A stretch of DNA of 64,000 bases from Halorussus vallis. Its GTDB lineage: Archaea; Halobacteriota; Halobacteria; Halobacteriales; Haladaptataceae. The position numbers were made by a program, and so were the translations under genes. The stretch is from assembly GCF_024138165.1 (NCBI RefSeq), contig NZ_CP100002.1, positions 62,001 to 126,000 on the forward strand, read 5' to 3'. Below the pieces are notes generated by a model that saw nothing but the letters and a program-made list of their open reading frames with translations, ran no database searches and had not been told where the DNA came from. Position 1 is the first letter of the stretch, and the number at the start of each line of letters is the position of its first letter. Shown piece after piece: positions 1 through 64,000 of the stretch.

Positions 1-1
1 C

Positions 2-205
2 TCCGCACCTGACCCGGTGAACACGCCGTCCGGATGCCGGTACCACCCGCGGTGTCCGCTCGCCGACGAACAGTGCGAAACCGTCGATCCCGAGATCGAA
101 GAGGTGGAACGCGAGCAGGCGGCCGCGTGCTTCTACACCGAGGAATCGAGAGAGGCCATCGACTACACGCTTCACGCCGGCGTGACCGAGGAGGACACGA
201 TATGA
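2..205 (+). CDS. Oligopeptide/oligosaccharide ABC transporter ATP-binding protein, C-terminal fragment
   Basis: This frame is open from the left edge of the window and ends at a TGA at 203-205, so only the last 67 or so residues are present. The visible part carries the Cys-rich C-terminal extension of DppD/OppD-type ATPases (oligo_HPY region: GCRYHPRCP, then a second Cys pair around C-x6-C and a final Cys before FYTEE). The nucleotide-binding domain lies outside the window. The stop overlaps the start of the next ATPase gene (ATGA), so the two are translationally coupled and probably form the DppD/DppF pair of one importer. Family-level call is firm; substrate (peptide or oligosaccharide) is inferred only from the sugar-related neighbours. 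Confidence 0.85.
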   Translation, partial: SAPDPVNTPSGCRYHPRCPLADEQCETVDPEIEEVEREQAAACFYTEESREAIDYTLHAGVTEEDTI

Positions 206-1347
206 GCGCAGACGACATCCACACTGAATCCGCGAACGAGACAGACGACGCACCGCTCCTCTCGATGGAGGACGTCAACATCCACTTCAAGCCCGGCGGA
301 ATCATCCAGAGCCGACTCTCCGAGGAAACTGTCCGGGCGGTCGACGGGGTCAACCTCGAGATCGAGGAGGAGGACATCATCGCGGTGGTCGGCGAGTCCG
401 GGTGCGGGAAGACGACGCTCGGGAAAGCCATCGTCGGCCTCCAACGGCCGACCGAAGGGTCGATCAAGTACCGCGGCCAGGACATCTGGGACGCCAAAGA
501 CGGGAAGGGCGACGGCGAGGTTCCCTACGAGGACATCCGCCGCGCGCTCCAAATCGTTCATCAGGACCCGAGCAGCGCGCTCAACTCCTCGCGCCGGGTG
601 CGCGCGCTGCTCGCCGACCCCCTGAAGAAGTGGCGCACGGAACTCTCCGCCGACGAGCGCCTCGAGACCATCTACCGCTATCTCGACCACGTCGGGATGA
701 CACCGGTCGAAGACTACGCGGAGCGGTTCCCCCATCAGCTCTCGGGCGGCGAGATGCAGCGGGTCGTGCTCGGCCGCGCGCTGTTGGCCAACCCCGATCT
801 GGTGCTGGCCGACGAGGCGGTGTCGGCGCTCGACGTGTCGCTGCGCGTCGAGATGATGGAACTGCTACTCGAGCTCCAGGACATGTTCGGGACGTCCTAC
901 CTGTTCATCTCCCACGACCTCGCGAACGCCCGGTACCTCACCAAGAAGGCCGACGGGAAGATCGCGGTCATGTACCTCGGAGACATCGTCGAGATCGGCG
1001 GTCCAGACGAGATCCTCGAGAACCCGACCCACCCCTACACGAAGGTGCTCCGCTGGTCGACGCCGCCGGCCGACCCGGACGTGGCCAAAGAAACCATCCA
1101 CCAGCAACCCCCGGTCCGTCGGATCGACGTCCCCGACCCGGCCGACCCGCCGTCGGGGTGCAAGTTCCACACGCGGTGCGAACAGGCCCGCGAGGTCTGC
1201 AAACGCCAGGAACCGGAGGTCTACCAGACCGAGGACACCGAAGCGAAGTGTTTCCGGGCGGTCGACGATCACGAGTACTGGCATAGCGAGGAACTCTCCG
1301 ACCGAGAGGAACTCGGGTTCGCTTCCAGCCGAGACGACGAGGAGTAG
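202..1347 (+). CDS. ABC transporter ATP-binding protein, DppF/OppF type
   Basis: A 381-residue ATPase that would power an oligopeptide/oligosaccharide importer on the cytoplasmic face of the membrane. Visible motifs in order are Walker A (GESGCGKTT), a Q-loop near the HQDP segment, the signature LSGGEMQR, Walker B (LVLADEAVSALD) and the switch His in FISHD. The C-terminal oligo_HPY region has the CKFHTRC and later Cys residues. The ATG at 202 overlaps the preceding stop; the frame is open further upstream, but that would run through the previous gene. It belongs to the same transcription unit as the partial ATPase. A substrate-binding lipoprotein gene at 2292 is a plausible partner. In this transporter family many archaeal members carry sugars rather than peptides, which fits the xylan context; that substrate is inference. 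Confidence 0.92.
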   Translation: MSADDIHTESANETDDAPLLSMEDVNIHFKPGGIIQSRLSEETVRAVDGVNLEIEEEDIIAVVGESGCGKTTLGKAIVGLQRPTEGSIKYRGQDIWDAKDGKGDGEVPYEDIRRALQIVHQDPSSALNSSRRVRALLADPLKKWRTELSADERLETIYRYLDHVGMTPVEDYAERFPHQLSGGEMQRVVLGRALLANPDLVLADEAVSALDVSLRVEMMELLLELQDMFGTSYLFISHDLANARYLTKKADGKIAVMYLGDIVEIGGPDEILENPTHPYTKVLRWSTPPADPDVAKETIHQQPPVRRIDVPDPADPPSGCKFHTRCEQAREVCKRQEPEVYQTEDTEAKCFRAVDDHEYWHSEELSDREELGFASSRDDEE

Positions 1348-1520
1348 TCACCGACGGCGACGGCCGCGGCCGTCGCCGTCGGTCGACCGAATGCCGACCG
1401 CGCACGTCGCCGATGCGGAACACCATGATTCCCGTGCGTCCTCGTCGAATCCGAGGGAAGCCGCGAGGCCACCGGCGGGAGCCACAAAGTTAAAATGCCG
1501 GCTTCCGTATATTCTGAATA

Positions 1521-1805
1521 ATGATTGAAGTACGTTCGCTGGAGTCCGCTAGACAGGAAACGAGCGGCCCCCGGATGTACCTGCTCGCGGTCTGGTACTG
1601 GATCGGCACTCACGTGGCACTCACCATCGCCATCGTCGGCGCACTGTTCATCGTGGCCGGCGCGACGGTACTGCCGGGCGAAGCCCCCATCTACGCCGGG
1701 ATGTTCGGCGTGTGGGGCGTGACGCTCATCATCATGGGGCTGTTCTTCGACCTGGTCTTCCGGGGTATCGCCCTCTACCAGAACCGGACCGCGACGTCGG
1801 TCTGA
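1521..1805 (+). CDS. Small two-helix membrane protein, unknown function
   Basis: A 94-residue protein with a short polar N-terminus and two predicted membrane helices, roughly residues 28-48 (ALTIAIVGALFIVAGA) and 55-78 (YAGMFGVWGVTLIIMGLFF). No conserved family was recognised. A TATA-like TTAAAA lies at 1491-1496, about 28 nt before the ATG, so a leaderless transcript is likely and supports this start. It lies between the ABC ATPase genes and a converging small membrane-protein gene. Function is unknown; it could be a membrane accessory of the importer, but nothing in the sequence shows that. Confidence 0.7.
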   Translation: MIEVRSLESARQETSGPRMYLLAVWYWIGTHVALTIAIVGALFIVAGATVLPGEAPIYAGMFGVWGVTLIIMGLFFDLVFRGIALYQNRTATSV

Positions 1806-1852
1806 CCGACCACGACCGGTCGGCGGACAACCACGAGAGGGGGTTCGGACGA

Positions 1853-2080
1853 CTACGCGTTCGTCTTGCAGTACCAGATGGCGGCACCGCTGAGCACCGT
1901 GACTGTGCCGAGTCCGACGACGTTGAGAACCGAGATGACGAACAGCGCCGTGTTCGGATCGACCACCAGCAGGTACGGGAGCTGAAGGAGCAGGAAGAAC
2001 CCCGACAGGGCGAACACGTAGAATATCTGCATCCGGCGGTTGCAGATCTCCCGTAGAATCGTCGACCGGGCGTTACTCAT
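1853..2080 (-). CDS. Small membrane protein, unknown function
   Basis: A 75-residue protein with a basic N-terminus (RSTILREICNRR) and two hydrophobic segments, about residues 18-38 (IFYVFALSGFFLLLQLPYLLV) and 45-68 (ALFVISVLNVVGLGTVTVLSG). The positive-inside pattern suggests the N-terminus faces the cytoplasm. It converges with the small membrane gene at 1521. No family was recognised. The high hydrophobicity with sharp charge asymmetry makes a real protein more likely than a chance frame. Confidence 0.6.
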   Translation of the reverse strand: MSNARSTILREICNRRMQIFYVFALSGFFLLLQLPYLLVVDPNTALFVISVLNVVGLGTVTVLSGAAIWYCKTNA

Positions 2081-2291
2081 GGGGAGTTCACCGACTCAGG
2101 AGCCATCGGAACGTCGTCCATGTGCGGATATCTCCCGTCCAGATTGAAAAAAACTTCTATCGGTACGATTCGGGCGAATCCGCGGGACTCCGTCTCGTCG
2201 CTCTACCGCGGCGACACGGCCGTAGCCGTCCTTGCGACGGAGTCACAAATCCGGAAGGTTTATCTACCGTAGTGTTATATAATCGCATGGT

Positions 2292-4409
2292 ATGCGTAAA
2301 CATAGTGGCACGAGTCTCCCGGAAGACTCGACTAGACGCAGATACCTGCAGGCTATCGTCTCGGCCACCTTGGTCGGCGCGGCGGGATGTAGCGGCCAGA
2401 AGAACAAGAAGTCTCAGGGTAACGCGAGCGGAACCAATTCGCAGAATTCCGGCAGCGGACCCGGGCCGCAGAGCGATTCCGCGACGAGCAAGCGACTGAC
2501 GGTCGCTGCGAACAACGTCCCCGAGCAGTCGAACGTCAACAAGTGGCAGACGGGGGATAACTCTTCGGGAGACAAGTGGCTGATGGAGATCATGGGCGCC
2601 CGAGACCCCCAACTCAACCTCTTCCTCAGCGGTCACTCGTGGGACTCGCCGTGGATCGACGGTTTCGACGAGATTTCGATTCCGACGATAACGAAGAACA
2701 TCCGCGTCGAGCCACCGTACGATATCTACAGAACGTTCGACGAGCGAATGACGTTCTGGGACGGCACCCCGATCGACGCTCAAGCCGAACTCCTGGACAG
2801 GTACATGTACTACGCCATGGGGGGTTCCATCTTCAACAAGACCTCGACCTTCAACAACGAGGTGGTTTCGGACTGGGAACTCCACTCCTGGCGCGACAAA
2901 GGAAAGGTGAAGGGACAGGCGGCCGACCCGACGAACAAACTCATCCTTCAGAACGATGCCTTGAACGAAACCACTCCCGAGAACGCGACTCCGTTCCATC
3001 CCGGGTTCACCAAACCGTACGTCCAGAAGTTCAAGGACGCCTCCTCGAAGAACAAGGTCAACGAGATCATGAAGCAGGTCGAGGGAGACGTCATCTCCTT
3101 CATGAAGTACGCGGACAAGGGCTGGGGTTCGGGGCCGTACCGGATCGAATCCTCGGACGACGTTACTTCGACCCGCGCGATCGCGAAACTCCGCGACGAC
3201 CACCCCAACAAACACATCAAGGTCCCCGAACTCGAGATCATGTTCGCGAGTCCGTCGCGGACGCAAGTGCTCCAGAACCGGGGGCGGATCGATCTCAGAT
3301 CCGGGTTGGTGAGGGACAAGGGCGGGTCGGTCAACCGCGCCACGCTCCCGGACCACATCCAGGAGATCGACCGGTGGTACGCCAACAACGGCTACCAGAC
3401 CATCTTCAACTTCAAGAACAAGCACCTCAAGCGACTGTGGGTCCGGCGCGCCATCGTCGCGGCGACCGACTGGAAGCAGGTCAGTTCGAACGGATGGGGC
3501 GGTGCCGCCGACCCCATCAAGTGGCAGACGTTCCTGCTCAACACGATCAACGAGGAGACGTTCTCGTCGGAGTTCCTCGACAAGGTCTACCAGTACCCGC
3601 TCGAACCCGACCAGAAACTCGCAACGAAGTGGATGAAGAAGGCCGGCTACACCAAGAAGAACGGCGCCTGGACCGGGCCCGACGGCAGCACGGCGAAGTT
3701 GAAGCTCATCTTCATCTCCGACAGCAACGCACAGACGAACGCGGCCCAGACGCTCAAATCCAACCTCAACGGCTTCGGGATCCCCGTCCAGGTCCAGGGG
3801 ATGGGCTGGGACGCCTACTCCTCGACGCTCGAAAGCGACATCCAGAACTTCGACATGGCGATGCTGTGGGGCGACTTCAGGACGTTCTGGAACGCGTACT
3901 GGACGAACGGCCAGTGGTGGGCGAACCCGCTGGTGTCCGGCGACCCCAACGACAGCCCCAAGTGGGAAGTCGACGCCAAGAACAAGAACGACCAGAAGGC
4001 GGACACCCACGACACCTACGGACGCCCGCTCAAAGTGGACGTCCCCAAGTCGGTCGACTCCATCGAGGCCCCCGACGGGCCGGTCGTGGCCCCCGACCTG
4101 AAGAACGGCAAGACGATCAACGTCGCCAAACTCATCTACTCGCTTCGCAAGCCGGACATGAGCAAAGAGGAGATGGTCGAGAAGGCGAAGCTCTGCGCGC
4201 AGTACTACAACTACTACCTGCCGAACTTCCTCTTCAACCAGATCTACACCGGTCTTCACGGCAACGTCCGGGACTTCGACTTCGCGCCGAACGATCACCC
4301 GGCCAACTCCGCCTCGAAGGGCAGCGGCACCGCCGACTACAACCTGCAGGCCGGCCTCCCGCAGCCCAATCCCGACCAGAAGTACTCCCCGCCGAGCAAC
4401 TCCAAGTAG
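2292..4409 (+). CDS. ABC transporter substrate-binding lipoprotein (SBP_bac_5 / DppA-like)
   Basis: A 705-residue solute-binding protein exported and anchored as a lipoprotein. The N-terminus has a twin-Arg segment (TRRRYLQAIVSATLVGAAGC), giving a Tat signal ending in a lipobox with Cys about residue 36. A low-complexity Gly/Ser/Asn linker follows (to about residue 60), then a large periplasmic-binding fold of the family-5 type. The ATG at 2292 lies about 30 nt after a TATA-like TTTATC (2259-2264), consistent with leaderless translation. The two ATPase genes just upstream are likely partners; permease genes are not in the window and probably lie further left. This family binds peptides or oligosaccharides. 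Position at the head of a xylan cluster suggests xylo-oligosaccharide, which is inference. Confidence 0.85.
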   Translation: MRKHSGTSLPEDSTRRRYLQAIVSATLVGAAGCSGQKNKKSQGNASGTNSQNSGSGPGPQSDSATSKRLTVAANNVPEQSNVNKWQTGDNSSGDKWLMEIMGARDPQLNLFLSGHSWDSPWIDGFDEISIPTITKNIRVEPPYDIYRTFDERMTFWDGTPIDAQAELLDRYMYYAMGGSIFNKTSTFNNEVVSDWELHSWRDKGKVKGQAADPTNKLILQNDALNETTPENATPFHPGFTKPYVQKFKDASSKNKVNEIMKQVEGDVISFMKYADKGWGSGPYRIESSDDVTSTRAIAKLRDDHPNKHIKVPELEIMFASPSRTQVLQNRGRIDLRSGLVRDKGGSVNRATLPDHIQEIDRWYANNGYQTIFNFKNKHLKRLWVRRAIVAATDWKQVSSNGWGGAADPIKWQTFLLNTINEETFSSEFLDKVYQYPLEPDQKLATKWMKKAGYTKKNGAWTGPDGSTAKLKLIFISDSNAQTNAAQTLKSNLNGFGIPVQVQGMGWDAYSSTLESDIQNFDMAMLWGDFRTFWNAYWTNGQWWANPLVSGDPNDSPKWEVDAKNKNDQKADTHDTYGRPLKVDVPKSVDSIEAPDGPVVAPDLKNGKTINVAKLIYSLRKPDMSKEEMVEKAKLCAQYYNYYLPNFLFNQIYTGLHGNVRDFDFAPNDHPANSASKGSGTADYNLQAGLPQPNPDQKYSPPSNSK

Positions 4410-4534
4410 GGCGGCAGCGAGCGAACCCGAGACGTTCCGCGCATCCACGCACTCTTTCTCCGACACGAAATCCCGTCGATAATCGAGAGCGCCCAGAACG
4501 GGCAGTCGGACAGGGTCGTACCTGCGACCGGTCG

Positions 4535-5671
4535 TTATCGGTCGTCGAGCGCGTCCGCGGCAGTACCGCGAACCGACTCGGAATCGTCGTGGAGGTCGCG
4601 CAGTTCGGATGTGACGGCGTCGCCGTCGCGGTCGGCGACGAGGACGAGGAGGTCGGCGGCGCTCGCGCGGACCGCCGCCGCGTCGTGGTCGAGGAGTCGC
4701 CGAATCGCTTCGACGCGGTCGACCGTTACAGCCGTCACGGTGTCCGGTTCGTCGGCGCCGACCACGGCGAGCACCCGGCAGGCTCTCGCCCGAACGGCGA
4801 TCGCTTCGCGGTCGTCGTCGATTAGCGCGGCGATGGCATCGGCGCGTTCGGCGATCCTCCCGGGGTACTCGTCGGCTATCGCGGACAGTACGTCGAGGGC
4901 GACGCGGCGAATCTCCGGGTCGGAATCGCCGAGCAACGCGACGACGGTGTCGGTTTCAGACGCGACGACACCCGGTTCGGCCTTTGTAACCTCGTAGACC
5001 GTGCGACCGGCGGCCTGCCGGAGGTCGCGTTGGTGGCCGACGACCTCGTCGGCGAGTCGCTCGACGTGCGACTGGACGGCCGAGGGGTCGCTCCACATCG
5101 ACGGTTCGACGCCGACCCTGTCGTCCACGTCCGAGAGAAGGACGTCGAGCAACCGGTCGGCTATCGGAACCACGGTTTCCGGGTACTCCTTGGAGACGGC
5201 GGAGAGGAACGTGGCCGCGAGGTTACGAACGCGGTCGGTGTCGGCGTCGAGGAAGGGGACGACATCGTCGACGAACGGCCGGCAGGTGTCTGGGTCCTCC
5301 CGAGCGGCCCGGACGAGCGCTTCGAGTGCGTTCCACCTGACGACCGGAAAGTCGTCGTCGAGCAGTCCGGCCAGTACCCTCGCGCTCTCGACGGCGGCAG
5401 CGGGGTCCATCCTCCCCGCGAAGGCATCGGCCGCGCCGGCCCGAACCGAACTGTCGGAGTCGGTCAGCAGGTCGGCGAGCCGCTCGGCGCGGTCGTTCAG
5501 CACGGCCGGGTTTCGAGCCGCGAGTAGCTGAAGCCCGTCGATCGCGTACCGCCGCACGTGCCCCTTCTCGGCGGTGAGGAGGTCGTCGAACGCCCGAGGG
5601 TCCACCGTCGCCGGTTCGGAGCGAGCGCGGTCAAGCAGTTCGTTCGCTCGCTCGGCCGGATCTTCGGTCAT
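4535..5671 (-). CDS. HEAT/armadillo-repeat protein
   Basis: A 378-residue, almost wholly alpha-helical protein built from repeated pairs of helices of about 35-40 residues with the recurring pattern D-x-VRxxAxxAL (for example DSSVRAGAADAF, DFPVVRWNALEAL, DPEIRRVALDVL, AAVRASAADLL). No signal peptide or membrane helix is present, so it is cytoplasmic. HEAT repeats are protein-protein interaction scaffolds; no enzymatic motif is visible. The ATG at 5671 is preferred over an upstream in-frame GTG at 5689 because the TATA-like sequence near 5704 is about 33 nt from the ATG but only 15 nt from the GTG. It is divergent from the GH2 gene at 5790. Function in this locus is unknown. Confidence 0.8.
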   Translation of the reverse strand: MTEDPAERANELLDRARSEPATVDPRAFDDLLTAEKGHVRRYAIDGLQLLAARNPAVLNDRAERLADLLTDSDSSVRAGAADAFAGRMDPAAAVESARVLAGLLDDDFPVVRWNALEALVRAAREDPDTCRPFVDDVVPFLDADTDRVRNLAATFLSAVSKEYPETVVPIADRLLDVLLSDVDDRVGVEPSMWSDPSAVQSHVERLADEVVGHQRDLRQAAGRTVYEVTKAEPGVVASETDTVVALLGDSDPEIRRVALDVLSAIADEYPGRIAERADAIAALIDDDREAIAVRARACRVLAVVGADEPDTVTAVTVDRVEAIRRLLDHDAAAVRASAADLLVLVADRDGDAVTSELRDLHDDSESVRGTAADALDDR

Positions 5672-5789
5672 CGTGCGACGGTTCGGCACAGCGGTGGAAA
5701 ATTCTATCGCCTCCTGCGGGCCGGGAACGTACGCGTCGGTTCGCGTGTTGAATCAAAAGATAGTTGGCGGGATACGGCGATGTGCTCCT

Positions 5790-8123
5790 ATGTCGACTCA
5801 GACGAGGCCTTCTCCGGAGTACCGGCGCGTCCGTCGCCTGGAGACGGGTTGGCGCTTCCGCCGGGGCGACCCCGACGACGGCGCCGCTCCCGAACTCGAC
5901 GACGGCGACTGGGACACCGTCGACGTCCCCCACGACTGGAGCATCGAGGGGCCGTTCGACCCGGACAACCAGCAACAACAGGGGTTCGCTCCCGGCGGCG
6001 TGGGCTGGTACCGCCGCGACCTCCCCGACGACGTCGAGGGGGAGGCGAGCGTCCGCTTCGACGGGGTCTACCGGAACTTCGACGTGTACGTCGACGGCGA
6101 GCACGTCGGCCACCGCCCGTACGGCTACTCGACGGTGACCTACGACCTCTCAGAGTTCGGCGTCGACGGCGGTGAGACACTCGCGGTCCGCGTCGACAAC
6201 GACGAGTACCCCCACAGCCGCTGGTACACCGGGTCGGGAATCTACCGCGACGTCCACCTGATCGAAACCGACCCGGTCGCGGTCGCGCCCTCGGGCACCG
6301 ATATCCGCACGAACGCGGTCAACCGTCGGCGCGCGGAGGTGACGGCGCTGACCGAGGTCGAAAACGCCGAATCGGACGCGGTCGAGTGCGAACTGGAGAC
6401 CGAAATCGTCGGGCCGGACGGCGACGTCGTCGCGACCGCGCGGAGCGAGGCCACCCTCGACTCCGGCGAAACTCGCGAGTTCGAACAGCGCATCTCGGTC
6501 CCCGACCCCGAACGGTGGACGCTGGCAGAGCCGACCCGGTACTTCGCACGGAGCGTCGTCCGTCGGGGTGGCGAACCGGTGGACGACTACGTCACGCCCT
6601 TCGGAATCCGCACGTTCGAGTGGACCGCCGACGCCGGCTTCTTCCTCAACGGCGAGCGGACCGCGCTGAAGGGGGTCAACCTCCATCACGACGCGGGCTG
6701 TCTCGGGGCGGCCGTCACCGAACGCGCCCTCGAACGCCGCCTCGAAACGCTCCGAGAACTGGGATGTAACGCGATTCGGACGGCGCACAACCCGCCCCGG
6801 CCGGAACTGCTCGACCTCTGTGACCGGATGGGGTTCCTCGTCGTAGAAGAGGCGTTCGACAAGTGGCGCCACGTGGGCGCCGACGAGTGGTTCGACGAGT
6901 GGTGGGAGGAGGACCTCGCGGCGATGATCGACCGCGACCGGAACCACCCCTCGGTCGTCTGCTGGAGCGTCGGCAACGAGAGCTTCGACCACGGCGACGA
7001 CGGGATGATCGACGACCTGGCGATGCTGACCGACGCGGCCCGCGAGATGGACACGACCCGGCCCGTCACCTACGGCAGTCCGGGTTGGGGCGACGGCACC
7101 GAAGGCGTCGTTGAGAACGGCATGCGCGTGGCAGAACACGTCGACGTGCTCTGTTGTAACTACCAGGAGCACTGGTACAACGACTACCGCGAGGAGGGCC
7201 TGGACATCCCCGTCGTCGGCTCAGAGTGTCGGCCCTTCTTCCGGGGGTCCGGCGACGACCCGCTGGCGTTCGTCCCGCGCAACCCCTGGTACGATGTCGC
7301 CGAGACGGAGTACGTCTGCGGCCAGTTCATCTGGGCGGGCGTCGACTACCTCGGCGAGGCCCGCGAGTGGCCGAACAAGGGGTGGTCCGCGGGGCTGGTC
7401 GACACGACCGGTGCGATCAAACCGTCCGGGCGATTCCACCAGGCGGCGTGGTCGGATGAGCCGACGGTCTTCGCCGCGGCGGTCGACCACGAGCGCGACC
7501 GGCCCGCCGCGCGTGCGCCGTGGAGTTGGCCGCCGCTGTCGGCCCACTGGAACTTCCCCGACCGGACGGACTCCCGCGGGTTCGTGAACGTGTTCACGTT
7601 CACGAACGCCGACTCGGTCGAACTCCTCCAGAACGGCGAGTCGCTCGGGACCCAGCGTGCCGAGGACTTCGGTCCCCGCCCGGTCGAGTGGTACGTCCCG
7701 TACGAGGCCGGGACGCTCCGGGCGGTCGCGACGGAGGACGGCGAGGTGGTCGCCGAACACGAACTGCGGACCGCGGGCGAACCCGCCCGAATCGAACTCG
7801 ACGCGGACCGCGAAACCATCGCCGCGGACGGCCGCGACCTGGTCTACGTCGAGGCGACCGTCACCGACGACGGCGGAGTGCGCGTCCCCCGCGCGAACCA
7901 CGAAATCCGATTCGACGTCTCGGGCGCGGGCGAAATCGCCGGCGTCGACAACGGCGACCTGGACAGCGACGAGTCGTGGGTCGGCGACACTCGGTCGGCG
8001 TATCACGGCACCTGCATCGCCGTCGTCCGGGCCGACCGCGAGGGTGACACCGTCGAGGTCGAGGTCACAGCCGATGGACTGAGCGGCGACAGCGTGACTG
8101 TAGCCGTAGAAGCGGAGCCGTAG
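5790..8123 (+). CDS. Glycoside hydrolase family 2 protein (beta-galactosidase-like)
   Basis: A 777-residue cytoplasmic glycosidase. The N-terminal GH2 sugar-binding jelly roll spans about residues 5-170 (opening ETGWRF, VDVPHDWSIEG, PGGVGWYRR). It is followed by an Ig-like domain and the TIM barrel. The acid/base Glu is in CWSVGNES (about E397) and the nucleophile in VVGSECRPF (about E479). C-terminal beta domains include the ATVTDDGG...NHEIRFDVSG repeat seen in multi-domain GH2 enzymes. No signal peptide is present. The ATG at 5790 begins the protein just before conserved GH2 sequence; the frame continues upstream but is not family-like there. GH2 covers beta-galactosidases, beta-glucuronidases, beta-mannosidases and others, so substrate is open; context favours a side-chain or oligomer-trimming role. 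Confidence 0.9.
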   Translation: MSTQTRPSPEYRRVRRLETGWRFRRGDPDDGAAPELDDGDWDTVDVPHDWSIEGPFDPDNQQQQGFAPGGVGWYRRDLPDDVEGEASVRFDGVYRNFDVYVDGEHVGHRPYGYSTVTYDLSEFGVDGGETLAVRVDNDEYPHSRWYTGSGIYRDVHLIETDPVAVAPSGTDIRTNAVNRRRAEVTALTEVENAESDAVECELETEIVGPDGDVVATARSEATLDSGETREFEQRISVPDPERWTLAEPTRYFARSVVRRGGEPVDDYVTPFGIRTFEWTADAGFFLNGERTALKGVNLHHDAGCLGAAVTERALERRLETLRELGCNAIRTAHNPPRPELLDLCDRMGFLVVEEAFDKWRHVGADEWFDEWWEEDLAAMIDRDRNHPSVVCWSVGNESFDHGDDGMIDDLAMLTDAAREMDTTRPVTYGSPGWGDGTEGVVENGMRVAEHVDVLCCNYQEHWYNDYREEGLDIPVVGSECRPFFRGSGDDPLAFVPRNPWYDVAETEYVCGQFIWAGVDYLGEAREWPNKGWSAGLVDTTGAIKPSGRFHQAAWSDEPTVFAAAVDHERDRPAARAPWSWPPLSAHWNFPDRTDSRGFVNVFTFTNADSVELLQNGESLGTQRAEDFGPRPVEWYVPYEAGTLRAVATEDGEVVAEHELRTAGEPARIELDADRETIAADGRDLVYVEATVTDDGGVRVPRANHEIRFDVSGAGEIAGVDNGDLDSDESWVGDTRSAYHGTCIAVVRADREGDTVEVEVTADGLSGDSVTVAVEAEP

Positions 8124-8147
8124 TCGCTCGAAATCTCGGAAGGAGAG

Positions 8148-9215
8148 TCAGTCGAAATCGACGCGGCGGCCGTCGGCGGCGGAGGTCTGAATTCCGGCGA
8201 GTGCGCGCATGTCGACGAGTCCGTGCTCGCCGTCAGCGTGCGGCGTCTCGCCGGTGAGACAGCAGTGCGCGAAGTAGTCGAACTGTTCAGTGAGTTCGTT
8301 CGCGTCGAGGTCCTCGTAGCGGACGGAGCGCCCGTCGCGTTCGAGGACCAGCGTGCGCGGCGCGTCGGGGTTGAAGGCGTCCTCGACGGTGATTCGCCCC
8401 GCGTCGCCCGCGACGACGAGGCGATTCTCGCCGAACGAACCGTAGCTCGACCGACAGAGCGCCTGCGCGCCGCCAGGGAACTCGACGACGAACGCCGCGT
8501 GTTCGTCGATGGTCGGTCCCTCGAAACGTTCGTCGGGGCTGGTCAGCGAGGCCTGGACGCTCACGGGGTCGGCGTCGAGGACGAAGCGGGTCGTGTTCAG
8601 CGGGTAGACGCCGATGTCGTAGAGCGAACCGCCGCCCGCGAGGTCGGGGTCGAGGCGCCACTGGTCGGGGTCGGCCCCGTCCCCGGCGAACATGGCGAAC
8701 GCGAACGACCCTTCGACCTGCGCGACGTCGCCGACGAACCCGTCCGCGACGAGGTCGCGCGCCCGGCGAATCACTGGGTCGGACTGCATCCGGTAGGCGA
8801 CCATCAGCGTCACGCCGGCGTCCTCGCAGGTCGCGACCAGTTCCTCGGCGCGCTCGAGGGTCGCCTCCATCGGCTTCTCGCAGATCACGTCCTTCCCGAG
8901 CGCGGCGGCGGCCTCGACGTGTTCGAGGTGGAGCGCGTTCGGCGTACAGACGTAGACCGCGTCGTAGGCGTCGGCGGCCTCGCCGTCGTGGAACGCCTCG
9001 TACGTGAGCGCGGCCTCGGCCGCGACCTCGCGTGCCTTCTCGGCCGACCCACTGACGGTCGTGGTGACCTCGGCATAGTCAGCGTCGGCGATGGCGGGCA
9101 GCGCCGCGTCGCGGGAGAACCCGCCGAGACCGACGAGCGCGATACGGACCGTTCCGTCGGCGCCGTCGTCCCAGTCGCGGTCGGCGAACTCGTCGTCGAA
9201 GACGTCGAACTCCAT
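8148..9215 (-). CDS. Gfo/Idh/MocA-family oxidoreductase, possible D-xylose 1-dehydrogenase
   Basis: A 355-residue NAD(P)-dependent sugar dehydrogenase. The N-terminal Rossmann fold has VRIALVGLGGFSRDAALPAI, the YVCTPNALH segment and the family EKPM motif (CEKPMEATLERAEELV); the C-terminal part is the alpha/beta substrate domain with DIGVYPLNTTRF. The N-terminal FADRDWD... segment before the Rossmann fold resembles the haloarchaeal xylose dehydrogenase (Gfo6/XacA) subgroup by eye. Such an enzyme would oxidise an aldopentose or hexose to its lactone. The ATG at 9215 lies about 27 nt after a TATA-like GATTTATGG, so leaderless. It is divergent from the xylanase gene at 9326 and converges with the GH2 gene. 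Exact substrate is not certain. Confidence 0.85.
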   Translation of the reverse strand: MEFDVFDDEFADRDWDDGADGTVRIALVGLGGFSRDAALPAIADADYAEVTTTVSGSAEKAREVAAEAALTYEAFHDGEAADAYDAVYVCTPNALHLEHVEAAAALGKDVICEKPMEATLERAEELVATCEDAGVTLMVAYRMQSDPVIRRARDLVADGFVGDVAQVEGSFAFAMFAGDGADPDQWRLDPDLAGGGSLYDIGVYPLNTTRFVLDADPVSVQASLTSPDERFEGPTIDEHAAFVVEFPGGAQALCRSSYGSFGENRLVVAGDAGRITVEDAFNPDAPRTLVLERDGRSVRYEDLDANELTEQFDYFAHCCLTGETPHADGEHGLVDMRALAGIQTSAADGRRVDFD

Positions 9216-9325
9216 ACGTACGCGTTTCGGGCGGCGACCATAAATCTCGTGTCGGTCCGCTCGCGGAGGCCGGGCGAGCGGTCGCACACGAGGTTCTAAG
9301 GCGCTCCGTTTCGTAGCGGCGAGCG

Positions 9326-10306
9326 ATGTCCGAAGAGACTACGCTACGCGACGTCGCCGACGAGGCGGGCTTCGACCTCGGCGCCGCCGTCGCCGCCCAA
9401 CCGCTTCGAACGGACGCGGGCTACTGGAAGACGCTCCGCCGCGAATTCAACGCGGTCACCGCGGAGAACGCGATGAAGATGGGACCGTTGCGACCAGAAC
9501 CCGGCGTCTACGACTTCACGGACGCCGACGCGGTGGCGAACTTCGCCGAGGAGTACGACATGACCCTCCGGGGACACACGCTCGTCTGGCACAACCAGTT
9601 GCCCGAGTGGTTCCAGGAGTGGGACTACACCGACGAACAACTCGCGGACTTCCTCCGCGACCACGTCCACACGGTCGCCGGCCGCTACCGCGGGACGGTC
9701 GACGCGTGGGACGTCGTGAACGAGGCGGTCGCCGACGACGGGTCGATGCGCGACACCGTCTGGCACCGGGCGATGGGCGAACGGTACCTCGACAAGGCGT
9801 TCCGGTGGGCCGACGAGGTCGCGCCCGACGCTGACCTCTACTACAACGACTACGGCGCGGACGCCGTCAACGAGAAGTCCGACGCCGTCTACGACCTGGT
9901 CGAGCGCCTCCTCGACCGCGACGTCCCGATCGACGGCGTCGGGCTTCAGATGCACGCCCTCCGAGGAACGCCGGACCCGACGTCGGTCGCGGAGAACGTC
10001 CGGCGCTTCGCGGACCTCGGCCTCGACGTGCAGATCACCGAGATGGACGTCTCCTACCTCGCGGCGGACGCCCCCGAGGACTACCTCGAACGGCAGGCCG
10101 AGGACTACCGCGAGATCCTCGAAGCGTGCCTGGAGGAGGGCTGTGCGACGCTCGTCGTCTGGGGCGTCCGGGACAGCGACTCCTGGATTCCCGGGTGGTT
10201 CCCGGACGTCACCGAACAACCGCTCCTGTTCAGCGGGGACAACGAACCCAAGCCCGCCTACCACGCGGTGAAGGACGCGCTCGACGAGCATCGGGACGCC
10301 CGATAG
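9326..10306 (+). CDS. GH10 endo-1,4-beta-xylanase, cytoplasmic
   Basis: A 326-residue single-domain GH10 enzyme hydrolysing internal beta-1,4 bonds of xylan or xylo-oligosaccharides. Nearly all hallmarks are present: FNAVTAENAMKMGPL, RGHTLVWHNQLPEWF, the acid/base Glu in WDVVNEAV (E133), the nucleophile in QITEMDV (E239), and VWGVRDSDSW near the end. There is no signal peptide or binding module, so the enzyme should act inside the cell on imported oligomers. The start at 9326 gives a typical GH10 N-terminus, with a TATA-like TCTAAG about 29 nt upstream. It shares a 110-bp divergent promoter region with the dehydrogenase at 8148-9215. Confidence 0.95.
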   Translation: MSEETTLRDVADEAGFDLGAAVAAQPLRTDAGYWKTLRREFNAVTAENAMKMGPLRPEPGVYDFTDADAVANFAEEYDMTLRGHTLVWHNQLPEWFQEWDYTDEQLADFLRDHVHTVAGRYRGTVDAWDVVNEAVADDGSMRDTVWHRAMGERYLDKAFRWADEVAPDADLYYNDYGADAVNEKSDAVYDLVERLLDRDVPIDGVGLQMHALRGTPDPTSVAENVRRFADLGLDVQITEMDVSYLAADAPEDYLERQAEDYREILEACLEEGCATLVVWGVRDSDSWIPGWFPDVTEQPLLFSGDNEPKPAYHAVKDALDEHRDAR

Positions 10307-10337
10307 CGCCTCGGCCGACCGAGAGACGTGACCGCGC

Positions 10338-11441
10338 TCAGTCGACCCGCTCGTCCGGGAACGCGGTCGGAACCGCCGCCGGCCGGCCGGGGTCGCTCTC
10401 GATGGCGACGTGCTCGCCGCGGTCCGCGGCCGTCCGGATTCCCTCCGCGATTTCGAGGACGTGGTAGGCCAGCGCGCCGGTCGTCCGGTGGTCCCAGTCG
10501 GTCCGGACGGCGCGGGCCAGGTCGGCGATGCCGACGCCCCGTCCCGCGGTGTAACCGTGGGTCGAGGACACCGCCTCGAAGCCGTCGGTGTCTCGGTCGG
10601 AGACGCGGACCGGCCCGTCGAAGCGGTTCGGGTCGGGGAGCGCGAGCGTCCCCTCGGTCCCGTATATCTCGAAGGCGGGCGCGGGAAACGACGACCCGCC
10701 GGGCGTATCGAAACTGAACAGCAGGTTCGCGGTGACGCCGTCGGCGAACTCCACCGTTCCCGTCTCGTGGGTCGGGACCTCGACGTCGATCGTCTCGCCG
10801 CGGCGCGGTTCGCTCTCGATGGTCCGCTCGTCGGTGGCCCGCGACGTCGAACCGGTGGCGCGCCGGGCGGGGCCGAGCAGCGAGACGAGCGCCGCCACGT
10901 AGTACGGGCCCACGTCGTAGAGCGGACCGCCGCCCTCCTCGTAGAAGAAGTCGGGGTTCGGATGCCACGTCTCGTGGCCCGAGGAGGCCCAGACGACGGT
11001 CGCTCCGAGCGGTTCGCCGATGCGCCCCTCGTCGACGACCGCCCGACACGTCTGCAGGCCCGCGCCGAGAATCGTGTCGGGCGCACAGCCCACGAGCAGG
11101 TCGCGTTCGGTCGCGGTTTCCAGAATCGAACGCGCCTCGCCCGTGTCGGTCGCCAGCGGCTTCTCGGAGTAGACGTGCTTGCCCGCCTCCAGAGCGCGGA
11201 GGGTGGTCTCCGCGTGCGCGCCGGGCGAGGTCAGGTTGACCACCGCGTCGACGGTCGGGTCCGCCAGCAGTTCGTCGACGTCGTACGCGGTGACGTCGTA
11301 CTCCTCGGCCTTCGCCTCGGCCGGGCCTCGGCTCCGGTTCGCACAGCCGACGATCTCGAAGCAGTCGAAGCGGTCGTCCGACGACAGGTAGGCGTCGCTG
11401 ATGTCGCCACAGCCCAGGACGCCCACGGAGAACGAATCCAT
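10338..11441 (-). CDS. Gfo/Idh/MocA-family oxidoreductase
   Basis: A 367-residue NAD(P)-dependent oxidoreductase. The Rossmann start is SVGVLGCGDISDAYL, followed by VVNLTSPGAHAETTLRALEAG and the family YSEKPLATD motif. The substrate domain has GGGPLYDVGPYYVAALVSLLG with the conserved Asp, and the terminal GxxTGALAYHVLEIAEG typical of this family. It is clearly different from the neighbour at 8148-9215, so the two are not a recent duplication. It is cytoplasmic. The ATG at 11441 sits at the Rossmann start; an upstream in-frame codon would add 13 non-family residues. It converges with the xylanase gene, ending 31 nt from it. The sugar substrate cannot be told from sequence. Confidence 0.88.
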   Translation of the reverse strand: MDSFSVGVLGCGDISDAYLSSDDRFDCFEIVGCANRSRGPAEAKAEEYDVTAYDVDELLADPTVDAVVNLTSPGAHAETTLRALEAGKHVYSEKPLATDTGEARSILETATERDLLVGCAPDTILGAGLQTCRAVVDEGRIGEPLGATVVWASSGHETWHPNPDFFYEEGGGPLYDVGPYYVAALVSLLGPARRATGSTSRATDERTIESEPRRGETIDVEVPTHETGTVEFADGVTANLLFSFDTPGGSSFPAPAFEIYGTEGTLALPDPNRFDGPVRVSDRDTDGFEAVSSTHGYTAGRGVGIADLARAVRTDWDHRTTGALAYHVLEIAEGIRTAADRGEHVAIESDPGRPAAVPTAFPDERVD

Positions 11442-11630
11442 GGGTAGGGCATCCCGACGGAGGACGGTAAAGGTTGCCACCCGGAACTCGGCCGCCGCAC
11501 CGACCGGGGCGAGAGCGCCCGGTTCTCGCCGCTGTCTGTGTGGGCCGGAACACCGGCGCGCGGGCGTCGCTGGTCCGGATTACCGTCACCGCCAGACTGT
11601 TATATGTGGCCGCAATACCCTGTGTTAGTT

Positions 11631-13085
11631 GTGAGCATACAGCAGCAGAAACAACGACTGGAGAACCCGCTGGACAGCGACGATATGACGATCACCTACA
11701 TCGGTGGCGGAAGCCGTGAGTGGGCGCCCAAACTCGTCCAAGACCTCGCGCTTTCCGACCTCGACGGGGAGGTACGCCTCTACGACGCCGACGTCGAGAG
11801 CGCCGAACGGAACGCCGAGTTCGGCAACTGGGTCCACAAGGAACACGAGGACGCCAGCGACTGGACCTACGAGGCGGTCGAGGACCTTGACGAGGCGCTC
11901 GACGGCGCGGACGCGGTCATCCTCTCGACGCAGTACGACCCCGCCGAGACGTTCGTCCACGACCTCGACATCCCCAAAGAGTACGGCATCTACGGCGCAG
12001 TCGCGGCCACCATCGGTCCCGGCGGCATCTTCCGCGCGATGCGGACCATCCCCCTCTACCGGAAGTTCGCGGCCGCGATTCGGGAGAACTGCCCGGACGC
12101 GTGGGTGTTCAACTTCACCAACCCCGTCCACTTCGTGACCCGCGCACTCTACGACGAGTATCCCGGCATCAACGCCGTCGGCCTCTGTCACGAGGTCATC
12201 TGGACCCGCCACGAACTCGCGGCCCTCGCCAACGAACACCTCGGGATGGACGCCACCTACGAGGACGTCACGGTCAACGTCAAGGGTATCAACCACTTCA
12301 CGTGGGTCGACGAGGCCCGCTGCAACGGCGTCGACCTGTGGCCGGTGCTGGAGGACCGCAAGGACTCGGAGGAGGCCCACCGGACGTTCACGTCGGCGGA
12401 CCTCGAAGACCAGAGTCCGTTCAGCGACAACAGACAGGTCAAGTGGGAACTCCTGCGCAAGTTCGGCCTCCTCCCGGCCGCGGGCGAGCGCCACATCGTC
12501 GAGTACGCGACCTGGTTCCTCGTCGGCGGGAAGGAGGGACTCAACCGCTGGGGGGTCAAACGCACGCCGAGCGAGTTCCGGGCGAAACACTGGACCCCCC
12601 AGGAGTCCGAACAGACGACCGACGTCGAGGCCTGGATGAACGGCGAACGGGAGTTCGAACTCCGGTCCTCCCACGAGGTGTTCGACGAGATGCTCGAAGC
12701 CCTCGCCGGCGGCGAGGAGTTCGTCGCCAACGTGAACGTGCCGAACGTCGGGCAGGTCGCGGGCGTCGAGGAGGGCGCGGTCGTCGAAACGAACGCGGTC
12801 GTCCGCGCCGGCGAAATCCGACCGGTCACGGCCGGGGGTTTCCCCCGGCCGGTCGAATCGCTCGTCAACGAACACGTCAACACCATCGAAACCGTCATCG
12901 AGGCGGCCCGCGACGGCGACCTCGACGCCGCCTTCGAGGGCTTCCTGATCGACCCTCAGGTCCGGACCCTCCAGACCGAGGACGCCCGCGACATGTTCGC
13001 CGAACTGGTCGCGGCCGAATCGGAGTACCTCGAGGACTGGGACATCGAGGGGTCGGACACGCTCGCGGAGTCCCCGAAGTTCTAA
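11631..13085 (+). CDS. Glycoside hydrolase family 4 protein (alpha-galacturonidase/glucuronidase-like)
   Basis: A GH4 enzyme, unusual among glycosidases in using NAD+ and a divalent metal. The Rossmann start is TITYIGGGSREWAPKL. Metal-binding elements are GLCHEV (Cys) and GINHFTW (His), with NFTNPVH between. Length (466 residues from the ATG, 484 from the GTG) is normal. The start is uncertain: a TATA-like TTATAT at 11600-11605 lies 28 nt before a GTG at 11631 (leaderless pattern as in neighbours), while the ATG at 11685 matches the family N-terminus but has no Shine-Dalgarno. GH4 includes alpha-glucuronidases and alpha-galacturonidases, which would suit glucuronoxylan and the nearby uxaC/uxuA genes; the specificity is inferred. 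Confidence 0.9.
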   Translation: MSIQQQKQRLENPLDSDDMTITYIGGGSREWAPKLVQDLALSDLDGEVRLYDADVESAERNAEFGNWVHKEHEDASDWTYEAVEDLDEALDGADAVILSTQYDPAETFVHDLDIPKEYGIYGAVAATIGPGGIFRAMRTIPLYRKFAAAIRENCPDAWVFNFTNPVHFVTRALYDEYPGINAVGLCHEVIWTRHELAALANEHLGMDATYEDVTVNVKGINHFTWVDEARCNGVDLWPVLEDRKDSEEAHRTFTSADLEDQSPFSDNRQVKWELLRKFGLLPAAGERHIVEYATWFLVGGKEGLNRWGVKRTPSEFRAKHWTPQESEQTTDVEAWMNGEREFELRSSHEVFDEMLEALAGGEEFVANVNVPNVGQVAGVEEGAVVETNAVVRAGEIRPVTAGGFPRPVESLVNEHVNTIETVIEAARDGDLDAAFEGFLIDPQVRTLQTEDARDMFAELVAAESEYLEDWDIEGSDTLAESPKF

Positions 13086-13914
13086 TCTCGGCCGAGCGCC
13101 CCGGTCGCGGTAGTCTGCTTCTCTGCACTCGCGATGCGGCGCCCGTACGACCCCGAAAGTGCCGTGTCCCCCTAGCGCACCGGTGGGTCGACGCGCGGAC
13201 GCTTCGTCGCCGCTTCCGGTACTCGGCCACCGTCACCTCCGAGCAACGGTCACCGTTAGCACGCAGTGGCGTCCGCGTTTCGTTATCGTGAACGGCATCC
13301 GACCAATCGAAATCGCCCTCGAAGGGAGTTCACCGGAGTCCGTCCCGGGTGCGGGTTTCGTCCTCGCCGCTCGGTACATCGTAATTCTCGACGACGGTGG
13401 TAGAACGCCTCCATCCCTCGAACCCCCACGTTCTGAGATAGGGAACGGATTTGGGGATTTTACGTCGAAAGAGCGACAGTTATGCACCTGCCGGAGTCCG
13501 TCTATTACAGAGTTAGAGGTGTAATGCTTGTGCTGGATCTTCCCGCACTGTGACTCCTCGCTCACGGATATGCGGCTGGAAAACTCCCGGACGTGAGTTT
13601 GACACTGTCTGGCACTGGTCAGTCGGTGGAACCCGCCCATCCCGTCCGACGCTTTCTCCGCCGCGAGTTTTCTATGATAGAAAATTCCGACGGGGAAGGT
13701 GTGCAAGAGACGGTGTTCGCCTGGTGATGAGACGGATTTAGACGGCTGAACGAAACCGTTCCTGTGCTCTCTCGCCGTCTTATGAGGCTCGAACACGTTC
13801 TCCTGTCGGAAACCGGTTCGACCGGCGCCACGGCTCCGAACCGGGCCGGTGATGCGTCTCAGTTCCGAGATACGAGTTGCCCCCGAACGCGACGGCGTAT
13901 CGACGTCTCGGCCA
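13086..13914 (+). other. Intergenic stretch without a convincing gene, AT-richer than surroundings
   Basis: About 830 bp between the GH4 gene and the enolase-superfamily gene, which converge. The middle (about 13270-13800) is noticeably richer in A and T than the flanking genes and has only short frames with no family features on either strand. No repeats, tRNA or hairpin of note was found. The base composition suggests a decayed mobile element or old insertion, but no terminal repeats or transposase motif was recognised. Confidence 0.4.
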
Positions 13915-15102
13915 CTACTCCTCGTCGAAGAGCGTCTCCCCCTCCAGCAGATGTCCGGAGACGACGTCGAGGTCGACCTCGACGCCCAGTCCGGGTTCGT
14001 CGGGTACCTCGATGCGCCCCGATTCGAGTATCCGCTCGGTGACCACGTCGCTCCACCAATTCACGTCGCGGGCGTGGAACTCGAGCGCGAGGAAGTTCGA
14101 CGCCGCGGCCGCGACGTGCGCGCTCGCCATCGTGCCGACCGGCGAGGCGACGTTGTGCAGCGCGAGCGGGATGTAGTAGGCCTTCGCCATGTCCGCGATC
14201 TTCTTCGTCTCCAGCATCCCGCCGTTCTTCGGGACGTCCGGGTGAATCACGTCGATTCCGTGGTTCTCGATCAGTCGGCGCGCGCCCTCGACTCGGTAGA
14301 CGTTCTCGCCCGCCGCAATCGTCACGTCCGTGTTGTGCGTGACGTACGTCTGGACGTCGTGGTTCTCCGGCGGGACGGTATCTTCGAGCCACCAGACGTC
14401 GTAGCGTTCTATCGCCGACGTGAGCCGGCGGACGGTATCGCCGGTCCAGCTCCAGTGACAGTCGAACGCGACGTCGGCGCGGTCGCCGACGGACTCGGTG
14501 ACCGCCTCGACGATGTCGGCGCGGAAATCTATCGCTCGCGCATTCAGGTGCTTGTTCTTCGGGTCGCCCACGTGTCTCCCCGAGCCGTCGAGGTCGAACT
14601 TGATCGCGTCGTACCCCTCCTCGACGACCGCCTCGGCCGCGGCCGCGTACGCGGACGGCTCGTACGCGCCCCCGTCGTCCGCGTCGGTTTCGTGGAGGTG
14701 CTCGCCGGCGTGCACGTCGCAGTAGACGCGGACGTCGTCGCGGTGCTTGCCCCCCAGCAGTTGGTACGCTGGGACGTCGAGCAGTTTGCCCGCGAGGTCG
14801 TGAAGCGCGACGTCGATTCCCGAGACGGCCGTCACGCCCACCCCGTTCATCCCGCCGAGGTAGGCGAGTCCGTCGTACAGTTCCGTACAGCGGGCGTCGA
14901 TGTCGACCGGGTTCTTCCCGACGATGAGTTCCTTCGCGTGTTCGACGTAGGCGTCGGCCTTCGGCCCAAGTACCATCTCGCCCGTCCCGGTCACGCCGGC
15001 GTCGGTGTACACGCGGACGAGCGTCCACTCGAACGTGGACCCGATTCGAGTCGTCTGGACGTCCGTAATCTCGACGTCGCGCACGTCGCTCCGTGGTACC
15101 AT
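13915..15102 (-). CDS. Enolase-superfamily sugar-acid dehydratase (mandelate racemase/muconate lactonizing type)
   Basis: A 395-residue enzyme of the mandelate-racemase group. Metal ligands are visible as Asp in AFDCHWSW, Glu in WWLEDTVPP and Glu in AAGENVY. Catalytic candidates are Lys in AIKFDLDG and His in ALHNVASPVG. Such enzymes dehydrate sugar acids (xylonate, gluconate, galactonate) to 2-keto-3-deoxy acids; in haloarchaea the pentose and hexose oxidative pathways use members of this superfamily. The ATG at 15102 is chosen because a TATA-like ATTTACA (15125-15131) is about 26 nt upstream; an in-frame GTG at 15114 is too close to it. It would follow a sugar dehydrogenase such as those at 8148 or 10338. 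Exact sugar acid is unknown. Confidence 0.88.
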   Translation of the reverse strand: MVPRSDVRDVEITDVQTTRIGSTFEWTLVRVYTDAGVTGTGEMVLGPKADAYVEHAKELIVGKNPVDIDARCTELYDGLAYLGGMNGVGVTAVSGIDVALHDLAGKLLDVPAYQLLGGKHRDDVRVYCDVHAGEHLHETDADDGGAYEPSAYAAAAEAVVEEGYDAIKFDLDGSGRHVGDPKNKHLNARAIDFRADIVEAVTESVGDRADVAFDCHWSWTGDTVRRLTSAIERYDVWWLEDTVPPENHDVQTYVTHNTDVTIAAGENVYRVEGARRLIENHGIDVIHPDVPKNGGMLETKKIADMAKAYYIPLALHNVASPVGTMASAHVAAAASNFLALEFHARDVNWWSDVVTERILESGRIEVPDEPGLGVEVDLDVVSGHLLEGETLFDEE

Positions 15103-15204
15103 ATCCGTTTCCACCGACCCTACGTGTAAATCGTTTCGCCTCCCGGCGACGGGCCGACGACCGGTCCAGACCGACGCGGGCCTGCGACGCCCGGCGAAGT
15201 CGGC

Positions 15205-15876
15205 CTACAGCGTGCCGTACCGGTCCCAGACCTCGAAGACGCTGTCGCCGTCCCGGATGTCGCGTCGAACCGCGTTCTCGGTTTCCAGTTCCTCCTCGCC
15301 GCGTTCGATGACCTCTTCGACGACGTCGGGGTCGATGACCACGATGGACTCGTAGTCGGCGAACACGACGTCACCCGGCTTCACGGTCACGCCGTCGATT
15401 TCGACGGGAACGTCCCACTCTCTGAAGCTCACCCGGCCGAACGACTCGATCGCGCTGTGGCCGTCCGCCCACACGGGGAACTCGTGGTCCTCGATCATCC
15501 GCGAGTCGCGGGTCGGCCCGTCGATGAGCGCACCGACGGCGCCGTTCTCCTGTACGATCGTGCTCAGCAACTCTCCCCAGAGTCCGACCTCCGTGTCCGT
15601 CGGGGCCGCCATGACGACGAAGTCGCCGTCCTCCACCGCCTCGAGGTAGCGGAAGAAGTCCGAATCCTCCGCGTCGTCCGACCCCTCCTCCTCGTAACCG
15701 ATCTCGACGCGCTGGGAGGGATGGGCGGTCCCGACGACGGGGTCGCGCCGCCAGAGGGACTCGATTCGCGTACAGGGGATCACGTTGTCGTTGATCCCCA
15801 TCTCGTCGGTGACGTCGTTGATCAGTGCGCTGTGCAGTTCCCGTAGCCGGCGGCGCTGTTCGCTGGTGAGGCTCAT
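15205..15876 (-). CDS. RraA-like protein (4-hydroxy-4-methyl-2-oxoglutarate aldolase family)
   Basis: A 223-residue protein of the RraA/HMG-aldolase fold. The conserved substrate/metal site shows as WGELLSTIVQENGAVGALIDG followed by TRDSRMI (Arg and Asp of the DGxxRD motif), and the C-terminal PGDVVFADYESIVVI matches the family GDxxxxDxxGV segment. Members act as aldolases or oxaloacetate-type decarboxylases on 2-keto acids, or, without catalysis, as RNase-E regulators in bacteria; the latter is not relevant in archaea. It lies upstream of the sugar-acid dehydratase on the same strand with a gap of about 100 nt, suggesting a role in cleaving a 2-keto acid from that pathway. That pairing is inference. 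Confidence 0.8.
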   Translation of the reverse strand: MSLTSEQRRRLRELHSALINDVTDEMGINDNVIPCTRIESLWRRDPVVGTAHPSQRVEIGYEEEGSDDAEDSDFFRYLEAVEDGDFVVMAAPTDTEVGLWGELLSTIVQENGAVGALIDGPTRDSRMIEDHEFPVWADGHSAIESFGRVSFREWDVPVEIDGVTVKPGDVVFADYESIVVIDPDVVEEVIERGEEELETENAVRRDIRDGDSVFEVWDRYGTL

Positions 15877-16004
15877 TGGACGTCGCTCTCTGGACCGAGT
15901 CGCAGATTACCAATAAAGCCATCGCAATCGGCGATTCGCACGGGAACCGCCGCGGGCGGTCCCCATCTGTTGCGGAGTCGTTGGTCACCGAACCGCCGGG
16001 ACGA

Positions 16005-17021
16005 TCAGTCGAGCACCGTCTCGAGGTGCCGGGCCAGTCCGTCCCCGATGGATGCCATCCCGTCGTCGCCCGGGTGGAGAACGTCCCAGGTCAACTCCGA
16101 GGGCGGCAGTAACTCAGGGCCCTCCACCAGCGAGAGGCTGTCGTGCGGGGAGTCGGCGACCACGGAGCGCAAGGCCTCCCGGAAGGCGGCGGCGTGCTCG
16201 GCATCACCGGTCGTGGTCGCGTCCGCGAAGTAGGGGAACAGCGTCACGCACGCGACCGGTTTCTCCGGGTGTGCGGCCGCGACCGTGTTCACGAAGGCGT
16301 CCGCGCGTTCTCGGAACTCCGCCGGCGAGAACGCCCCGTTCGCCATGTTGACCGAGAGCGCGAGCGTCGCGACATCCCAGTCGTCGCGGTCCGCGATGAA
16401 CTCCGCCATCGCCGATTCGCAGTACGCCGAACCGGAACAGCCGAGGTTCAGCGCGTCGAACCCGCAGTTTCGGGCGACGTGCGAGACATAGCTCAGGTGC
16501 GGCGCCGAGGACTTGGCGCCTTCGGTGATGGAGGTGCCGTAGGCGAGGTAGCGCCGGTCTGGGAGTTCGTCGGCGACGGGCGGGCGGCAGTCGCCGGCGA
16601 CATCGTGAAGCGCCACCGGGGCGAATCGCTCGAACCGGACTCGGCAAACGCGCGGGTCGAAGCGTCCCACGTCTACGCTCGCGTTGAGGTCCTTCAGTCT
16701 ATCAGGAACGGAGAGGGTGAGCGTCTCTGGCGTCGAATCGATCTCGACGGGTTCCCAGGACTGGAACGCGCCCCAGAAGACCCGGACCGGCGTCCGCTCG
16801 GCCGCGGACAACGTGATCTCGATCTCGCCGTCCTCGCTCTCGGGGACGAACCGGACTTCGCTACCGGTCGCGTGCCGCACCCGCTCGCGCGCCCCGTCGT
16901 TGAGTTCGGCCCCGACCGAGGCGGGGACGCGACACAGCCGATCGCCGCCGGTCGTCCAGTCGGCGGGTACCGTTTCCGCGACGTTGTGCAGCGAGACGAA
17001 CGGATACTTCTCCGACTTCAT
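16005..17021 (-). CDS. SGNH/GDSL-family hydrolase with N-terminal jelly-roll domain (possible carbohydrate esterase)
   Basis: A 338-residue esterase-like protein. The N-terminal half (about residues 1-165) is beta-rich, as in two-domain carbohydrate esterases. The C-terminal half has the SGNH blocks: block I YGTSITEGAKSS (Ser nucleophile), the Gly of GCSGSAY, LSVNMANG (Asn) and the catalytic DVLHPGDDG (Asp and His). No signal peptide is present, so it acts in the cytoplasm. A TATA-like ACTATATCG is about 31 nt before the ATG at 17021, supporting this start. Acetyl-xylan or other sugar-ester deacetylation would fit the surrounding xylan genes, but this is inference from the fold and neighbours. 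Confidence 0.8.
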   Translation of the reverse strand: MKSEKYPFVSLHNVAETVPADWTTGGDRLCRVPASVGAELNDGARERVRHATGSEVRFVPESEDGEIEITLSAAERTPVRVFWGAFQSWEPVEIDSTPETLTLSVPDRLKDLNASVDVGRFDPRVCRVRFERFAPVALHDVAGDCRPPVADELPDRRYLAYGTSITEGAKSSAPHLSYVSHVARNCGFDALNLGCSGSAYCESAMAEFIADRDDWDVATLALSVNMANGAFSPAEFRERADAFVNTVAAAHPEKPVACVTLFPYFADATTTGDAEHAAAFREALRSVVADSPHDSLSLVEGPELLPPSELTWDVLHPGDDGMASIGDGLARHLETVLD

Positions 17022-17177
17022 CTGGATACGTGGTAGTCGGAGAGGCCCGATATAGTTCTGTTGCACTGCGGACTCTCGCGGTTTCCGGCGCATCCGGCGA
17101 GGGAGGCGGGTCGGACTCTACGGACATCGGTCGTCGCCTGCCCGGACTCAGTCGTCGCCGGCCACCGTCTCGTGGAA

Positions 17178-19253
17178 CTACCGCTTCGACTCGTCGTCTT
17201 CGCCGTCTTCCCCGTCTCCGCGGGATTCGTCCCTGCCCGCCGGCGCGAGTTCGACCGTCACCGTGTCGGTTTCGTCGTCTATCGTGACGGTGGTTTCGCC
17301 CGACAGCGCGCCCTTCTCGGCCGCGATTCGGTAGTCGCCCTTGAAGCCGCGGGTGGCGTAGACGCCGTTGTCGTCGGTTTCGCCGGTCTCGTCGGTCCAC
17401 CACTCGTCGAAGACGAGGTCGCGGTACGTCTCGCCGTGGGGCCGCAGCGTCCAGTCCGAGTCGTAGTAGGCGCCCGTCGGCCGCCAGTGGTCGTCGGCCC
17501 AGAAGCCCCACGAGACGACGCCCTCAACGGCCGCCTGGCTGAACGCGACTGTGAGGAAGTCGCGGGTGTAGTCGCGCTGGAGTTCGACGTCCTGGGCGTT
17601 CCGTCGGCTGAATATCTGGATGTCGAACTCGGAGACGAGCAGGGGGAGGTCGAACTCTGCGAACCGCTCGAAGCTCGAAATCAGCGTGTCGACGTCGAGA
17701 ATCTGGTTCCACTGCTGCTGGTGGTGGCCCATGAACGCGATGCCGTCGACGGGATAGTCGTTCTCGACCAGTCGGGTGAGGTAGTCGTAGTACGCGTCCT
17801 GCTGCCAGGTGCCGCCGACGACGCCCATCTCGTTGGTGTACAGGCCGTCCTCGGTGGCCGCGTTCGCGACGTCCCACCAGTGCCTGACGTCGTCCCAGCC
17901 CAGGCCGTCGCCGTCGTCGTCCCGGAAGTTGGACTGCCAGACGGGATGGTTGTGCATGTCCCACTCGACGACGTCGTCCGCGAATTCGGTGGCGTGGGTC
18001 CGTATCTTCTCGGTGATGCGCCGCCGGAGTTCGTCGCCCGAGAGTGAGTCGGCGTTCTCGATGGACATCCCGCCGCCGCCCGCGGTGTCGAACTGCTCCC
18101 AGAGCAGGTAGTGGCCCCGAACCGGGACGTCCCGCTCGTTGAACCAGTCGAGGGTCGCCCGGGTGGCGTCGTTGTCGATGTCCCACTCGCCCTCCCAGGC
18201 GGGATATTTCAGCCCGTTCTCGACGGTGGCCTTGTTGAAGTTCTCGCGGAACGTCTCCCGATACGTCTCGTCGTCCTCGCCGTCGCCGGTGATGTGGCCG
18301 ACCGAGACGGCGCTCCCGAAGTCGAACGCGTGGTCGGTCATCTCGACCTCGACCGTCGCGTCCGCCATCGGCTTCCCGCCGGGGTTCAGGACCTCGACCT
18401 CGACGTCGGTCTTCCGAACCTTCTCGATGCGCTCGCGGGCGGCCTGGCGCCACTCGGCGTCCTCGGCCCGGCCCTCGTAGTCGTACGGCGGTAGCGTCCC
18501 GAGCGACACGTCGGCGTCGCCGTAGTCGAACAGCGCAAGTCCGCCGAACTCGACGGTCCAATCGTCGGAACCCGGCAGGAACTCCAGCGCCGGAACGAGG
18601 TCCGAGCCGTCGGGTTCGGCGCCGACCTCGACGGGGAAGAAGTACCGCATCCACCGCTCGCCGGGTTCGACGCGGGCGCTGCGCTGGACGAAGTTCTCGC
18701 CGAACGCCGGGTTCCCGCGGGCGTCGGTGTACCGGTAGCCGAACCGCGCTTTCACCTCGGCGTCCTCGTCGCTGCGCAGGTACGCCACGGCGAGCAGCAG
18801 GTCGCCCTCGGCGAACGAGCGGTCGGTGATCTCGCCGGCGTACGCCGACGCCGACGGGTCCGTTTGGTCGCCACGGTCGTCGTCCCGGTCATCGTCGTCC
18901 GCCTCGTGGTCGTCACCCCATGCGGTCGGCACGCGGACCCGGTCGGCTTTCGTGATGGGCACGGCGTCGGTGTCGACCGGGACGGTCGTCTCCGCGCCCG
19001 CGCCTCGGAGCGAGAACGCGTCAAGCGCGGCCTCCTCGGTCGTGCCGTAGACGTACGACCCCGGCGGAAGTTGGCGCTGTTGCCTGCTCGAAGCAGTCAG
19101 GTCGTTCCGGAGCGTCCGGTGGTAGTCGTCGAGCGATTCCGACGTCCCCCGCGCCGCCGCGGCCGGACCGACGGCCGCCGACGCGCCGACCGCGCCGATG
19201 GATTTGAGGAACGTCCGCCGCCTGTGCTGGTAGTCGGAGCTATCGTCTGACAT
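17178..19253 (-). CDS. Tat-exported GH10-like xylanase with N-terminal binding domain and altered acid/base site
   Basis: A 691-residue exported protein. The Tat signal is HRRRTFLKSIGAVG followed by AAAARG (about residues 10-36). A beta-rich region of about residues 65-250 resembles a carbohydrate-binding module. The GH10 barrel spans about 305-610, with TVENGLKYPAWE and RGHYLLWEQF. The nucleophile Glu appears in LLVSEFDIQIF (E542). The place of the acid/base motif (WDVVNE) reads WDMHNHPVW, so the expected Glu is His (H436). The protein ends in a charged Asp/Glu-rich tail. The ATG at 19253 gives the complete Tat signal. It is divergent from uxuA. It may be an extracellular xylan-active enzyme with a changed mechanism or a binding protein. 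Confidence 0.82.
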   Translation of the reverse strand: MSDDSSDYQHRRRTFLKSIGAVGASAAVGPAAAARGTSESLDDYHRTLRNDLTASSRQQRQLPPGSYVYGTTEEAALDAFSLRGAGAETTVPVDTDAVPITKADRVRVPTAWGDDHEADDDDRDDDRGDQTDPSASAYAGEITDRSFAEGDLLLAVAYLRSDEDAEVKARFGYRYTDARGNPAFGENFVQRSARVEPGERWMRYFFPVEVGAEPDGSDLVPALEFLPGSDDWTVEFGGLALFDYGDADVSLGTLPPYDYEGRAEDAEWRQAARERIEKVRKTDVEVEVLNPGGKPMADATVEVEMTDHAFDFGSAVSVGHITGDGEDDETYRETFRENFNKATVENGLKYPAWEGEWDIDNDATRATLDWFNERDVPVRGHYLLWEQFDTAGGGGMSIENADSLSGDELRRRITEKIRTHATEFADDVVEWDMHNHPVWQSNFRDDDGDGLGWDDVRHWWDVANAATEDGLYTNEMGVVGGTWQQDAYYDYLTRLVENDYPVDGIAFMGHHQQQWNQILDVDTLISSFERFAEFDLPLLVSEFDIQIFSRRNAQDVELQRDYTRDFLTVAFSQAAVEGVVSWGFWADDHWRPTGAYYDSDWTLRPHGETYRDLVFDEWWTDETGETDDNGVYATRGFKGDYRIAAEKGALSGETTVTIDDETDTVTVELAPAGRDESRGDGEDGEDDESKR

Positions 19254-19409
19254 GTGACTCCGTAACAGTGTGAGACGTCTCCTCACTTAATTTTGTCGTG
19301 TATATTGACAATTGAGTCCCCGAGTTCGATTGAACTATCGATTTCTCGGTTCGGGCTTACACCTAACAAGCCCGAACGAGGCTTTGGGGATAGGACGGCA
19401 CTGGGGCGC

Positions 19410-19448
19410 GGCCGGCGCTCCGGCGACGATGTCGCCGGAGCGCCGGCC
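19410..19448. repeat. Perfect 18-bp inverted repeat, loop GAT
   Basis: Arms 19410-19427 and 19431-19448 are perfect reverse complements with only three bases between them. It lies in the 276-bp space between the divergent starts of the exported GH10-like gene (19253) and uxuA (19530), about 80 nt before the uxuA promoter. It could end stray transcripts from either side, or act as a protein-binding palindrome. No T-tract follows either arm. Confidence 0.85.
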
Positions 19449-19529
19449 TCTCGTGGGGAACCGACGTCCGCGAAATCCGAGACGGCGGGTGACAAAACCT
19501 ATTTGACACCGCTTTCCGAACCCCGTGGC

Positions 19530-20486
19530 ATGGACACGACGTGGATGCTCCCGCCGCGACCCGACCGGCGGTGGACGATGGCCAAACAGCTCGGACTCTC
19601 GACCGCCGTCGTCCGGTTCTGGGGCGAAGAGGAGTGGTGGACGTACGACTCGCTGTTGCGGACCAAGAACCGGTTCGCCGACCACGGCCTCTCGCTCGAG
19701 GTGGTCGAGGACCGCCCGCCGATGACGAAGACGGTGCTCGGCGAAGACGGCCGCGACGAGGAGATAGCGACGGTCAAACAGTTACTCAGGAACATGGGTG
19801 AGGTCGGCATAGACGTCTACTGCTGGGTGTGGACCGAGAACCCCGTGGGCGTGCTCCGAACCTCCGACGCCGTCGCGCTCCGGGGCGACTCCCGGACGAC
19901 CGCATACGACCACGAGCAGTCCGAGCGCGCGCCCGCGCACCCGGCCGACGTCACCGAGGCGGAACTGTGGGAGAACCTGGAGTACTTCCTCGACGAGGTC
20001 GTCCCGGTCGCGGAGGAGGCGGGCGTGAAACTCGCGCTCCACCCCGACGACCCGCCGATATCGCCGGTCCGGGGCGTCCCCCGCCTCGTGACCTCCGTCG
20101 AGAACGTCCGGCGAATCCTGGACCTCCACGACAGCCCGAACCACGGGCTCACGTTCTGCCAGGGCAACTTCTCGGCGATGGGCGCCGACGTGCCCGAGAC
20201 GATACGGGAGTTCGGCGACGACATCCACTTCGTCCACTTCCGCGACGTGGAGGGGACCGCCGAGCACTTCGTCGAAACCTGGCACGAGGAGGGCCAGACC
20301 GACATGCTCGCCGCGATGGAGGCCTACCGCGAGGCCGGGTTCGACGGCCCGATTCGGCCCGACCACGTCCCGAAGATGGCCGGCGAGGAGGACCGGGAGG
20401 GGACCATGGCCGGCTACACCGACACGGGACGGCTGTTCGCCATCGGCTACATGAAGGGACTGCTGGAGCGGGCCGAAGGCCGGTAA
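19530..20486 (+). CDS. uxuA: Mannonate dehydratase
   Basis: A 318-residue TIM-barrel enzyme converting D-mannonate to 2-keto-3-deoxy-D-gluconate. Metal ligands typical of UxuA are visible: His in LALHPDDPP, Cys in LTFCQGNFS, His in VHFRDV and Asp in IRPDHVPKM; YTDTGRLFAIGYMKGL closes the protein. It is shorter than the E. coli enzyme (about 394 residues) but contains all four ligand motifs. The ATG at 19530 has a TATA-like CCTATTTG about 29 nt upstream. It is followed 41 nt later by uxaC. The product feeds archaeal Entner-Doudoroff type pathways. Confidence 0.92.
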   Translation: MDTTWMLPPRPDRRWTMAKQLGLSTAVVRFWGEEEWWTYDSLLRTKNRFADHGLSLEVVEDRPPMTKTVLGEDGRDEEIATVKQLLRNMGEVGIDVYCWVWTENPVGVLRTSDAVALRGDSRTTAYDHEQSERAPAHPADVTEAELWENLEYFLDEVVPVAEEAGVKLALHPDDPPISPVRGVPRLVTSVENVRRILDLHDSPNHGLTFCQGNFSAMGADVPETIREFGDDIHFVHFRDVEGTAEHFVETWHEEGQTDMLAAMEAYREAGFDGPIRPDHVPKMAGEEDREGTMAGYTDTGRLFAIGYMKGLLERAEGR

Positions 20487-20527
20487 GGCTCCGAAGTTTT
20501 ATTGTCGGCGTCCGGCCAACTGCGACC

Positions 20528-21901
20528 ATGGGGTTCATCGACGAGCGATACCTGTTGGACACCGACGCGGCCGCCCGGCTCTACCGGTCCATCGAGGACC
20601 TGCCGGTGGTCGACCCGCACAACCACGTCGACCTCGCGGAGGTCGTCGAGAACGAACCGTGGAGCGACGTCTGGGAGGTCGAGGGCGCGACCGACCACTA
20701 CGTCTGGCAACTGATGCGCAAGCGCGGCGTCCCCGAGGAGAAGATAACCGGCGACGCGACCAACCGCGAGAAGTGGGACGCGCTGGCCGCGGTGTTCCCC
20801 GACTTCGCGGGCAACCCGACCTACGAGTGGGTCCACCTCGACCTCAGGCGCCGGTTCGGCATCGAGGAACCCGTCAGCGCCGAAACGGCCGACGAGATAT
20901 GGGCCGAGACGAAGCGCCAACTGGCCGAACCGGAGATGCGACCCCAGCGCGTGCTCCGGGACATGAACGTCGAGGTGCTCTGCAGCAGCGACGACCCGAC
21001 GTCCGACCTCTCGTACCACGAGCGCGCCGAGGACGAGGTCGAGGGCGTCGACGTCCGGCCGACGTGGCGGCCCGACCGCGCGCTGAAGATCGACGCCGAG
21101 GCGTGGTCGACGTTCGTCGCGGAACTCGACGAGGCGACCGACGTCGACGTGGATGACGGCGGTTTCGCGGCCTTCTTGGACGCGCTCGCGGAAACCCACG
21201 ATTACTTCGTCGACCGCGGCTGCGTCGCCTGCGATATCGGCACCGGGACCGACCCGATCTCCAAGCCCGTCAGCCGAGAGCGGGCCGCCGCGGTGTACGA
21301 GAAGGCCCGGCGAGGCGAGAATCTGGCCTCCGACGAAGTCGAGGACTACAGGGCGTTCCTGCTGGAGTTCGTCGGCGAGTTGAACAGCGAGGCGGGGTGG
21401 GTAACCCAATTGCACGTCGGCGCGGTCCGGAACTACCGCGCGTCGCTGTACGACGAACTCGGCCCGAACGCCGGCGGCGACGTCTCGACCCAGGACGTCG
21501 ACCTGGTCGCCAACCTCGATCACTTCCTCGACCGCTTCGACGGCGAGATGGAGATCGTCCTCTACGTGCTCGACCCGACCCACTACCCGAGCGCGACGGT
21601 GGTGGCCCGGGCGTACCCCAACGTGAGCGTCGGCCCCGCGTGGTGGTTCAACGACAGTCCGTTCGGCATCGAGAACCAACTGGAGCGGGTCGCGTCGGTC
21701 GACCTACTCTCGAACTTCGCGGGCATGGTCAGCGACTCGCGCAAACTCGTCTCCTACGGCTCGCGGTTCGAGATGTTCCGGCGGACGCTCGCGAACGTCG
21801 TCGGGCGGATGGTCGAGCGGGGCCAGATGCCCTACGACCACGCCGAGCGACTCGTCGAACACGTCGCCTACGACCGGCCGAAAGAACTGTACGGGTTCTG
21901 A
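20528..21901 (+). CDS. uxaC: Glucuronate isomerase
   Basis: A 457-residue member of the UxaC family of the amidohydrolase superfamily, interconverting D-glucuronate and D-fructuronate (also galacturonate and tagaturonate). Family marks are the metal-binding VDPHNHVDL near residue 30, LCSSDDPTSDLSYH, WVTQLHVGAVRNYR and GPAWWFNDSPFGIE. Although 41 nt behind uxuA, the gap holds its own TATA-like GTTTTATTG about 30 nt before the ATG, so it may be transcribed from both promoters. With uxuA and the following SDR it can make the route glucuronate, fructuronate, mannonate, 2-keto-3-deoxygluconate. Confidence 0.94.
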   Translation: MGFIDERYLLDTDAAARLYRSIEDLPVVDPHNHVDLAEVVENEPWSDVWEVEGATDHYVWQLMRKRGVPEEKITGDATNREKWDALAAVFPDFAGNPTYEWVHLDLRRRFGIEEPVSAETADEIWAETKRQLAEPEMRPQRVLRDMNVEVLCSSDDPTSDLSYHERAEDEVEGVDVRPTWRPDRALKIDAEAWSTFVAELDEATDVDVDDGGFAAFLDALAETHDYFVDRGCVACDIGTGTDPISKPVSRERAAAVYEKARRGENLASDEVEDYRAFLLEFVGELNSEAGWVTQLHVGAVRNYRASLYDELGPNAGGDVSTQDVDLVANLDHFLDRFDGEMEIVLYVLDPTHYPSATVVARAYPNVSVGPAWWFNDSPFGIENQLERVASVDLLSNFAGMVSDSRKLVSYGSRFEMFRRTLANVVGRMVERGQMPYDHAERLVEHVAYDRPKELYGF

Positions 21902-21907
21902 GCGAAA

Positions 21908-21959
21908 GGGCGGTTCGACGACGGGCGGTTCGACGACGGGCGGTTCGACGACGGGCGGG
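21908..21959 (+). repeat. Three tandem copies of a 15-nt unit
   Basis: The 15-nt unit GGGCGGTTCGACGAC occurs exactly three times (21908-21922, 21923-21937, 21938-21952), followed by a partial fourth copy. It begins directly after the uxaC stop. No function is evident; it may come from replication slippage, and its exact identity suggests it is recent. Confidence 0.9.
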
Positions 21960-22010
21960 TCGGGTCGGGCCAGGACGGTCGGGGCGGGATGTGGCGGCGC
22001 AGGGCGTCGC

Positions 22011-22040
22011 GGGGCGTCGCGGTCAACGTCGCGACGCCCC
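22011..22040. repeat. Inverted repeat between uxaC and the SDR gene
   Basis: Perfect 11-bp arms (22011-22021 and 22030-22040) separated by eight bases. It lies 43 nt before the SDR start codon, so it could form a hairpin in any transcript reading through from uxaC. It may weaken readthrough or act as an operator. Confidence 0.65.
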
Positions 22041-22082
22041 GCCACCGACAAAGTGAAGTGAGTTTCCTCGGTTGTACCGCGT

Positions 22083-22862
22083 ATGGGTGAACGACTCAGC
22101 GGAGAAACCGCAATCGTCACCGGGTCTAGCCAGGGTATTGGAAAGGGGATCGCCGAGCAGTTCGCCGCGGAGGGCGCGAACGTCGTCGTCAACTCCCGGT
22201 CGGCCGACCGCGCCGAGGAAGTCGCGGCGGCGATCGAGTCCGAGGGCGGCACCGCCATCGCCGTCGCGGCCGACGTCAGCGACGAGGACGAGATGGAGGC
22301 GCTGGTCGAAACCACCGTCGAGGAGTTCGGCCGACTCGACGTGATGGTGAACAACGCCGGCATCACGACCCTCGGTCCGGCCGAGGAGTTCGACGTCGAG
22401 GAGTGGCGGCGAATCGTCGACGTCAACCTGGTCGGGACGTTCATCGGCTGTCAGGTGGCCGGCCGGCAGATGATCGACCAGGACGGCGACGGCGCCATCC
22501 TCAACGTCTCCTCGCTGATGGCCAGTCGCGGGCTTCACCTCCGGTCGCCCTACTGCGCGTCGAAGGCGGGCGTGAGCAACCTCACGAGGACGCTCGCGGT
22601 GGAGTGGGCCGAGCACGACGTCTCCGTCAACGCCCTCGCGCCGGGGTACATCTGGACCGAGATCACCGACCAGACCCAGGGCTCGGGCGGCTACACCGAC
22701 GACGACATCCGCGACCGGACGCCACTCGGCCGGTTCGGGTCGGTCGAGGAGATGGCCGAGTGTGCGCTCTTTCTGGTCGGCCGGAACAACTTCGTCACGG
22801 GCGAGGTGCTCCACGCCGACGGCGGGTGGAAGGCCTACGGTTGGGGATGCGGCGACCAGTAG
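22083..22862 (+). CDS. Short-chain dehydrogenase/reductase, possible fructuronate reductase
   Basis: A 259-residue classical SDR. The cofactor motif is VTGSSQGIGKG, the structural NNAGI motif is near residue 90, and the catalytic Ser...Tyr-x3-Lys appears as NVSSLMASRG and YCASK. The C-terminal FVTGEVLHADGGW is typical. Asn-Ser-Arg after the second strand (VVNSRS) suggests NADP(H) preference. Placed directly after uxuA and uxaC, it could perform the fructuronate-to-mannonate step that in some bacteria is done by an SDR rather than by the long-chain UxuB; this is inferred from position. Other sugar or sugar-acid dehydrogenase roles remain possible. Confidence 0.85.
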   Translation: MGERLSGETAIVTGSSQGIGKGIAEQFAAEGANVVVNSRSADRAEEVAAAIESEGGTAIAVAADVSDEDEMEALVETTVEEFGRLDVMVNNAGITTLGPAEEFDVEEWRRIVDVNLVGTFIGCQVAGRQMIDQDGDGAILNVSSLMASRGLHLRSPYCASKAGVSNLTRTLAVEWAEHDVSVNALAPGYIWTEITDQTQGSGGYTDDDIRDRTPLGRFGSVEEMAECALFLVGRNNFVTGEVLHADGGWKAYGWGCGDQ

Positions 22863-23024
22863 GGAAGTAAACGGCGGGGCGTCTGAACGCGACGACCGTC
22901 GCGTTCGGACGCCCGCCAATTTTGGATGACTCGCCGTTTCGAGAAATCGGGAGACGCGTTCTGAGGAACTGAATCCTGCGTTCTGAAATGCTGGGCCGAC
23001 GTTCAGAGATTCGGAACGGACGGC

Positions 23025-23780
23025 TCAGTAGTTGACGTTGAGTTCGATGACGTTCGCCGCGTTGAGCACGCGCTCGGGCAGGTCGCCGTGGAGGTCTTCG
23101 TCGCTCACCCGGCGGGCCGGCGCAGAGACGCTGACGGCCCCCAAAACCTCGTTCGAGGAGGACTTCACCGGAGCGGCGATACAGCGCAGTCCCTCCAGGC
23201 GTTCCCCGTCGTCGATGGCGTAGCCCCGCTCGCGGATGTCGGCCAGCGCGTCGAACAGTTCCTCCTCGGTCCCGATGCTCTCGGAGGTTTCGCGTTCGAG
23301 GCCGCGTCGGTCGATTATCTCCGCGACCCGCTCCTCGGGGAGGTGGGCGAGGATGGCCTTTCCGAGCGCCGTGGTGTGGAGGTTCACCCGGAGGCCGGCG
23401 TAGGTGTCGAGGTCGACGGCCTTCTCGCCCTTGGCGCGCATCAGGTAGACGCCCATCCCCTGCTCCTCGACCAGCAGGTTGGCGAGTTCGCCCGTCTCCT
23501 CGGCGAGCAGTTTGATCTCGGGTTCGGCCACCTGGTAGATCTCCATGGACTTGCGGGTGTGGCCGCCCACTTCGAGGAACTTCAGGCCGAGGCGGTACTC
23601 CTCGTCGACCTGCTCGACGTACCCGTGTTCCCGGAGCGTGGTCAGGTGGTTGTGGACCGTGCTCTTGCCCATGCCGAGGTGATTCGAGAGGTCGGTCACC
23701 CGACACGGTCCCCGCTCCATCAGCGCTTCGACCAGCCTGAGCGTTTTCTCGGTGGTTCGGACGGGGTGTTTCGCCTCCAT
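23025..23780 (-). CDS. IclR-family transcriptional regulator
   Basis: A 251-residue regulator. The N-terminal winged helix-turn-helix covers about residues 5-65 ([32 protein letters not shown]). The effector domain follows (about 80-245), with [20 protein letters not shown] and CIAAPV, all family marks. IclR regulators in haloarchaea control sugar-degradation genes, and this gene sits at the end of the sugar cluster, so it is the most likely local regulator. The ATG at 23780 has a TATA-like CTTATGA about 31 nt upstream, flanked by a palindrome (23814-23832) in the activator/BRE position. Its effector is unknown; a sugar acid is likely. Confidence 0.92.
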
Positions 23781-23813
23781 GTTTGGGTAATTCTTGCGCC
23801 CGGGGGTCATAAG

Positions 23814-23832
23814 CGTTCTGGATATTAGAACG
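23814..23832. promoter_or_regulatory. Candidate operator (palindrome CGTTCT-N7-AGAACG) at the iclR promoter
   Basis: Half-sites CGTTCT (23814-23819) and AGAACG (23827-23832) are perfect inverted copies spaced by seven bases, fitting one helical turn per half-site for a dimeric regulator. The palindrome abuts the upstream edge of the TATA-like element of the IclR gene, where TFB normally binds. Autoregulation by the IclR protein is the simplest reading. Confidence 0.5.
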
Positions 23833-24390
23833 AGCGGCGATCGAAACTACCGAGGCGATTCGGCGAACCGGGCCGCCGTCGGCTACCGTCGTCCGAACCG
23901 GCGACTGCGAGCGTATCGGCGCGGCTACCGGCCCGAATCGAGCGGCGTGGGTGAGGCAAACGACAGGCAGGAGTCACCACCGGAACAGCCGATACACTGA
24001 ATAACCCTCAGTAATGAACCCATATTCTTTGCTTCACGTTCAATTTTCCGTCGTTAGCGTAACTGCCTAATCCGGCGTCTTTCAACCGTATTCTGCATCT
24101 ATCGAACGCGCCAGCCGCAGATAGGGTTTATTCCTCTAATGCATATCATTGGGTGGTACTCTCGAAGGGTCGTTCGTCCCGAAACGCGGCGGAGACGGAG
24201 CGTAGCGGTTATCGACGGGGCGAGACGGCGATAGTGACCGCCACCGCCGCCGAGAAACGTCGGTAAAGCGGTCGTTGGTCGACTTTTTCGGAGGTGCGTT
24301 GTCCGCGTGTCCACCGGAAATACTCGATTCAGTTAGTAACGACGGTTAGGAACGAGAGACGTAAACAATGTCCAAGCCGAGCTAGGGAAA
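23833..24390 (+). other. Intergenic stretch with no convincing gene
   Basis: About 560 bp between the divergent IclR and SMC-like genes. The part around 23995-24170 is AT-richer than the flanks. Only short frames without recognisable features are present on either strand. A small decayed element is possible, but no repeats or transposase traces were found. Confidence 0.4.
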
Positions 24391-24421
24391 TCGTTATACT
24401 ATCGCTCCCGTAGTAGTTCAT

Positions 24422-26359
24422 ATGGACGAAGAGAGTCAGGACGTCGCCGTCCTCCACGCGGAGAACGTGGGCGGTATCGACGAAACCGACGTGGAGTTGG
24501 CCCCCGGCGTCACCGTCCTCTCGGGACGGAACGCGACCAATCGCACCTCGTTCCTTCAGGCCATCATGACCGCGATGGGGAGCGAGCAGACGAGCCTCAA
24601 GGGGGACGCCAAGGAGGGCGCCGTCGAACTGCAGATGGGCGACGAAACCTACAGGCGGACGCTCGAACGGGGCGACGGCGGCGGCGTCGTCCGAACCGGT
24701 GACAGCTATCTCGACGACCCGTCGCTGGCCGACCTCTTCGCGTTCCTGCTCGAACGGAACGAGGCCCGGCAGGCGGTGGCCCGGGGCGACGACCTCCGCG
24801 AACTCATCATGCGGCCCGTCGACACCGACGAGATAGAGGCCGAGATAGAGTCGCTGAAGAGCGAACGCGACCAGATAGACGCCCAACTCGAACACATCGA
24901 GGACCGCAAGCGCGACCTGCCGGAACTCGAACGCCGCCGCGGCGAACTCGAATCTCAGATCGAGGAAACCCGCGAAGAGTTGGCCGAGAAGGAGGCCGAA
25001 ATCGAGTCGCTCGACGCCGACGTCGAGCAGGCCGCCGAGAACGAGGTCGACTCGACGCTCGAGGAACTCCGCGAGACGCGCTCGGAACTCGAGGATGTCC
25101 GGTACGACATCGACACCGAAGAGGAGAGCCTCGACTCGCTGCGGACTGAGCTCCGGGAGCGACGCCAGGAGCTCGAATCGCTGCCCGACGCGCCCGAACC
25201 GGACGACGAGGTGGACGAGCGCCTCCAGCAGCTCCGCGACGAGAAGCAGCAACTCGACGCCGACATCAGCCAGCTCCAGAGCGCCATCTCGTTCAACGAG
25301 GAGATGCTCGATTCGCACGGCGAGCGGGTCTTCCAGCAGGACGGCGGCACCAGAGTGCACGACGGCTCGGTGACCGACCAGCTGGTCGAACCCGAAACCA
25401 GGGTAACCTGCTGGACCTGCGGGTCGACCGTCGACCAGTCGAACATCGAGACGACGCTCGACGAACTCAAGGAGCGCCGGGCCGAGAAGATAGAGGCCGT
25501 CTCCGAACTCGAAGACGACATCGAGTCGCTACAGACCGAGCGTCGCGAGCGCCGCGAGCGCGTCCAGCGCCGCGAGTCGGTCGAGCGCCGAATCGAGGGG
25601 CTCGACGACGAGATCGACGAGCGCGAGCACCGCCTCGAAGCGCACAAGGACCGGGCCGACGAACTCCGCGAGGAGATTCGGTCGCTCGAAGCGGAGGTCG
25701 AGGACGCCGACGACGGGATGAACGAGGTGCTCGAACGCCACCGCGAGGCCAACGACCTGGAGTTCGAACTCGGCCAACTCGAATCCGAACTCGACTCGAT
25801 CGGCGAGGAGATACAGGTCATCGAGGACCAACTCGACGAGGAGTCGACGCTCGAAACCCGGCGCGAGGAGATCGCCGACGAACTCGTCGACCTGCGGACC
25901 CGCATCGACCAGGTCGAGCGCGAGGCGGTCGAGCAGTTCAACGAGCACATGGCCGCCATCCTCGACATCCTGGAGTACCGCAATATCGACCGCATCTGGA
26001 TCGAGCGCGTCGACCGGGAGGTCCGCGAGGGCCGGCGCAAGGTCGAACGGACCCAGTTCGAACTCCACGTAGTGCGCACGACCAGCGGCGGTGCGACCTA
26101 CGAGGACACCGTCGACCACCTCTCCGAGAGCGAGCGGGAGGTGACCGGCCTCATCTTCGCGCTGGCGGGCTACCTCGTCCACGAACTGTACGAGGAGGTG
26201 CCGTTCATGCTGCTCGACTCGCTCGAAGCCATCGACTCCGAGCGTATCGCGGGGCTCATCGACTACTTCGCCGACTTCGCGCCGTATCTGGTCGTCGCGC
26301 TCCTGACCGAGGACGCCCAGGCGCTCGACGACGAGTACGACCGGGTCACCGAGATCTAG
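24422..26359 (+). CDS. sph3: Archaea-specific SMC-like ATPase with zinc hook (Sph3-like)
   Basis: A 645-residue protein with an ABC-type ATPase head split by long coiled coils. The P-loop is GRNATNRTS (residues 35-43), a variant that lacks the usual Lys. Coiled coils run about 135-300 and 335-515, with a Rad50-like CxxC hook (C330-W-T-C333) between them. The signature-like LSESEREVTG and the Walker B FMLLDSLEAID follow near the C-terminus. Leaderless start: TTATAC (24394-24399) is 26 nt before the ATG. Tail-to-tail with rdfA. In Haloferax volcanii an SMC-like Sph3 and RdfA have been linked to rod shape; the shared role here is inferred from family and neighbour. Confidence 0.85.
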   Translation: MDEESQDVAVLHAENVGGIDETDVELAPGVTVLSGRNATNRTSFLQAIMTAMGSEQTSLKGDAKEGAVELQMGDETYRRTLERGDGGGVVRTGDSYLDDPSLADLFAFLLERNEARQAVARGDDLRELIMRPVDTDEIEAEIESLKSERDQIDAQLEHIEDRKRDLPELERRRGELESQIEETREELAEKEAEIESLDADVEQAAENEVDSTLEELRETRSELEDVRYDIDTEEESLDSLRTELRERRQELESLPDAPEPDDEVDERLQQLRDEKQQLDADISQLQSAISFNEEMLDSHGERVFQQDGGTRVHDGSVTDQLVEPETRVTCWTCGSTVDQSNIETTLDELKERRAEKIEAVSELEDDIESLQTERRERRERVQRRESVERRIEGLDDEIDEREHRLEAHKDRADELREEIRSLEAEVEDADDGMNEVLERHREANDLEFELGQLESELDSIGEEIQVIEDQLDEESTLETRREEIADELVDLRTRIDQVEREAVEQFNEHMAAILDILEYRNIDRIWIERVDREVREGRRKVERTQFELHVVRTTSGGATYEDTVDHLSESEREVTGLIFALAGYLVHELYEEVPFMLLDSLEAIDSERIAGLIDYFADFAPYLVVALLTEDAQALDDEYDRVTEI

Positions 26360-26973
26360 CGCTCGCAGTCGCAGCCGCCTCGTTCGAGGAGTTCGTCGTA
26401 GGAGTACTGGTCGCCGCAATCCTCGCAGAGCACGGTGAGGTCGACGAGGACGCGGCTGTCACCGAGCGTGAGGTCGCCGGCGTTCCGCAACTGGTCGAGG
26501 TTGCCTTCCGCGACCGAGACGGTCCGGGACTGCAACCGCCGGACGCTCTCCGCCACCTTCTCGACCCGGTCCTCGTCGGCCGAGTCGTCGTACTCCGCCT
26601 GCCGGACGCCCTTCAGGTACGACCGAACCGCCTGGTAGGAGACGAAGTCCCGCTCCAGGGACTCGACGTCGACGCCGTTGCGGTCGAGTCGCCGCCGGGC
26701 GTCGGTCCGCATCCCGCTGGAGACCTCCTCGTCGGTCAGCAACCGGTAGATGTTCTCGACCTCGCCGTCGAGCGACGACATTCCCGCCTCCGCCATCGCC
26801 ACCCCGAGCAGTTCGCGGTTGAACTCGTCGGCCAGGTCGCGCAGGCTCTTTCGCTCGACGCTTTCGCCGAGCCACGCGGCCTCCAGTCGGTCGCCGAACT
26901 CCTCGCCGAGTCCGTAGCGTTCGAGGAGCCGTCCGACCTTCGTCGTTGGAGCATCGTCGGCTGGCCGCGCCAT
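26356..26973 (-). CDS. rdfA: Rod-determining factor RdfA homologue
   Basis: A 205-residue soluble protein. Family features are TKVGRLLERYGLGEEFGDRLEAAW, split here as KVGRLLERYGL and RLEAAWLG, then SLRDLADEFNRELL, MSSLDGEVENIYRLLT and a C-terminal zinc-ribbon-like set of Cys (CEDCGDQYSYDELLERGGCDC). RdfA is a haloarchaeal protein reported to favour rod over disk cells in Haloferax volcanii. The gene converges on the SMC-like gene; the two stop codons share the same CTAG (26356-26359), so the coding regions overlap by four bases. A clear TATA-like CCTTAAGT (minus strand, 26999-27006) lies about 29 nt before the ATG. Confidence 0.8.
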   Translation of the reverse strand: MARPADDAPTTKVGRLLERYGLGEEFGDRLEAAWLGESVERKSLRDLADEFNRELLGVAMAEAGMSSLDGEVENIYRLLTDEEVSSGMRTDARRRLDRNGVDVESLERDFVSYQAVRSYLKGVRQAEYDDSADEDRVEKVAESVRRLQSRTVSVAEGNLDQLRNAGDLTLGDSRVLVDLTVLCEDCGDQYSYDELLERGGCDCER

Positions 26974-26998
26974 TTAATCGACAGAGGTGGCGAGAGCT

Positions 26999-27006
26999 AC
27001 TTAAGG
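26999..27006 (-). promoter_or_regulatory. TATA-like element of rdfA
   Basis: On the minus strand the sequence reads CCTTAAGT, centred about 29-30 nt before the rdfA start codon, predicting a leaderless transcript. The following AGCTCTCGC also occurs after the same box in the repeat unit at 52530, which supports reading the box in those repeats as a promoter. Confidence 0.55.
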
Positions 27007-27163
27007 CCCTCGCTCCGTGGAACGTCGCCCCCTTCCGGTCGTCCGCCGGCGAGACGCCAACGGACGACCAAAAGGGGCAACCGGCAACGAGGAGCAAGCG
27101 ACGACCGGTCGGACGGTGAGCCGAGAGCGGACCGACGGGCGAGGACGTGGGACCGACTGGTGA

Positions 27164-27210
27164 CGGCGCGGCGGAATCGCCGACGGTCCGTCGGCGATTC
27201 CGCCGCGCCG
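27164..27210. repeat. Perfect 22-bp inverted repeat, loop GTC
   Basis: Arms 27164-27185 and 27189-27210 are exact reverse complements around a three-base loop. It stands between the divergent rdfA (start 26973) and UspA-like gene (start 27270). It ends about 30 nt upstream of the UspA TATA-like TTTTATG. Chance formation of 22 perfect pairs is very unlikely, so selection or recent duplication-inversion is implied. Confidence 0.88.
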
Positions 27211-27269
27211 CGAGTCGTCTCGACCCGTCGCTCCGGTGGTTTTATGCCGGTTCGAACGCCTGTGAGGGT

Positions 27270-27728
27270 ATGAACCAAGGTATCGTCGTCGTCGAAGATA
27301 CCCCGACCCACCGGTCGCTACTGCGCGAGGCGGGCGAGTACGCGGCCGCCGCCGACGCGAAACTGCTCTTGCTGGCGTTCCTCGACCCCGAATCCTACGA
27401 GGAGGACCTCGAAACGCTCGAGACGGTCGGCAGAATCGAGAACGCGAACTACGACAGCGACACCATCATCCAGGGTGCCGCGAGCGACGCCGAGGACGTC
27501 GCCGAGGCGGTCCTCGACGGACTCGACGTCGAGCTAGATGTCGCCGTCGCGGTCGCCGAGGAGGACGAGCGAGCACGGCGCGTCATCACCGCCGGCGACG
27601 AGTACGACTGCGACCACGCCTTCATCGTCGGCAGGAGTCGTTCGCCGACCGGCAAGGCCATCTTCGGCGACTTCGCACAGCGGGTCATCCTCAACTTCGA
27701 CGGCTACGTCACCACCGCCACGAAGTAA
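27270..27728 (+). CDS. Universal stress protein family (UspA)
   Basis: A 152-residue single-domain protein of the UspA fold. Marks are the start MNQGIVVVEDTPTHRSLL, a middle Asp/Glu-rich helix and the C-terminal HAFIVGRSRSPTGKAIFGDFAQRVILNFDGYV, which is the nucleotide-binding GRS-x9-GS-like region with a Gly-Asp replacing the usual Gly-Ser. Cytoplasmic. The ATG at 27270 lies about 28 nt after TTTTATG (27239-27245), so leaderless. Function is probably stress response; the ligand is unknown. Confidence 0.88.
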   Translation: MNQGIVVVEDTPTHRSLLREAGEYAAAADAKLLLLAFLDPESYEEDLETLETVGRIENANYDSDTIIQGAASDAEDVAEAVLDGLDVELDVAVAVAEEDERARRVITAGDEYDCDHAFIVGRSRSPTGKAIFGDFAQRVILNFDGYVTTATK

Positions 27729-27757
27729 CGCCGAGCGTCGAGTCGACGGAGGGGCCG

Positions 27758-28477
27758 TCAGTCCGACGCCGCGACGGTGTTCCGGAGCGTTCCGACGCCC
27801 TCGTAGGTGATTTCGATTTCGTCGCCGGGTTCGACGAGTCCAGGGTTCGCCGGACTCCCGAACGCGATCACGTCCCCGGGCCGAAGCGTGAACCGCTTCG
27901 AGAGGAACGAGACTATCTCCTCGGGGCCGAACAGCATCAGTTCGGTCGACGCTTCCTGGCGGCGCTCGCCGTCGATGTCGGTCCGCATCTCGATGTCCGA
28001 AGGGTCGACGTCCGTCTCGATCCAGGGTCCGAGCGGCCCGGAGCCGTCGAACGCTTTCCGGGCGGTTCGGCCCTGCTGGTCGAGCGCGTCGACGTCGTTC
28101 ATCACGGTGTAGCCGCGGACGGCGTCGGCCACCTCGTCGGGCGCGAGGTTACGGCATCGCCTGTCGACGACCGCCGCCAGTTCCCCCGCGTACGTGAGTT
28201 CGTCGGTGAACGACGGGTACGGAATCGACTGCTCGTGGGCCAACAGCGCCGCGGGCGGTTTGATGAAGAAGTCGGGTTCGTCCGGGCGTTCGTACTCCAT
28301 CTGCTCGAGCGTCTCGGCGTAGTTCCGACCGACGCAGTAGACCGCCGACGGCTCGCACGGCGGGAGGAGTCGACCGTGGCGACCGACCTCGTACGAGCCG
28401 TCTTCGGCGTACAGCGTGCCGTTCTCGTATTCGCCGCGAACCGGGCCGTCGGGCGTAAGCAGGCGAGCAAGTCGCAT
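27758..28477 (-). CDS. Fumarylacetoacetate hydrolase (FAH)-family protein, altered metal site
   Basis: A 239-residue protein with the FAH fold: YCVGRNYAETLEQM, FFIKPPAALL, RGYTVMNDV, GPLGPWIET and the C-terminal FTLRPGDVIAFGSPANPG. This superfamily hydrolyses or dehydrates 2-keto acids; haloarchaeal pentose degradation uses a member for 2-keto-3-deoxypentonate dehydration. The usual metal motif E-G-E reads TYAGELAA, so the first Glu is Ala, and the later R-D-x-Q reads ALDQQ. Catalysis may therefore be changed or absent. The ATG at 28477 is at the family N-terminus. It converges with the UspA gene. Confidence 0.85.
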   Translation of the reverse strand: MRLARLLTPDGPVRGEYENGTLYAEDGSYEVGRHGRLLPPCEPSAVYCVGRNYAETLEQMEYERPDEPDFFIKPPAALLAHEQSIPYPSFTDELTYAGELAAVVDRRCRNLAPDEVADAVRGYTVMNDVDALDQQGRTARKAFDGSGPLGPWIETDVDPSDIEMRTDIDGERRQEASTELMLFGPEEIVSFLSKRFTLRPGDVIAFGSPANPGLVEPGDEIEITYEGVGTLRNTVAASD

Positions 28478-28591
28478 GCCGCGACGTTGACGGTCGACGG
28501 AGAAAGGAGTGGGGGATTCGCGTCGCCCCTCCGCGCCGGAGGAGCCCATCCCCACCATGTCCAGACTGTAGGAGGACGCCCGCACGCCCGG

Positions 28592-28999
28592 CTACAGGTC
28601 GAACACGTCGAGGCCGGTCCGCTCGTCGAGGCGGTGGATGAGCGGTGTCTCGCCCTCGGTGATCACGACCTCGAAGGTACCCGAGACGGTCGCCCCAGAG
28701 CAGTGGCCGCCGAGCGTCTCGAACGAGTCGGTCGCCACCTGGATGTGGGTGTGAATCTTGTCCGGCCCGATATTCCCGAGGAAACTCGTCACCTCGAACT
28801 GGCCCGTGAACTCCTCTTCGTCGTACTCCTGCGCTTTGACGTCGTAGTGGCCGAGCACGACCCGGTCGACCGCGCCGATTCCCGCGAGGAATCCGTGGTC
28901 GATGTCGCGCTCGTCGCGCACCGTCGCGAGCGATTCCAGCACGTCCTCGCCGGGGTCGAGACGCACGACGACCCGGTCGTCCTCTCGTACGGAGTCCAT
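28592..28999 (-). CDS. PPC/DUF296-domain protein
   Basis: A 135-residue protein consisting only of the PPC (plants and prokaryotes conserved, DUF296) domain. The family metal site is visible as HTHIQVATDSFETLGGH, with GHYDVKAQEY and LGNIGPDKIH. In plants the domain accompanies AT-hooks, but prokaryotic members stand alone and are trimeric. A strong Shine-Dalgarno (GGAGGTGA) lies about eight bases before the ATG at 28999, an exception to the leaderless habit. Function is unknown. It lies just downstream of an aldehyde oxidoreductase-like gene on the opposite side and upstream of the FAH gene. Confidence 0.85.
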   Translation of the reverse strand: MDSVREDDRVVVRLDPGEDVLESLATVRDERDIDHGFLAGIGAVDRVVLGHYDVKAQEYDEEEFTGQFEVTSFLGNIGPDKIHTHIQVATDSFETLGGHCSGATVSGTFEVVITEGETPLIHRLDERTGLDVFDL

Positions 29000-29098
29000 A
29001 TCGAAATCACCTCCGACGACGGTCCCGCGCTTGATAACGGAGGCGATACCAGCAACATCCTCGGCCGAGGACCGGACAACCGTCCGGCCGGAGGGGTT

Positions 29099-30871
29099 CT
29101 ACTCGGTTTCGCCGAGCGGCGTGCGGTCGTCGACGACGTCGCCGAGGTCGAGTCGGGCGAGCGTCTCGGCCATCGGGCGACCGTGCGTCCCCCAGCCTCT
29201 GGCGGCGTAGTACCGGTCGAGCGCCCGTTCGAAGTCGGCGGGGTCGATTCGAGCGCCGGGGCCGCGGTCGGTCGAGAGCGGTTTCCGGAAGGGTTCCGGG
29301 AGGTCGTCGTCGCGCCTGTCGAACCCCTCTCGGACGTTGAACAGGCGGACGAGCGTCCAGGTCCGTTCGCCGAGTCGGTACAACTCGGTCGGCGTGTACT
29401 CCCTGCCGAGCGCCTCCAGCCACTCGGCGCCCAGGTCGTCGAACGTCTCGCCGAGGAAGTCGTCGGCCGGGAGACTCCAGAGCGCCGACCGGATGTCCTG
29501 GGCGGTCACGACCGCGCGGACCTGCTTTTCGAGCGACCACTCGCCTTCGAAGACCTCGCGCTCGAACGGGCGCGCGCGGCGGTGACAGCCGCCGCGGTCG
29601 CTGGTCGCGTAGGCCAGCGCCGTGCTGCCGGCCCGCCGCGGGTCGTAGGACGGCACGGCCATCGACTTCACGGTCGGCACGAACTCCTCGCCGCCGTACC
29701 GGTCGGCGGCGACGGCGACGCCGTCGGCCAACGCGTCGGCCACCGTCCCGTCGCGGGCGGCGATTCGTTCCAACAGCGCCGCGGCCGCGTCGGCGTCGCC
29801 GAACGAGACGTCGAGGTCGAGGTGTCCGGCGTCGGCGGCCCGAATCGCCCAGGCGACGGCGTTACCCGCGCTTATCACGTCCATCCCGAGACGGTCGCAG
29901 ACCGCGCCGAGCGACGCGACGTCGTCGAAGTCGTCGATGCCGAGCCCCGCGCCCAGCGTCATCGCGGTGGCGCCGCGGGGCACCGTCTCGCCGGCGTCGG
30001 TTTCGACGCGGAACCCGCCGGGATGGTCGCCGTCGGGGTGCTCGCGCTCGACGGCGCGCTCCTTCGCGGCCTCGACGCCGATGGCTTCGCTGCCGTCGAA
30101 CGCCGTGGTCTGCCACCCGCGGGCGGCGAGCAGTCCGGTTTCGTCGGCGAAGTCCAGACTTTCGAGCGTCGCGCCCGCGGCCAACCAGCGACCGGTGTCG
30201 TGCTCCCGGTACGTCTCGGCGTACTCCTCGCGGAGGCGTTCGAGCGACCCGGTCGGGGCGATTTCGTCGCCGCGGACGGCGACGGCCTTCAGATTCTTCG
30301 CGCCCATCACGGCGCCGGCGCCGCCTCGGCCGGCGTGATGGTCGCCGCCGTCGGACGCGATGGTGGCGTAGTTGACCGCCGACTCGCCCGCCGGACCGAC
30401 GCACGCGACGGCCGCGTCGGGAAACGCGTCGGCGGTCCGCTCGGCGTCGCGGCCCGCGAGGTGGTCGGCCGGGACGACCGACGCGTCGCCGGTGTCGATG
30501 CGTATCGCGACCGGCGCGTCGGCGCGTCCCGTCACGAACACGCCGAGGCAGTCCCGGAGGGCGCCCGCGAGGCGGGTGGGGAACCGCCCGCCGGCGTACG
30601 AGTCGAGGAACCCGCCGGTCAGCGGCGACTTCGTGACCGCGGCGTACCGCGTCTCGCCGGGGAGGTATCCCGAGAGCGGGCCGAGCACGAACCCCAGCAC
30701 GTTCGCCGGTCCGAGCGGGTCGGCGCCCGGTTCGAGTTCCTCGTACAGGTATCGAGCGCCGAAACCCTTGCCTCCCAGAAAGCGCCGCCGCCACCGCTCC
30801 GGGACGCGTTCGCGGCGGACGGTTTCGGTCGAGAGGTCGACCCGGAGGACGCGGTCTCGTGTCTGGGTCAC
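29099..30871 (-). CDS. Aldehyde:ferredoxin oxidoreductase-family protein lacking the usual Fe-S cysteine motif
   Basis: A 590-residue protein of the tungsten/molybdopterin AOR family. Present are the N-terminal domain (VLRVDLSTETVRRE, RRFLGGKGFGARYLYEELEPG), the tungstopterin-binding domain (GGDHHAGRGGAGAVMGAKNLKAVAV) and the C-terminal domains (DRLGMDVISAGNAVAWAI, ATSDRGGCHRRARPF). The region that normally holds CxxCxxxC reads EHPDGDHPGGF and contains no Cys, so the standard 4Fe-4S cluster cannot be bound there. The start is a GTG at 30871, 27 nt after a TATA-like CTTAC. It may work with a different electron route, or have lost electron transfer. Confidence 0.82.
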   Translation of the reverse strand: MTQTRDRVLRVDLSTETVRRERVPERWRRRFLGGKGFGARYLYEELEPGADPLGPANVLGFVLGPLSGYLPGETRYAAVTKSPLTGGFLDSYAGGRFPTRLAGALRDCLGVFVTGRADAPVAIRIDTGDASVVPADHLAGRDAERTADAFPDAAVACVGPAGESAVNYATIASDGGDHHAGRGGAGAVMGAKNLKAVAVRGDEIAPTGSLERLREEYAETYREHDTGRWLAAGATLESLDFADETGLLAARGWQTTAFDGSEAIGVEAAKERAVEREHPDGDHPGGFRVETDAGETVPRGATAMTLGAGLGIDDFDDVASLGAVCDRLGMDVISAGNAVAWAIRAADAGHLDLDVSFGDADAAAALLERIAARDGTVADALADGVAVAADRYGGEEFVPTVKSMAVPSYDPRRAGSTALAYATSDRGGCHRRARPFEREVFEGEWSLEKQVRAVVTAQDIRSALWSLPADDFLGETFDDLGAEWLEALGREYTPTELYRLGERTWTLVRLFNVREGFDRRDDDLPEPFRKPLSTDRGPGARIDPADFERALDRYYAARGWGTHGRPMAETLARLDLGDVVDDRTPLGETE

Positions 30872-31007
30872 GTTCGAGAAGTATCGCCGCTCGCGGGTAA
30901 GAAGGCAGCGGGACGCGGCGTCACCCGATGCGGCGTTGGCCGATGCGGCGACGCCGCGTCCCCCGTCGCGTCTCGGCCGCCCCATCCCATCTCGACTGCG
31001 TCCCCCG

Positions 31008-31925
31008 TCACGTTTCGACCGAGACGTCGAACTTGCCGTCCCAGCGGTAGCGCCGCCCGGCCCAGACGAAGGTTCGCCGGGCGAGCGCGTAGGTCGTGAG
31101 CGGGACCTGGAGGAGTATCGCCGGATACGCGAGCAGGGCCGTCCACCGGCGGACGCCGAAAAAGGCGTAGACTCCCGCCAGCAGGAGCGTCGTCGCACCG
31201 AACGCGTAGAGCGGGACGAGCAAGCAGAACAGCGCCAGCGCCAGCGTGACGACCGCCCCGGACGCCAGCCCCGACGGGTCGTGCCACCGGACGATCTGGG
31301 TGAACCGGACGTGGCGTTCGAGCGTCTCGCGGACCGTGCCGCCGACTTCGACCCGCCGAACCCGCCGGAGCGGCGTCACGTCGAGGTACTCGGACAGCAG
31401 GCCGTCGTCGCTCACCGTCCGCCGGAGGTCGTCCAGGAACGCCTCGACGTCGAGGTCGTCGCGCTCGAACGCCACGGCGCCGGCCCACGCCTTGTCGCTC
31501 GCGTAGACGCCGAGGGTCCCGCCGAGCGCGTACACCGGTTCGAGCAGCGTCGACAGCGGGTCGCGTCCGACGAAGAACGGCAGTTCCGTGACGGGACCGC
31601 GTCGGTCGTAGGCGGCGTTGAGGTCGGCGAGCCAGTCGGGTGGGTGGTGGAAGTCGTCGTCCGTCCAGACGAGTCGGTCGTGTGCCGCGGCGTCCATCCC
31701 GGCCGCGACGGCGTTGGCCTTCCCCGAACACGCGGTCGGTTCGCCGGCGACGACGAGACGGACGTTTCCGGGGAGTTCGTCGACGCGGGCGGCGACGCCG
31801 TCCGCGTCGGTGTCGCAGACGACGAGGAGTTCGTCCGTCGGGCGAAGTTGGTCGGCGACCGCCTCGCACGCCGGCGTCCACGCGGTCGTCGGGAGGAGGA
31901 CGCTCGTGGGTGGGGCGTCTGTCAC
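31008..31925 (-). CDS. Membrane glycosyltransferase (GT2/GT21-like)
   Basis: A 305-residue glycosyltransferase with a GT-A domain (about residues 5-190) and a membrane part with three or four hydrophobic helices (GAVVTLALALFCLLVPLYAF, LLLAGVYAFFGV, LLAYPAILLQVPLTTYAL). The nucleotide-sugar/metal site is VWTDDDFHHP, with a second DDG in TVSDDGLLSEY; the pattern resembles ceramide-glucosyltransferase-like enzymes. The GTG at 31925 is chosen because the TATA-like GAATTTTT lies about 30 nt upstream; an in-frame TTG at 31952 is less likely. It is the first of several surface-glycan genes. Confidence 0.8.
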   Translation of the reverse strand: MTDAPPTSVLLPTTAWTPACEAVADQLRPTDELLVVCDTDADGVAARVDELPGNVRLVVAGEPTACSGKANAVAAGMDAAAHDRLVWTDDDFHHPPDWLADLNAAYDRRGPVTELPFFVGRDPLSTLLEPVYALGGTLGVYASDKAWAGAVAFERDDLDVEAFLDDLRRTVSDDGLLSEYLDVTPLRRVRRVEVGGTVRETLERHVRFTQIVRWHDPSGLASGAVVTLALALFCLLVPLYAFGATTLLLAGVYAFFGVRRWTALLAYPAILLQVPLTTYALARRTFVWAGRRYRWDGKFDVSVET

Positions 31926-32043
31926 GCCGAGGGCTTCTCGGCGGGGGGCCAAAAATTCGACGCCGCGACAGGTATGCCGCGTCGACAGTCGAGCGCCGGA
32001 GACGGCCCTTTCGAAGCGAACGCGACGCGTTCCGCGACTCGCC

Positions 32044-32952
32044 TCACGGCCCGGCGTCGGCGCGAACGTCCGTCTCGACGGGGTCGAACGCGTCGTCGAG
32101 CATCAGCGCCAGGACCTCATCGCCGGCGGACACTTCGAGGGTCGCTCGCCACGGGTCCTCCGAGCGTACCGAGACGGCGTCGTCGCTGGCGCAGAACTCG
32201 ATCTCCCAGAACGGCCGGTCGGACAGGTCGACGCCGCGGTCGTAGCAGAACGCCACCACCGCGGGGTGCGAGAGCAGTAACTCCCCGATGGACGTCGTGA
32301 GAATCAGCTGTTCGCAGTGTTCGCAGACGTGGTCGACCGAGAGCCGAGTGGGGAGGCCGTCGGCCCGGTCGGTGAGGCTCGCGGTCATCCGCCCGCTACA
32401 GTTCGGGCAGATGCCGTCGGCGGCGAGCGCCATGCTCCGGCGCATCCGGCGGTCGGCCGTCCGGACCACCGCCTCGACGTCCCGGTCCATCACGACGCCG
32501 GGCGGGAGGTCGACCATCGCCCACGGGGAATCGCAGTCGTCGCACGCGACGGTGAACCGGCCGCCGTCGTACGACGCGACGAGTCGGGCGTCGCAGTTGG
32601 GACACCGACTGTCTATCGTCTCCGGGGCGACATCGTAGTCGCCGCGGAACCGGCCGGCCTTGATGGCTCGGTACACCTGTCGGCCGACGTACTGGAGCGC
32701 GTACCCCTCCTCGGAACGCCGGACGAAGTTGCCGCAGAGCGCCTTTAGGTGGTAGTTAAACTTCCCGCTGTCCCGGATATCGACCCGGCGATAGATCTCC
32801 GAGAACGGCGCCGGCGACCCGACGTCGCGCTCGGCCTCGGCCAGCGCGAACAAGACGGCGATGCGGGTTTCGTTCGCGAGCGCCGAGAACAACTCCTCGG
32901 ACGCCGCCGGGACTCGGGTCGGTGCGTCGGAGTCGGGGTTCCGCGAGGACAT
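32044..32952 (-). CDS. ArsR-like winged-helix DNA-binding protein with zinc-binding C-terminal region
   Basis: A 302-residue haloarchaeal regulator. An N-terminal winged helix (about residues 18-95: ELFSALANETRIAVLFAL, FNYHLKALCGNFV) is followed by two zinc-ribbon-like elements (CPNCDARLV ... CDDCDSP, and CPNCSGRMT ... CEHCEQL) and a C-terminal ligand-like region. The ATG at 32952 lies about 27 nt after a TATA-like GGCTATACC. Probably a transcription regulator; targets are unknown. It is divergent from an HTH_10 regulator gene at 33127. Confidence 0.85.
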   Translation of the reverse strand: MSSRNPDSDAPTRVPAASEELFSALANETRIAVLFALAEAERDVGSPAPFSEIYRRVDIRDSGKFNYHLKALCGNFVRRSEEGYALQYVGRQVYRAIKAGRFRGDYDVAPETIDSRCPNCDARLVASYDGGRFTVACDDCDSPWAMVDLPPGVVMDRDVEAVVRTADRRMRRSMALAADGICPNCSGRMTASLTDRADGLPTRLSVDHVCEHCEQLILTTSIGELLLSHPAVVAFCYDRGVDLSDRPFWEIEFCASDDAVSVRSEDPWRATLEVSAGDEVLALMLDDAFDPVETDVRADAGP

Positions 32953-33126
32953 TCTCTAGAGGAGCGTTCGCCCGGGTATAGCCGTTTCTCATCGCGCGAG
33001 GGCGACGTCGGCCCCTTAGACGGTGGATAAATCGGGGCTACGCACCCGATAGTAAAACCCGGTCGCGGCGATATTCCGGTCGTTCGGCTCGCACGCGAAG
33101 TCTGTGTCGCCGACCGCGAGGAGAGC

Positions 33127-33831
33127 ATGAATCCGGGTAAGGTCCCCGTTCAGGAGTCGGAGTCGTCCCGCGACGGCGTGCTGGTCGCGGAGGTCCACCT
33201 CCGCCATCCTGACCTGGTTTTGAGCCACACCATCACGGCGGTGCCCGAGGTGACCGTCCGCCCGGAGTACCAGTCCGATATCAGTTCCGGCAGTCACCGA
33301 CTGTTCCTTTCGGCGGTCGGCGACGACTTCGAGGCGTTCGAGGCGGCGCTGCTCGAAGACCCGACGGTCGCCGACCCGCTCCGGGTGGACACGTTCCCCG
33401 ACCGCCGGGTTTACCGGGTTGACCTCGCGCCCGACGCCAAGCAGTTCACGGATAAGATAGCGGAACTGGGCGGCCGGGTCCTCGACACCCACAGCGAGAA
33501 CGGCGGCTGGTACGTCCAGATGCGCATCCCCTCCCGGGAGATGTTGGTCGAGTTCCGCGAGTACTGCCTGGCCGAGGACGTCACCTTCCGGCTCAAACAG
33601 CTCTACAGCCCCGAACCGTCCGAACTCGGCTACCGGACCACGGTGTCCGACGACCAGCGCGAGATGCTGGTCACCGCCTTCGAGGAGGGCTACTACGACA
33701 TCCCGCGGGGCATCTCCCAGAACGAACTCGCCGAGAAACTCGACGTCTCGCCGTCGGCGGTCTCCCAGCGACTCCGCCGGGCGACCGCCGAACTCATCGG
33801 CCGGACGCTGGTCGAGTCGGAAACCGAGTGA
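33127..33831 (+). CDS. Bacterio-opsin-activator-like HTH_10 regulator
   Basis: A 234-residue haloarchaeal transcription factor. The first 160 residues form an alpha/beta sensing domain (VLVAEVHLRHPDLVL ... GGWYVQMRIPSREMLVEF). The HTH_10 (Bat C-terminal) domain spans about 170-232: SDDQREMLVTAFEEGYYDIP, LAEKLDVSPSAVSQRLRRA. A GAGGAGAGC Shine-Dalgarno-like run precedes the ATG, supporting this start. A hairpin follows two bases after the stop (33833-33865). The controlled genes are unknown. Confidence 0.88.
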   Translation: MNPGKVPVQESESSRDGVLVAEVHLRHPDLVLSHTITAVPEVTVRPEYQSDISSGSHRLFLSAVGDDFEAFEAALLEDPTVADPLRVDTFPDRRVYRVDLAPDAKQFTDKIAELGGRVLDTHSENGGWYVQMRIPSREMLVEFREYCLAEDVTFRLKQLYSPEPSELGYRTTVSDDQREMLVTAFEEGYYDIPRGISQNELAEKLDVSPSAVSQRLRRATAELIGRTLVESETE

Positions 33832-33832
33832 A

Positions 33833-33865
33833 TCCGGCGGCGACCGAATTTCGGTCGCCGCCGGA
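33833..33865. terminator. Hairpin directly after the HTH_10 gene
   Basis: Arms 33833-33848 and 33850-33865 are perfect complements; allowing for a realistic loop (AATTT) this is a 14-bp GC-rich stem. It begins two bases after the stop codon, so transcription termination or mRNA 3'-end protection is likely. No long T-tract follows. From 33866 to 34103 no gene is seen. Confidence 0.6.
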
Positions 33866-34103
33866 CGCCCGAACATCTAGTCGACGACTATCATCGCCGA
33901 GACGTATCTATCAAGGCGAAAGTTTATGTCGATAGGGTTTCCAGAATTGGACGCACCGCAAAGGTGCTCATTGGCCCCGGGCTGGCATCCCACCACCACT
34001 GCCGAAGTACCAAGATGACGAGCGGTGGCCGTATCTGTCCTCGAAGTTATCGCTCCGGGCCGCGCCGACGCGTCGAAACCGCGAGTCGAATCGCCGCGGG
34101 CGC

Positions 34104-35087
34104 TTACGGTCTTCGGGCCGCGCCGAACGCCAGCAAGCCGACGGCGAACGCCGCGGCGAGCACGAACGCGCCCGCCGCGGTCGCGACGGGCCCGCGCTCG
34201 CGGCGGAGTCCAGACACCGCCGCCCACGCCACGCCGGGGTACTGGCTCGGTTCGACCGACGCCGAGCGCAGGTGGCGCGTCCCGGCGAGCGGCTTGCCGT
34301 CGGCGTAGAACTCCTTGGCGAGCAGGAGGTCGTGGGTCGCCCGGACGTCGTGGCCCCGTTCCTCGAACTCCTCGATCAGGTCGGCGTGCTTGGCGAGGTA
34401 CTGCTCGTCGGCCCGGCGGATGACCTCAGGAGCGGGCGACCCAGTGCCGTAAAGGGTGACGAGCGTCTCGTCGACGTACGCCAGTTTCCCAGCCTCCAGC
34501 ACGCGGACGACGAACTCGGGGTCCTGGAACCGGTCGAGGGTCACGTCGAAGCCCCCGATCTCCTCGGCGACCGCGCGCTCGACGACGAGCGTCGACCCCG
34601 CGCAGGTCACGAGGGTATCGGCCAGCACGTCGCCGATGAGTTCCCGGCCGCCCTCCTTGTGCTTGTCCTCCTCGTTGCCGAGGAGCGCGGCGACGACCTC
34701 CTCGAAGGTACCGCCGGCGCCCGGCAACTCGCGCTCGTAGTCGCAGTAGGCCGCCACCCAGTCGTCCTCCTGGACGAGGCGGTCGAGTTGGCGTTCGAGT
34801 TTCGCCTCGTGCCAGACGTCGTCGGAGTCGAGGAACGCGACGTAATCTCCCTCTGCGGCCTCGATGCCGGTGTTTCGGGCCGCGCAGGCCCCGCGGTTCT
34901 CGTCGTGGCGGAGGAGCGTCACCCGGTCGTCGTAGTCGGCGACGAGTTCGGGCGTCTCGTCGGTGGAGGCATCGTCGACGACGAGGAGTTCGAGGTCCTC
35001 GACGGTCTGGGCGAGGACGCTGTCGATGGCCCGGGGGAGGACGTCGGCCCGGTCGTAGGTCGGAACGATGACGCTGACGCGAGTCAT
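34104..35087 (-). CDS. Family 2 glycosyltransferase
   Basis: A 327-residue GT-A glycosyltransferase. Residues 1-105 hold the family start VSVIVPTYDRADVLPRAIDS and VVDDASTDET, then NRGACAARNTGIEAAEGDYV and the metal-binding FLDSDD. The acceptor side has GGFDVTLDRFQDPEFVVRVL. The C-terminus has a single membrane helix (AAGAFVLAAAFAVGLLAFG) with a positive tail, which would anchor the enzyme. A TATA-like GATAATAAAG lies about 32 nt before the ATG at 35087. It is divergent from the flippase gene, with which it likely works in glycan assembly. The sugar donor is unknown. Confidence 0.9.
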   Translation of the reverse strand: MTRVSVIVPTYDRADVLPRAIDSVLAQTVEDLELLVVDDASTDETPELVADYDDRVTLLRHDENRGACAARNTGIEAAEGDYVAFLDSDDVWHEAKLERQLDRLVQEDDWVAAYCDYERELPGAGGTFEEVVAALLGNEEDKHKEGGRELIGDVLADTLVTCAGSTLVVERAVAEEIGGFDVTLDRFQDPEFVVRVLEAGKLAYVDETLVTLYGTGSPAPEVIRRADEQYLAKHADLIEEFEERGHDVRATHDLLLAKEFYADGKPLAGTRHLRSASVEPSQYPGVAWAAVSGLRRERGPVATAAGAFVLAAAFAVGLLAFGAARRP

Positions 35088-35246
35088 TTCCGCGGAGGTT
35101 CGGGCGTCGGGGGCTTTATTATCGAGTCGGTAAGCCGCGCCGGCCGGCCGAAACGGGCCGACCAGAACGTTTAGCCCGCTTATAAGAAAGACCGCTGGGT
35201 GACTAGAGGCTCACAACGAATGTACGCGACTCGCACGTCTACGAGG

Positions 35247-35281
35247 CCGACCGGTGCCGGCGTATCGCCGGCGCCGGTCGG
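35247..35281. repeat. 16-bp inverted repeat in the flippase leader, loop TAT
   Basis: Arms 35247-35262 and 35266-35281 pair along 16 positions with a single G-T pair. It lies between a TATA-like CTTATAAG at 35180-35187 and the flippase start at 35375, so it would be in that gene's 5' leader. A second GC-rich inverted repeat (CGCCGGCCGG, one base, then its complement) lies at about 35305-35325, before a Shine-Dalgarno GGAGGTGA. Confidence 0.65.
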
Positions 35282-35374
35282 TAGGCGGTTCCCGGTCGGC
35301 GAGCGCCGGCCGGACCGGCCGGCGGAGCGGCTGTCAGGTCGACCGGCCGGCCGACCGTCGGGAGGTGAGCCGCG

Positions 35375-37762
35375 GTGAAGCGCAACATGGTGACGGCGTT
35401 CGTGTCGGTGGCGCTGGCGAAGGTCGCGACCCTGCTGTCGCTGGCGGTCATCACGCCGGTCGTCGTCCGCCTGCTGGGGGCCGACCAGTACGGCACCTAC
35501 GCCACCCTGCTGTCGGTGTTCAGCCTCTCGATGATTCTGTTCAGTTCGGGCATCAACGGCGGTTCGCGCAAGTACATCGCCGAGGAGCGCGACGGCGAGA
35601 ACTGGAAGAGCCACGTCTTCGGCTTCTACTTCCGGCTGGCGACGCTGTTCGCGCTGGTCGGCGCGGTCGCGTTCTGGGCGGCCGCCGAGTACGGCGTCGT
35701 CGCGGCGCTGTTCCCCGACAAGGAGCTCACACCGTACTTCTACCTGCTGGCGTTGATGGTGCCACTCGCGCAGTTCAGCAACTACGTCCGGCGGTCGCTG
35801 ATGGGGCTGAAACTGGAGCACGTCGCCCAGCCCATCAAGGTTTCCTTCACGCTCATCTACGCCGTGGTCGCCATCCTGCTGGCCGGACCGTGGATATTCG
35901 ACATGGGCGTCAAAGGGGTGTTGCTCGGTCGCGTCATCGGCTGGGCGGCGACCATCGGCGCGGCGCTGTGGTTCGCCTCGCGCCACCTGAAGCTGTCGTA
36001 CATCTTCCGGCGCACCCCGAAGGACTTCCCGCGGCGGAAGCTGCTGGGGTTCAACAACCTCTCCATCGTCTACATGTTCCTGCTCACGTCGCTCTATCAC
36101 GTCGACATCATCATGCTCGGGATGAACGTCGGCAAGGACCAGGTGGGCTACTACAAGGCGGCGCTGGTGCTCGCGGAGTTCCTCTGGTTCGCACCCCAGG
36201 CCATCCAGTCGGTGATGGTCCAGTCGACCTCGAACCTCTGGGCTCAGGACCGCGTCGAGAAGATAAACGAGATCGCCTCGCGGGTGACCCGCTACGGCCT
36301 GCTGTTGACCCTCTTGCTCGCCATCGGCATCGGCGCGCTCGCCCGGAAGTTCGTCCCGTTCTACTACCCCCAGGACTTCCAGGCGTCGGTGCTGCCGCTG
36401 CTGTTGCTCCTGCCGGGTGCGCTCGGCTTCGCGGTGGCGCGACCCATCCTCTCCATCAGCCAGGCGAAGGGCGACCTCAAACCCCTGGTGGTGGCGACCG
36501 GCGCGGTCGCGCTCCTCAACGTCGGCCTGAACGCGCTGCTCATCCCGCGCTTGGAGATCGTCGGGGCCGCCATCGCCACCTCCATCGGTTACGGCTCGCT
36601 GCCGCTGTTCCAAGTCGCGGTCGCCCGGCGACTCGGTTTCCACCCGTTCGAGGACGCCCGCCTGCTCCGCATCGGACTGACGGGCGTGCTCGCCGGCGTC
36701 CCCATCGTCCTGCTGGCGACGACCATCCAGAGCACGCTGCTCGCGCTGGCGGTCGTCCCGCCGGTGGGCTTCGTCGTCTACGCCATCGCGGCACTACTGA
36801 CAGGCGCGGTCGAGTGGGACGAGATTCTGGACGTCACTTCCTCGCTTCCGGGGTCGCTGGGACAGAAGGCCGCCAAGCTTCGCTGGCAGTTCCACGACCC
36901 GTGGGAGGACAACAAGTCCGACGACAACAAGGTCCAGGCGGTGTTCGCGTTCGCCGGCGTGGCGCTGCTGGCGGCCGGCCTCGTTGTCTCGCTGAGCGGC
37001 GGGCTGGGCGCGATGGTCGGCGGGCCGGCCGACGACGCACCGGGGCCGAGCGGCCCCGGGACGACGCTCTCGCCGGTCGACACCACCGAGACGACCGACC
37101 AGCAGGCCGACGGCGGCGACAAGGGCGACGACGGAACGACCGAGAAGCCGGCGGGCGACGGCGGTGGCGGCGGCGATAGCGGCGATTCCGGCGGCGATGG
37201 AGCAGGCGGCGGGTCGAAGAACGCCACGACCACCGAAACCACGACCGAACGGCAGTCCGGCGGGAACGACGGAAGCGACGGCGGTTCCGGCGGCGGCGGT
37301 GACGGCGGCAACACCGGCGGCGGGAGCGACGGCGATTCCGGCGGCTCCGACGGCGGAAACGATGGTGGAAATAACGACGGCGGCGACTCCGGCAACGACG
37401 GCGGTTCGGACGACCCGACCACCACGACCGAGACGACCACGACCGAAACCACGACGGAGACGACCACCGAGACGACGACCGCCGACACGACGACCGAGAC
37501 GACAACAACTACGACGACTACGACAACGACGACTACGACGTCCGATACGACCACGACCACCACCACCACCACCACGACTACCACCACCGAAACGACTACG
37601 ACGACCACGACGACGGATACCACGACCACCACCACCACCACGAGCGGTTCGGGCGCGGGCGGCTCCACCAACGGTACCGCCACGAACGGCACCGCGACCG
37701 ACTACGGTCGGTTCGCGATGCTGGCCGCCGGCGGGGCACTCTTCGTCGCCGGAATCCGGTGA
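35375..37762 (+). CDS. Polysaccharide flippase (MOP family) with Thr-rich mucin-like C-terminal extension
   Basis: A 795-residue protein. Residues 1-500 are a multi-helix oligosaccharide flippase (start MVTAFVSVALAKVATLLSL; VVRLLGADQYGTYATLLSVF; HVDIIMLGMNVGKDQVGYY), about 12-14 membrane helices, expected to move lipid-linked glycans outward. One further helix (AVFAFAGVALLAAGLVVSL) lies near residue 535. Residues about 560-685 are Gly/Asp/Ser-rich and 686-765 are nearly all Thr with Glu and Asp breaks. The protein ends in another hydrophobic segment (FAMLAAGGALFVAGIR). The GTG at 35375 is supported by GGAGGTGA seven bases upstream. The tail is unlike ordinary flippases and resembles O-glycosylated archaeal surface stalks. 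Confidence 0.85.
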   Translation: MKRNMVTAFVSVALAKVATLLSLAVITPVVVRLLGADQYGTYATLLSVFSLSMILFSSGINGGSRKYIAEERDGENWKSHVFGFYFRLATLFALVGAVAFWAAAEYGVVAALFPDKELTPYFYLLALMVPLAQFSNYVRRSLMGLKLEHVAQPIKVSFTLIYAVVAILLAGPWIFDMGVKGVLLGRVIGWAATIGAALWFASRHLKLSYIFRRTPKDFPRRKLLGFNNLSIVYMFLLTSLYHVDIIMLGMNVGKDQVGYYKAALVLAEFLWFAPQAIQSVMVQSTSNLWAQDRVEKINEIASRVTRYGLLLTLLLAIGIGALARKFVPFYYPQDFQASVLPLLLLLPGALGFAVARPILSISQAKGDLKPLVVATGAVALLNVGLNALLIPRLEIVGAAIATSIGYGSLPLFQVAVARRLGFHPFEDARLLRIGLTGVLAGVPIVLLATTIQSTLLALAVVPPVGFVVYAIAALLTGAVEWDEILDVTSSLPGSLGQKAAKLRWQFHDPWEDNKSDDNKVQAVFAFAGVALLAAGLVVSLSGGLGAMVGGPADDAPGPSGPGTTLSPVDTTETTDQQADGGDKGDDGTTEKPAGDGGGGGDSGDSGGDGAGGGSKNATTTETTTERQSGGNDGSDGGSGGGGDGGNTGGGSDGDSGGSDGGNDGGNNDGGDSGNDGGSDDPTTTTETTTTETTTETTTETTTADTTTETTTTTTTTTTTTTTSDTTTTTTTTTTTTTTETTTTTTTTDTTTTTTTTSGSGAGGSTNGTATNGTATDYGRFAMLAAGGALFVAGIR
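37424..37649 (+). repeat. Coding Thr-codon repeat in the flippase gene
   Basis: About 225 bp of near-continuous ACN codons with a few GAA, GAG, GAC, GAT and GCC. ACC, ACG, ACA and ACT are mixed, so the tract is not a simple expanded microsatellite; the protein sequence, not the DNA, appears to be kept. It is a likely site of length variation between strains. Confidence 0.85.
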
Positions 37763-37818
37763 CGCGGCGATAAGACGTCTGTTTCGCGGTTTGTTCGTCT
37801 TCGATTTCTGGTCACTAC

Positions 37819-37851
37819 CGAGACGACCGCGGCATCGCCGCGGTCGTCTCG
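37819..37851. terminator. Perfect 15-bp hairpin between convergent genes
   Basis: Arms 37819-37833 and 37837-37851 are exact complements with loop ATC. It lies 57 nt after the flippase stop and 22 nt before the stop of the converging nucleoside-permease gene, a position that suits a two-way terminator. Confidence 0.6.
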
Positions 37852-37872
37852 CTGGGCATTTTTCCGAGATTG

Positions 37873-38856
37873 CTACTCGCGCTCGGAGAGGTCCGTGGGG
37901 TCGTCGGCCGCGAGGCGGTCGACCGCCGCCGAGGCGACCCGGAACCCGTTTTCCAGGCCGAGTTCGAGCGCGACCGGGTCGAGGTCCTCGTCGAGGCTCT
38001 CGCGGGGAGACTGCCCGTCGCCGGGCCGGTCGAAGTTTACGACGCCTCGGACGCTGAGGTAGCGGTCCAGACGGCCGAAGCGGTCGAGCGCGGTCGCGGT
38101 GCCGAAGTCCTCCATCTCGGTGACGGCGTAATCGCCCGCGCCGTAAGCGTCGGCGAGCCACTGAGCCTGGGCCGCGCAGGCGTCGCCGTGCCAGAACTCG
38201 TCGCCGGAGAGCGAGGTGCCGGTGGTGACGGCCGGGGCCGACCGCGCCGCCGACTCCGTGTACCGCTCGCGGTACGGCGTCGCCCGGTCGTCGTCCCGGA
38301 GGTCGACCGTCTCGGCCGCCCGGCGGACGGCCGAGACGAGGTCGTCGTTCAACCGGTGGACGTAGTCGCGCGGTCGGTACTTCAACAGCGCGATGGGCGG
38401 GTCGTCGGGGGTTCGGTCCGCGTCGTCCGACAGAGCGCGCTCGTTCTCGGCCCACCGGTGTTTGCGGTCCCAGTCTACGACGGTTTCGGCGAGGACCACC
38501 GACCCGACCGTTGCCCGACTCAGCGGCGCGCCGGCGACTCCGGCGGTCATGAAGTAGGTCGCCGAGAGGTCGAGGCGCGGCGAGGCGAGCAGGGCCGCGA
38601 CCGTCACGGTCGACTCGGCCTTCCCCATCCCGGTCGGCGTCACCCCGATACCGTCGTCGGTGTAGTAGATGGGCGCGTTCGCGCCGGGCACGGTCAGTTC
38701 GTTCGAGAGGTCGTAGGCGTCGGCCTAGCGGGTGACCTCGTCGGGGAGGTCCGGCCGCGCCTCGCCGTCGACGGCGAAGTCGTCGGCCGCGAACGCGGGC
38801 AGGACCAGAACGTCGAGAGAAATCGGGTCGGCGTCCGCGGGGTACTCCGTCGACAT
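37873..38856 (-). pseudogene. Purine nucleoside permease-family gene interrupted by an in-frame TAG
   Basis: The reading frame starts with an ATG at 38856 (MSTEYPADADPISLDVLVLPAF) and runs in one frame to 37873, except for a TAG at 38727-38725 (codon 44), where Trp or Gln would be a one-base change. Sequence after the stop continues the family without any frameshift: GVTPTGMGKAESTVTVAALL, FMTAGVAGAPL, AVTEMEDFGTATAL. This family (NUP) is related to nucleoside phosphorylases. A restart at a GTG at 38691 would give a 272-residue product lacking the N-terminus. It could be a recent pseudogene, a polymorphism or a sequencing error; a working truncated protein is less likely. Confidence 0.75.
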
Positions 38857-39127
38857 CTGCTTACGGATAGCTACAGCGGGGAATCGGTGTGACCGTTGCG
38901 ACTACGGTGTCGAAACCGGAGTTTCCGTTGAGGCAGTCGACGAAGCGACCGCGTCGAACGTGAAATTGCGCGACGACGAACTCGGGGAGAGAGTCGAGTG
39001 CGGAAAAACGCAAACCGCAGAACGGAAACGGAACCCAAACCACGACGGTGACGCGAAGCGGTGGCACGCGTGCGCCTCGCGTCGATGGCAGACCGCTGGA
39101 AGCGGGCGTCGGACGCGGCGACCTATC

Positions 39128-40438
39128 TCACCACTTCTGCTGCTTCTTCAGCAGTTTCGTCGGCGTCGTGACCTCGACGCCCTTCTGCTTGTTGATGTAG
39201 TCGAGCAGGCTGCGGAAGTCGGCCTCGCTCATGCCCTCTTTGCCGATGACGTGGAACATCAGGCCGGCGGCCTGCTTGTACTTGGCCGCGTAGTCGACCT
39301 GCCGCTTGGCGGCTTCGAGCGACTCGCCGTTGATGCGACCCATGTTGTGGGGGTCGGTCATCGGGAGGCCCGTGGGACAGCCGCCGAACCGGAACGCGGC
39401 GTCGTGGTACTCGTTGACGAGGTCCCAGGTGTGCTTGCCCATCAGGTTCTTCGGGGTGATGAACACCCGCGAGCCGTCCTTGAACCCGTGGTTGTCGAGC
39501 CACTGCTTGGTCTGCTTTATCTTCTTCTGCTGTTCGGACTTCGAGTACTTCGGCAGCGGCTTCGACCCGACGTACGGGTGCGAGCCGATGTCCCAGCCTG
39601 CGTCGCGCATCTCGCGGAGCTGACCCGTGTCGAGGCGGCCATCCTTGTAGATGGTCTGCGGGATGACGCCCTCGACGCCCGGGAAGCCGTACTCCTGCAT
39701 CATCTTGAACGCCTTGGAGTAGTGGGTGATGTGCGAGTCGTCGAAGGTGAGGAAGACGTAGCCCTTCTTCGGCCGGTCGACGACGCGGAGGTCGTCGACG
39801 AGCATCTCGACCTTCTGACTGTCGCTGCCCTTGCTGCGGGCGACCAGGCGCATCTCCTGGACGTTCGAGAGTTTGGGGTCGCGCTCGGTGCCCGTCACGC
39901 CGAAGTCGACACGCATCCAGCGGTCGGTCGGCCCGGTGAACGTCCGGGTCATCTTGATGGGGTGGCCGCGGTCGGGCGCGTACAGTTCGAGCGTGAGCTT
40001 CGTGATCTGGGGCGTCTTGACCTTGACCGCGGCCGAGAAGTTCTTCCCGCTGAAGTCGGCGCCGCCCTGGCCCATCGCCTTGTACGCGCCGACGTAGGGC
40101 TGGCCCTTCTTGGTCGACATCCGGAGCGCCTTCGACCCCTCCTGGACGTCCTTCGAGGCGGCGCCGAGTGTGCCGTATTTGTCGAGCTTGACCCAGCTGC
40201 CGGTCTTCTCGAAGCCGTCGATGGTCTTGCCGAGCTGGTCGGGGTTGCTCGCGGTCGTCGTCGACTCGGCCGTGGTGGTCGCGGTGGCGGTCTCCGTCCC
40301 GGGCGTGGTCGTCGCGCCCGAAGTCCCGTTGTTCGTCGCGTCCGTGGTGTTCGAGTCGCTCGGGTTGCTCCCCGAGCAACCGGCGAGCGCTGCGGCGCCC
40401 ACCGCGGTCAGGAACGCTCTTCGTGTTCGTTTGCTCAT
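39128..40438 (-). CDS. Polysaccharide deacetylase-like Tat lipoprotein
   Basis: A 436-residue exported lipoprotein. The signal is KRTRRAFLTAVGAAALAGC (Tat motif plus lipobox, Cys about residue 20), followed by a Thr/Ser/Asn-rich linker to about residue 70. A beta-rich domain (about 75-220) precedes the NodB-type domain (about 225-430), where VFLTFDDSH holds the first metal/catalytic Asp pair and GWDIGSHPYVGS holds one His. The second His of the canonical H-x3-H motif appears to be Gly, so activity may be changed. The ATG at 40438 gives a standard signal. Cell-surface glycan editing is the likely role, given its neighbours. Confidence 0.82.
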   Translation of the reverse strand: MSKRTRRAFLTAVGAAALAGCSGSNPSDSNTTDATNNGTSGATTTPGTETATATTTAESTTTASNPDQLGKTIDGFEKTGSWVKLDKYGTLGAASKDVQEGSKALRMSTKKGQPYVGAYKAMGQGGADFSGKNFSAAVKVKTPQITKLTLELYAPDRGHPIKMTRTFTGPTDRWMRVDFGVTGTERDPKLSNVQEMRLVARSKGSDSQKVEMLVDDLRVVDRPKKGYVFLTFDDSHITHYSKAFKMMQEYGFPGVEGVIPQTIYKDGRLDTGQLREMRDAGWDIGSHPYVGSKPLPKYSKSEQQKKIKQTKQWLDNHGFKDGSRVFITPKNLMGKHTWDLVNEYHDAAFRFGGCPTGLPMTDPHNMGRINGESLEAAKRQVDYAAKYKQAAGLMFHVIGKEGMSEADFRSLLDYINKQKGVEVTTPTKLLKKQQKW

Positions 40439-40485
40439 CGTACTTCGACCCACACGCCGACCGCACTTTCTTATCTGGTTCTTAT

Positions 40486-40515
40486 TTCGAATTATAACCG
40501 GTCGAGTAATTCGAA
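40486..40515. promoter_or_regulatory. Inverted repeat TTCGAATTA-N12-TAATTCGAA upstream of the deacetylase gene
   Basis: Perfect 9-bp arms (40486-40494 and 40507-40515) with 12 bases between. It lies about 48-77 nt upstream of the deacetylase start, just before its AT-rich promoter, the position of an operator. No regulator can be assigned. Confidence 0.4.
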
Positions 40516-41391
40516 TTCGATGGAACGTCCCAGAACGCCGCGCTTCGCCGGATTAGAGCCGTCACCGGACCGGCTTCGCCAGATTTCGCGGGGTGAACGG
40601 TCGAATTCCGTCGGTATCGAACGCACGAAACCGTCGGCAAGTGTCCGTTCGCCGAACTGTCGGGCGGTTCGGGCGAAACCCCGCCGAAGTGGCGCGTGCG
40701 GGCGATTCGATTCGTTCTATTCTCGTGGAACGTCCGCTTTAGCGGATGGATAAACCGTTTCAGCGGCCGTCTCGCGCTGTTCTGGCCGCCGGAAACCCCG
40801 GTCGGCCGCGTTCGGGCAGGGCTTGACTCAAACGCGGCCGACTGTGACCGTCCCGAACTCGCCGGCGACATCTGCGTCAGCGAGTGCGAACGCCTACTTC
40901 CGCGAGCGTGAACGCCTGCTCCCGCGAGCGCGAGGACTCCGGTCGACTGGCTGGTTCCGGCCGGCCGACCGACGACCGGTGACGCCGAGCGCACCTTCGC
41001 GCCTCCACGGAAGAGACAAGCCTTCTGGACGCCCGTGAGCGACCCGGCCGCAGAGTAGACTCTGCGGCCGGGTCGCTCGTCGCCGTCGGTTTCGCTCGCC
41101 GTGGCTGGTCGGGGTCGGCGGCAGAACTTCCGGCGGATTTCAGCCGGGGGTTCTCGGCGGTGTCGACCGGGTCTAATGCGTCGTTAGAGCAGGGTTAGCG
41201 GCCGTATAGTAACGGACCCCGAGTTCGTAGTGACTGTCGACAGCGGCGCGGGCGAGCGCAGTGAAGACGACAATGCACACCAGCACAGCACGAGAGGCGG
41301 CACTTGGGGAGTCCGTCGGTCGCCGCGGGGTCGGACCGGCGGCCGAGCGATGCGGAATCGCGAACCCTCGGAGGGGCGTCCGGGAGGGACT
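40516..41391 (+). other. Intergenic stretch with no convincing gene
   Basis: Nearly 900 bp before the asparagine-synthetase-like gene. Frames in it have random-looking composition. It holds a short palindrome (TCCGCTTTAGCGGA, 40733-40746), an imperfect double of about 22 nt around 40885-40935 (GAACGCCT...CGCGAGCG twice), and a long hairpin at 41037-41078. Otherwise nothing is seen. Confidence 0.5.
41037..41078. repeat. Perfect 19-bp inverted repeat, loop TAGA
   Basis: Arms 41037-41055 and 41060-41078 are exact complements around TAGA. It lies over 300 nt before the next start codon and over 600 nt from the previous one, so it is not obviously a terminator of a known gene. It could mark an unannotated transcript. 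Confidence 0.8.
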
Positions 41392-43080
41392 ATGAACAAG
41401 GAACTATTCGGGGTCTTCGGCGACCGCGCGACGTTCCGCGACCACCGGTCGGACCGGGAGTTCGACCGCGTCGTCTCGGGCGACGCGATGACCGTCGGCG
41501 TCCGGGACGTGGGGCTGAACATCCCCGGGCGGAGCGCGACCTACGAGGGCGACCGGGGCTGTTGCGTCGTCTGGGGCGAGGCCTACGTGCCCGACCGGCG
41601 CGCGACCAACGCGGCCCGGTGGCTGTACGAGCGCTACGCCGAGGAGGGACGGTCGGCGCTCGCCCACCTCAACGGGTCGTATCTGGCGGCGGTCGACCAC
41701 GACGGCGAGGCGGTGGTCGCGACCGACCCCATCCGGTCGTGGGAGTGTTTCTACACCGACGAGGCCGACCAACGGGTGTTCGGTTCGGACTCGGTGGCGG
41801 TCGCGCGGGCCATCGACGAACCCCGCATCGACAAGCGGTCGCTGCTGGAGTTCGTCTACATCGGGGTCGTCCTCGGGACCGGGACGATGTTCGAGCACCT
41901 CGAACGGGTCCCGTTCGACGGCTACCTCCGACCCGACGACGCGGGCGAACTCGACCGGTTCGTCTACGACCCGCGGCCGGCCGACGAGTTCGACCCCGTC
42001 GAGGAACTCGCCGACCGCCTCCGGGCCGCGCTGGCGCGCCGGAGCCGCCAGCCGGGAACCAAGGGGATGTTGCTCTCGGGCGGCTACGACTCGCGGCTCA
42101 TCCTCTCGCAGGTACCCGACGTCGAGCGGTGTTACACGGTCGGCGACCCGAGCGCCCAGGAGGTCGCGGTCGCCCGGAAGATCGCGGACCAGTACGACGC
42201 CGAACACGTCGCGTTCGAGCCCAACGACCGGTACATCCACCCCGGCGAGGAGAAGACCCGCTACTCCCAAGGCATCAAGGAGTCGCTGCACGTCCACCAC
42301 GCGGGCTACGACGACGAGATGGAGGCCGACACGATGTACCACGGCCTGCTCTGCGACATCTACCTCTGCGGCCACTTCGTCGAGCGCCGGAGTCTCGACG
42401 TGCTCGGCAAGGAGATTCCCCTCGGCGGTCTTGACCCCGACCCGGACCCCGTCGAGGTGCTGCTCGACCGGTTCGGTTACTCGCCCGACCAGAGCGAGCA
42501 GTTCGCCGAGGTCGCCCGCGTCGACGACCGCTCGCCCGCGGAGTTCGTCCGCGAAGCGGTCGCTGAGGAGTTCGAGAAGGGGTGGTCACGCGCGACCGGA
42601 ACCCAGAACGCCATCGACCTCTGCGGGGTTCGCAACCAGCCCTCGATTCCGTTCCGCGCCCACCTCGCGGACAACTACCTCGAATCGTTCTTCGTCGCCG
42701 ACACCGGCCTGCTGAACTGGCACCTCCAGACGCCGCCCGAACACCGGAGCAAGGAGACGTTCGTCGAGGCCTGCCGGCGACTCGACCCGGACATCCTCCG
42801 CCACCGGCCGCCGGACCGGCCCCACGACTCACAGCTACTCAACGAGGCCGAGCGGTTCGTCCGCCGGAAGCTCCCGTTCGTGACGCCGTTCGAGTCGGCG
42901 TGGCCCGACCGGCGCGAACTGTACGACCGCCACGACATGGACGCGAAGCTGTTCCCCGCCCAGGAGTACCTCCACGACCTTCCCGTCCGGGAAAAACTCC
43001 GGCTCAACGACGTGCGAAGTTGGATGGACCGGTGTCTCGACGTGCCGGTGAGCGCGACTCAGGTCGTCCAGGAGTCGTGA
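41392..43080 (+). CDS. Asparagine-synthetase-like protein (PP-loop ATPase)
   Basis: A 562-residue protein. An N-terminal region (about 1-190) has the fold pattern of class II glutamine amidotransferases (ALAHLNGSYLAAVDHDGEAVV, RVFGSDSVAVARAI), but the protein begins MNKELFG, so the Cys nucleophile at position 2 is missing. The synthetase domain has the PP-loop GMLLSGGYDSRLIL. Without glutaminase activity it may use free ammonia or another amine, or adenylate a different substrate. The ATG at 41392 has GGGAGG eight bases upstream; the frame is open 54 codons further upstream without family features. Such proteins occur in archaeal and bacterial glycan clusters, which fits here. Confidence 0.82.
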   Translation: MNKELFGVFGDRATFRDHRSDREFDRVVSGDAMTVGVRDVGLNIPGRSATYEGDRGCCVVWGEAYVPDRRATNAARWLYERYAEEGRSALAHLNGSYLAAVDHDGEAVVATDPIRSWECFYTDEADQRVFGSDSVAVARAIDEPRIDKRSLLEFVYIGVVLGTGTMFEHLERVPFDGYLRPDDAGELDRFVYDPRPADEFDPVEELADRLRAALARRSRQPGTKGMLLSGGYDSRLILSQVPDVERCYTVGDPSAQEVAVARKIADQYDAEHVAFEPNDRYIHPGEEKTRYSQGIKESLHVHHAGYDDEMEADTMYHGLLCDIYLCGHFVERRSLDVLGKEIPLGGLDPDPDPVEVLLDRFGYSPDQSEQFAEVARVDDRSPAEFVREAVAEEFEKGWSRATGTQNAIDLCGVRNQPSIPFRAHLADNYLESFFVADTGLLNWHLQTPPEHRSKETFVEACRRLDPDILRHRPPDRPHDSQLLNEAERFVRRKLPFVTPFESAWPDRRELYDRHDMDAKLFPAQEYLHDLPVREKLRLNDVRSWMDRCLDVPVSATQVVQES

Positions 43081-43198
43081 TAATTTCCGATTTCAGGAGA
43101 ATAAAATCTTATACCGGAGGGACTAAGGCGGCATTTAATACCTACCTAACTGAAGGCGTAGCCTTTCGGGGTCGGCCTGTTTTGGCTTTCCTGTCTCA

Positions 43199-44824
43199 AT
43201 GGCTTCCGATACGGAGTTCTCGCGGGCTGAAACGAAAAACCCAAACTCATCAGAGGTGGAAACTAAGAGCGGATCATCTGCGTCGTCTGCTACTTCGGCG
43301 GGCAAGTCGCGACGGTCTGTTCTAAAGGGAATCGCCGCCGCGGGGCTGGCCGCCCCGCTGGCGAGCGTGAACGCGAGCGCGCGCTCGCCCAGCGACTACG
43401 ACGACCGGTTCGGCACCATCATCGACGTCACCGACGTCGGCGCTGACCCCGGCGGCGACGAACCTATTACGGGCGTGCTGAACGACCACGCCGACGACGA
43501 CACGCTACTGTACTTCCCCGAGGGCCGCTACTACGTCGACCGGCAGTTCCGGTTCACCGGCTTCGACAACTTCGGGATGGTCGGTGACGGCGCGACGCTC
43601 GTGCCCGCCGACTACTGGGATTACCGCGACGAGGGCGGCAACTGGCGGATGTTCCGCCTCGGCATCTACTACAACCCCGGTCGCGACCTGCTCTTCGAGG
43701 GGTTCACCGTCGACCAGACCGCCGACGACACCGGCCTGCGCGTCATCGAGGCCGACATCGCCGACGGACTGGAGGTCCGCGACGTGAACATCGTCGGCCA
43801 GCACGACAGCGGCGTGATGGGACCGGGGCGATTCTGCGTCAACGACGCCGACGGCTCCGGCATCGTCGAGAACTTCAGCGCCTCCGACGGCGGCGCGTGG
43901 GTCCACAACACGCCCAACGACGGCGAGCGCTGGCGCGGCCCGACCGGCATCCTCTGCAACAAGTACAATCGCGGCCAGATCACCTTCAAGAACTGCTCGC
44001 TCGGCGGGTTCCCAGATAACGGCCTCTACGCGGTCAGCGACGGCGGACAGGTCCGCGTCGAGGGCGGCCACTACAAGAACAGCCAGGCCGCCAGCATCCG
44101 CCTCGGCGGTCCCAAGAGCTACGTCTCGGGCGCGACCGTCGAGGTCGACGACGGCGGTCAGTACGACACGAACCAGGTCGGCATCCGACTCGACGAAGGC
44201 GACCTCCGGGTGTACGCCACCGACATCACCCTGACTCAGCCGAACGGCGCCGCCATCCGCACGATTCACCCCGACAACGTCCTCATCGACCGGACCGACA
44301 TCGTCGTCCGCGGCGACGACGTCAATCACGGAATCCGCATCGGTTCCAACACCGGGGCCGTCACCATCGACGAGTGCGCCATCGACTTCGACACCGCCGG
44401 CGGCGCAGCCATCCGCATCTCGGACGCCGGGGACAACCCAGAGCGCGTCCTCATCGAGCAGACGAAGATCCACGGCGACGCGGGACACGAGTCCAACCGC
44501 GCGGGCATCTGGAGCAACCGCGACAACGTGAAGTACCGCGCGGTCAACGTCCGCCAGACCGGGTCGAGCCTGCGTCGCGCGCTCGTCAACGACGGCGACG
44601 ACGCGCTCATCTACGACTGCACCTTCGTCGGCAGCGACACCGCGGTCTACAACATCGGCAACGACGCCTGGATCGAGTCGATCCGCGCCTACACGAACAA
44701 CGGCAACGAGGCCGTCCGCCTCGTCGACGGCAGCGACATCGTCGTCAAGAAGAGCACCGTCGAGAACGGCATCGAACTCGACGGCGTCGACAGCTACCGG
44801 GCCTGGGGCAACGAGTACCCCTGA
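43199..44824 (+). CDS. Tat-exported right-handed beta-helix protein
   Basis: A 541-residue exported protein. After a Ser-rich, polar N-terminus comes a Tat signal (SRRSVLKGIAAAGLAAPLAS, about residues 38-57). The mature part starts with a pectin-lyase-like opening (IIDVTDVGADPGGDEPITGVL, split as IIDVTDVGADPG) and continues with short beta-helix coils with regular Asn/Gly/Asp turns to the C-terminus. Such proteins bind or cleave polysaccharides; no catalytic set is recognised. Two TATA-like elements (about 43107 and 43134) lie upstream, giving a leader of about 35-60 nt. Its place next to glycan genes suggests extracellular polysaccharide handling. Confidence 0.85.
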   Translation: MASDTEFSRAETKNPNSSEVETKSGSSASSATSAGKSRRSVLKGIAAAGLAAPLASVNASARSPSDYDDRFGTIIDVTDVGADPGGDEPITGVLNDHADDDTLLYFPEGRYYVDRQFRFTGFDNFGMVGDGATLVPADYWDYRDEGGNWRMFRLGIYYNPGRDLLFEGFTVDQTADDTGLRVIEADIADGLEVRDVNIVGQHDSGVMGPGRFCVNDADGSGIVENFSASDGGAWVHNTPNDGERWRGPTGILCNKYNRGQITFKNCSLGGFPDNGLYAVSDGGQVRVEGGHYKNSQAASIRLGGPKSYVSGATVEVDDGGQYDTNQVGIRLDEGDLRVYATDITLTQPNGAAIRTIHPDNVLIDRTDIVVRGDDVNHGIRIGSNTGAVTIDECAIDFDTAGGAAIRISDAGDNPERVLIEQTKIHGDAGHESNRAGIWSNRDNVKYRAVNVRQTGSSLRRALVNDGDDALIYDCTFVGSDTAVYNIGNDAWIESIRAYTNNGNEAVRLVDGSDIVVKKSTVENGIELDGVDSYRAWGNEYP

Positions 44825-44865
44825 CGGACGACGCCGCGAGTTCCCGCCCTCTCACGGGGAGCGTT

Positions 44866-44901
44866 CGCGCGAGGGCGACGCGACCGCGTCGCCCTCGCGC
44901 G
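44866..44901. terminator. Perfect 16-bp hairpin after the beta-helix gene
   Basis: Arms 44866-44881 and 44886-44901 are exact complements, loop GACC. It starts 42 nt after the stop of the beta-helix gene and is the most likely 3' boundary of that transcript. No T-tract follows. The rest of the gap to 45132 has only the sulfatase promoter. Confidence 0.6.
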
Positions 44902-45132
44902 GCGGAAACCGTCCCCGGGAACCGCCCGTTCGAATCGAACCGCCGAAGCGAACGCCACGAAGCCAGACGAGACCCGCGAGCGACTCGCCGCGAACTCATC
45001 TCTCTTCTCGGCCGACCGACGTTACGACCGCCGTAGCGCGACGCGTTCGAACCGACGGAGCCGCCTTAACTGTCCCGTTAGGCCGCTTATCCTGCGTATA
45101 ATAAGATGCCCGCGAGGCCAAGCCACCTCCAC

Positions 45133-46494
45133 ATGACCGACCGTTCAGTCGTCCTGATAACCGTCGACTGTCTGCGGAGCGACCACGTCGGCTGTTACGG
45201 CTACGACCGACCGACCACGCCCAACGTCGACGCGTTCGCCGAAGACGCGACCCTGTTCGAGCGGAGTTTCTCGAACGGTCCCGGCACGCGCTGGGCGCTC
45301 CAGACCATCCACGCCGGGGTGTGGCCCGACCAGATAGACGGCCTGGGCATCCCCGAACAGCGCGGCGTCGCGCTCGCCGAGCACTTCAAGGAGGCCGGCT
45401 ACGCCACCGGCGGCTTCGGCAAGAACGGCTTTCTCACCCGGGACTATAACTACCACAAGGCGTTCGACACCTACTACGGCGTCCGGGAGTTCAAAGACCA
45501 CCCACTCAAGCGCACCGGGGTCGCCATCGACGACAAACTCAAGAGCGACTTCCTGCGCGAGAAGGTGCTCTCGCCGATGCACGACCTGCTCAAGAAGGCC
45601 CAGTCGAGCGAAGACGGCCAGTACCGGCCCCACACCACCGACGAGGAGGTCTGCGGCCACGCGCTCGACTGGATTCGCCGGAAGAAGGCGAGCGACGAAC
45701 CGTACTTCGCGTGGGTCCACCTGATGGACGCCCACACGCCCTACGGTCGGTACGACAAGCATCTGGAGGCGCTCCGGGGCGACACCGACGTCGAACACGT
45801 CATCGACCCCCACGGCGTCGTGAACCGGGGCGACCCCGAGATTCAGCCGAAAGTGCGGGACGCCTACGACGCGGGCATCCGGAGCGCCGACGAGCAAATC
45901 GGCCGCCTGCTCGCGGCCGTGAGCGACGACGCGACCGTGGCCATCACCGGCGACCACGGCGAGGAGTTCGGCCGGTACAAGGGCTTCCACCAGGCGTCGC
46001 TGTACAGCAGCATGACCCGGGTCCCGCTGGTCGTCCGCGGACCGGACTTCGACGCCGAACGGGTCGACGCGTATCCGGTCCAGCACCTCGACATCCCGCC
46101 GACGCTGCTGGCGGCGGCGGGCGGGTCGCCCCCGAACCACTGGGTCGGCGACGCGCTCCAGGACCCCGACCGCGGCAGCGACGCCCCCATCCACTTCAGC
46201 CTCACCGACCCCGACCCCGAGCAGGGGGTGCGGGTCGGCGAGTGGAAGTACATCCGCTACGAGGACACCGGCCGCGAGGAACTCTACCGGGGGAGCTACG
46301 ACGAACCCGACGACGAGAACCTCGCCGACGAGCGCCCCGAGAAACTGGCCGAACTCCGCGAACTGGCCGCCGACCACGCCGAGTGGATGGCGAAAAAGCG
46401 GGTCGGCGAGGCGACCGCGGGGCTCGAAGAGGGCAAGGACGACCTCTCGAACGCGGTCCGGAACAACCTCGAAGAACTGGGCTACATCGAGTAG
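45133..46494 (+). CDS. Sulfatase-like hydrolase/transferase (alkaline phosphatase superfamily)
   Basis: A 453-residue cytoplasmic-type member of the sulfatase family. The metal-binding VLITVDCLRSDHVGCYGY is at the N-terminus and the second metal site is VAITGDHGEEFG, with HQASLYSSMTRVPLVV after it. The nucleophile segment reads FSNGPGTRWALQTIHAG; the C/S-x-P-x-R sulfatase motif is not matched, so formylglycine formation is unlikely and Thr may serve instead, as in phosphotransferases of the superfamily. The ATG at 45133 is preferred over 45106, because TATAAT at 45096-45101 is too close to the latter. No signal peptide. It may modify glycan or lipid groups. Confidence 0.82.
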   Translation: MTDRSVVLITVDCLRSDHVGCYGYDRPTTPNVDAFAEDATLFERSFSNGPGTRWALQTIHAGVWPDQIDGLGIPEQRGVALAEHFKEAGYATGGFGKNGFLTRDYNYHKAFDTYYGVREFKDHPLKRTGVAIDDKLKSDFLREKVLSPMHDLLKKAQSSEDGQYRPHTTDEEVCGHALDWIRRKKASDEPYFAWVHLMDAHTPYGRYDKHLEALRGDTDVEHVIDPHGVVNRGDPEIQPKVRDAYDAGIRSADEQIGRLLAAVSDDATVAITGDHGEEFGRYKGFHQASLYSSMTRVPLVVRGPDFDAERVDAYPVQHLDIPPTLLAAAGGSPPNHWVGDALQDPDRGSDAPIHFSLTDPDPEQGVRVGEWKYIRYEDTGREELYRGSYDEPDDENLADERPEKLAELRELAADHAEWMAKKRVGEATAGLEEGKDDLSNAVRNNLEELGYIE

Positions 46495-46558
46495 CGCGGC
46501 TGTCGCGCGCCTGCCGGTCCTCGACCCCCGGTCGCAAAAAAACGTCTCCGCGTCCGCC

Positions 46559-46942
46559 CTACTCCCCCGCCAGCGGCGATACCGCGTCCATCTCCTCCCC
46601 TACGGCGACCGCGCCACGCTCGTAGTCGTACTCGACCACGCCCGTGTCGGCCAGTTTCGGCAGGTGGACGTGGTGTAGCGAAACCTGGACTCGGCGGACG
46701 ACGTCGTCCGGCGGGTCGGCGGCGGTCGCGACCGCTTCCCTCGCGGCGACGGCGCGGGCGAGCGTTTCGACGTCGAGCGGCGTCGGACGGTCGAGCAGAA
46801 TCGAGAGGACGTGACGCCGACGGGAGTCGGCGAGCGCCTCGAACAGCACGTCGAGCGAAGCCGCCTCCTCCGCCGTTCGGAGGAGTTCGAACACCGCCTG
46901 TTCTCCGATCGCATCTCCGTCCTTCCCCAAGATTGTAACCAC
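46559..46942 (-). CDS. DUF7344-type winged-helix protein
   Basis: A 127-residue haloarchaeal small HTH protein. The region ASLDVLFEALADSRRRHVLSIL is the conserved helix pair of this group, and HHVHLPKLADTGVVEYDYERG is the wing. The start is a GTG at 46942, 29 nt after a TATA-like GGTTATGCG. No ligand domain is present. Likely a transcription regulator; targets are unknown. It is divergent from the multi-domain Bat-like regulator at 47199. Confidence 0.82.
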   Translation of the reverse strand: MVTILGKDGDAIGEQAVFELLRTAEEAASLDVLFEALADSRRRHVLSILLDRPTPLDVETLARAVAAREAVATAADPPDDVVRRVQVSLHHVHLPKLADTGVVEYDYERGAVAVGEEMDAVSPLAGE

Positions 46943-47198
46943 CGGCCTAGGTGAGCGTCGCGAACCGCATAACCGGAGTACCCAACATGTGTGGTACGAC
47001 CGCCGCCGGGTGCTCGGAGCGTCGACTTCGAGACGCCCGACAGGCGTCTCGGGCGTCTAATCCGGCGTTCTCGGTGGAGTTCGACGCTCCCGAAGGCGCA
47101 TCCAATTCGGAAGCGGTCGGTGAGGTGTCGCGGCGCACTCGTGGGCCACCGACTTCCGTTGGCGGAAGGTTCATCGCCATCCCCGTTCTGCCACCGGT

Positions 47199-49079
47199 AT
47201 GGATTCGCGGAGCGTCCTGGAGGAGACGCTGGACGTGGTCGAGCGAATCGGTTCGACCGGCGAACCGCTCACGACCGGAGAAGTGGCCGCCGAACTGGCC
47301 TGCACGCGCCGGGCGACGTACGACCGCCTCAAACGACTGGCCGAGCGCGGCGACCTCGAAACGAAGAAGGTCGGCGCTCGCGGCCGAGTGTGGTGGCGAC
47401 CGGTCGTCGAATCGACGGTCGACGCGCCAGACGCGACCGATGCGACCGACGAAACGGGCGCGACTTCGACGTCGGACCGCGACGAGGAGGAAACGCGATT
47501 TCGCGCGGTGTTCGAGGAGGCGTTCGACGCCATGCTCGTCGCCGACGACGACGGCGAGTACGTCGACGTCAACCCGGCCGCCTGCGACCTGTTCGGCCTG
47601 GAGCGCGAGGACTTGCTAGGACGGACCATCGCGGAGTTCGCCGCCGACGGCTACGACTTCGAGGTGGCCTGGGAGTCGTTCAGGGCGGGCGAGCAGGTCC
47701 ACGGGACCTTCCCCCTGCGGCGGGCCGATGGGACCGAACGCGTCGTCGAGTACGCCGCGACCCCGGACGTGCTCCCCGGCCGGCATCTCTCGGTGGTCAG
47801 GGACATCACCGAACGAGAGCGCCACCGCCGGGAAGTCGAGCGCCAGCGCGAACAGTTGACGGTGCTCGACCACCTCAACCGGGTCGTCCGCGAGATCACC
47901 GACGCGGTCGTCGACCAGTCGACCCGCGCAGAGATAGAGCGGACCGTGGTGGAGGCGCTGGCGGCCTCCGACTCCTACTCGTTCGCCTGGATAGCCGACG
48001 TGGACCCCAAGACCGAGACGATTCGACCGCGGGCCGAGGCGGGCGTCGAGGGCTACGCCGACGACGAGTTGGTCACGGCCGACCCCGACGACCCGCGGGG
48101 GTGCGGGCCGGGCGGCGAAGCGATTCGGACCGGCGAGGTGCGGGTCGTCGACGACGCGTTCGACGACCCCGAGTTCGCCCCGTGGCGCGACCGCGCCGAC
48201 GAGTACGGCTTCCGGTCGGTCGCGGCCATCCCGGTCGTCTTCGAGGGTATCACCTACGGCTTGCTGTGCGTCTACGCCGACCGCCCGGCCGCCTTCGACA
48301 GCGAGGAGCGCGAGGTCGTCTCGGTGCTCGGGGAAGTCGTCGGCCATGCCATCGCCGCCGTCGAGCGCAAACAGGCGCTGATGAGCGACGACGTCGTGGA
48401 GGTCGAGTTCCGGGTCCGCGACGTGTTCGACCCGGTCGGAATCGCCGCCGACGCGGACGACACCGACGCCGCCGAACTCTCCCCGCCCTTCGACGGGTCG
48501 ATGACGCTCGACCGGACGGTTCCGGTCGGCGACGAGGTCTACCTCGAATACGGCACCGCCACCGGCGAGATGCGGGCGGTGCTCGACGCGTTGGTCGAGC
48601 GACTCGACCACTGGACCGACCTGACCTTCCTCGACGAAGCGGGCGGCGAAACCGCCTTCGAACTCCGACTCGCCGAACCGTCGGTCGTCTCGGCCATCGC
48701 GTCCCACGGCGGGTCGGTCGAGCGGACGGTCGTCGGCGACGGCGACTTCGAGGTGACGGTCGAACTCCCGCCCAGCGTGGACGTTCGCCACGTCGCCGAC
48801 GCGGTCGAGTCGGTGTACCCCCACGTCGAACTGCTGACACGGCGACGGGTATCCCGCACCGCGTCGGGCCCCGAGCGACACCGCGAATTCGAGTTGGGCG
48901 ACCTGACCGAACGCCAGCGGAGTGCGCTGGAGGTGGCCTATCGGACTGGGTACTTCGAGTGGCCGCGCCGCAGTTCCGGCGAGGAGGTCGCCGACTCGCT
49001 CGGCGTCAGCTCTTCGACGTTCCACCAGCACGTCCGGCGGGCCGAGCAGCGCCTGTTGGCGGCGCTGTTCGACGAGTGA
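47199..49079 (+). CDS. Bat-like PAS-GAF-HTH_10 transcription regulator
   Basis: A 626-residue sensor-regulator. Domains in order: an N-terminal winged helix (1-65; TTGEVAAELACTRRATYDRL), PAS (about 95-210; AVFEEAFDAMLVADDDGEYV, SVVRDITERERHR), GAF (about 235-395; VVEALAASDSYSFAWIADVD, GITYGLLCVYADRPAAFD), a BAT sensing region (about 400-560) and the HTH_10 domain (570-626; LTERQRSALEVAYRTGYFEW, SLGVSSSTFHQHVRRAEQRL). This is the architecture of the haloarchaeal bacterio-opsin activator family, with an additional DNA-binding-like domain at the N-terminus. Signals are probably redox or light linked; targets are unknown. It ends one base before the stop of a converging stress-protein gene. Confidence 0.88.
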   Translation: MDSRSVLEETLDVVERIGSTGEPLTTGEVAAELACTRRATYDRLKRLAERGDLETKKVGARGRVWWRPVVESTVDAPDATDATDETGATSTSDRDEEETRFRAVFEEAFDAMLVADDDGEYVDVNPAACDLFGLEREDLLGRTIAEFAADGYDFEVAWESFRAGEQVHGTFPLRRADGTERVVEYAATPDVLPGRHLSVVRDITERERHRREVERQREQLTVLDHLNRVVREITDAVVDQSTRAEIERTVVEALAASDSYSFAWIADVDPKTETIRPRAEAGVEGYADDELVTADPDDPRGCGPGGEAIRTGEVRVVDDAFDDPEFAPWRDRADEYGFRSVAAIPVVFEGITYGLLCVYADRPAAFDSEEREVVSVLGEVVGHAIAAVERKQALMSDDVVEVEFRVRDVFDPVGIAADADDTDAAELSPPFDGSMTLDRTVPVGDEVYLEYGTATGEMRAVLDALVERLDHWTDLTFLDEAGGETAFELRLAEPSVVSAIASHGGSVERTVVGDGDFEVTVELPPSVDVRHVADAVESVYPHVELLTRRRVSRTASGPERHREFELGDLTERQRSALEVAYRTGYFEWPRRSSGEEVADSLGVSSSTFHQHVRRAEQRLLAALFDE

Positions 49080-49080
49080 G

Positions 49081-50010
49081 TCACTCGCCCGCACGCGGCG
49101 CCTGAATCACGGCGACCGGGACCGTCGAGGAGTGCAGCACCTTCGCCAGCGGCGTCTCGAAGATGTAGCGTCTGACCCCGCCGCGGTCGCGCGCGCCGGC
49201 CACGACCAGGTCGACCTGGTTCTCCTCGCTGTACTCCCGAATCGCCCGGTAGAAGGGGCCGAACCCGAGCACCGAGGAGACGCTCGCGCCGCGGTCGGCC
49301 GCGATCTCGCGGGCCTCGTCGAACAGTTCCTCGGCCCGGCGCTCGTGCTTCTCGAACCAGTCGCCGACGTGGGTCGAGTCGTCGTCCCAGTTCAGCGCGA
49401 GGCTCTCGTCGGACTGGGTGTCGACGTACATCACCGTTATCTCCTCGTCGGCGAACGTCTCGCAGGCGTACTCCAGCGCGCGCCTGGCGGTGTCGGTGCC
49501 GTTGTACGGGACGAGGATGCGCCGCGGGTTCGACTCGCCGGCGTCGCGGTCGCGGTGGAGTCGCGGTTGCATGTCGGTCCGGACGATGGCGACCGGAACC
49601 GAGGAGGTCCGGAGGAGTCGCTCGGCGACGTCGCCCATCAGCAGGTCGACGGCGCGCCGCCTGACGTGGCCGCCCATCACGACCAGGTCGAAGTCGCCGT
49701 CCTCGTAGCGGTCGATTATCGCCCGGTGGACTCGGCCCATCGCGAGCGCCGGGGTCACCGAGACGCCGTACTCGTCGGCGATGCCTCGGGCCGTCTCGAA
49801 GACGGTGTCGGCGTACCCGATGCGGTCGGTGACCCAGTCCTCGTACTGGTTGGGGGTGTTGCCCCACCCGATGGAGGCGGTGTCGTCGGTGAGCGAGTCG
49901 ACGACGTACAGGACCGTCACGTCGGCGTCGGGGAACGTCGCGCAGACGTACTCCAGGGCTCGCTTCGACCGCGGTGACTCGTTGAACGGGACCAGAATTC
50001 GGCGGGTCAT
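49081..50010 (-). CDS. Tandem universal stress protein (two UspA domains)
   Basis: A 309-residue protein of two UspA domains. Domain 1 (about 1-145) starts RRILVPFNESPRSKRALEY and ends with VVMGGHVRRRAVDLLMGDVA; domain 2 (about 160-305) starts RRILVPYNGTDTARRALEY and ends VVAGARDRGGVRRYIFETPL. The nucleotide-binding GxxGxRxxxxxxxxGS motifs are degenerate. Cytoplasmic. A TATA-like TTTTATC is about 27 nt before the ATG at 50010. Likely stress tolerance. Confidence 0.92.
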   Translation of the reverse strand: MTRRILVPFNESPRSKRALEYVCATFPDADVTVLYVVDSLTDDTASIGWGNTPNQYEDWVTDRIGYADTVFETARGIADEYGVSVTPALAMGRVHRAIIDRYEDGDFDLVVMGGHVRRRAVDLLMGDVAERLLRTSSVPVAIVRTDMQPRLHRDRDAGESNPRRILVPYNGTDTARRALEYACETFADEEITVMYVDTQSDESLALNWDDDSTHVGDWFEKHERRAEELFDEAREIAADRGASVSSVLGFGPFYRAIREYSEENQVDLVVAGARDRGGVRRYIFETPLAKVLHSSTVPVAVIQAPRAGE

Positions 50011-50199
50011 ACCCGGAGCACGCCGCGTTCGTAGATAAAAAACGGGGCTGTCTGTCAGTTCCACGAGACGGTCGGCGCGGTCGGGGCGGCCGACGGCCGC
50101 CCCGACCCGGAACGCGGTGGCGCGGTGCGGACTCGCCGACGGGACAGAGGACCACCCACGGGACGACCGGGCTCGCATGATATTAGGAAACGGCAAAGG

Positions 50200-50250
50200 T
50201 CGACTCGGCCCGCGTGACCGCGATTTTCGCGGTCACGCGGGCCGAGTCGA
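50200..50250. repeat. Perfect 24-bp inverted repeat, loop TTT
   Basis: Arms 50200-50223 and 50227-50250 are exact complements around TTT, the longest such structure seen in the window. It lies between the divergent UspA gene (start 50010) and DUF1616 gene (start 50368), in a 357-bp gap that otherwise holds only the two promoters (TATA-like GATAATAAAC near 50337 for the latter). Confidence 0.9.
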
Positions 50251-50367
50251 TGGTCGGTCGGAGGCGGCGTCGCGGCCGCGAAACGGCCGGATAACGCGGC
50301 GGCGGGGCGGCGGCCGCGACCTTAGACGGCCGATAATAAACCTCCCCGACCCCGTAGCGCCGCGCAC

Positions 50368-51354
50368 ATGGAACGACACGACTGGTGGTTTCTCGATCTC
50401 ATGGCGGTCCTCGCCTACGCGGGGGTCGCCGCGTTCGCCATTCGGGGCGGCGTCGAGGGCCTCGCCCGCGTCGCGCTGGTGGTGCCGTTCGTCGTCTTCG
50501 TCCCCGGCTACGCGCTCGTCGCGGCCGTCTATCCGCGCCGGAGCGACCCGACGGCGGTGCCCCACTTCGACGACGAGGCCCCACCGCCGGACCGCTACGC
50601 GGTCGGCGGCGTCGAGCGGTTCGCGCTCTCGGTCGTGGTGAGCGTCGCCGTGGTCCCGATGGTCGCGGCGGTCGCCAACTTCACGCCGTGGGGTATCACG
50701 CTGTTCGCGGTGCTGGCCGGCGTCTGTATCGCGACGGCGGTGTTCACGCTCGCGGCCGCGGTCGCCCGACTGCTCGCGACGCCCGAAGAGCGGTTCGCGA
50801 TCTCGCCGTGGTCGCTCGGCCGAATCGGGACGGTGCTGTTCGGCCCGCGCCGCGACGACGGGACGACCGTGCGCGCGCTCAACGTCCTGCTGGTCGTCTC
50901 GATGCTGTTGGTGGTCGCCAGCGCGGGCTACGCCGCGACTCAGGAACCCAAGACCGACCAGTTCACCGAACTCTACTTGGTCAGCGACGACGGCGGCAAG
51001 AAGGGGTCGCCGCCGTCCTACGACGGGACGCTGCAGCGGGGCCAGTCCCAATCGTACACCGTGGCCATCGAGAACCGCGAGGGCGAGCAGACGCACTACA
51101 CCGTGGTGATTCAGCTCCAGCGAATCGAGACCACCGACTCCGGCGTGCGGGTGAAGTCGGCCGACCGACTCGGTACGTTCGAGAAGACGGTCGGGAACCG
51201 CGAGACGTACAACCACACCCACGAGGTTACGCCGACCGCCGCGGGCGAGAACCTCCGTATCGCTTACCTGCTCTACAAGGGCGACCCGCCGAAGAACCCG
51301 ACGACGGAGAACGCCTACCGGGTCCTGGACATGCCGGTCAACGTCTCCGGGTGA
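50368..51354 (+). CDS. DUF1616-family membrane protein
   Basis: A 328-residue protein. Four or five membrane helices are predicted in the first 200 residues (DLMAVLAYAGVAAFAIRGG, VALVVPFVVFVPGYALVAAV, ALSVVVSVAVVPMVAAVA, GITLFAVLAGVCIATAVFTL, ALNVLLVVSMLLVVASAGYA). An extracellular beta-rich domain follows with FTELYLVSDDGGKKGSPPSY and QSYTVAIENREGEQTHYTVV, the DUF1616 hallmark. Leaderless start: GATAATAAAC about 31 nt upstream of the ATG. It is followed two bases later by a membrane hydrolase gene, forming an operon. DUF1616 genes often sit in archaeal surface-glycan clusters. Confidence 0.9.
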   Translation: MERHDWWFLDLMAVLAYAGVAAFAIRGGVEGLARVALVVPFVVFVPGYALVAAVYPRRSDPTAVPHFDDEAPPPDRYAVGGVERFALSVVVSVAVVPMVAAVANFTPWGITLFAVLAGVCIATAVFTLAAAVARLLATPEERFAISPWSLGRIGTVLFGPRRDDGTTVRALNVLLVVSMLLVVASAGYAATQEPKTDQFTELYLVSDDGGKKGSPPSYDGTLQRGQSQSYTVAIENREGEQTHYTVVIQLQRIETTDSGVRVKSADRLGTFEKTVGNRETYNHTHEVTPTAAGENLRIAYLLYKGDPPKNPTTENAYRVLDMPVNVSG

Positions 51355-51356
51355 CC

Positions 51357-51944
51357 ATGTTCCCCTGGGAACACGTCGCCTTCGGCTACCTGTGCTACTC
51401 GGTGCTCGCCCACCTGCTCGGACGGACGCCCAGCGACGGCGCCGCGGTCGCGGTGGTGGTCGCCACGCTCGGCCCGGACGTGGTCGACAAGACGCTCTCG
51501 TGGGTCCTCAACGTCTTCCCGCAGGGCTACTCGGTCGCCCACTCGGTGTTCACCGCGGTCGGCCTCACCGCCCTCGTCATCGTGGCCGCTGAGCGTCGCG
51601 ACCGCCCGCTGACAGGCGTCGCGTTCGGCGTCGCCTACCTCTCGCACCTCGTCGGCGACGTGGTCTACCCCGTCGCGTTCGGCGACCCGATACGGTTCGA
51701 GAAGGTGCTGTGGCCGCTGGTGAAACTTCCGGCCTACGAGCGGGAGGTCAGCGCCCTCGAGCGGTTCCTCTACTACACCGACCGCTACCTCGAACAGTTG
51801 GTCGCGCTGGAACCGGACCCGTTCCTCCTCGGGGAGTTCGGGTTCCTGTTCGCGGCGTTCGCGCTGTGGGTCTACGACGGCGCGCCCGGTCTGGCGGGCC
51901 TGTGGACGCTGGTCGCACCGGACCCCGACGAGCGGGCCGCGTAG
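51357..51944 (+). CDS. Membrane-bound metal-dependent hydrolase (YdjM/DUF457-like)
   Basis: A 195-residue integral membrane protein with four helices and metal-binding residues conserved in this family: FPWEHVAFGYL (Glu, His), TLGPDVVDK (Asp), GYSVAHSVF (His) and LSHLVGDVV (His, Asp). Start at 51357, two bases after the previous stop, so translationally linked to the DUF1616 gene. The substrate is unknown. A long hairpin lies 22 bases after its stop. Confidence 0.85.
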   Translation: MFPWEHVAFGYLCYSVLAHLLGRTPSDGAAVAVVVATLGPDVVDKTLSWVLNVFPQGYSVAHSVFTAVGLTALVIVAAERRDRPLTGVAFGVAYLSHLVGDVVYPVAFGDPIRFEKVLWPLVKLPAYEREVSALERFLYYTDRYLEQLVALEPDPFLLGEFGFLFAAFALWVYDGAPGLAGLWTLVAPDPDERAA

Positions 51945-51966
51945 CCAAAGAGACGAGAATTTCGGA

Positions 51967-52005
51967 TGCGGCGGCCCGCGGCGCATCGCGCCGCGGGCCG
52001 CCGCA
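51967..52005. terminator. Perfect 18-bp hairpin after the hydrolase gene, loop ATC
   Basis: Arms 51967-51984 and 51988-52005 are exact complements with a three-base loop. It starts 22 nt after the stop codon of the DUF1616-hydrolase operon and lies 46 nt before the first repeat unit at 52052, so it would keep operon transcription from entering the repeat array. Confidence 0.65.
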
Positions 52006-52051
52006 CGAACGAACGCGGTCGACCGAGCGAGTCGGTCGGACCACCGACCGT

Positions 52052-52125
52052 CCTTTAAGTGATTCTGGCGACAACGGAGAGATATAGACGAGGTGTGGCC
52101 GCCGAACCGGCCACACCGAACTTTT
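52052..52125 (+). ncRNA. Repeat unit 1: putative tiny RNA gene (TATA box, conserved block, hairpin, T-tract)
   Basis: Starts with the TATA-like CCTTTAAGT (52052-52060) and the conserved block GGCGACAACGGAGAGATATA with GACG, then a hairpin with perfect 10-bp arms 52092-52101 and 52108-52117, then CTTTT. Assuming transcription about 25 nt after the box, the RNA would begin near 52081 and end in the T-tract, about 45 nt. A further GAGTCGC follows at 52147-52153. Unit boundaries are those of the shared sequence. Confidence 0.5.
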
Positions 52126-52212
52126 CGCGTCGGTACTCGTTTCGTCGAGTCGCAGGTATTACCGGAACCGTCTCGTCGCCGGGCGTTCACGTGGTCTGTG
52201 ACCGCGCGATTT

Positions 52213-52286
52213 CCTTTAAGTCGTTCTAGCGACAACGGAGAGATATAGACGGGATGCGCCCGGTGCGCCAGGTGCACCGAATTTCT
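52213..52286 (+). ncRNA. Repeat unit 2: putative tiny RNA gene
   Basis: Same layout as unit 1, 161 bp downstream. Box CCTTTAAGT at 52213-52221 and the same conserved block with two changes. The hairpin (52255-52263 with 52268-52276) has one G-T pair and one C-A mismatch, making it the weakest of the five. The T-tract is interrupted (ATTTCT). The downstream box reads GAGTAGC at 52305. Confidence 0.45.
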
Positions 52287-52367
52287 CTCACCGATTTCTT
52301 CCCGGAGTAGCATCGCTCGCCGGACGGTCCTCTTGTCGAGTCAGTAGGATCGTCGACCGTGCGATTT

Positions 52368-52441
52368 TCTTTAAGTAGTTCTGGCGACAACGGAGAGATA
52401 TAGACGGAGTGCGCCCGGCACGCCGGGCGTACGGTGCTTTT
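52368..52441 (+). ncRNA. Repeat unit 3: putative tiny RNA gene
   Basis: Same layout, 155 bp after unit 2. Box TCTTTAAGT at 52368-52376. Hairpin arms 52409-52418 and 52423-52432 pair at all ten positions with one G-T pair, then GCTTTT. GAGTCGC recurs at 52464-52470, offset 96 from the box as in unit 4. Confidence 0.5.
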
Positions 52442-52529
52442 CGCGTGGATTCTCGTCTGCTCGGAGTCGCGAGTATCGCTAGGGCGCGGATTTCGACGGG
52501 CATCCGGGCGGTTGGCGACGGTTCGGTTT

Positions 52530-52603
52530 CCTTTAAGTAGCTCTCGCGATAACGGGGAGATATAGACGAGGTGTGCCCGCTCCGGCGGGTGCACCGCGCT
52601 TTT
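52530..52603 (+). ncRNA. Repeat unit 4: putative tiny RNA gene
   Basis: Same layout, 162 bp after unit 3. Box CCTTTAAGT at 52530-52538 followed by AGCTCTCGC, as after the rdfA TATA element. Arms 52570-52580 and 52585-52595 pair at 11 positions, including two adjacent G-T type pairs where DNA complementarity is lost but RNA pairing is kept. T-tract CTTTT ends at 52603. GAGTCGC at 52626-52632. The TetR gene begins 107 nt later. Confidence 0.5.
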
Positions 52604-52709
52604 CGCGTCAGGTTCCGATTATCCAGAGTCGCACCGCTCGTCGAGCGGTACGACTCGGTTACCGGCGCAGGCCGCGGGTATAATACGTACTCCCCTCATA
52701 TCAGCCGGT

Positions 52710-53348
52710 ATGACTCCACCGCCCGAATCCGACTCCTCCGCGGAGACGCGAAAGGCCATCATGGAGGCGACGTTCCGCGCGCTCAGCGAGCACGGATACA
52801 CCGACCTGCGAATGCGAGACATCGGCGCGGAGTTCGAGATGAGCCGGCCGCTCATCCACTACCACTACGACGGGAAACACGAACTCATCTCGGCGTTCCT
52901 CGAATACATAATCGAACAGTACGAGGGGAGCGTGGAGGTCGACCCGGACGCCGACCCGCGGACGGAGCTCGACGCCAGAATCGACCAGTGTCTGTTCGGT
53001 CCCGACTTCGACGACGATTTCGGCCACTGGGACCGGATGAAGGTGTACCACGAACTGTTCTCGCAGGCCCAGCACAACGAACGTCACAGGGAGACGTTCA
53101 ACGAACACTACAGCAAGATTCGAGGGAGCATCACGCAGGTCATCGAGCGGGGAATCGAGGAGGGCGTCTTCCGGGAGGTCGACGCGGAGGACATGGCTCA
53201 ACTCGTCACCGACGTCATCCACGCCGCTCGCGGGCGGCGAATCTCGCTCGGACACGACGATGCCCCGGAACAGGCGCGACGCGCGGTGGACGAGTTCGTC
53301 CTCTCTTCGCTGGTTGCCGACGAAGCGGCGGTCACGGAGCGAGCGTGA
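52710..53348 (+). CDS. TetR/AcrR-family transcriptional regulator
   Basis: A 212-residue regulator. The N-terminal HTH (about 12-58) is AIMEATFRALSEHGYTDLRM followed by DIGAEFEMSRPLIHYHYDGK; the C-terminal ligand domain (about 70-205) is helical and acidic with no recognised ligand motif. A TATA-like TATAATA (about 52679-52685) is about 27 nt before the ATG. It follows the repeat array; regulation of the array or of an unseen efflux gene is possible but not shown. Confidence 0.9.
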   Translation: MTPPPESDSSAETRKAIMEATFRALSEHGYTDLRMRDIGAEFEMSRPLIHYHYDGKHELISAFLEYIIEQYEGSVEVDPDADPRTELDARIDQCLFGPDFDDDFGHWDRMKVYHELFSQAQHNERHRETFNEHYSKIRGSITQVIERGIEEGVFREVDAEDMAQLVTDVIHAARGRRISLGHDDAPEQARRAVDEFVLSSLVADEAAVTERA

Positions 53349-53813
53349 AGTCGCTCTCGGTCTGGTAGAATCACAGCGTCGCCACCGCCTTTCCCCCGCC
53401 GAACGGAATCGCGGTCGCCGGTCAGTCCGGTCGAGCGCGCTACTCGAACTTCTACGATTCGGTCGGCGTTCTTCGAGTTTCCCGGATGCTAGTGTCAGTT
53501 AGCGTTCTCCCCCCTTTTCCGCCCGAAGGCGCGCAGTATCGCCGTCGGAGGGACGGTCGAAGCCGACTCGACCGCCCGGACGAGCCGTTGACCAGGTGGT
53601 AAACACTATATACCGACCCGCGCATGTAACGTACGATGCTAACAGCTACCGGGCGAACGACTTGCACAGGGTGGGAAGGCCAATACGAGAGGGGGTCGGA
53701 GTGACGCCGGTCGCGCAGTCGCGCGGCCGCGCCGACGAACGACCGCATCGAACGCGGAAGCGACCGTATCGCACGCGGAAACGACCGAACGCGAAAACGC
53801 TACCGACGGACAC
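53349..53813 (+). other. Intergenic stretch: promoter and tandem imperfect repeats
   Basis: About 465 bp with no convincing gene. A strong TATA-like CACTATATACC lies near 53606, about 200 nt before the next start. Near 53748-53805 an imperfect tandem unit of about 20 nt occurs three times (CGAACGCGGAAGCGACCG and close variants), directly before the FAH gene. Otherwise nothing is seen. Confidence 0.5.
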
Positions 53814-54698
53814 ATGAGACTCGGACAGTTCGAGACGGAAGAGGCGGGCGAACCGTGGGCCGGCGTCGTCCTGGAAGACGACGTCGTGCATCTAGAGCAA
53901 GCCGGAAGCGCGGCGGGAATCGAGTTACCGCGAGAACTCCGGGCGGTACTCGCGGAGTGGCGCTGGGAGGAGAAGGTCGAACTCGCCGCGTCGTACGGCC
54001 GGGAGACGGGCGTCGGGAGGTACGCCGCCGACGAAGTCGAGCGGGTCGCGCCGATCACGGACCCGCAGAAGGTCGTCGCGGTCGGACTGAACTACAGCGA
54101 GCACGCGGACGAGGGGGAGTTCGACGTTCCGGACTCGCCGGTCCTGTTCGCGAAGTTCCCCCAGTCGTTGGTCGGTCCGGACGCGACCGTCGAGTGGGAC
54201 CCCGAACTGACCAGTGCGGTCGACTACGAGGGCGAACTCGTGGCCGTCGTCGGGAAGCGAGCGCGGAACGTCAGCGAGGAGGACGCGCTCGACCACGTGG
54301 CCGGGTACACGGTCGGCAACGACGTCTCGGCCCGCGACCTCCAGAACGCCGACGAGCAGTGGGTTCGGGGCAAGAGTCTCGACACGTTCGGTCCCATCGG
54401 CCCGGACCTCGTGACCCCCGACGAGATCGACGACCCCCACGACCTGGACATCTGGACCGAAGTGAACGGCGAGCGGTTGCAGGACTCCAACACCGAACAC
54501 CTGATCTTCGGCATCGACGAGATACTCTCGTTCTGTAGCCGCTCGTTCACGCTGAACCCCGGCGACGTTATCTACACCGGGACGCCCGACGGCGTCGGCT
54601 TCTTCCGCGACCCCCAGGTCCTGCTCGAAGACGGCGACACCGTCACGGTGAACGTCGAAGGCGTCGGCGAACTCACGAACCACTGTCGGCAGGTGTGA
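53814..54698 (+). CDS. Fumarylacetoacetate hydrolase-family protein
   Basis: A 294-residue enzyme with an intact FAH site: VGLNYSEHADEG, FAKFPQSLVGP, the metal-binding VDYEGELVAVVGK (both Glu present), NDVSARDLQ and the C-terminal FTLNPGDVIYTGTPDGVGFF. Members hydrolyse C-C bonds of 2,4-diketo acids or act on 2-keto acids in aromatic and sugar pathways. The next gene is a ring-cleavage-type VOC protein, which makes an aromatic meta-cleavage role plausible. Start at 53814 is the family N-terminus (MRLGQF). Unlike the FAH protein at 27758, its ligands are complete. Confidence 0.92.
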   Translation: MRLGQFETEEAGEPWAGVVLEDDVVHLEQAGSAAGIELPRELRAVLAEWRWEEKVELAASYGRETGVGRYAADEVERVAPITDPQKVVAVGLNYSEHADEGEFDVPDSPVLFAKFPQSLVGPDATVEWDPELTSAVDYEGELVAVVGKRARNVSEEDALDHVAGYTVGNDVSARDLQNADEQWVRGKSLDTFGPIGPDLVTPDEIDDPHDLDIWTEVNGERLQDSNTEHLIFGIDEILSFCSRSFTLNPGDVIYTGTPDGVGFFRDPQVLLEDGDTVTVNVEGVGELTNHCRQV

Positions 54699-54793
54699 GT
54701 CGCCGGTCCGGCGACCCCCACGGGTGTTGTAAGTAATCCTACGTAACGATAGATATATGTGGTTTTACCGCTTGGTCAGGAACGGAGGCTACC

Positions 54794-55741
54794 ATGGGAC
54801 AGATTAACGGTCTACATCACGTGACGGCGTTCGCGAGCGACGCACAGGCGAACCTCGACTTCTTCCGGAAGGTCCTCGGTCTGCGGTTCGTCAAGCGGAC
54901 GGTGCGCTTCGACATTCCCGAGAAGATATACCACCTATACTACGGCGACGAAGCGGGGTCCGCGGGGTCGATAGTGACGTTCTTCCCCATCGAGGACATG
55001 CCGGAGGGGAACATCGGCAAGGGCGGACTCAGCGGGTGCGGACTGGTCATCCCGGAGGACTCCGTCGACTACTGGACGGACCGATTCGGCGAACACGACG
55101 TCGAGTACGAGGTCACCGAGCGGTTCGACGAGACGGCCATCGAGTTCTCCGACCCGGACGGCACGCCGTTCGAACTCGTCACGGGCGAGTCCGACATCGA
55201 GCCGTGGGACGGCGGCGACGTCCCCGCCGAACACGGCATCCGGGGACTCCACAGCGTGACGGTGCACTCGAACGACCCCGCGGGGTCGTTCCGAGCCCTG
55301 GAGACGATGGGCTGGGAGCGCGTGGGTCGGCAGGACTACCCCCAGGCGGGTGACCGCGTCCGGTTCCAGGCGCCCGGCGACGGCACGGGCGCGGAGTTCG
55401 TCGACGTTCTCATCCGACCGAACGCCCCGCAGGCGGTGATGGGAACCGGCACCTTCCTGCACATCGCGTTCGACGCGGGCGAGAAGTGGGAGCAGAAGGA
55501 GTGGAGCAACCGATTCCGCGACGAGGGCCTCATCACGACGTCCCGGAAGGACCGCGACTACTTCTGGTCGATGTACTTCACCGAACCTGGCGGATCGGTG
55601 TTCGAGTTCGCGACCACGGGGCCGGGCGTCACGCTCGACGAGGACGTCGACGAACTCGGCGAGACCCTCAAGGTCCCCGACTGGCTCGACGTCGACATCG
55701 AGTACATCGAGGAGCAACTCCCGGACATCACCGTCGACTGA
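54794..55741 (+). CDS. VOC-family ring-cleaving dioxygenase-like protein
   Basis: A 315-residue protein with two vicinal-oxygen-chelate domains (about 1-140 and 147-300). Metal-ligand candidates are His in INGLHHVTAFA, His in IRGLHSVTVHS, His in FLHIAFDAG and Glu in GSVFEFATTG. It resembles the MhqO/MhqA-type hydroquinone dioxygenases. A Shine-Dalgarno GGAGG lies four to nine bases before the ATG and a TATA-like GATATATG about 43 nt upstream, so a short leader is used. With the FAH gene 95 nt upstream it suggests breakdown of an aromatic or quinone compound. Confidence 0.85.
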   Translation: MGQINGLHHVTAFASDAQANLDFFRKVLGLRFVKRTVRFDIPEKIYHLYYGDEAGSAGSIVTFFPIEDMPEGNIGKGGLSGCGLVIPEDSVDYWTDRFGEHDVEYEVTERFDETAIEFSDPDGTPFELVTGESDIEPWDGGDVPAEHGIRGLHSVTVHSNDPAGSFRALETMGWERVGRQDYPQAGDRVRFQAPGDGTGAEFVDVLIRPNAPQAVMGTGTFLHIAFDAGEKWEQKEWSNRFRDEGLITTSRKDRDYFWSMYFTEPGGSVFEFATTGPGVTLDEDVDELGETLKVPDWLDVDIEYIEEQLPDITVD

Positions 55742-55928
55742 CCGCGACCGACGACCCGCGGTTTTCCCGTCGAGTCGAGCGCCGTGCGAGCGGCGGCCGC
55801 CGCTCGCACGGTGCTCGGACGACGGACCCGAACGTGCCGACGACGGACCCTGACGCTCGGACCGCGCGCTCGGCTTCGAGTCCGGGACAGCCGAAGAACG
55901 TTACACGACGATTCCCGAACGACACACG

Positions 55929-56927
55929 ATGGACTCACGCTACCCGACGAAGCGACCGATAGACGCAGACCACCTCGACGAGGACGCGACTTCCGAGTTC
56001 CCGCCCGAGTTGACCAACGTCCCGTGGATAGACGTCCACAACCACGCCCACACGCTGTCGTGGAACGACCGGGAGAAGTTCGCGCTGAGCGGCTGTCAGG
56101 GCATGGTGATGATGGCGGCGGGGTACTACTGGACGCCGTACAAGCCGGTCGCGCCCGACGACGTCCGGTACCTCTGGGACGACGCGCTCAACCGACTCGA
56201 CCAGATTCGACAGTCCCACGTCTTCGACGCGAAACTCGGCGTCGGCATTCACACCGGCGCGCGGGTCGACGACTACGAGGAACTGCTCTCGGTGATGCCG
56301 GAGTACTGCGCGCTGGAGGAGGTCGCCGCGGTCGGCGAAATCGGAATCACGGACTCACAGCACGTCTCGCGCTGGGACCTCGACGACCAGAAGGAGGTGA
56401 CGCGACGTCAGATGGAGATCGCGGCCGACCACGACCTGCCCGCGGTCGTCCACACCCCGCCGAACCTGGAGGACGTCGACATCCCGTTCCGCGAGCGCGG
56501 CCCGATTCCGGGCTACGAACTCGACATGAGCCTCCAGCAGGACCCCGTCCTCGAAGCCGAGGACGTCAAGCGGGCGGCGACGGAACTCGACGTCGAGATG
56601 AAGGACGAAGCGGGACTGGCCGACGACAAACTAGTGCTCTCGCACGCCGACCGGAGCGTCGCGCCCTACGTCATGGAGAACACCGACTGCTACCTGAGTT
56701 TCACCGTGAGCTATCCGTGGCTGCTCGGGGTGACGCCGCGGGACGTCGCCGCGGTCATCGAGGAGTACGGTCCCGACCGCGTGCTGGTCGAAACCGACAG
56801 CGCGGGCGTGCTCCGCAGCGACATCTTCTCGTTCAAGCGGACGATTTTCGAACTCTACCGGATGGGAATCGACGTCGAAACCATCAGACAGGTCGTCTAC
56901 GAGAATCCGCGGCGCCTCCTGGACTGA
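55929..56927 (+). CDS. TatD-like metal-dependent hydrolase
   Basis: A 332-residue TIM-barrel hydrolase of the TatD group of the amidohydrolase superfamily. Metal-binding motifs are PWIDVHNHAHTL, AVGEIGITDS, AVVHTPPN, LVLSHADRS and VLVETDSAG in the canonical order. TatD proteins are nucleases or act on small phosphoesters and lactones; length here is 60-70 residues above usual because of an N-terminal lead and an insertion at about 190-225. It follows the VOC gene by 187 nt. Substrate is unknown. Confidence 0.85.
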   Translation: MDSRYPTKRPIDADHLDEDATSEFPPELTNVPWIDVHNHAHTLSWNDREKFALSGCQGMVMMAAGYYWTPYKPVAPDDVRYLWDDALNRLDQIRQSHVFDAKLGVGIHTGARVDDYEELLSVMPEYCALEEVAAVGEIGITDSQHVSRWDLDDQKEVTRRQMEIAADHDLPAVVHTPPNLEDVDIPFRERGPIPGYELDMSLQQDPVLEAEDVKRAATELDVEMKDEAGLADDKLVLSHADRSVAPYVMENTDCYLSFTVSYPWLLGVTPRDVAAVIEEYGPDRVLVETDSAGVLRSDIFSFKRTIFELYRMGIDVETIRQVVYENPRRLLD

Positions 56928-57021
56928 CGTTCGACGGCCGACGCCGAGACGTATCCGCGAGTCGTTATTACCGTCGCGTCGAACACATCTTTCAACTACC
57001 TGGCCCGAATAGGGGCGAGCG

Positions 57022-57777
57022 ATGACCCACGGCGGAACCGACCCGCAAGCGGCCTCGTGGCAACACGGGGCGATAGGCGGCGAGCCGAGCGACCGGCCAC
57101 TCAGCCAACGCCCCGGCGACGGGTCGGTCGCGCGTTCGGACCTCCAGCGCGACCAGACGGTACGCCGGTGGGGACCGGTGACGCCCAGCGCGACCCAGAT
57201 CGGCCGGGCGGAGTCGCCCGACGCCGACCTGAGCGAACGCATCCGGCGGATGCACGAGGAACGCCACGCCGCGATGGCGGGCCACAGCAAGCGCGTCCAC
57301 CGCCTCGACAAACTCCGCATCACCCACGCCCTCTGCAACGACCTCTCGCTGACGCCCTGGCAGCGCGACCGCGTCATCGGCGTCATGCAGGACCTCGACC
57401 TCACCGCCTTCGGGAGCCAGCGAGCCATCCCGAAGGTCGCGCTGGTCGTCGTGCGCCACGTCGTCGACCGCGAGCGCGAGCACTACCTCGGCCTCCACGA
57501 CACCGAGTGGATTCGGGAGTTGCCGCCCGAGCGACTCGAAGAACTCTACGACCAGTTCCGCTCCATCACCGACGAGACGCGATTCACCGACCTCGTGGAG
57601 AAACACGGCCTGGACGTGACGAGCCTCAATCGACTTCGGCGCGTCCTGCGTGAGCAGATCGAAGACCAGGGTCTCGAAAGCGCGGTCTACGGCCGGAACC
57701 CCCACCGCGACCCCAACCTCCCGACGATGACCGCCCGCCGCGACGAAGACGAAGGCGAGGACGAAATCCGGGACTGA
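57022..57777 (+). CDS. Haloarchaeal RNA polymerase epsilon subunit-like protein
   Basis: A 251-residue soluble, mostly helical protein. The segment TVRRWGPVTPSATQIGRAES and the later LTPWQRDRVIGVMQDLDLTA, FGSQRAIPKVALVVVRHVVD match, by memory of the family, the haloarchaeal protein named RNA polymerase subunit epsilon, found only in Halobacteria. The central helices also resemble cyclin-box (TFB-like) repeats. Its exact role in transcription is unclear. The first 40 residues are low-complexity, and a later start near VRRWG is possible. A repeat unit like those at 52 kb lies on the other strand, 80 bases after its stop. Confidence 0.6.
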   Translation: MTHGGTDPQAASWQHGAIGGEPSDRPLSQRPGDGSVARSDLQRDQTVRRWGPVTPSATQIGRAESPDADLSERIRRMHEERHAAMAGHSKRVHRLDKLRITHALCNDLSLTPWQRDRVIGVMQDLDLTAFGSQRAIPKVALVVVRHVVDREREHYLGLHDTEWIRELPPERLEELYDQFRSITDETRFTDLVEKHGLDVTSLNRLRRVLREQIEDQGLESAVYGRNPHRDPNLPTMTARRDEDEGEDEIRD

Positions 57778-57857
57778 ACCGAGACGAGCGCCCGAGTCCG
57801 ATAGCAGAGACGCGGCGAAAATGCGATAGCAGAAGCTGACAGCGCAAGTCGATGTGA

Positions 57858-57931
57858 AAAATTCTGGTGCGCCCGACGGGCCGGGCGCACTCCGTCTATA
57901 TCTCTCCGTTGTCGCCAGAATCACTTAAAGG
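57858..57931 (-). ncRNA. Repeat unit 5: inverted copy of the putative tiny RNA gene
   Basis: On the minus strand, box CCTTTAAGT is at 57931-57923. 47 bases including the box and its lead are identical to unit 1. The hairpin (arms 57867-57875 and 57882-57890) is a perfect 9-bp stem, and the A-run at 57857-57861 is the T-tract of the minus strand. Box to T-tract is again 74 nt. It would be transcribed towards the RNA polymerase epsilon-like gene. GAGTCGC is not found after it. Confidence 0.5.
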
Positions 57932-57933
57932 AC

Positions 57934-57971
57934 GGTCGGCCCGTCGGCGGGACACTGCCGACGGGCCGACC
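57934..57971. repeat. Perfect 15-bp inverted repeat next to repeat unit 5
   Basis: Arms 57934-57948 and 57957-57971 are exact complements with eight bases between. The arm nearer to unit 5 overlaps its conserved GACCGT lead, so the palindrome sits directly upstream of the unit's TATA-like box, at the place of a regulator site. It lies in the 306-bp gap before the ThDP enzyme gene. Confidence 0.75.
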
Positions 57972-58083
57972 ACCCTCGTCGCGTCCCTCCGCGCGATTCG
58001 CCGGCGGTCACCGCCGGTGAATCGGCAATGCGGTGTGGTAACGAACATCGTTATGGCGGTCCGTTCCGAACGGGCCACACGTC

Positions 58084-59814
58084 ATGCCAGCAGACGGTCA
58101 CACCGGGGCGGACCTGTTCGTCGAAGCGCTGGAGGAGTACGGGGTCACGCACGTCTTCGGCAACCCGGGGACGACGGAGTTGCCGGTGATGCACGCGCTG
58201 GCCGACGCCGACCTGGAGTACCGACTCGGCCTCCACGAGGACGTCGCGGTCGGGATGGCCGCCGGCTACGCCAGCACCCGGCGGTACCACGCCGACCGCG
58301 AGTCACGGGGGGAGGACGGCGGCGATTCGGGAGACGGCGGATCGGTAATGCCCGTCGGCGTGGTGAACCTCCACGTCGCGCCCGGCCTCGCCCACGGACT
58401 GGGCAACCTCTACGGCGCGCGCGTGGCGGGCGCGCCGCTGGTCGTCACCGCCGGCAACCACAGCACCGACTTCCGCCACGAGGAGCCGATTCTGTCGGGC
58501 GACCTGGTCGACATGGCCGAGGAGTTCACCAAGTGGAGCGCCGAGGTTTCGGACGTCTCTGCCCTGCCAACGATGCTCCGGCGGGCGTTCCGGGTCGCGC
58601 TCACGCCGCCGACCGGCCCGGTCTTCCTCGCGCTCCCGCTCGACGTGATGACCGCCGAAACCGACGCCGAACCGGAGCGCCTCGGCCCGATTCCCGACGC
58701 CGGCCGGGGCGACCCGACGCAGGTCGAACGGGCCGCGGAGTTGGTCGGCGAGGCCGACGACGTGACCCTGGTCGTCGGCGACGGCGTGGCCCGCTCGGGC
58801 GTTGACGCGGTCGAGGCCGCGGTCGCGTTCGCCGAGGCGGCGGGCGCGCGGGTCCACGGCGAAATCCTGGCCTGCGAGGTCGACTTCCCGACCGACCACG
58901 ACCAGTGGGTCTCCTACATCCCGCCGGACGAGAACCTCGCCGCGACCCTGATGGGGGCCGACACGCTCGTCTTCGTCGGCTGTTCGACCAACACCACGCT
59001 GGTCCGCCACGAGAACGACCTCGTGCCCGACGACGCAACCTGCGTTCATGTCGGCGACGACGCCTGGCAGGTCGGCAAGAACCATCCCGCTGACGCCGCG
59101 GTTGTCGGCGACCCCGGCCGCGTGCTCGCCGAACTGGCCGACCGCGTGCGCGAACGCGTCGACGATGAGACTCGCGAGTCTCGACTCGAGAACGTCGCCG
59201 CGGTCAAGGAGATGGTCGAGGCCCAGATGGCCCGGATGGGTGAAGGCGACGCGCCCGACGACCCGCGGGCGTCGAAGGCCGAACTCGTCGACGCGATTCG
59301 GACGGCCGCCCCGGACGCCTACGTCGTTGACGAGGGCGTGACCGCCAAGTACGCGATGCTCACCCGGTGGGACCTCGAACCCGAGCAGTACGTCTCGAAC
59401 AAGGGCGGCGGCCTCGGCTACGGTCTGCCCGCCGCGGTCGGTGCCGCCATCGCCGAGGAGCAGACCGACAACCCGCGAGACGTCCTCGGGTTCATCGGAG
59501 ACGGGTCGTACCTCTACTACCCCCAGTCGCTCTACTCGGCGGCGCGCTACGACGTCGACCTGACCGTGGTGGTGCCGGACAACCGCAACTACCGAATCCT
59601 AAAGGACAACATGCTCAACATGCTCGGCGGCGAGGAGGCCGACTACGACTTCGTGGGGATGGACTTCGACCCGCCGGTCGACGTCCCGGCCAACGCCGAG
59701 AGCCACGGCGCGCGCGGACGACTGGTCGAGGACCCCGACGAAATCGCGGACGCGGTGGCCGACGCGATGGACCGCGAGGGGCCGGACGTGCTCGACGTGC
59801 TGGTCCACGACTGA
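58084..59814 (+). CDS. Thiamine diphosphate-dependent enzyme (acetolactate synthase/benzoylformate decarboxylase-like)
   Basis: A 576-residue three-domain ThDP enzyme. The PYR domain (about 5-195) has FGNPGTTELPVMHAL and the catalytic Glu region LGLHEDVAVGMAAGYA, the middle domain (about 215-350) is AELVGEADDVTLVVGDG onward, and the PP domain (about 385-570) has the ThDP motif GDGSYLYYPQSLYSAA ... VVPDNRNYRI. Such enzymes decarboxylate 2-keto acids or make acetohydroxy acids. The PYR domain carries an acidic insertion (about residues 75-90). A TATA-like TTATGG is about 30 nt before the ATG. Substrate cannot be told; benzoylformate-like or glyoxylate acids are candidates. Confidence 0.9.
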   Translation: MPADGHTGADLFVEALEEYGVTHVFGNPGTTELPVMHALADADLEYRLGLHEDVAVGMAAGYASTRRYHADRESRGEDGGDSGDGGSVMPVGVVNLHVAPGLAHGLGNLYGARVAGAPLVVTAGNHSTDFRHEEPILSGDLVDMAEEFTKWSAEVSDVSALPTMLRRAFRVALTPPTGPVFLALPLDVMTAETDAEPERLGPIPDAGRGDPTQVERAAELVGEADDVTLVVGDGVARSGVDAVEAAVAFAEAAGARVHGEILACEVDFPTDHDQWVSYIPPDENLAATLMGADTLVFVGCSTNTTLVRHENDLVPDDATCVHVGDDAWQVGKNHPADAAVVGDPGRVLAELADRVRERVDDETRESRLENVAAVKEMVEAQMARMGEGDAPDDPRASKAELVDAIRTAAPDAYVVDEGVTAKYAMLTRWDLEPEQYVSNKGGGLGYGLPAAVGAAIAEEQTDNPRDVLGFIGDGSYLYYPQSLYSAARYDVDLTVVVPDNRNYRILKDNMLNMLGGEEADYDFVGMDFDPPVDVPANAESHGARGRLVEDPDEIADAVADAMDREGPDVLDVLVHD

Positions 59815-59861
59815 GGCGTCGGACTAACGATTAAGTCGCTCGTCGCTGTCTACGACGAACC

Positions 59862-60401
59862 ATGGGGATGGAGGGCGTCCAACAGACACGACACCGAGGC
59901 GTACAGGACCGCGTTCGCGGGTTCAACAAGCAGATTCTCAACCCGTTCATGCTGCGCTTCGCGGGGCGACCGCTCGCGCCGTACGGGGTCGTCCGCCACG
60001 TCGGGCGACGGACGGGGACGGAGTACGACACGCCCGTGCTGGTCGGGCGGTCGGGCGACCGGTTCGTCGTTCCCCTGCCGTACGGGACCGACGCCGACTG
60101 GTACCGGAACGTCCGGGCGGCCGACGGCGCGACCGTCGTCTGGCAGGGGTCGGCCTACCAGGCGACCGAACCGCGACTGACCGACCCGTCGACGGTTCCG
60201 AAGGCGTTTCCGGAGTGGATGAATCGACTCGTCGACGCGGGCGAGGCCCAGCAGTACCTCCGACTCGAACGCGGCGAGGAGGTGCCCGAGGTGTACAGGG
60301 ACGTGACCGAGACGTATCCCGCGAAACCTGCGGTCGTCGGCGTGGCGGGTGCGGCGCTGCTGGCCGGGGTGCTCTGGCGGGCCGCGAGACGACTCGGGTG
60401 A
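59862..60401 (+). CDS. Deazaflavin (F420)-dependent nitroreductase-family protein
   Basis: A 179-residue protein of the Ddn/DUF385 split-barrel family. The marks are VVRHVGRRTGTEYDTPVLVG and VPLPYGTDADWYRNVRAA, which form the F420-binding barrel. The C-terminus ends in a hydrophobic helix (AVVGVAGAALLAGVLWRAAR) likely anchoring it to the membrane. A TATA-like GATTAAGTC is about 29 nt before the ATG. Role is F420H2-dependent reduction of an unknown quinone or nitro compound. Confidence 0.85.
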   Translation: MGMEGVQQTRHRGVQDRVRGFNKQILNPFMLRFAGRPLAPYGVVRHVGRRTGTEYDTPVLVGRSGDRFVVPLPYGTDADWYRNVRAADGATVVWQGSAYQATEPRLTDPSTVPKAFPEWMNRLVDAGEAQQYLRLERGEEVPEVYRDVTETYPAKPAVVGVAGAALLAGVLWRAARRLG

Positions 60402-60411
60402 GTCGGTTCGA

Positions 60412-60447
60412 CGCGGCGGGTCCCGGCGGCCGCCGGGACCCGCCGCG
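60412..60447. terminator. 36-bp perfect palindrome between convergent genes
   Basis: Two 18-bp arms join without a spacer (60412-60429 and 60430-60447), giving a fully self-complementary 36-bp GC-rich sequence ten bases after the stop of the F420-family gene. A second inverted repeat, GGCGTGTCGAC (60486-60496 with 60513-60523), follows. It is placed to end transcription from both converging genes. Confidence 0.65.
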
Positions 60448-60548
60448 CCGACCGTCCTCACCGGTCGCGTCGACCATTCTCGCCAGGCGTGTCGACCGCC
60501 ATTATCGACGATGTCGACACGCCGCTGGCAACGGCGTTGCGAGTTCAC

Positions 60549-61979
60549 TCACTCGGTTTGGACCGAGTCGTTCGCCCGCACCCGCCCTCCCTCCGCAGTT
60601 TCGGGGAACATCTTGCCCGGGTTCAGGGTGTCGCGGGGGTCGAGCGCCCGCTTTACCGCTCGCATCGCCTCGACGGTCGCCGGACCGTGCTCGGCCTCCA
60701 GGAACTTCCGCTTGCCGAGTCCGATGCCGTGCTCGCCGGTGGCGGTACCGCCCATCTCGATGGCGCGCTCAACCACGGCGGCGTACACCTCCTCGGCGGC
60801 CGCGACCGCCTCGGGGTCGTCCTCGTCGACCAGCACCGTGTAGTGGAGGTTGCCGTCGCCCGCGTGGCCGAAGCAGGGCACCAGCAGGTCGTGCTCGTCG
60901 GCGAGGTCCTTGACGTAGCCGACGACGTCGGGGTACCGGCTGATGGGGACGGTCACGTCGCCCGGGTGGAGCGGCGAGAGGTCGGGGTCGTAGCTCTGGA
61001 GCGCGAACGCGAGTTCCCGGCGGGCGCGCCAGAGGTCGTCCATCTCGTCGCCCTCGGCCACCTCGAACCGCCGGACGCCGTGGTCCTCGAACACCGACCG
61101 GCAGAAGTCTATCTCCTCCTCGACGCCGTGGTTGGCGTGGAACTCGACGAAGACCATCGGCACGTCGGGCAGGTCGGTGCCGGTGTAGGCGTTGGCCATC
61201 AGGGCGCTGTCGCCGTCGACGAGTTCGATGGTCGCGACGTCGACGCCTGAGCGGACTGCGTCGAACACCGCGTTCGCGGCGTCGTCGAGCGTCGGGAACA
61301 GCGCGCGGCCGCCCCGAATCTGGGCGGGCCGGCCCGCGAGTTCCAGCGTCGCGCGGGTCACCACTGCGAGAGTGCCCTCGCTCCCGACGAGCAGTTCCTT
61401 GAGGTTGTACCCGCTGGAGGTCTTGGCCGCCTTGCTCCCGGCGGTGATCACCGACCCGTCGGCCAGGACGGCTTCGAGTTCGAGCACCCAGTCGCCGACC
61501 TCGCCGTACTTGACCGTCTTCATCCCCGAGGCGTCGGTGGCTATCATCCCCCCGACCGTCGAGATGTCGCCCGAAGACGGCAGCGGCGGGAAGAACAGGC
61601 CCTCCGAGGCGACCGCCTCGTCGACCCGCGAACCGAGGACGCCCGGTTCGACGTCGACCTGGAAGTCGTCGGGGCGCACGTCGAGGACGGCGTCCATCCG
61701 CGACAGGTCGAGGCTGATACCGCGGTGGGCGGGAACCGCGTTTCCCTCCAGGCCCGTGCCGGCAGCGTAGGGCGTCACCGGCACGCCGCGGTCGTTCGCG
61801 GCCGCGAGCACCGCCGACGTATCGGCGGTGCTCGCGGGCCAGACCACCGCATCAGGCGTTACCCCAAGGTCGAGTTGGTCGGCGCCGAAGTCGGTCGCGT
61901 GGGTGTCGCGGGCCGACTCGCCGAACGAGACGTCGCCCTCCAGGTTGAGGTCCGAGAGGAACGAGCAGTCGTGTGCCAT
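60549..61979 (-). CDS. FAD-linked oxidase (D-lactate/glycolate dehydrogenase type)
   Basis: A 476-residue flavoprotein of the GlcD/DLD group. The FAD-binding PCMH domain (about 40-220) has VVWPASTADTSAVLAAAND, YAAGTGLEGNAV, and PSSGDISTVGGMIATDASGM. The C-terminal domain (about 225-460) has PCFGHAGDGNLHY and GGTATGEHGIGLGKRKFL with catalytic His. A TATA-like GTTTAAGCG lies about 27 nt before the ATG at 61979. It probably oxidises a 2-hydroxy acid to the keto acid with electrons passed to the respiratory chain. The converging F420-family gene ends about 150 bp away. Confidence 0.93.
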   Translation of the reverse strand: MAHDCSFLSDLNLEGDVSFGESARDTHATDFGADQLDLGVTPDAVVWPASTADTSAVLAAANDRGVPVTPYAAGTGLEGNAVPAHRGISLDLSRMDAVLDVRPDDFQVDVEPGVLGSRVDEAVASEGLFFPPLPSSGDISTVGGMIATDASGMKTVKYGEVGDWVLELEAVLADGSVITAGSKAAKTSSGYNLKELLVGSEGTLAVVTRATLELAGRPAQIRGGRALFPTLDDAANAVFDAVRSGVDVATIELVDGDSALMANAYTGTDLPDVPMVFVEFHANHGVEEEIDFCRSVFEDHGVRRFEVAEGDEMDDLWRARRELAFALQSYDPDLSPLHPGDVTVPISRYPDVVGYVKDLADEHDLLVPCFGHAGDGNLHYTVLVDEDDPEAVAAAEEVYAAVVERAIEMGGTATGEHGIGLGKRKFLEAEHGPATVEAMRAVKRALDPRDTLNPGKMFPETAEGGRVRANDSVQTE

Positions 61980-62053
61980 ACGATACCATTGTACGCTCGG
62001 CGCTTAAACGTTGGAGCCTACGAATCCCGTCGGTATCGAGCACCGGGCCGCCG

Positions 62054-62392
62054 TCAGTATTCCGGCGGTACGTAGAGGTTCAGCGTCTCCAGGGGTTCGT
62101 CGCCCGCGTTGGCGATCTCGTGAGTTTCGCCGCGTTCTATCAGCAGAAGGTCGCCCGCGTCGAGCGTCGCGGTTTCGCCGTCGACGGTCACTTCGCCCGC
62201 GCCCGCCACCACGTAGAGCCACTGGTCGCTGTCCGCGTGACGGTTCTCGGGGCCGCCGGTCGACTCGCCGGGCGGCAGCGTCATCGCGGCGGCCTGAGCG
62301 CGGTCGTTCTCCAGTAGCACGTCGAACCGCCCGTCACCGTCGGCGTCGGCGTCGGCGTCGGCGGTACCGAGGCCGGTGTCGATGCGTTTCAC
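62054..62392 (-). CDS. Small cupin-domain protein
   Basis: A 112-residue single cupin barrel. The conserved cupin motifs are GGPENRHADSDQWLYVVAGAG with two His-like ligands and LDAGDLLLIERGETHEIAN. The N-terminus contains an Ala-Asp repeat (ADADADADGD) encoded by a run of GCGTCG units. Cytoplasmic. It may act as a small sugar- or metal-binding enzyme; no substrate can be named. Confidence 0.85.
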   Translation of the reverse strand: MKRIDTGLGTADADADADGDGRFDVLLENDRAQAAAMTLPPGESTGGPENRHADSDQWLYVVAGAGEVTVDGETATLDAGDLLLIERGETHEIANAGDEPLETLNLYVPPEY

Positions 62393-62455
62393 GCGCCGAG
62401 AGACGCCCCCGCCGGGCAGAAGCGTTGTGGCGGAGTTCGATGGTTGCGGCGAGAC

Positions 62456-63856
62456 TCAGTCCTGGGCGGCCTCGCTCACCCGGCCCGAAATCGGCTCGGA
62501 GGCGGCGTCGCGCTCTCTGACGCGCATCCAGACGGGGTCGCGGGGTCGGGCGGTGATGCTCGGCCGGAGGTCGAGTTTCGGTTCCGAAACCAGTTCGAGG
62601 TGGTACCGCTGGAGCACCGTCGCCAGCACGAGGCGGGCCTCCAGCAGGGCGAAGCGGTCGCCGACGCACCGCCGCGGGCCGGCCGCGAACGGGAAGTACG
62701 CCAGCCGCGGCAGCGAATCGCGGAACTCGTCGGTCCAGCGCTCGGGCCGGAACGCCATCGGGTCGTCGTACCACCGCGGGTCGCGGTGGACGACGTGCTG
62801 GCCCATCGAAACGGTCACGCCCGCGGGAATCCGGTAGTCGCCCACCCGGTCGTCTTCGACCGGTTCGCGGACGATGCCGGGCACCGGCGGGTAGAGCCGC
62901 ATCGACTCGGTGACGACCCGGTCGAGGTACGTCAGGTCGTCCAGGTCGGCCACGGTCGGCGGTTCGTCGCCGAGTTCCGCTTCGAGTTCGGCCAGCAGTT
63001 TCGCCTCGACCTCCGAGTGCTGGGCGAGCAGGAAGAAGGTGAACGTCAGCGCCAGCGCGGTCGTCTCGTGGCCGGCCAGCAGCAGCGTCATCACCTCGTC
63101 GTGGACCTGGCGCTCGCTCATGCCGACGCCCTCCTCGTCGCGGGCCGCCAGCAGTTTCGAAATCACGTCCTCGTCGGTGGGGTTCTCGCGGCGCTCGCGC
63201 ACGATGGCCGCGACCACCTCGTCGAGCGTCTCGACCGCGCGGTCGAACCGGCGGTTCTCGGGCGTCGGCACCCACCGCGGAATCAGGTCGGTCAGCGAGA
63301 ACTCCGAGGCGGCCATCACGACGTCGAGGGCGTCACCGACCCGGTCGGATTCGTCGCCTAAATCGAGGCCGAACAGGGTCCGACCGACGATTTCGAGCGT
63401 GAGTCCCGCCATGTCTTCGTGGACGTTCCGGCGCTGGCCGTCGCGCCACCGCCCGACGCGGCGGTCGGTCGTCTCGACCATCATCTCGCCGTAGGTGCCG
63501 ATGCGGTCGGGCGAGAACGCCGGTTGGATGAGGTGGCGCTGGCGTCGCCAGAACTCGCCCTCGCTGTTGAGCAGGCCGTTGCCGGTGACCGGTCCGAGCG
63601 TCTCCTGGAACGCCTCGCCCTTGACGTAGTTCTGGTTGTTGTGGACCAGCACGCGCTCGATGTGGTCGGGGTGCGCGAGGTGGTAGACCCACCCGCCGGG
63701 GACCTTCCAGCGGACCACGTCGCCGTACTCGCGGTGCATCCGTCGCTCGAACTCGAAGGGGTCGCGGGCGTAGCCGGGGAGGTTGCCGACGACCGGGAGT
63801 CCGGACGGGCCGGGCGGCAGCGCGCCGGGGCCGCGACTCGCTTGCTCGCGGTTCAT
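62456..63856 (-). CDS. Cytochrome P450
   Basis: A 466-residue soluble P450. Motifs in order: PPGPSGLPVVGNLPG (proline-rich start), EFWRRQRHLIQPAFS (C-helix WxxxR), the I-helix oxygen site LLLAGHETTALAL, ExxR in VTESMRLYPP, the PERW of FRPERWTDEF and the heme ligand FPFAAGPRRCVGDRFA. It lacks an N-terminal membrane helix. The sequence resembles CYP102/CYP4-like fatty-acid or carotenoid hydroxylases; the redox partner is not in the window. Substrate is unknown. A hairpin with an IS605-like appearance lies just upstream of the start. Confidence 0.95.
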   Translation of the reverse strand: MNREQASRGPGALPPGPSGLPVVGNLPGYARDPFEFERRMHREYGDVVRWKVPGGWVYHLAHPDHIERVLVHNNQNYVKGEAFQETLGPVTGNGLLNSEGEFWRRQRHLIQPAFSPDRIGTYGEMMVETTDRRVGRWRDGQRRNVHEDMAGLTLEIVGRTLFGLDLGDESDRVGDALDVVMAASEFSLTDLIPRWVPTPENRRFDRAVETLDEVVAAIVRERRENPTDEDVISKLLAARDEEGVGMSERQVHDEVMTLLLAGHETTALALTFTFFLLAQHSEVEAKLLAELEAELGDEPPTVADLDDLTYLDRVVTESMRLYPPVPGIVREPVEDDRVGDYRIPAGVTVSMGQHVVHRDPRWYDDPMAFRPERWTDEFRDSLPRLAYFPFAAGPRRCVGDRFALLEARLVLATVLQRYHLELVSEPKLDLRPSITARPRDPVWMRVRERDAASEPISGRVSEAAQD

Positions 63857-63874
63857 CGTTCTACAAGCGGGAAA

Positions 63875-63894
63875 CTCCGCCGTTTACGGCGGGG
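63875..63894. repeat. Hairpin CTCCGCCG-TTTA-CGGCGGGG, possibly the end of an IS200/IS605-type element
   Basis: An 8-bp stem (one T-G pair) with loop TTTA at 63875-63882 and 63887-63894, preceded by AAGCGGGAAA and followed by GAGGACCGCGACAT. Subterminal hairpins of this look mark right ends of haloarchaeal IS200/IS605 elements. No tnpB lies to its left, since the P450 gene starts 19 bases away on the other strand. Confidence 0.3.
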
Positions 63895-63986
63895 AGGACC
63901 GCGACATGGTGCGAATTTACGCCACTCTCGGTTGCTGACATACTCCCCACTACGAACGGAAACGTTATAAATCTAACCAGACGCAT

Positions 63987-64000
63987 ATGAAGTATGGCGG
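63987..64000 (+). CDS. Start of a gene running out of the window
   Basis: A strong TATA-like GTTATAAA (63964-63971) is followed by an ATG at 63987 (MKYGG...) or one at 63994 in another frame; the spacing of about 20-27 nt fits a leaderless start. Only five codons are visible, so the product cannot be named. Confidence 0.4.

Follow-up and report, generated by a model that had tools for sequence, protein, structure and literature searches.

The stretch of Halorussus vallis DNA analyzed here (64,000 nt, contig NZ_CP100002.1, positions 62,001 to 126,000; hereafter, the window) carries four nearly identical short units in head-to-tail order, which raises the question of what these units are and on what they act. 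A reading made from the sequence alone, without database searches (the sequence-only reading), took them for tiny-RNA-like units. It is partly supported: the layout that it described fits everything found in our analysis, while the tie to a gene for RNA polymerase subunit ε, located about 5 kb away, was missed.

Structure of the units and their surroundings in the window

Four direct copies span positions 52,053–52,604 of the plus strand, with CTTTAAGT starting at 52053, 52214, 52369, and 52531 and with start-to-start spacings of 161, 155, and 162. A fifth copy, noticed at 57.9 kb by the sequence-only reading as well, occupies positions 57,930–57,857 of the minus strand (CTTTAAGT starting at 57930) and is aimed at the 3′ end of the ε gene, to which it is convergent. 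The units and the genes around them are as follows, the start of unit 1 being predicted from the rule that the TATA element is located at about −26 (PMC6523106) and from an invariant TA:

50368..51944, plus strand: DUF1616 and YdjM-family membrane protein genes, upstream of the four-unit array
52053..52126, plus strand: unit 1; box 52053–52060, conserved core to 52090, predicted start A52084, hairpin 52092–52117, T-run 52122–52125
52214..52287, plus strand: unit 2; box 52214–52221, predicted start 52245, hairpin 52253–52278, T-rich 52282–52287
52369..52442, plus strand: unit 3; box 52369–52376, predicted start 52400, hairpin 52408–52433, T-run 52438–52441
52531..52604, plus strand: unit 4; box 52531–52538, predicted start 52562, hairpin 52570–52595, T-run 52600–52603
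52710..53348, plus strand: TetR-family regulator, the first gene 3′ of the array, about 105 nt past the last T-run
57022..57777, plus strand: ε gene, 'DNA-directed RNA polymerase subunit epsilon', 251 aa; its annotated counterpart in Halorussus halophilus is 79% identical
57857..57930, minus strand: unit 5; box 57930–57923, predicted start 57899, hairpin 57891–57866, T-run 57861–57857

Every unit opens with the TATA-like CTTTAAGT, continues with a 38-nt block that hardly varies, and ends in a covarying, GC-rich hairpin followed by a T-tract; NNNTCTNGCGAYAACGGRGAGATATAGACG was present ahead of the hairpin in all five. The distance from the box to the end of the T-tract was 74 nt in each of the five units. 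Sequences between the units were unrelated except close to the core. A 23-nt core gave five matches in the window and none in 100 dinucleotide shuffles.

Folding z-scores of the five hairpins were −3.8, −3.7, −2.3, −3.6, and −3.8. The hairpin register was common to all five units, with 91% of cells paired against 29–46% when the register was slid; the observed register was the best of all slides, and three pairs were changed on both sides. Such covariation in five sequences, a small number, supports an RNA hairpin without proving it. A hairpin followed by a U-run at the 3′ end, characteristic of sRNAs with intrinsic terminators, was found in all five units of the window and in a minority of their relatives.

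Neither a protein-coding nor a transposon role, the two other explanations of the conservation named in the sequence-only reading, was upheld: reading frames differed among the units, no start codon was shared, stop codons occurred within the core, and no transposon-like behavior was seen. A CRISPR array, already doubted there on account of the unrelated spacers, was rejected because of the 155–162 bp spacing, the oriented, promoter-like units, and the lack of cas among the neighboring products identified. A viral origin was also rejected, as only two chance-like matches, both without ε, were obtained in IMG/VR. No Rfam 15 family matched the window above the gathering threshold, in agreement with the earlier statement that no named RNA family has this layout.

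The host genome (5.05 Mb, five contigs) contained only these five units and two weaker copies. The latter (L088, G000) were located on the same 240-kb contig at C3:127.4–127.6 kb, 1.4–1.6 kb past the end of the window; both (L088) bear hairpins and adjoin an apparent transposase gene.

Gene order in the window is DUF1616, YdjM-like, the four-unit array, a block of TetR, fumarylacetoacetase-like, glyoxalase-like, and amidohydrolase-like genes (52710–56927), ε, and convergent unit 5. The order in Halorussus halophilus is DUF1616, YdjM-like, one unit, ε, and a convergent unit. The simplest reading of the comparison with this one relative is that the four-gene block was probably inserted between the array and ε, and the array multiplied. 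The TPP-enzyme gene that comes after unit 5 in the window has a relative in another Halorussus genome (L085), which is next to a unit some 5 kb away from ε; this arrangement indicates that insertions and rearrangements around the units recur.

The conserved core among haloarchaea

A search with the conserved block, proposed in the sequence-only reading, revealed hundreds of homologous units in other haloarchaeal genomes. The pattern TTTAAGTNNTTCTNGYGAYAANGGNNAGATA, surveyed with up to 2 mismatches in one genome per species, was found in every one of the family's 28 genomes and in 118 of the 392 genomes of the order; with 3 mismatches allowed, a genome had up to 17 copies, and the reversed pattern gave zero in every genome. 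The fetched loci (1.13 Mb) contained 384 core matches versus 0 in the reversed control. On this sequence evidence, the array in the window is one lineage's version of a haloarchaea-wide family.

The consensus of the core is about 48 bp long and promoter-like: CCG-N4-TTYC-TTTAAGT-NN-TTCTSGYSACAANGGNNNAGATA. Removal of near-duplicates reduced 446 different copies from the fetched loci to 355, which were aligned gap-free on TTTAAGT. The resulting logo showed CCG at −10 to −8, TTYC ahead of the box, and then TTTAAGTGNTTCTGGTSACAAGGTGTAGATACGAAGGG; it was of fixed length from −10 to +37 around TTTAAGT, with TTTA, T29, and A30 practically invariant and with information close to zero past about +47. 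The nearly invariant block described in the sequence-only reading is thus real, with the qualification that its constant part corresponds to the putative promoter region and not to the RNA.

In Halobacterium salinarum, the TATA element is located at −26 and transcription starts at a pyrimidine/purine step (PMC6523106). The same arrangement was recognized in the units, where the invariant TTTAAGT is followed 29–30 nt on by the invariant TA (+29/+30); according to the −26 spacing rule, transcription would start at this TA. We failed to find a purine-rich BRE before the box: positions −3 to −1 were mostly T or C, with A at most 8%.

Downstream of the predicted start, by 8–25 nt, there is a T-rich element. 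A T-rich 4-mer (TTCT, TTTT, TTTC, or CTTT) occurred at positions 36–80, mostly at 38–51, in 351 of the 355 units versus 143 of 355 stretches further on; TTCT alone was found in 241 units versus 48 in the controls. A long hairpin was rejected as a family-wide feature, since a stem of at least 7 pairs was present in 72 of the 355 units versus 34 of the control stretches, and the mean hairpin score was equal to that of shuffles. The clearest hairpins were those of this genome, of G244 (Candidatus Halobonum), of Halarchaeum, and of some Natrialbaceae. The general layout therefore appears to be a promoter core, a gap of 8–21 nt, and a T-rich element, with a hairpin between them in some lineages only. 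The RNA part could not be aligned across lineages. The constant 74-nt length, although confirmed for all five units in the window, does not extend to the family: both it and the hairpin seem to be local, lineage-specific features.

T-rich tracts pause or end transcription in archaea, so the expected product of a unit is a tiny RNA, with a predicted length of about 43 nt, hairpin included, in the window and about 12–25 nt in most relatives.

Two further sequence features were observed. Units of a Haladaptatus sub-family (L010, L013, L017, L093, L105, L106, L108), many of them on plasmid-like contigs, shared a conserved downstream stretch, GATACGAGGAAGATTTTCGCGG.... In many units (L009, L012, L028, L162–L166), a loosely palindromic sequence, AGCNNNGCT or similar, was present about 15–25 nt past the T-rich element.

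Association of the core with subunit ε

In one genome after another, the arrays adjoin one and the same gene, that of ε. A strong ε homolog was encoded in 117 of the 118 genomes positive for the first pattern; the exception was a genome 87% complete. With a relaxed core pattern, 154 of 156 core-positive genomes encoded ε, and 210 of the 212 genomes without a strong ε homolog were also without the core (Fisher p = 3e-78, overstated because the genomes are not independent). The contrast repeats within families and genera. In family f5, the sole genome with a strong ε (G244) was also the sole one with several copies; in genus g17, a unit was found upstream of ε in both ε-positive genomes (G065 and G088), and the other members sampled yielded none. 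The link between the core and ε is statistical, and its chance level is well controlled. One genome (G185) had a single unit-like match and no detected ε, possibly a relic or a chance match.

Among the ε-positive genomes, 26 lacked the pattern; regions were fetched for 20 of them, of which 19 were informative (G211 was left out). A diverged core, TTTAAGTNNTTCTCGYSACAANGG then TTCGTAGTGAGG and similar, was located at ε in 16 of the 19 regions, frequently as an array of two to five; the first half of these cores was constant, and the start region was changed by clade. In the three other regions, all from genus g48 (G125, G261, G276), ε was present and no core was found near it; ε may have switched targets in this genus, or have been left without one.

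Position was scanned around 80 named ε genes, including that of Halobacterium salinarum. These loci contained 238 copies of the core, and the reversed pattern gave 0. At least one unit upstream of ε, in the same orientation, was present in 73 of the 80. Further copies are located downstream and are convergent; altogether, 232 of the 238 copies point at ε. In the type strain of Halobacterium salinarum (contig NZ_VRYN01000002.1), the boxes of the two units upstream of a DsbA-like gene and of ε are at about 471,966 and 472,780. Several ε paralogs per genome were encoded in the Halococcus-like G084, G098, G112, and G122. Each paralog checked in G084, G098, and G122 had its own unit about 100–200 nt upstream.

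A separate TTTAAA-like box of the leaderless type was identified before ε in 18 of the 80 loci, including those of Halobacterium, Halorussus, and others, versus 1 in shuffles, with its position relative to the ATG at −30 to −33 in 17 loci; in many of the remaining loci, the start codon of ε could not be fixed. Besides ε, the units have a conserved second site at menA, a gene named from its sequence and encoding a UbiA-type, menaquinone prenyltransferase-like protein of 313 aa: in eleven Halorussus-type genomes (L019, L027, L029, L074–L081), a unit was located about 98–133 nt upstream of menA, and a conserved stretch was present just before the ATG. The possibility that the unit is itself the mRNA promoter of ε or menA was rejected because the alignments show a second, gene-proximal promoter. 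Other non-ε neighbors of units were a DsbA-like gene and plasmid genes in Haladaptatus. Together with menA, these neighbors indicate that the role of the units is not autoregulation alone.

Subunit ε as a protein

Subunit ε is found in Halobacterium salinarum and in part of the haloarchaea (PMC8305020). As related in that source, which cites Madon and Zillig (1983) and Leffers (1989), ε was found in 1983 as the component that enables the halobacterial polymerase to use native DNA as a template; the ε-containing polymerase is efficient on native templates, in contrast to the ε-free one. The relevance of ε was still called "enigmatic" in this 2021 review (PMC8305020). Our literature search yielded nothing on the motif and nothing on the function of ε beyond the review.

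The protein encoded at 57022–57777 of the window has 79% identity to WP_225741394, the plasmid copy of Halorussus halophilus, and its relatives are annotated as ε in RefSeq. An alignment of 46 ε sequences, the Halobacterium salinarum copy among them, had a mean column identity of 63%. No significant sequence match for ε was obtained in Pfam, NCBIfam, or PDB. Profile comparison revealed no homology to TFB at the sequence level (hhalign against 28 haloarchaeal TFBs, E 0.3), and an N-terminal zinc ribbon was not evident, as the ε alignment contained no CxxC pairs.

The AlphaFold model of ε was confident from residue 88 to about 220 (pLDDT 85–94) and all-helical. Its top structural neighbor was TFIIB in initiation complexes (Z 11.6, rmsd 2.3, 97 residues), followed by Brf2, Pyrococcus TFB (Z 9.9), and cyclins; Z scores are inflated for helical folds such as this predicted one, and Foldseek E-values were poor, the best being 0.18. 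A prediction for the domain alone, made from one sequence, was weak and was set aside. The modeled ε looks like one TFIIB cyclin repeat, without this likeness proving membership in the TFIIB family.

Possible function of the units

We favor, at a probability only slightly on the positive side of even, the reading that the units are self-contained cassettes of promoter plus early stop, in which ε-dependent promoters produce tiny RNAs and feed back on ε. The 48-bp core would represent a promoter class read by the polymerase carrying the accessory subunit ε; it combines a TATA-like element with exceptionally strong conservation from there to the predicted start. Either alone or with TBP, ε would recruit the polymerase to the unit, where TFB has no BRE to bind; initiation would then take place at the invariant TA, about 27–30 nt past the box, with a stop or pause at the T-rich element, giving a tiny RNA. 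The arrays are aimed at ε, either from just upstream of its own promoter or, convergently, from downstream, and because of this aim they could act on ε as a sensor and brake or as a booster: the units may sense and titrate the ε-polymerase, or interfere with or stimulate ε transcription. A bolder version, which we put forward tentatively and consider rather doubtful, makes ε a specificity factor with a single TFIIB-like cyclin domain and its own BRE-less promoter class, to which it takes the polymerase; the main products of this class would be arrays of tiny RNAs around the ε gene, holding or titrating the ε-polymerase in a sigma-like feedback switch. We know of no archaeal counterpart of such a switch.

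Several findings count against the favored reading. Where the T-rich element follows the start by 8–21 nt, the RNAs would be almost too short for transcripts. The cyclin match comes from a predicted helical model with poor Foldseek E-values and no TFB profile homology, genus g48 is ε-positive without a core near ε, and units also occur near menA, the DsbA-like gene, and the Haladaptatus plasmid genes.

The strongest rival explanation makes the unit a DNA operator or enhancer that is bound by ε or ε-TBP and regulates the ordinary promoter of its neighbor, with no RNA of its own and with the T-rich part as a binding site. It agrees with the distances of the units from their neighbors, about 100–250 nt before ε and about 98 nt before menA, both of which have promoters of their own, and with the conservation of the core far past the needs of a TATA promoter. 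Such an operator is, in our opinion, unlikely in view of the fixed orientation (232 of 238 copies toward ε), the invariant spacing of the TATA-like box and the TA start, the hairpins with compensatory changes and T-runs in the window and again in other lineages, and the many copies convergent to the next gene.

Copies that stand alone and converge on unrelated genes, as well as the short hairpin RNAs predicted in this lineage, would also be compatible with ordinary TBP/TFB promoters of trans-acting sRNAs, ε being merely a conserved neighbor and target. What makes this improbable is that sequence conservation lies in the promoter part and is absent from the RNA part, the opposite of what a family of trans-acting sRNAs would show; in addition, there is no BRE, and genomes with copies distant from ε still encode ε. 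A mobile or selfish repeat (REP/MITE-like) or a local duplication spread around ε is strongly disfavored: the head-to-tail arrays, several copies per genome, and copies on plasmid-like contigs are in its favor, but the spacers are unrelated, the core is kept across the entire order, the orientation is nearly always toward ε, and the element is absent from 210 of the 212 genomes without a strong ε homolog.

An element that is present or absent together with ε and points at its gene is a candidate DNA target for a subunit whose role has been a mystery for 40 years, and it turns this role into a testable question. If the reading with ε-dependent promoters is true, the core would be, to our knowledge and within a search that was not exhaustive, the first archaeal promoter class attributed to a factor other than TBP, TFB, and TFE.

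Comparison with known systems

Short RNAs are likewise represented by the TSSaRNAs of Halobacterium salinarum, which result from promoter-proximal pausing (PMC4169567); they use the start site of the gene itself, whereas the units described here are separate from it and their RNAs are predicted. TFB-RF1 of Pyrococcus furiosus (PMC5937170) is an accessory archaeal factor activating weak-BRE promoters, including its own operon region; it differs in that it is a regulator bringing TFB to ordinary promoters and in that it has no arrays of tiny units. With the haloarchaeal TFB/TBP paralogs, which act as promoter selectors, the system has in common the TATA-like box and the resemblance of the ε model to one TFIIB cyclin repeat; unlike them, ε has no zinc ribbon, only one repeat, and no sequence homology that we could find, and its units have no purine-rich BRE. 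Compared with autoregulated alternative sigma factors, such as the bacterial ECF sigma factors, the units are archaeal and have a hairpin or T-rich element at their end, ε is also served by an ordinary promoter of its own, and the factor role of ε is putative; the likeness consists in a specificity-factor gene preceded by its cognate promoter element, in few copies per genome, and in the presence or absence of factor and element together.
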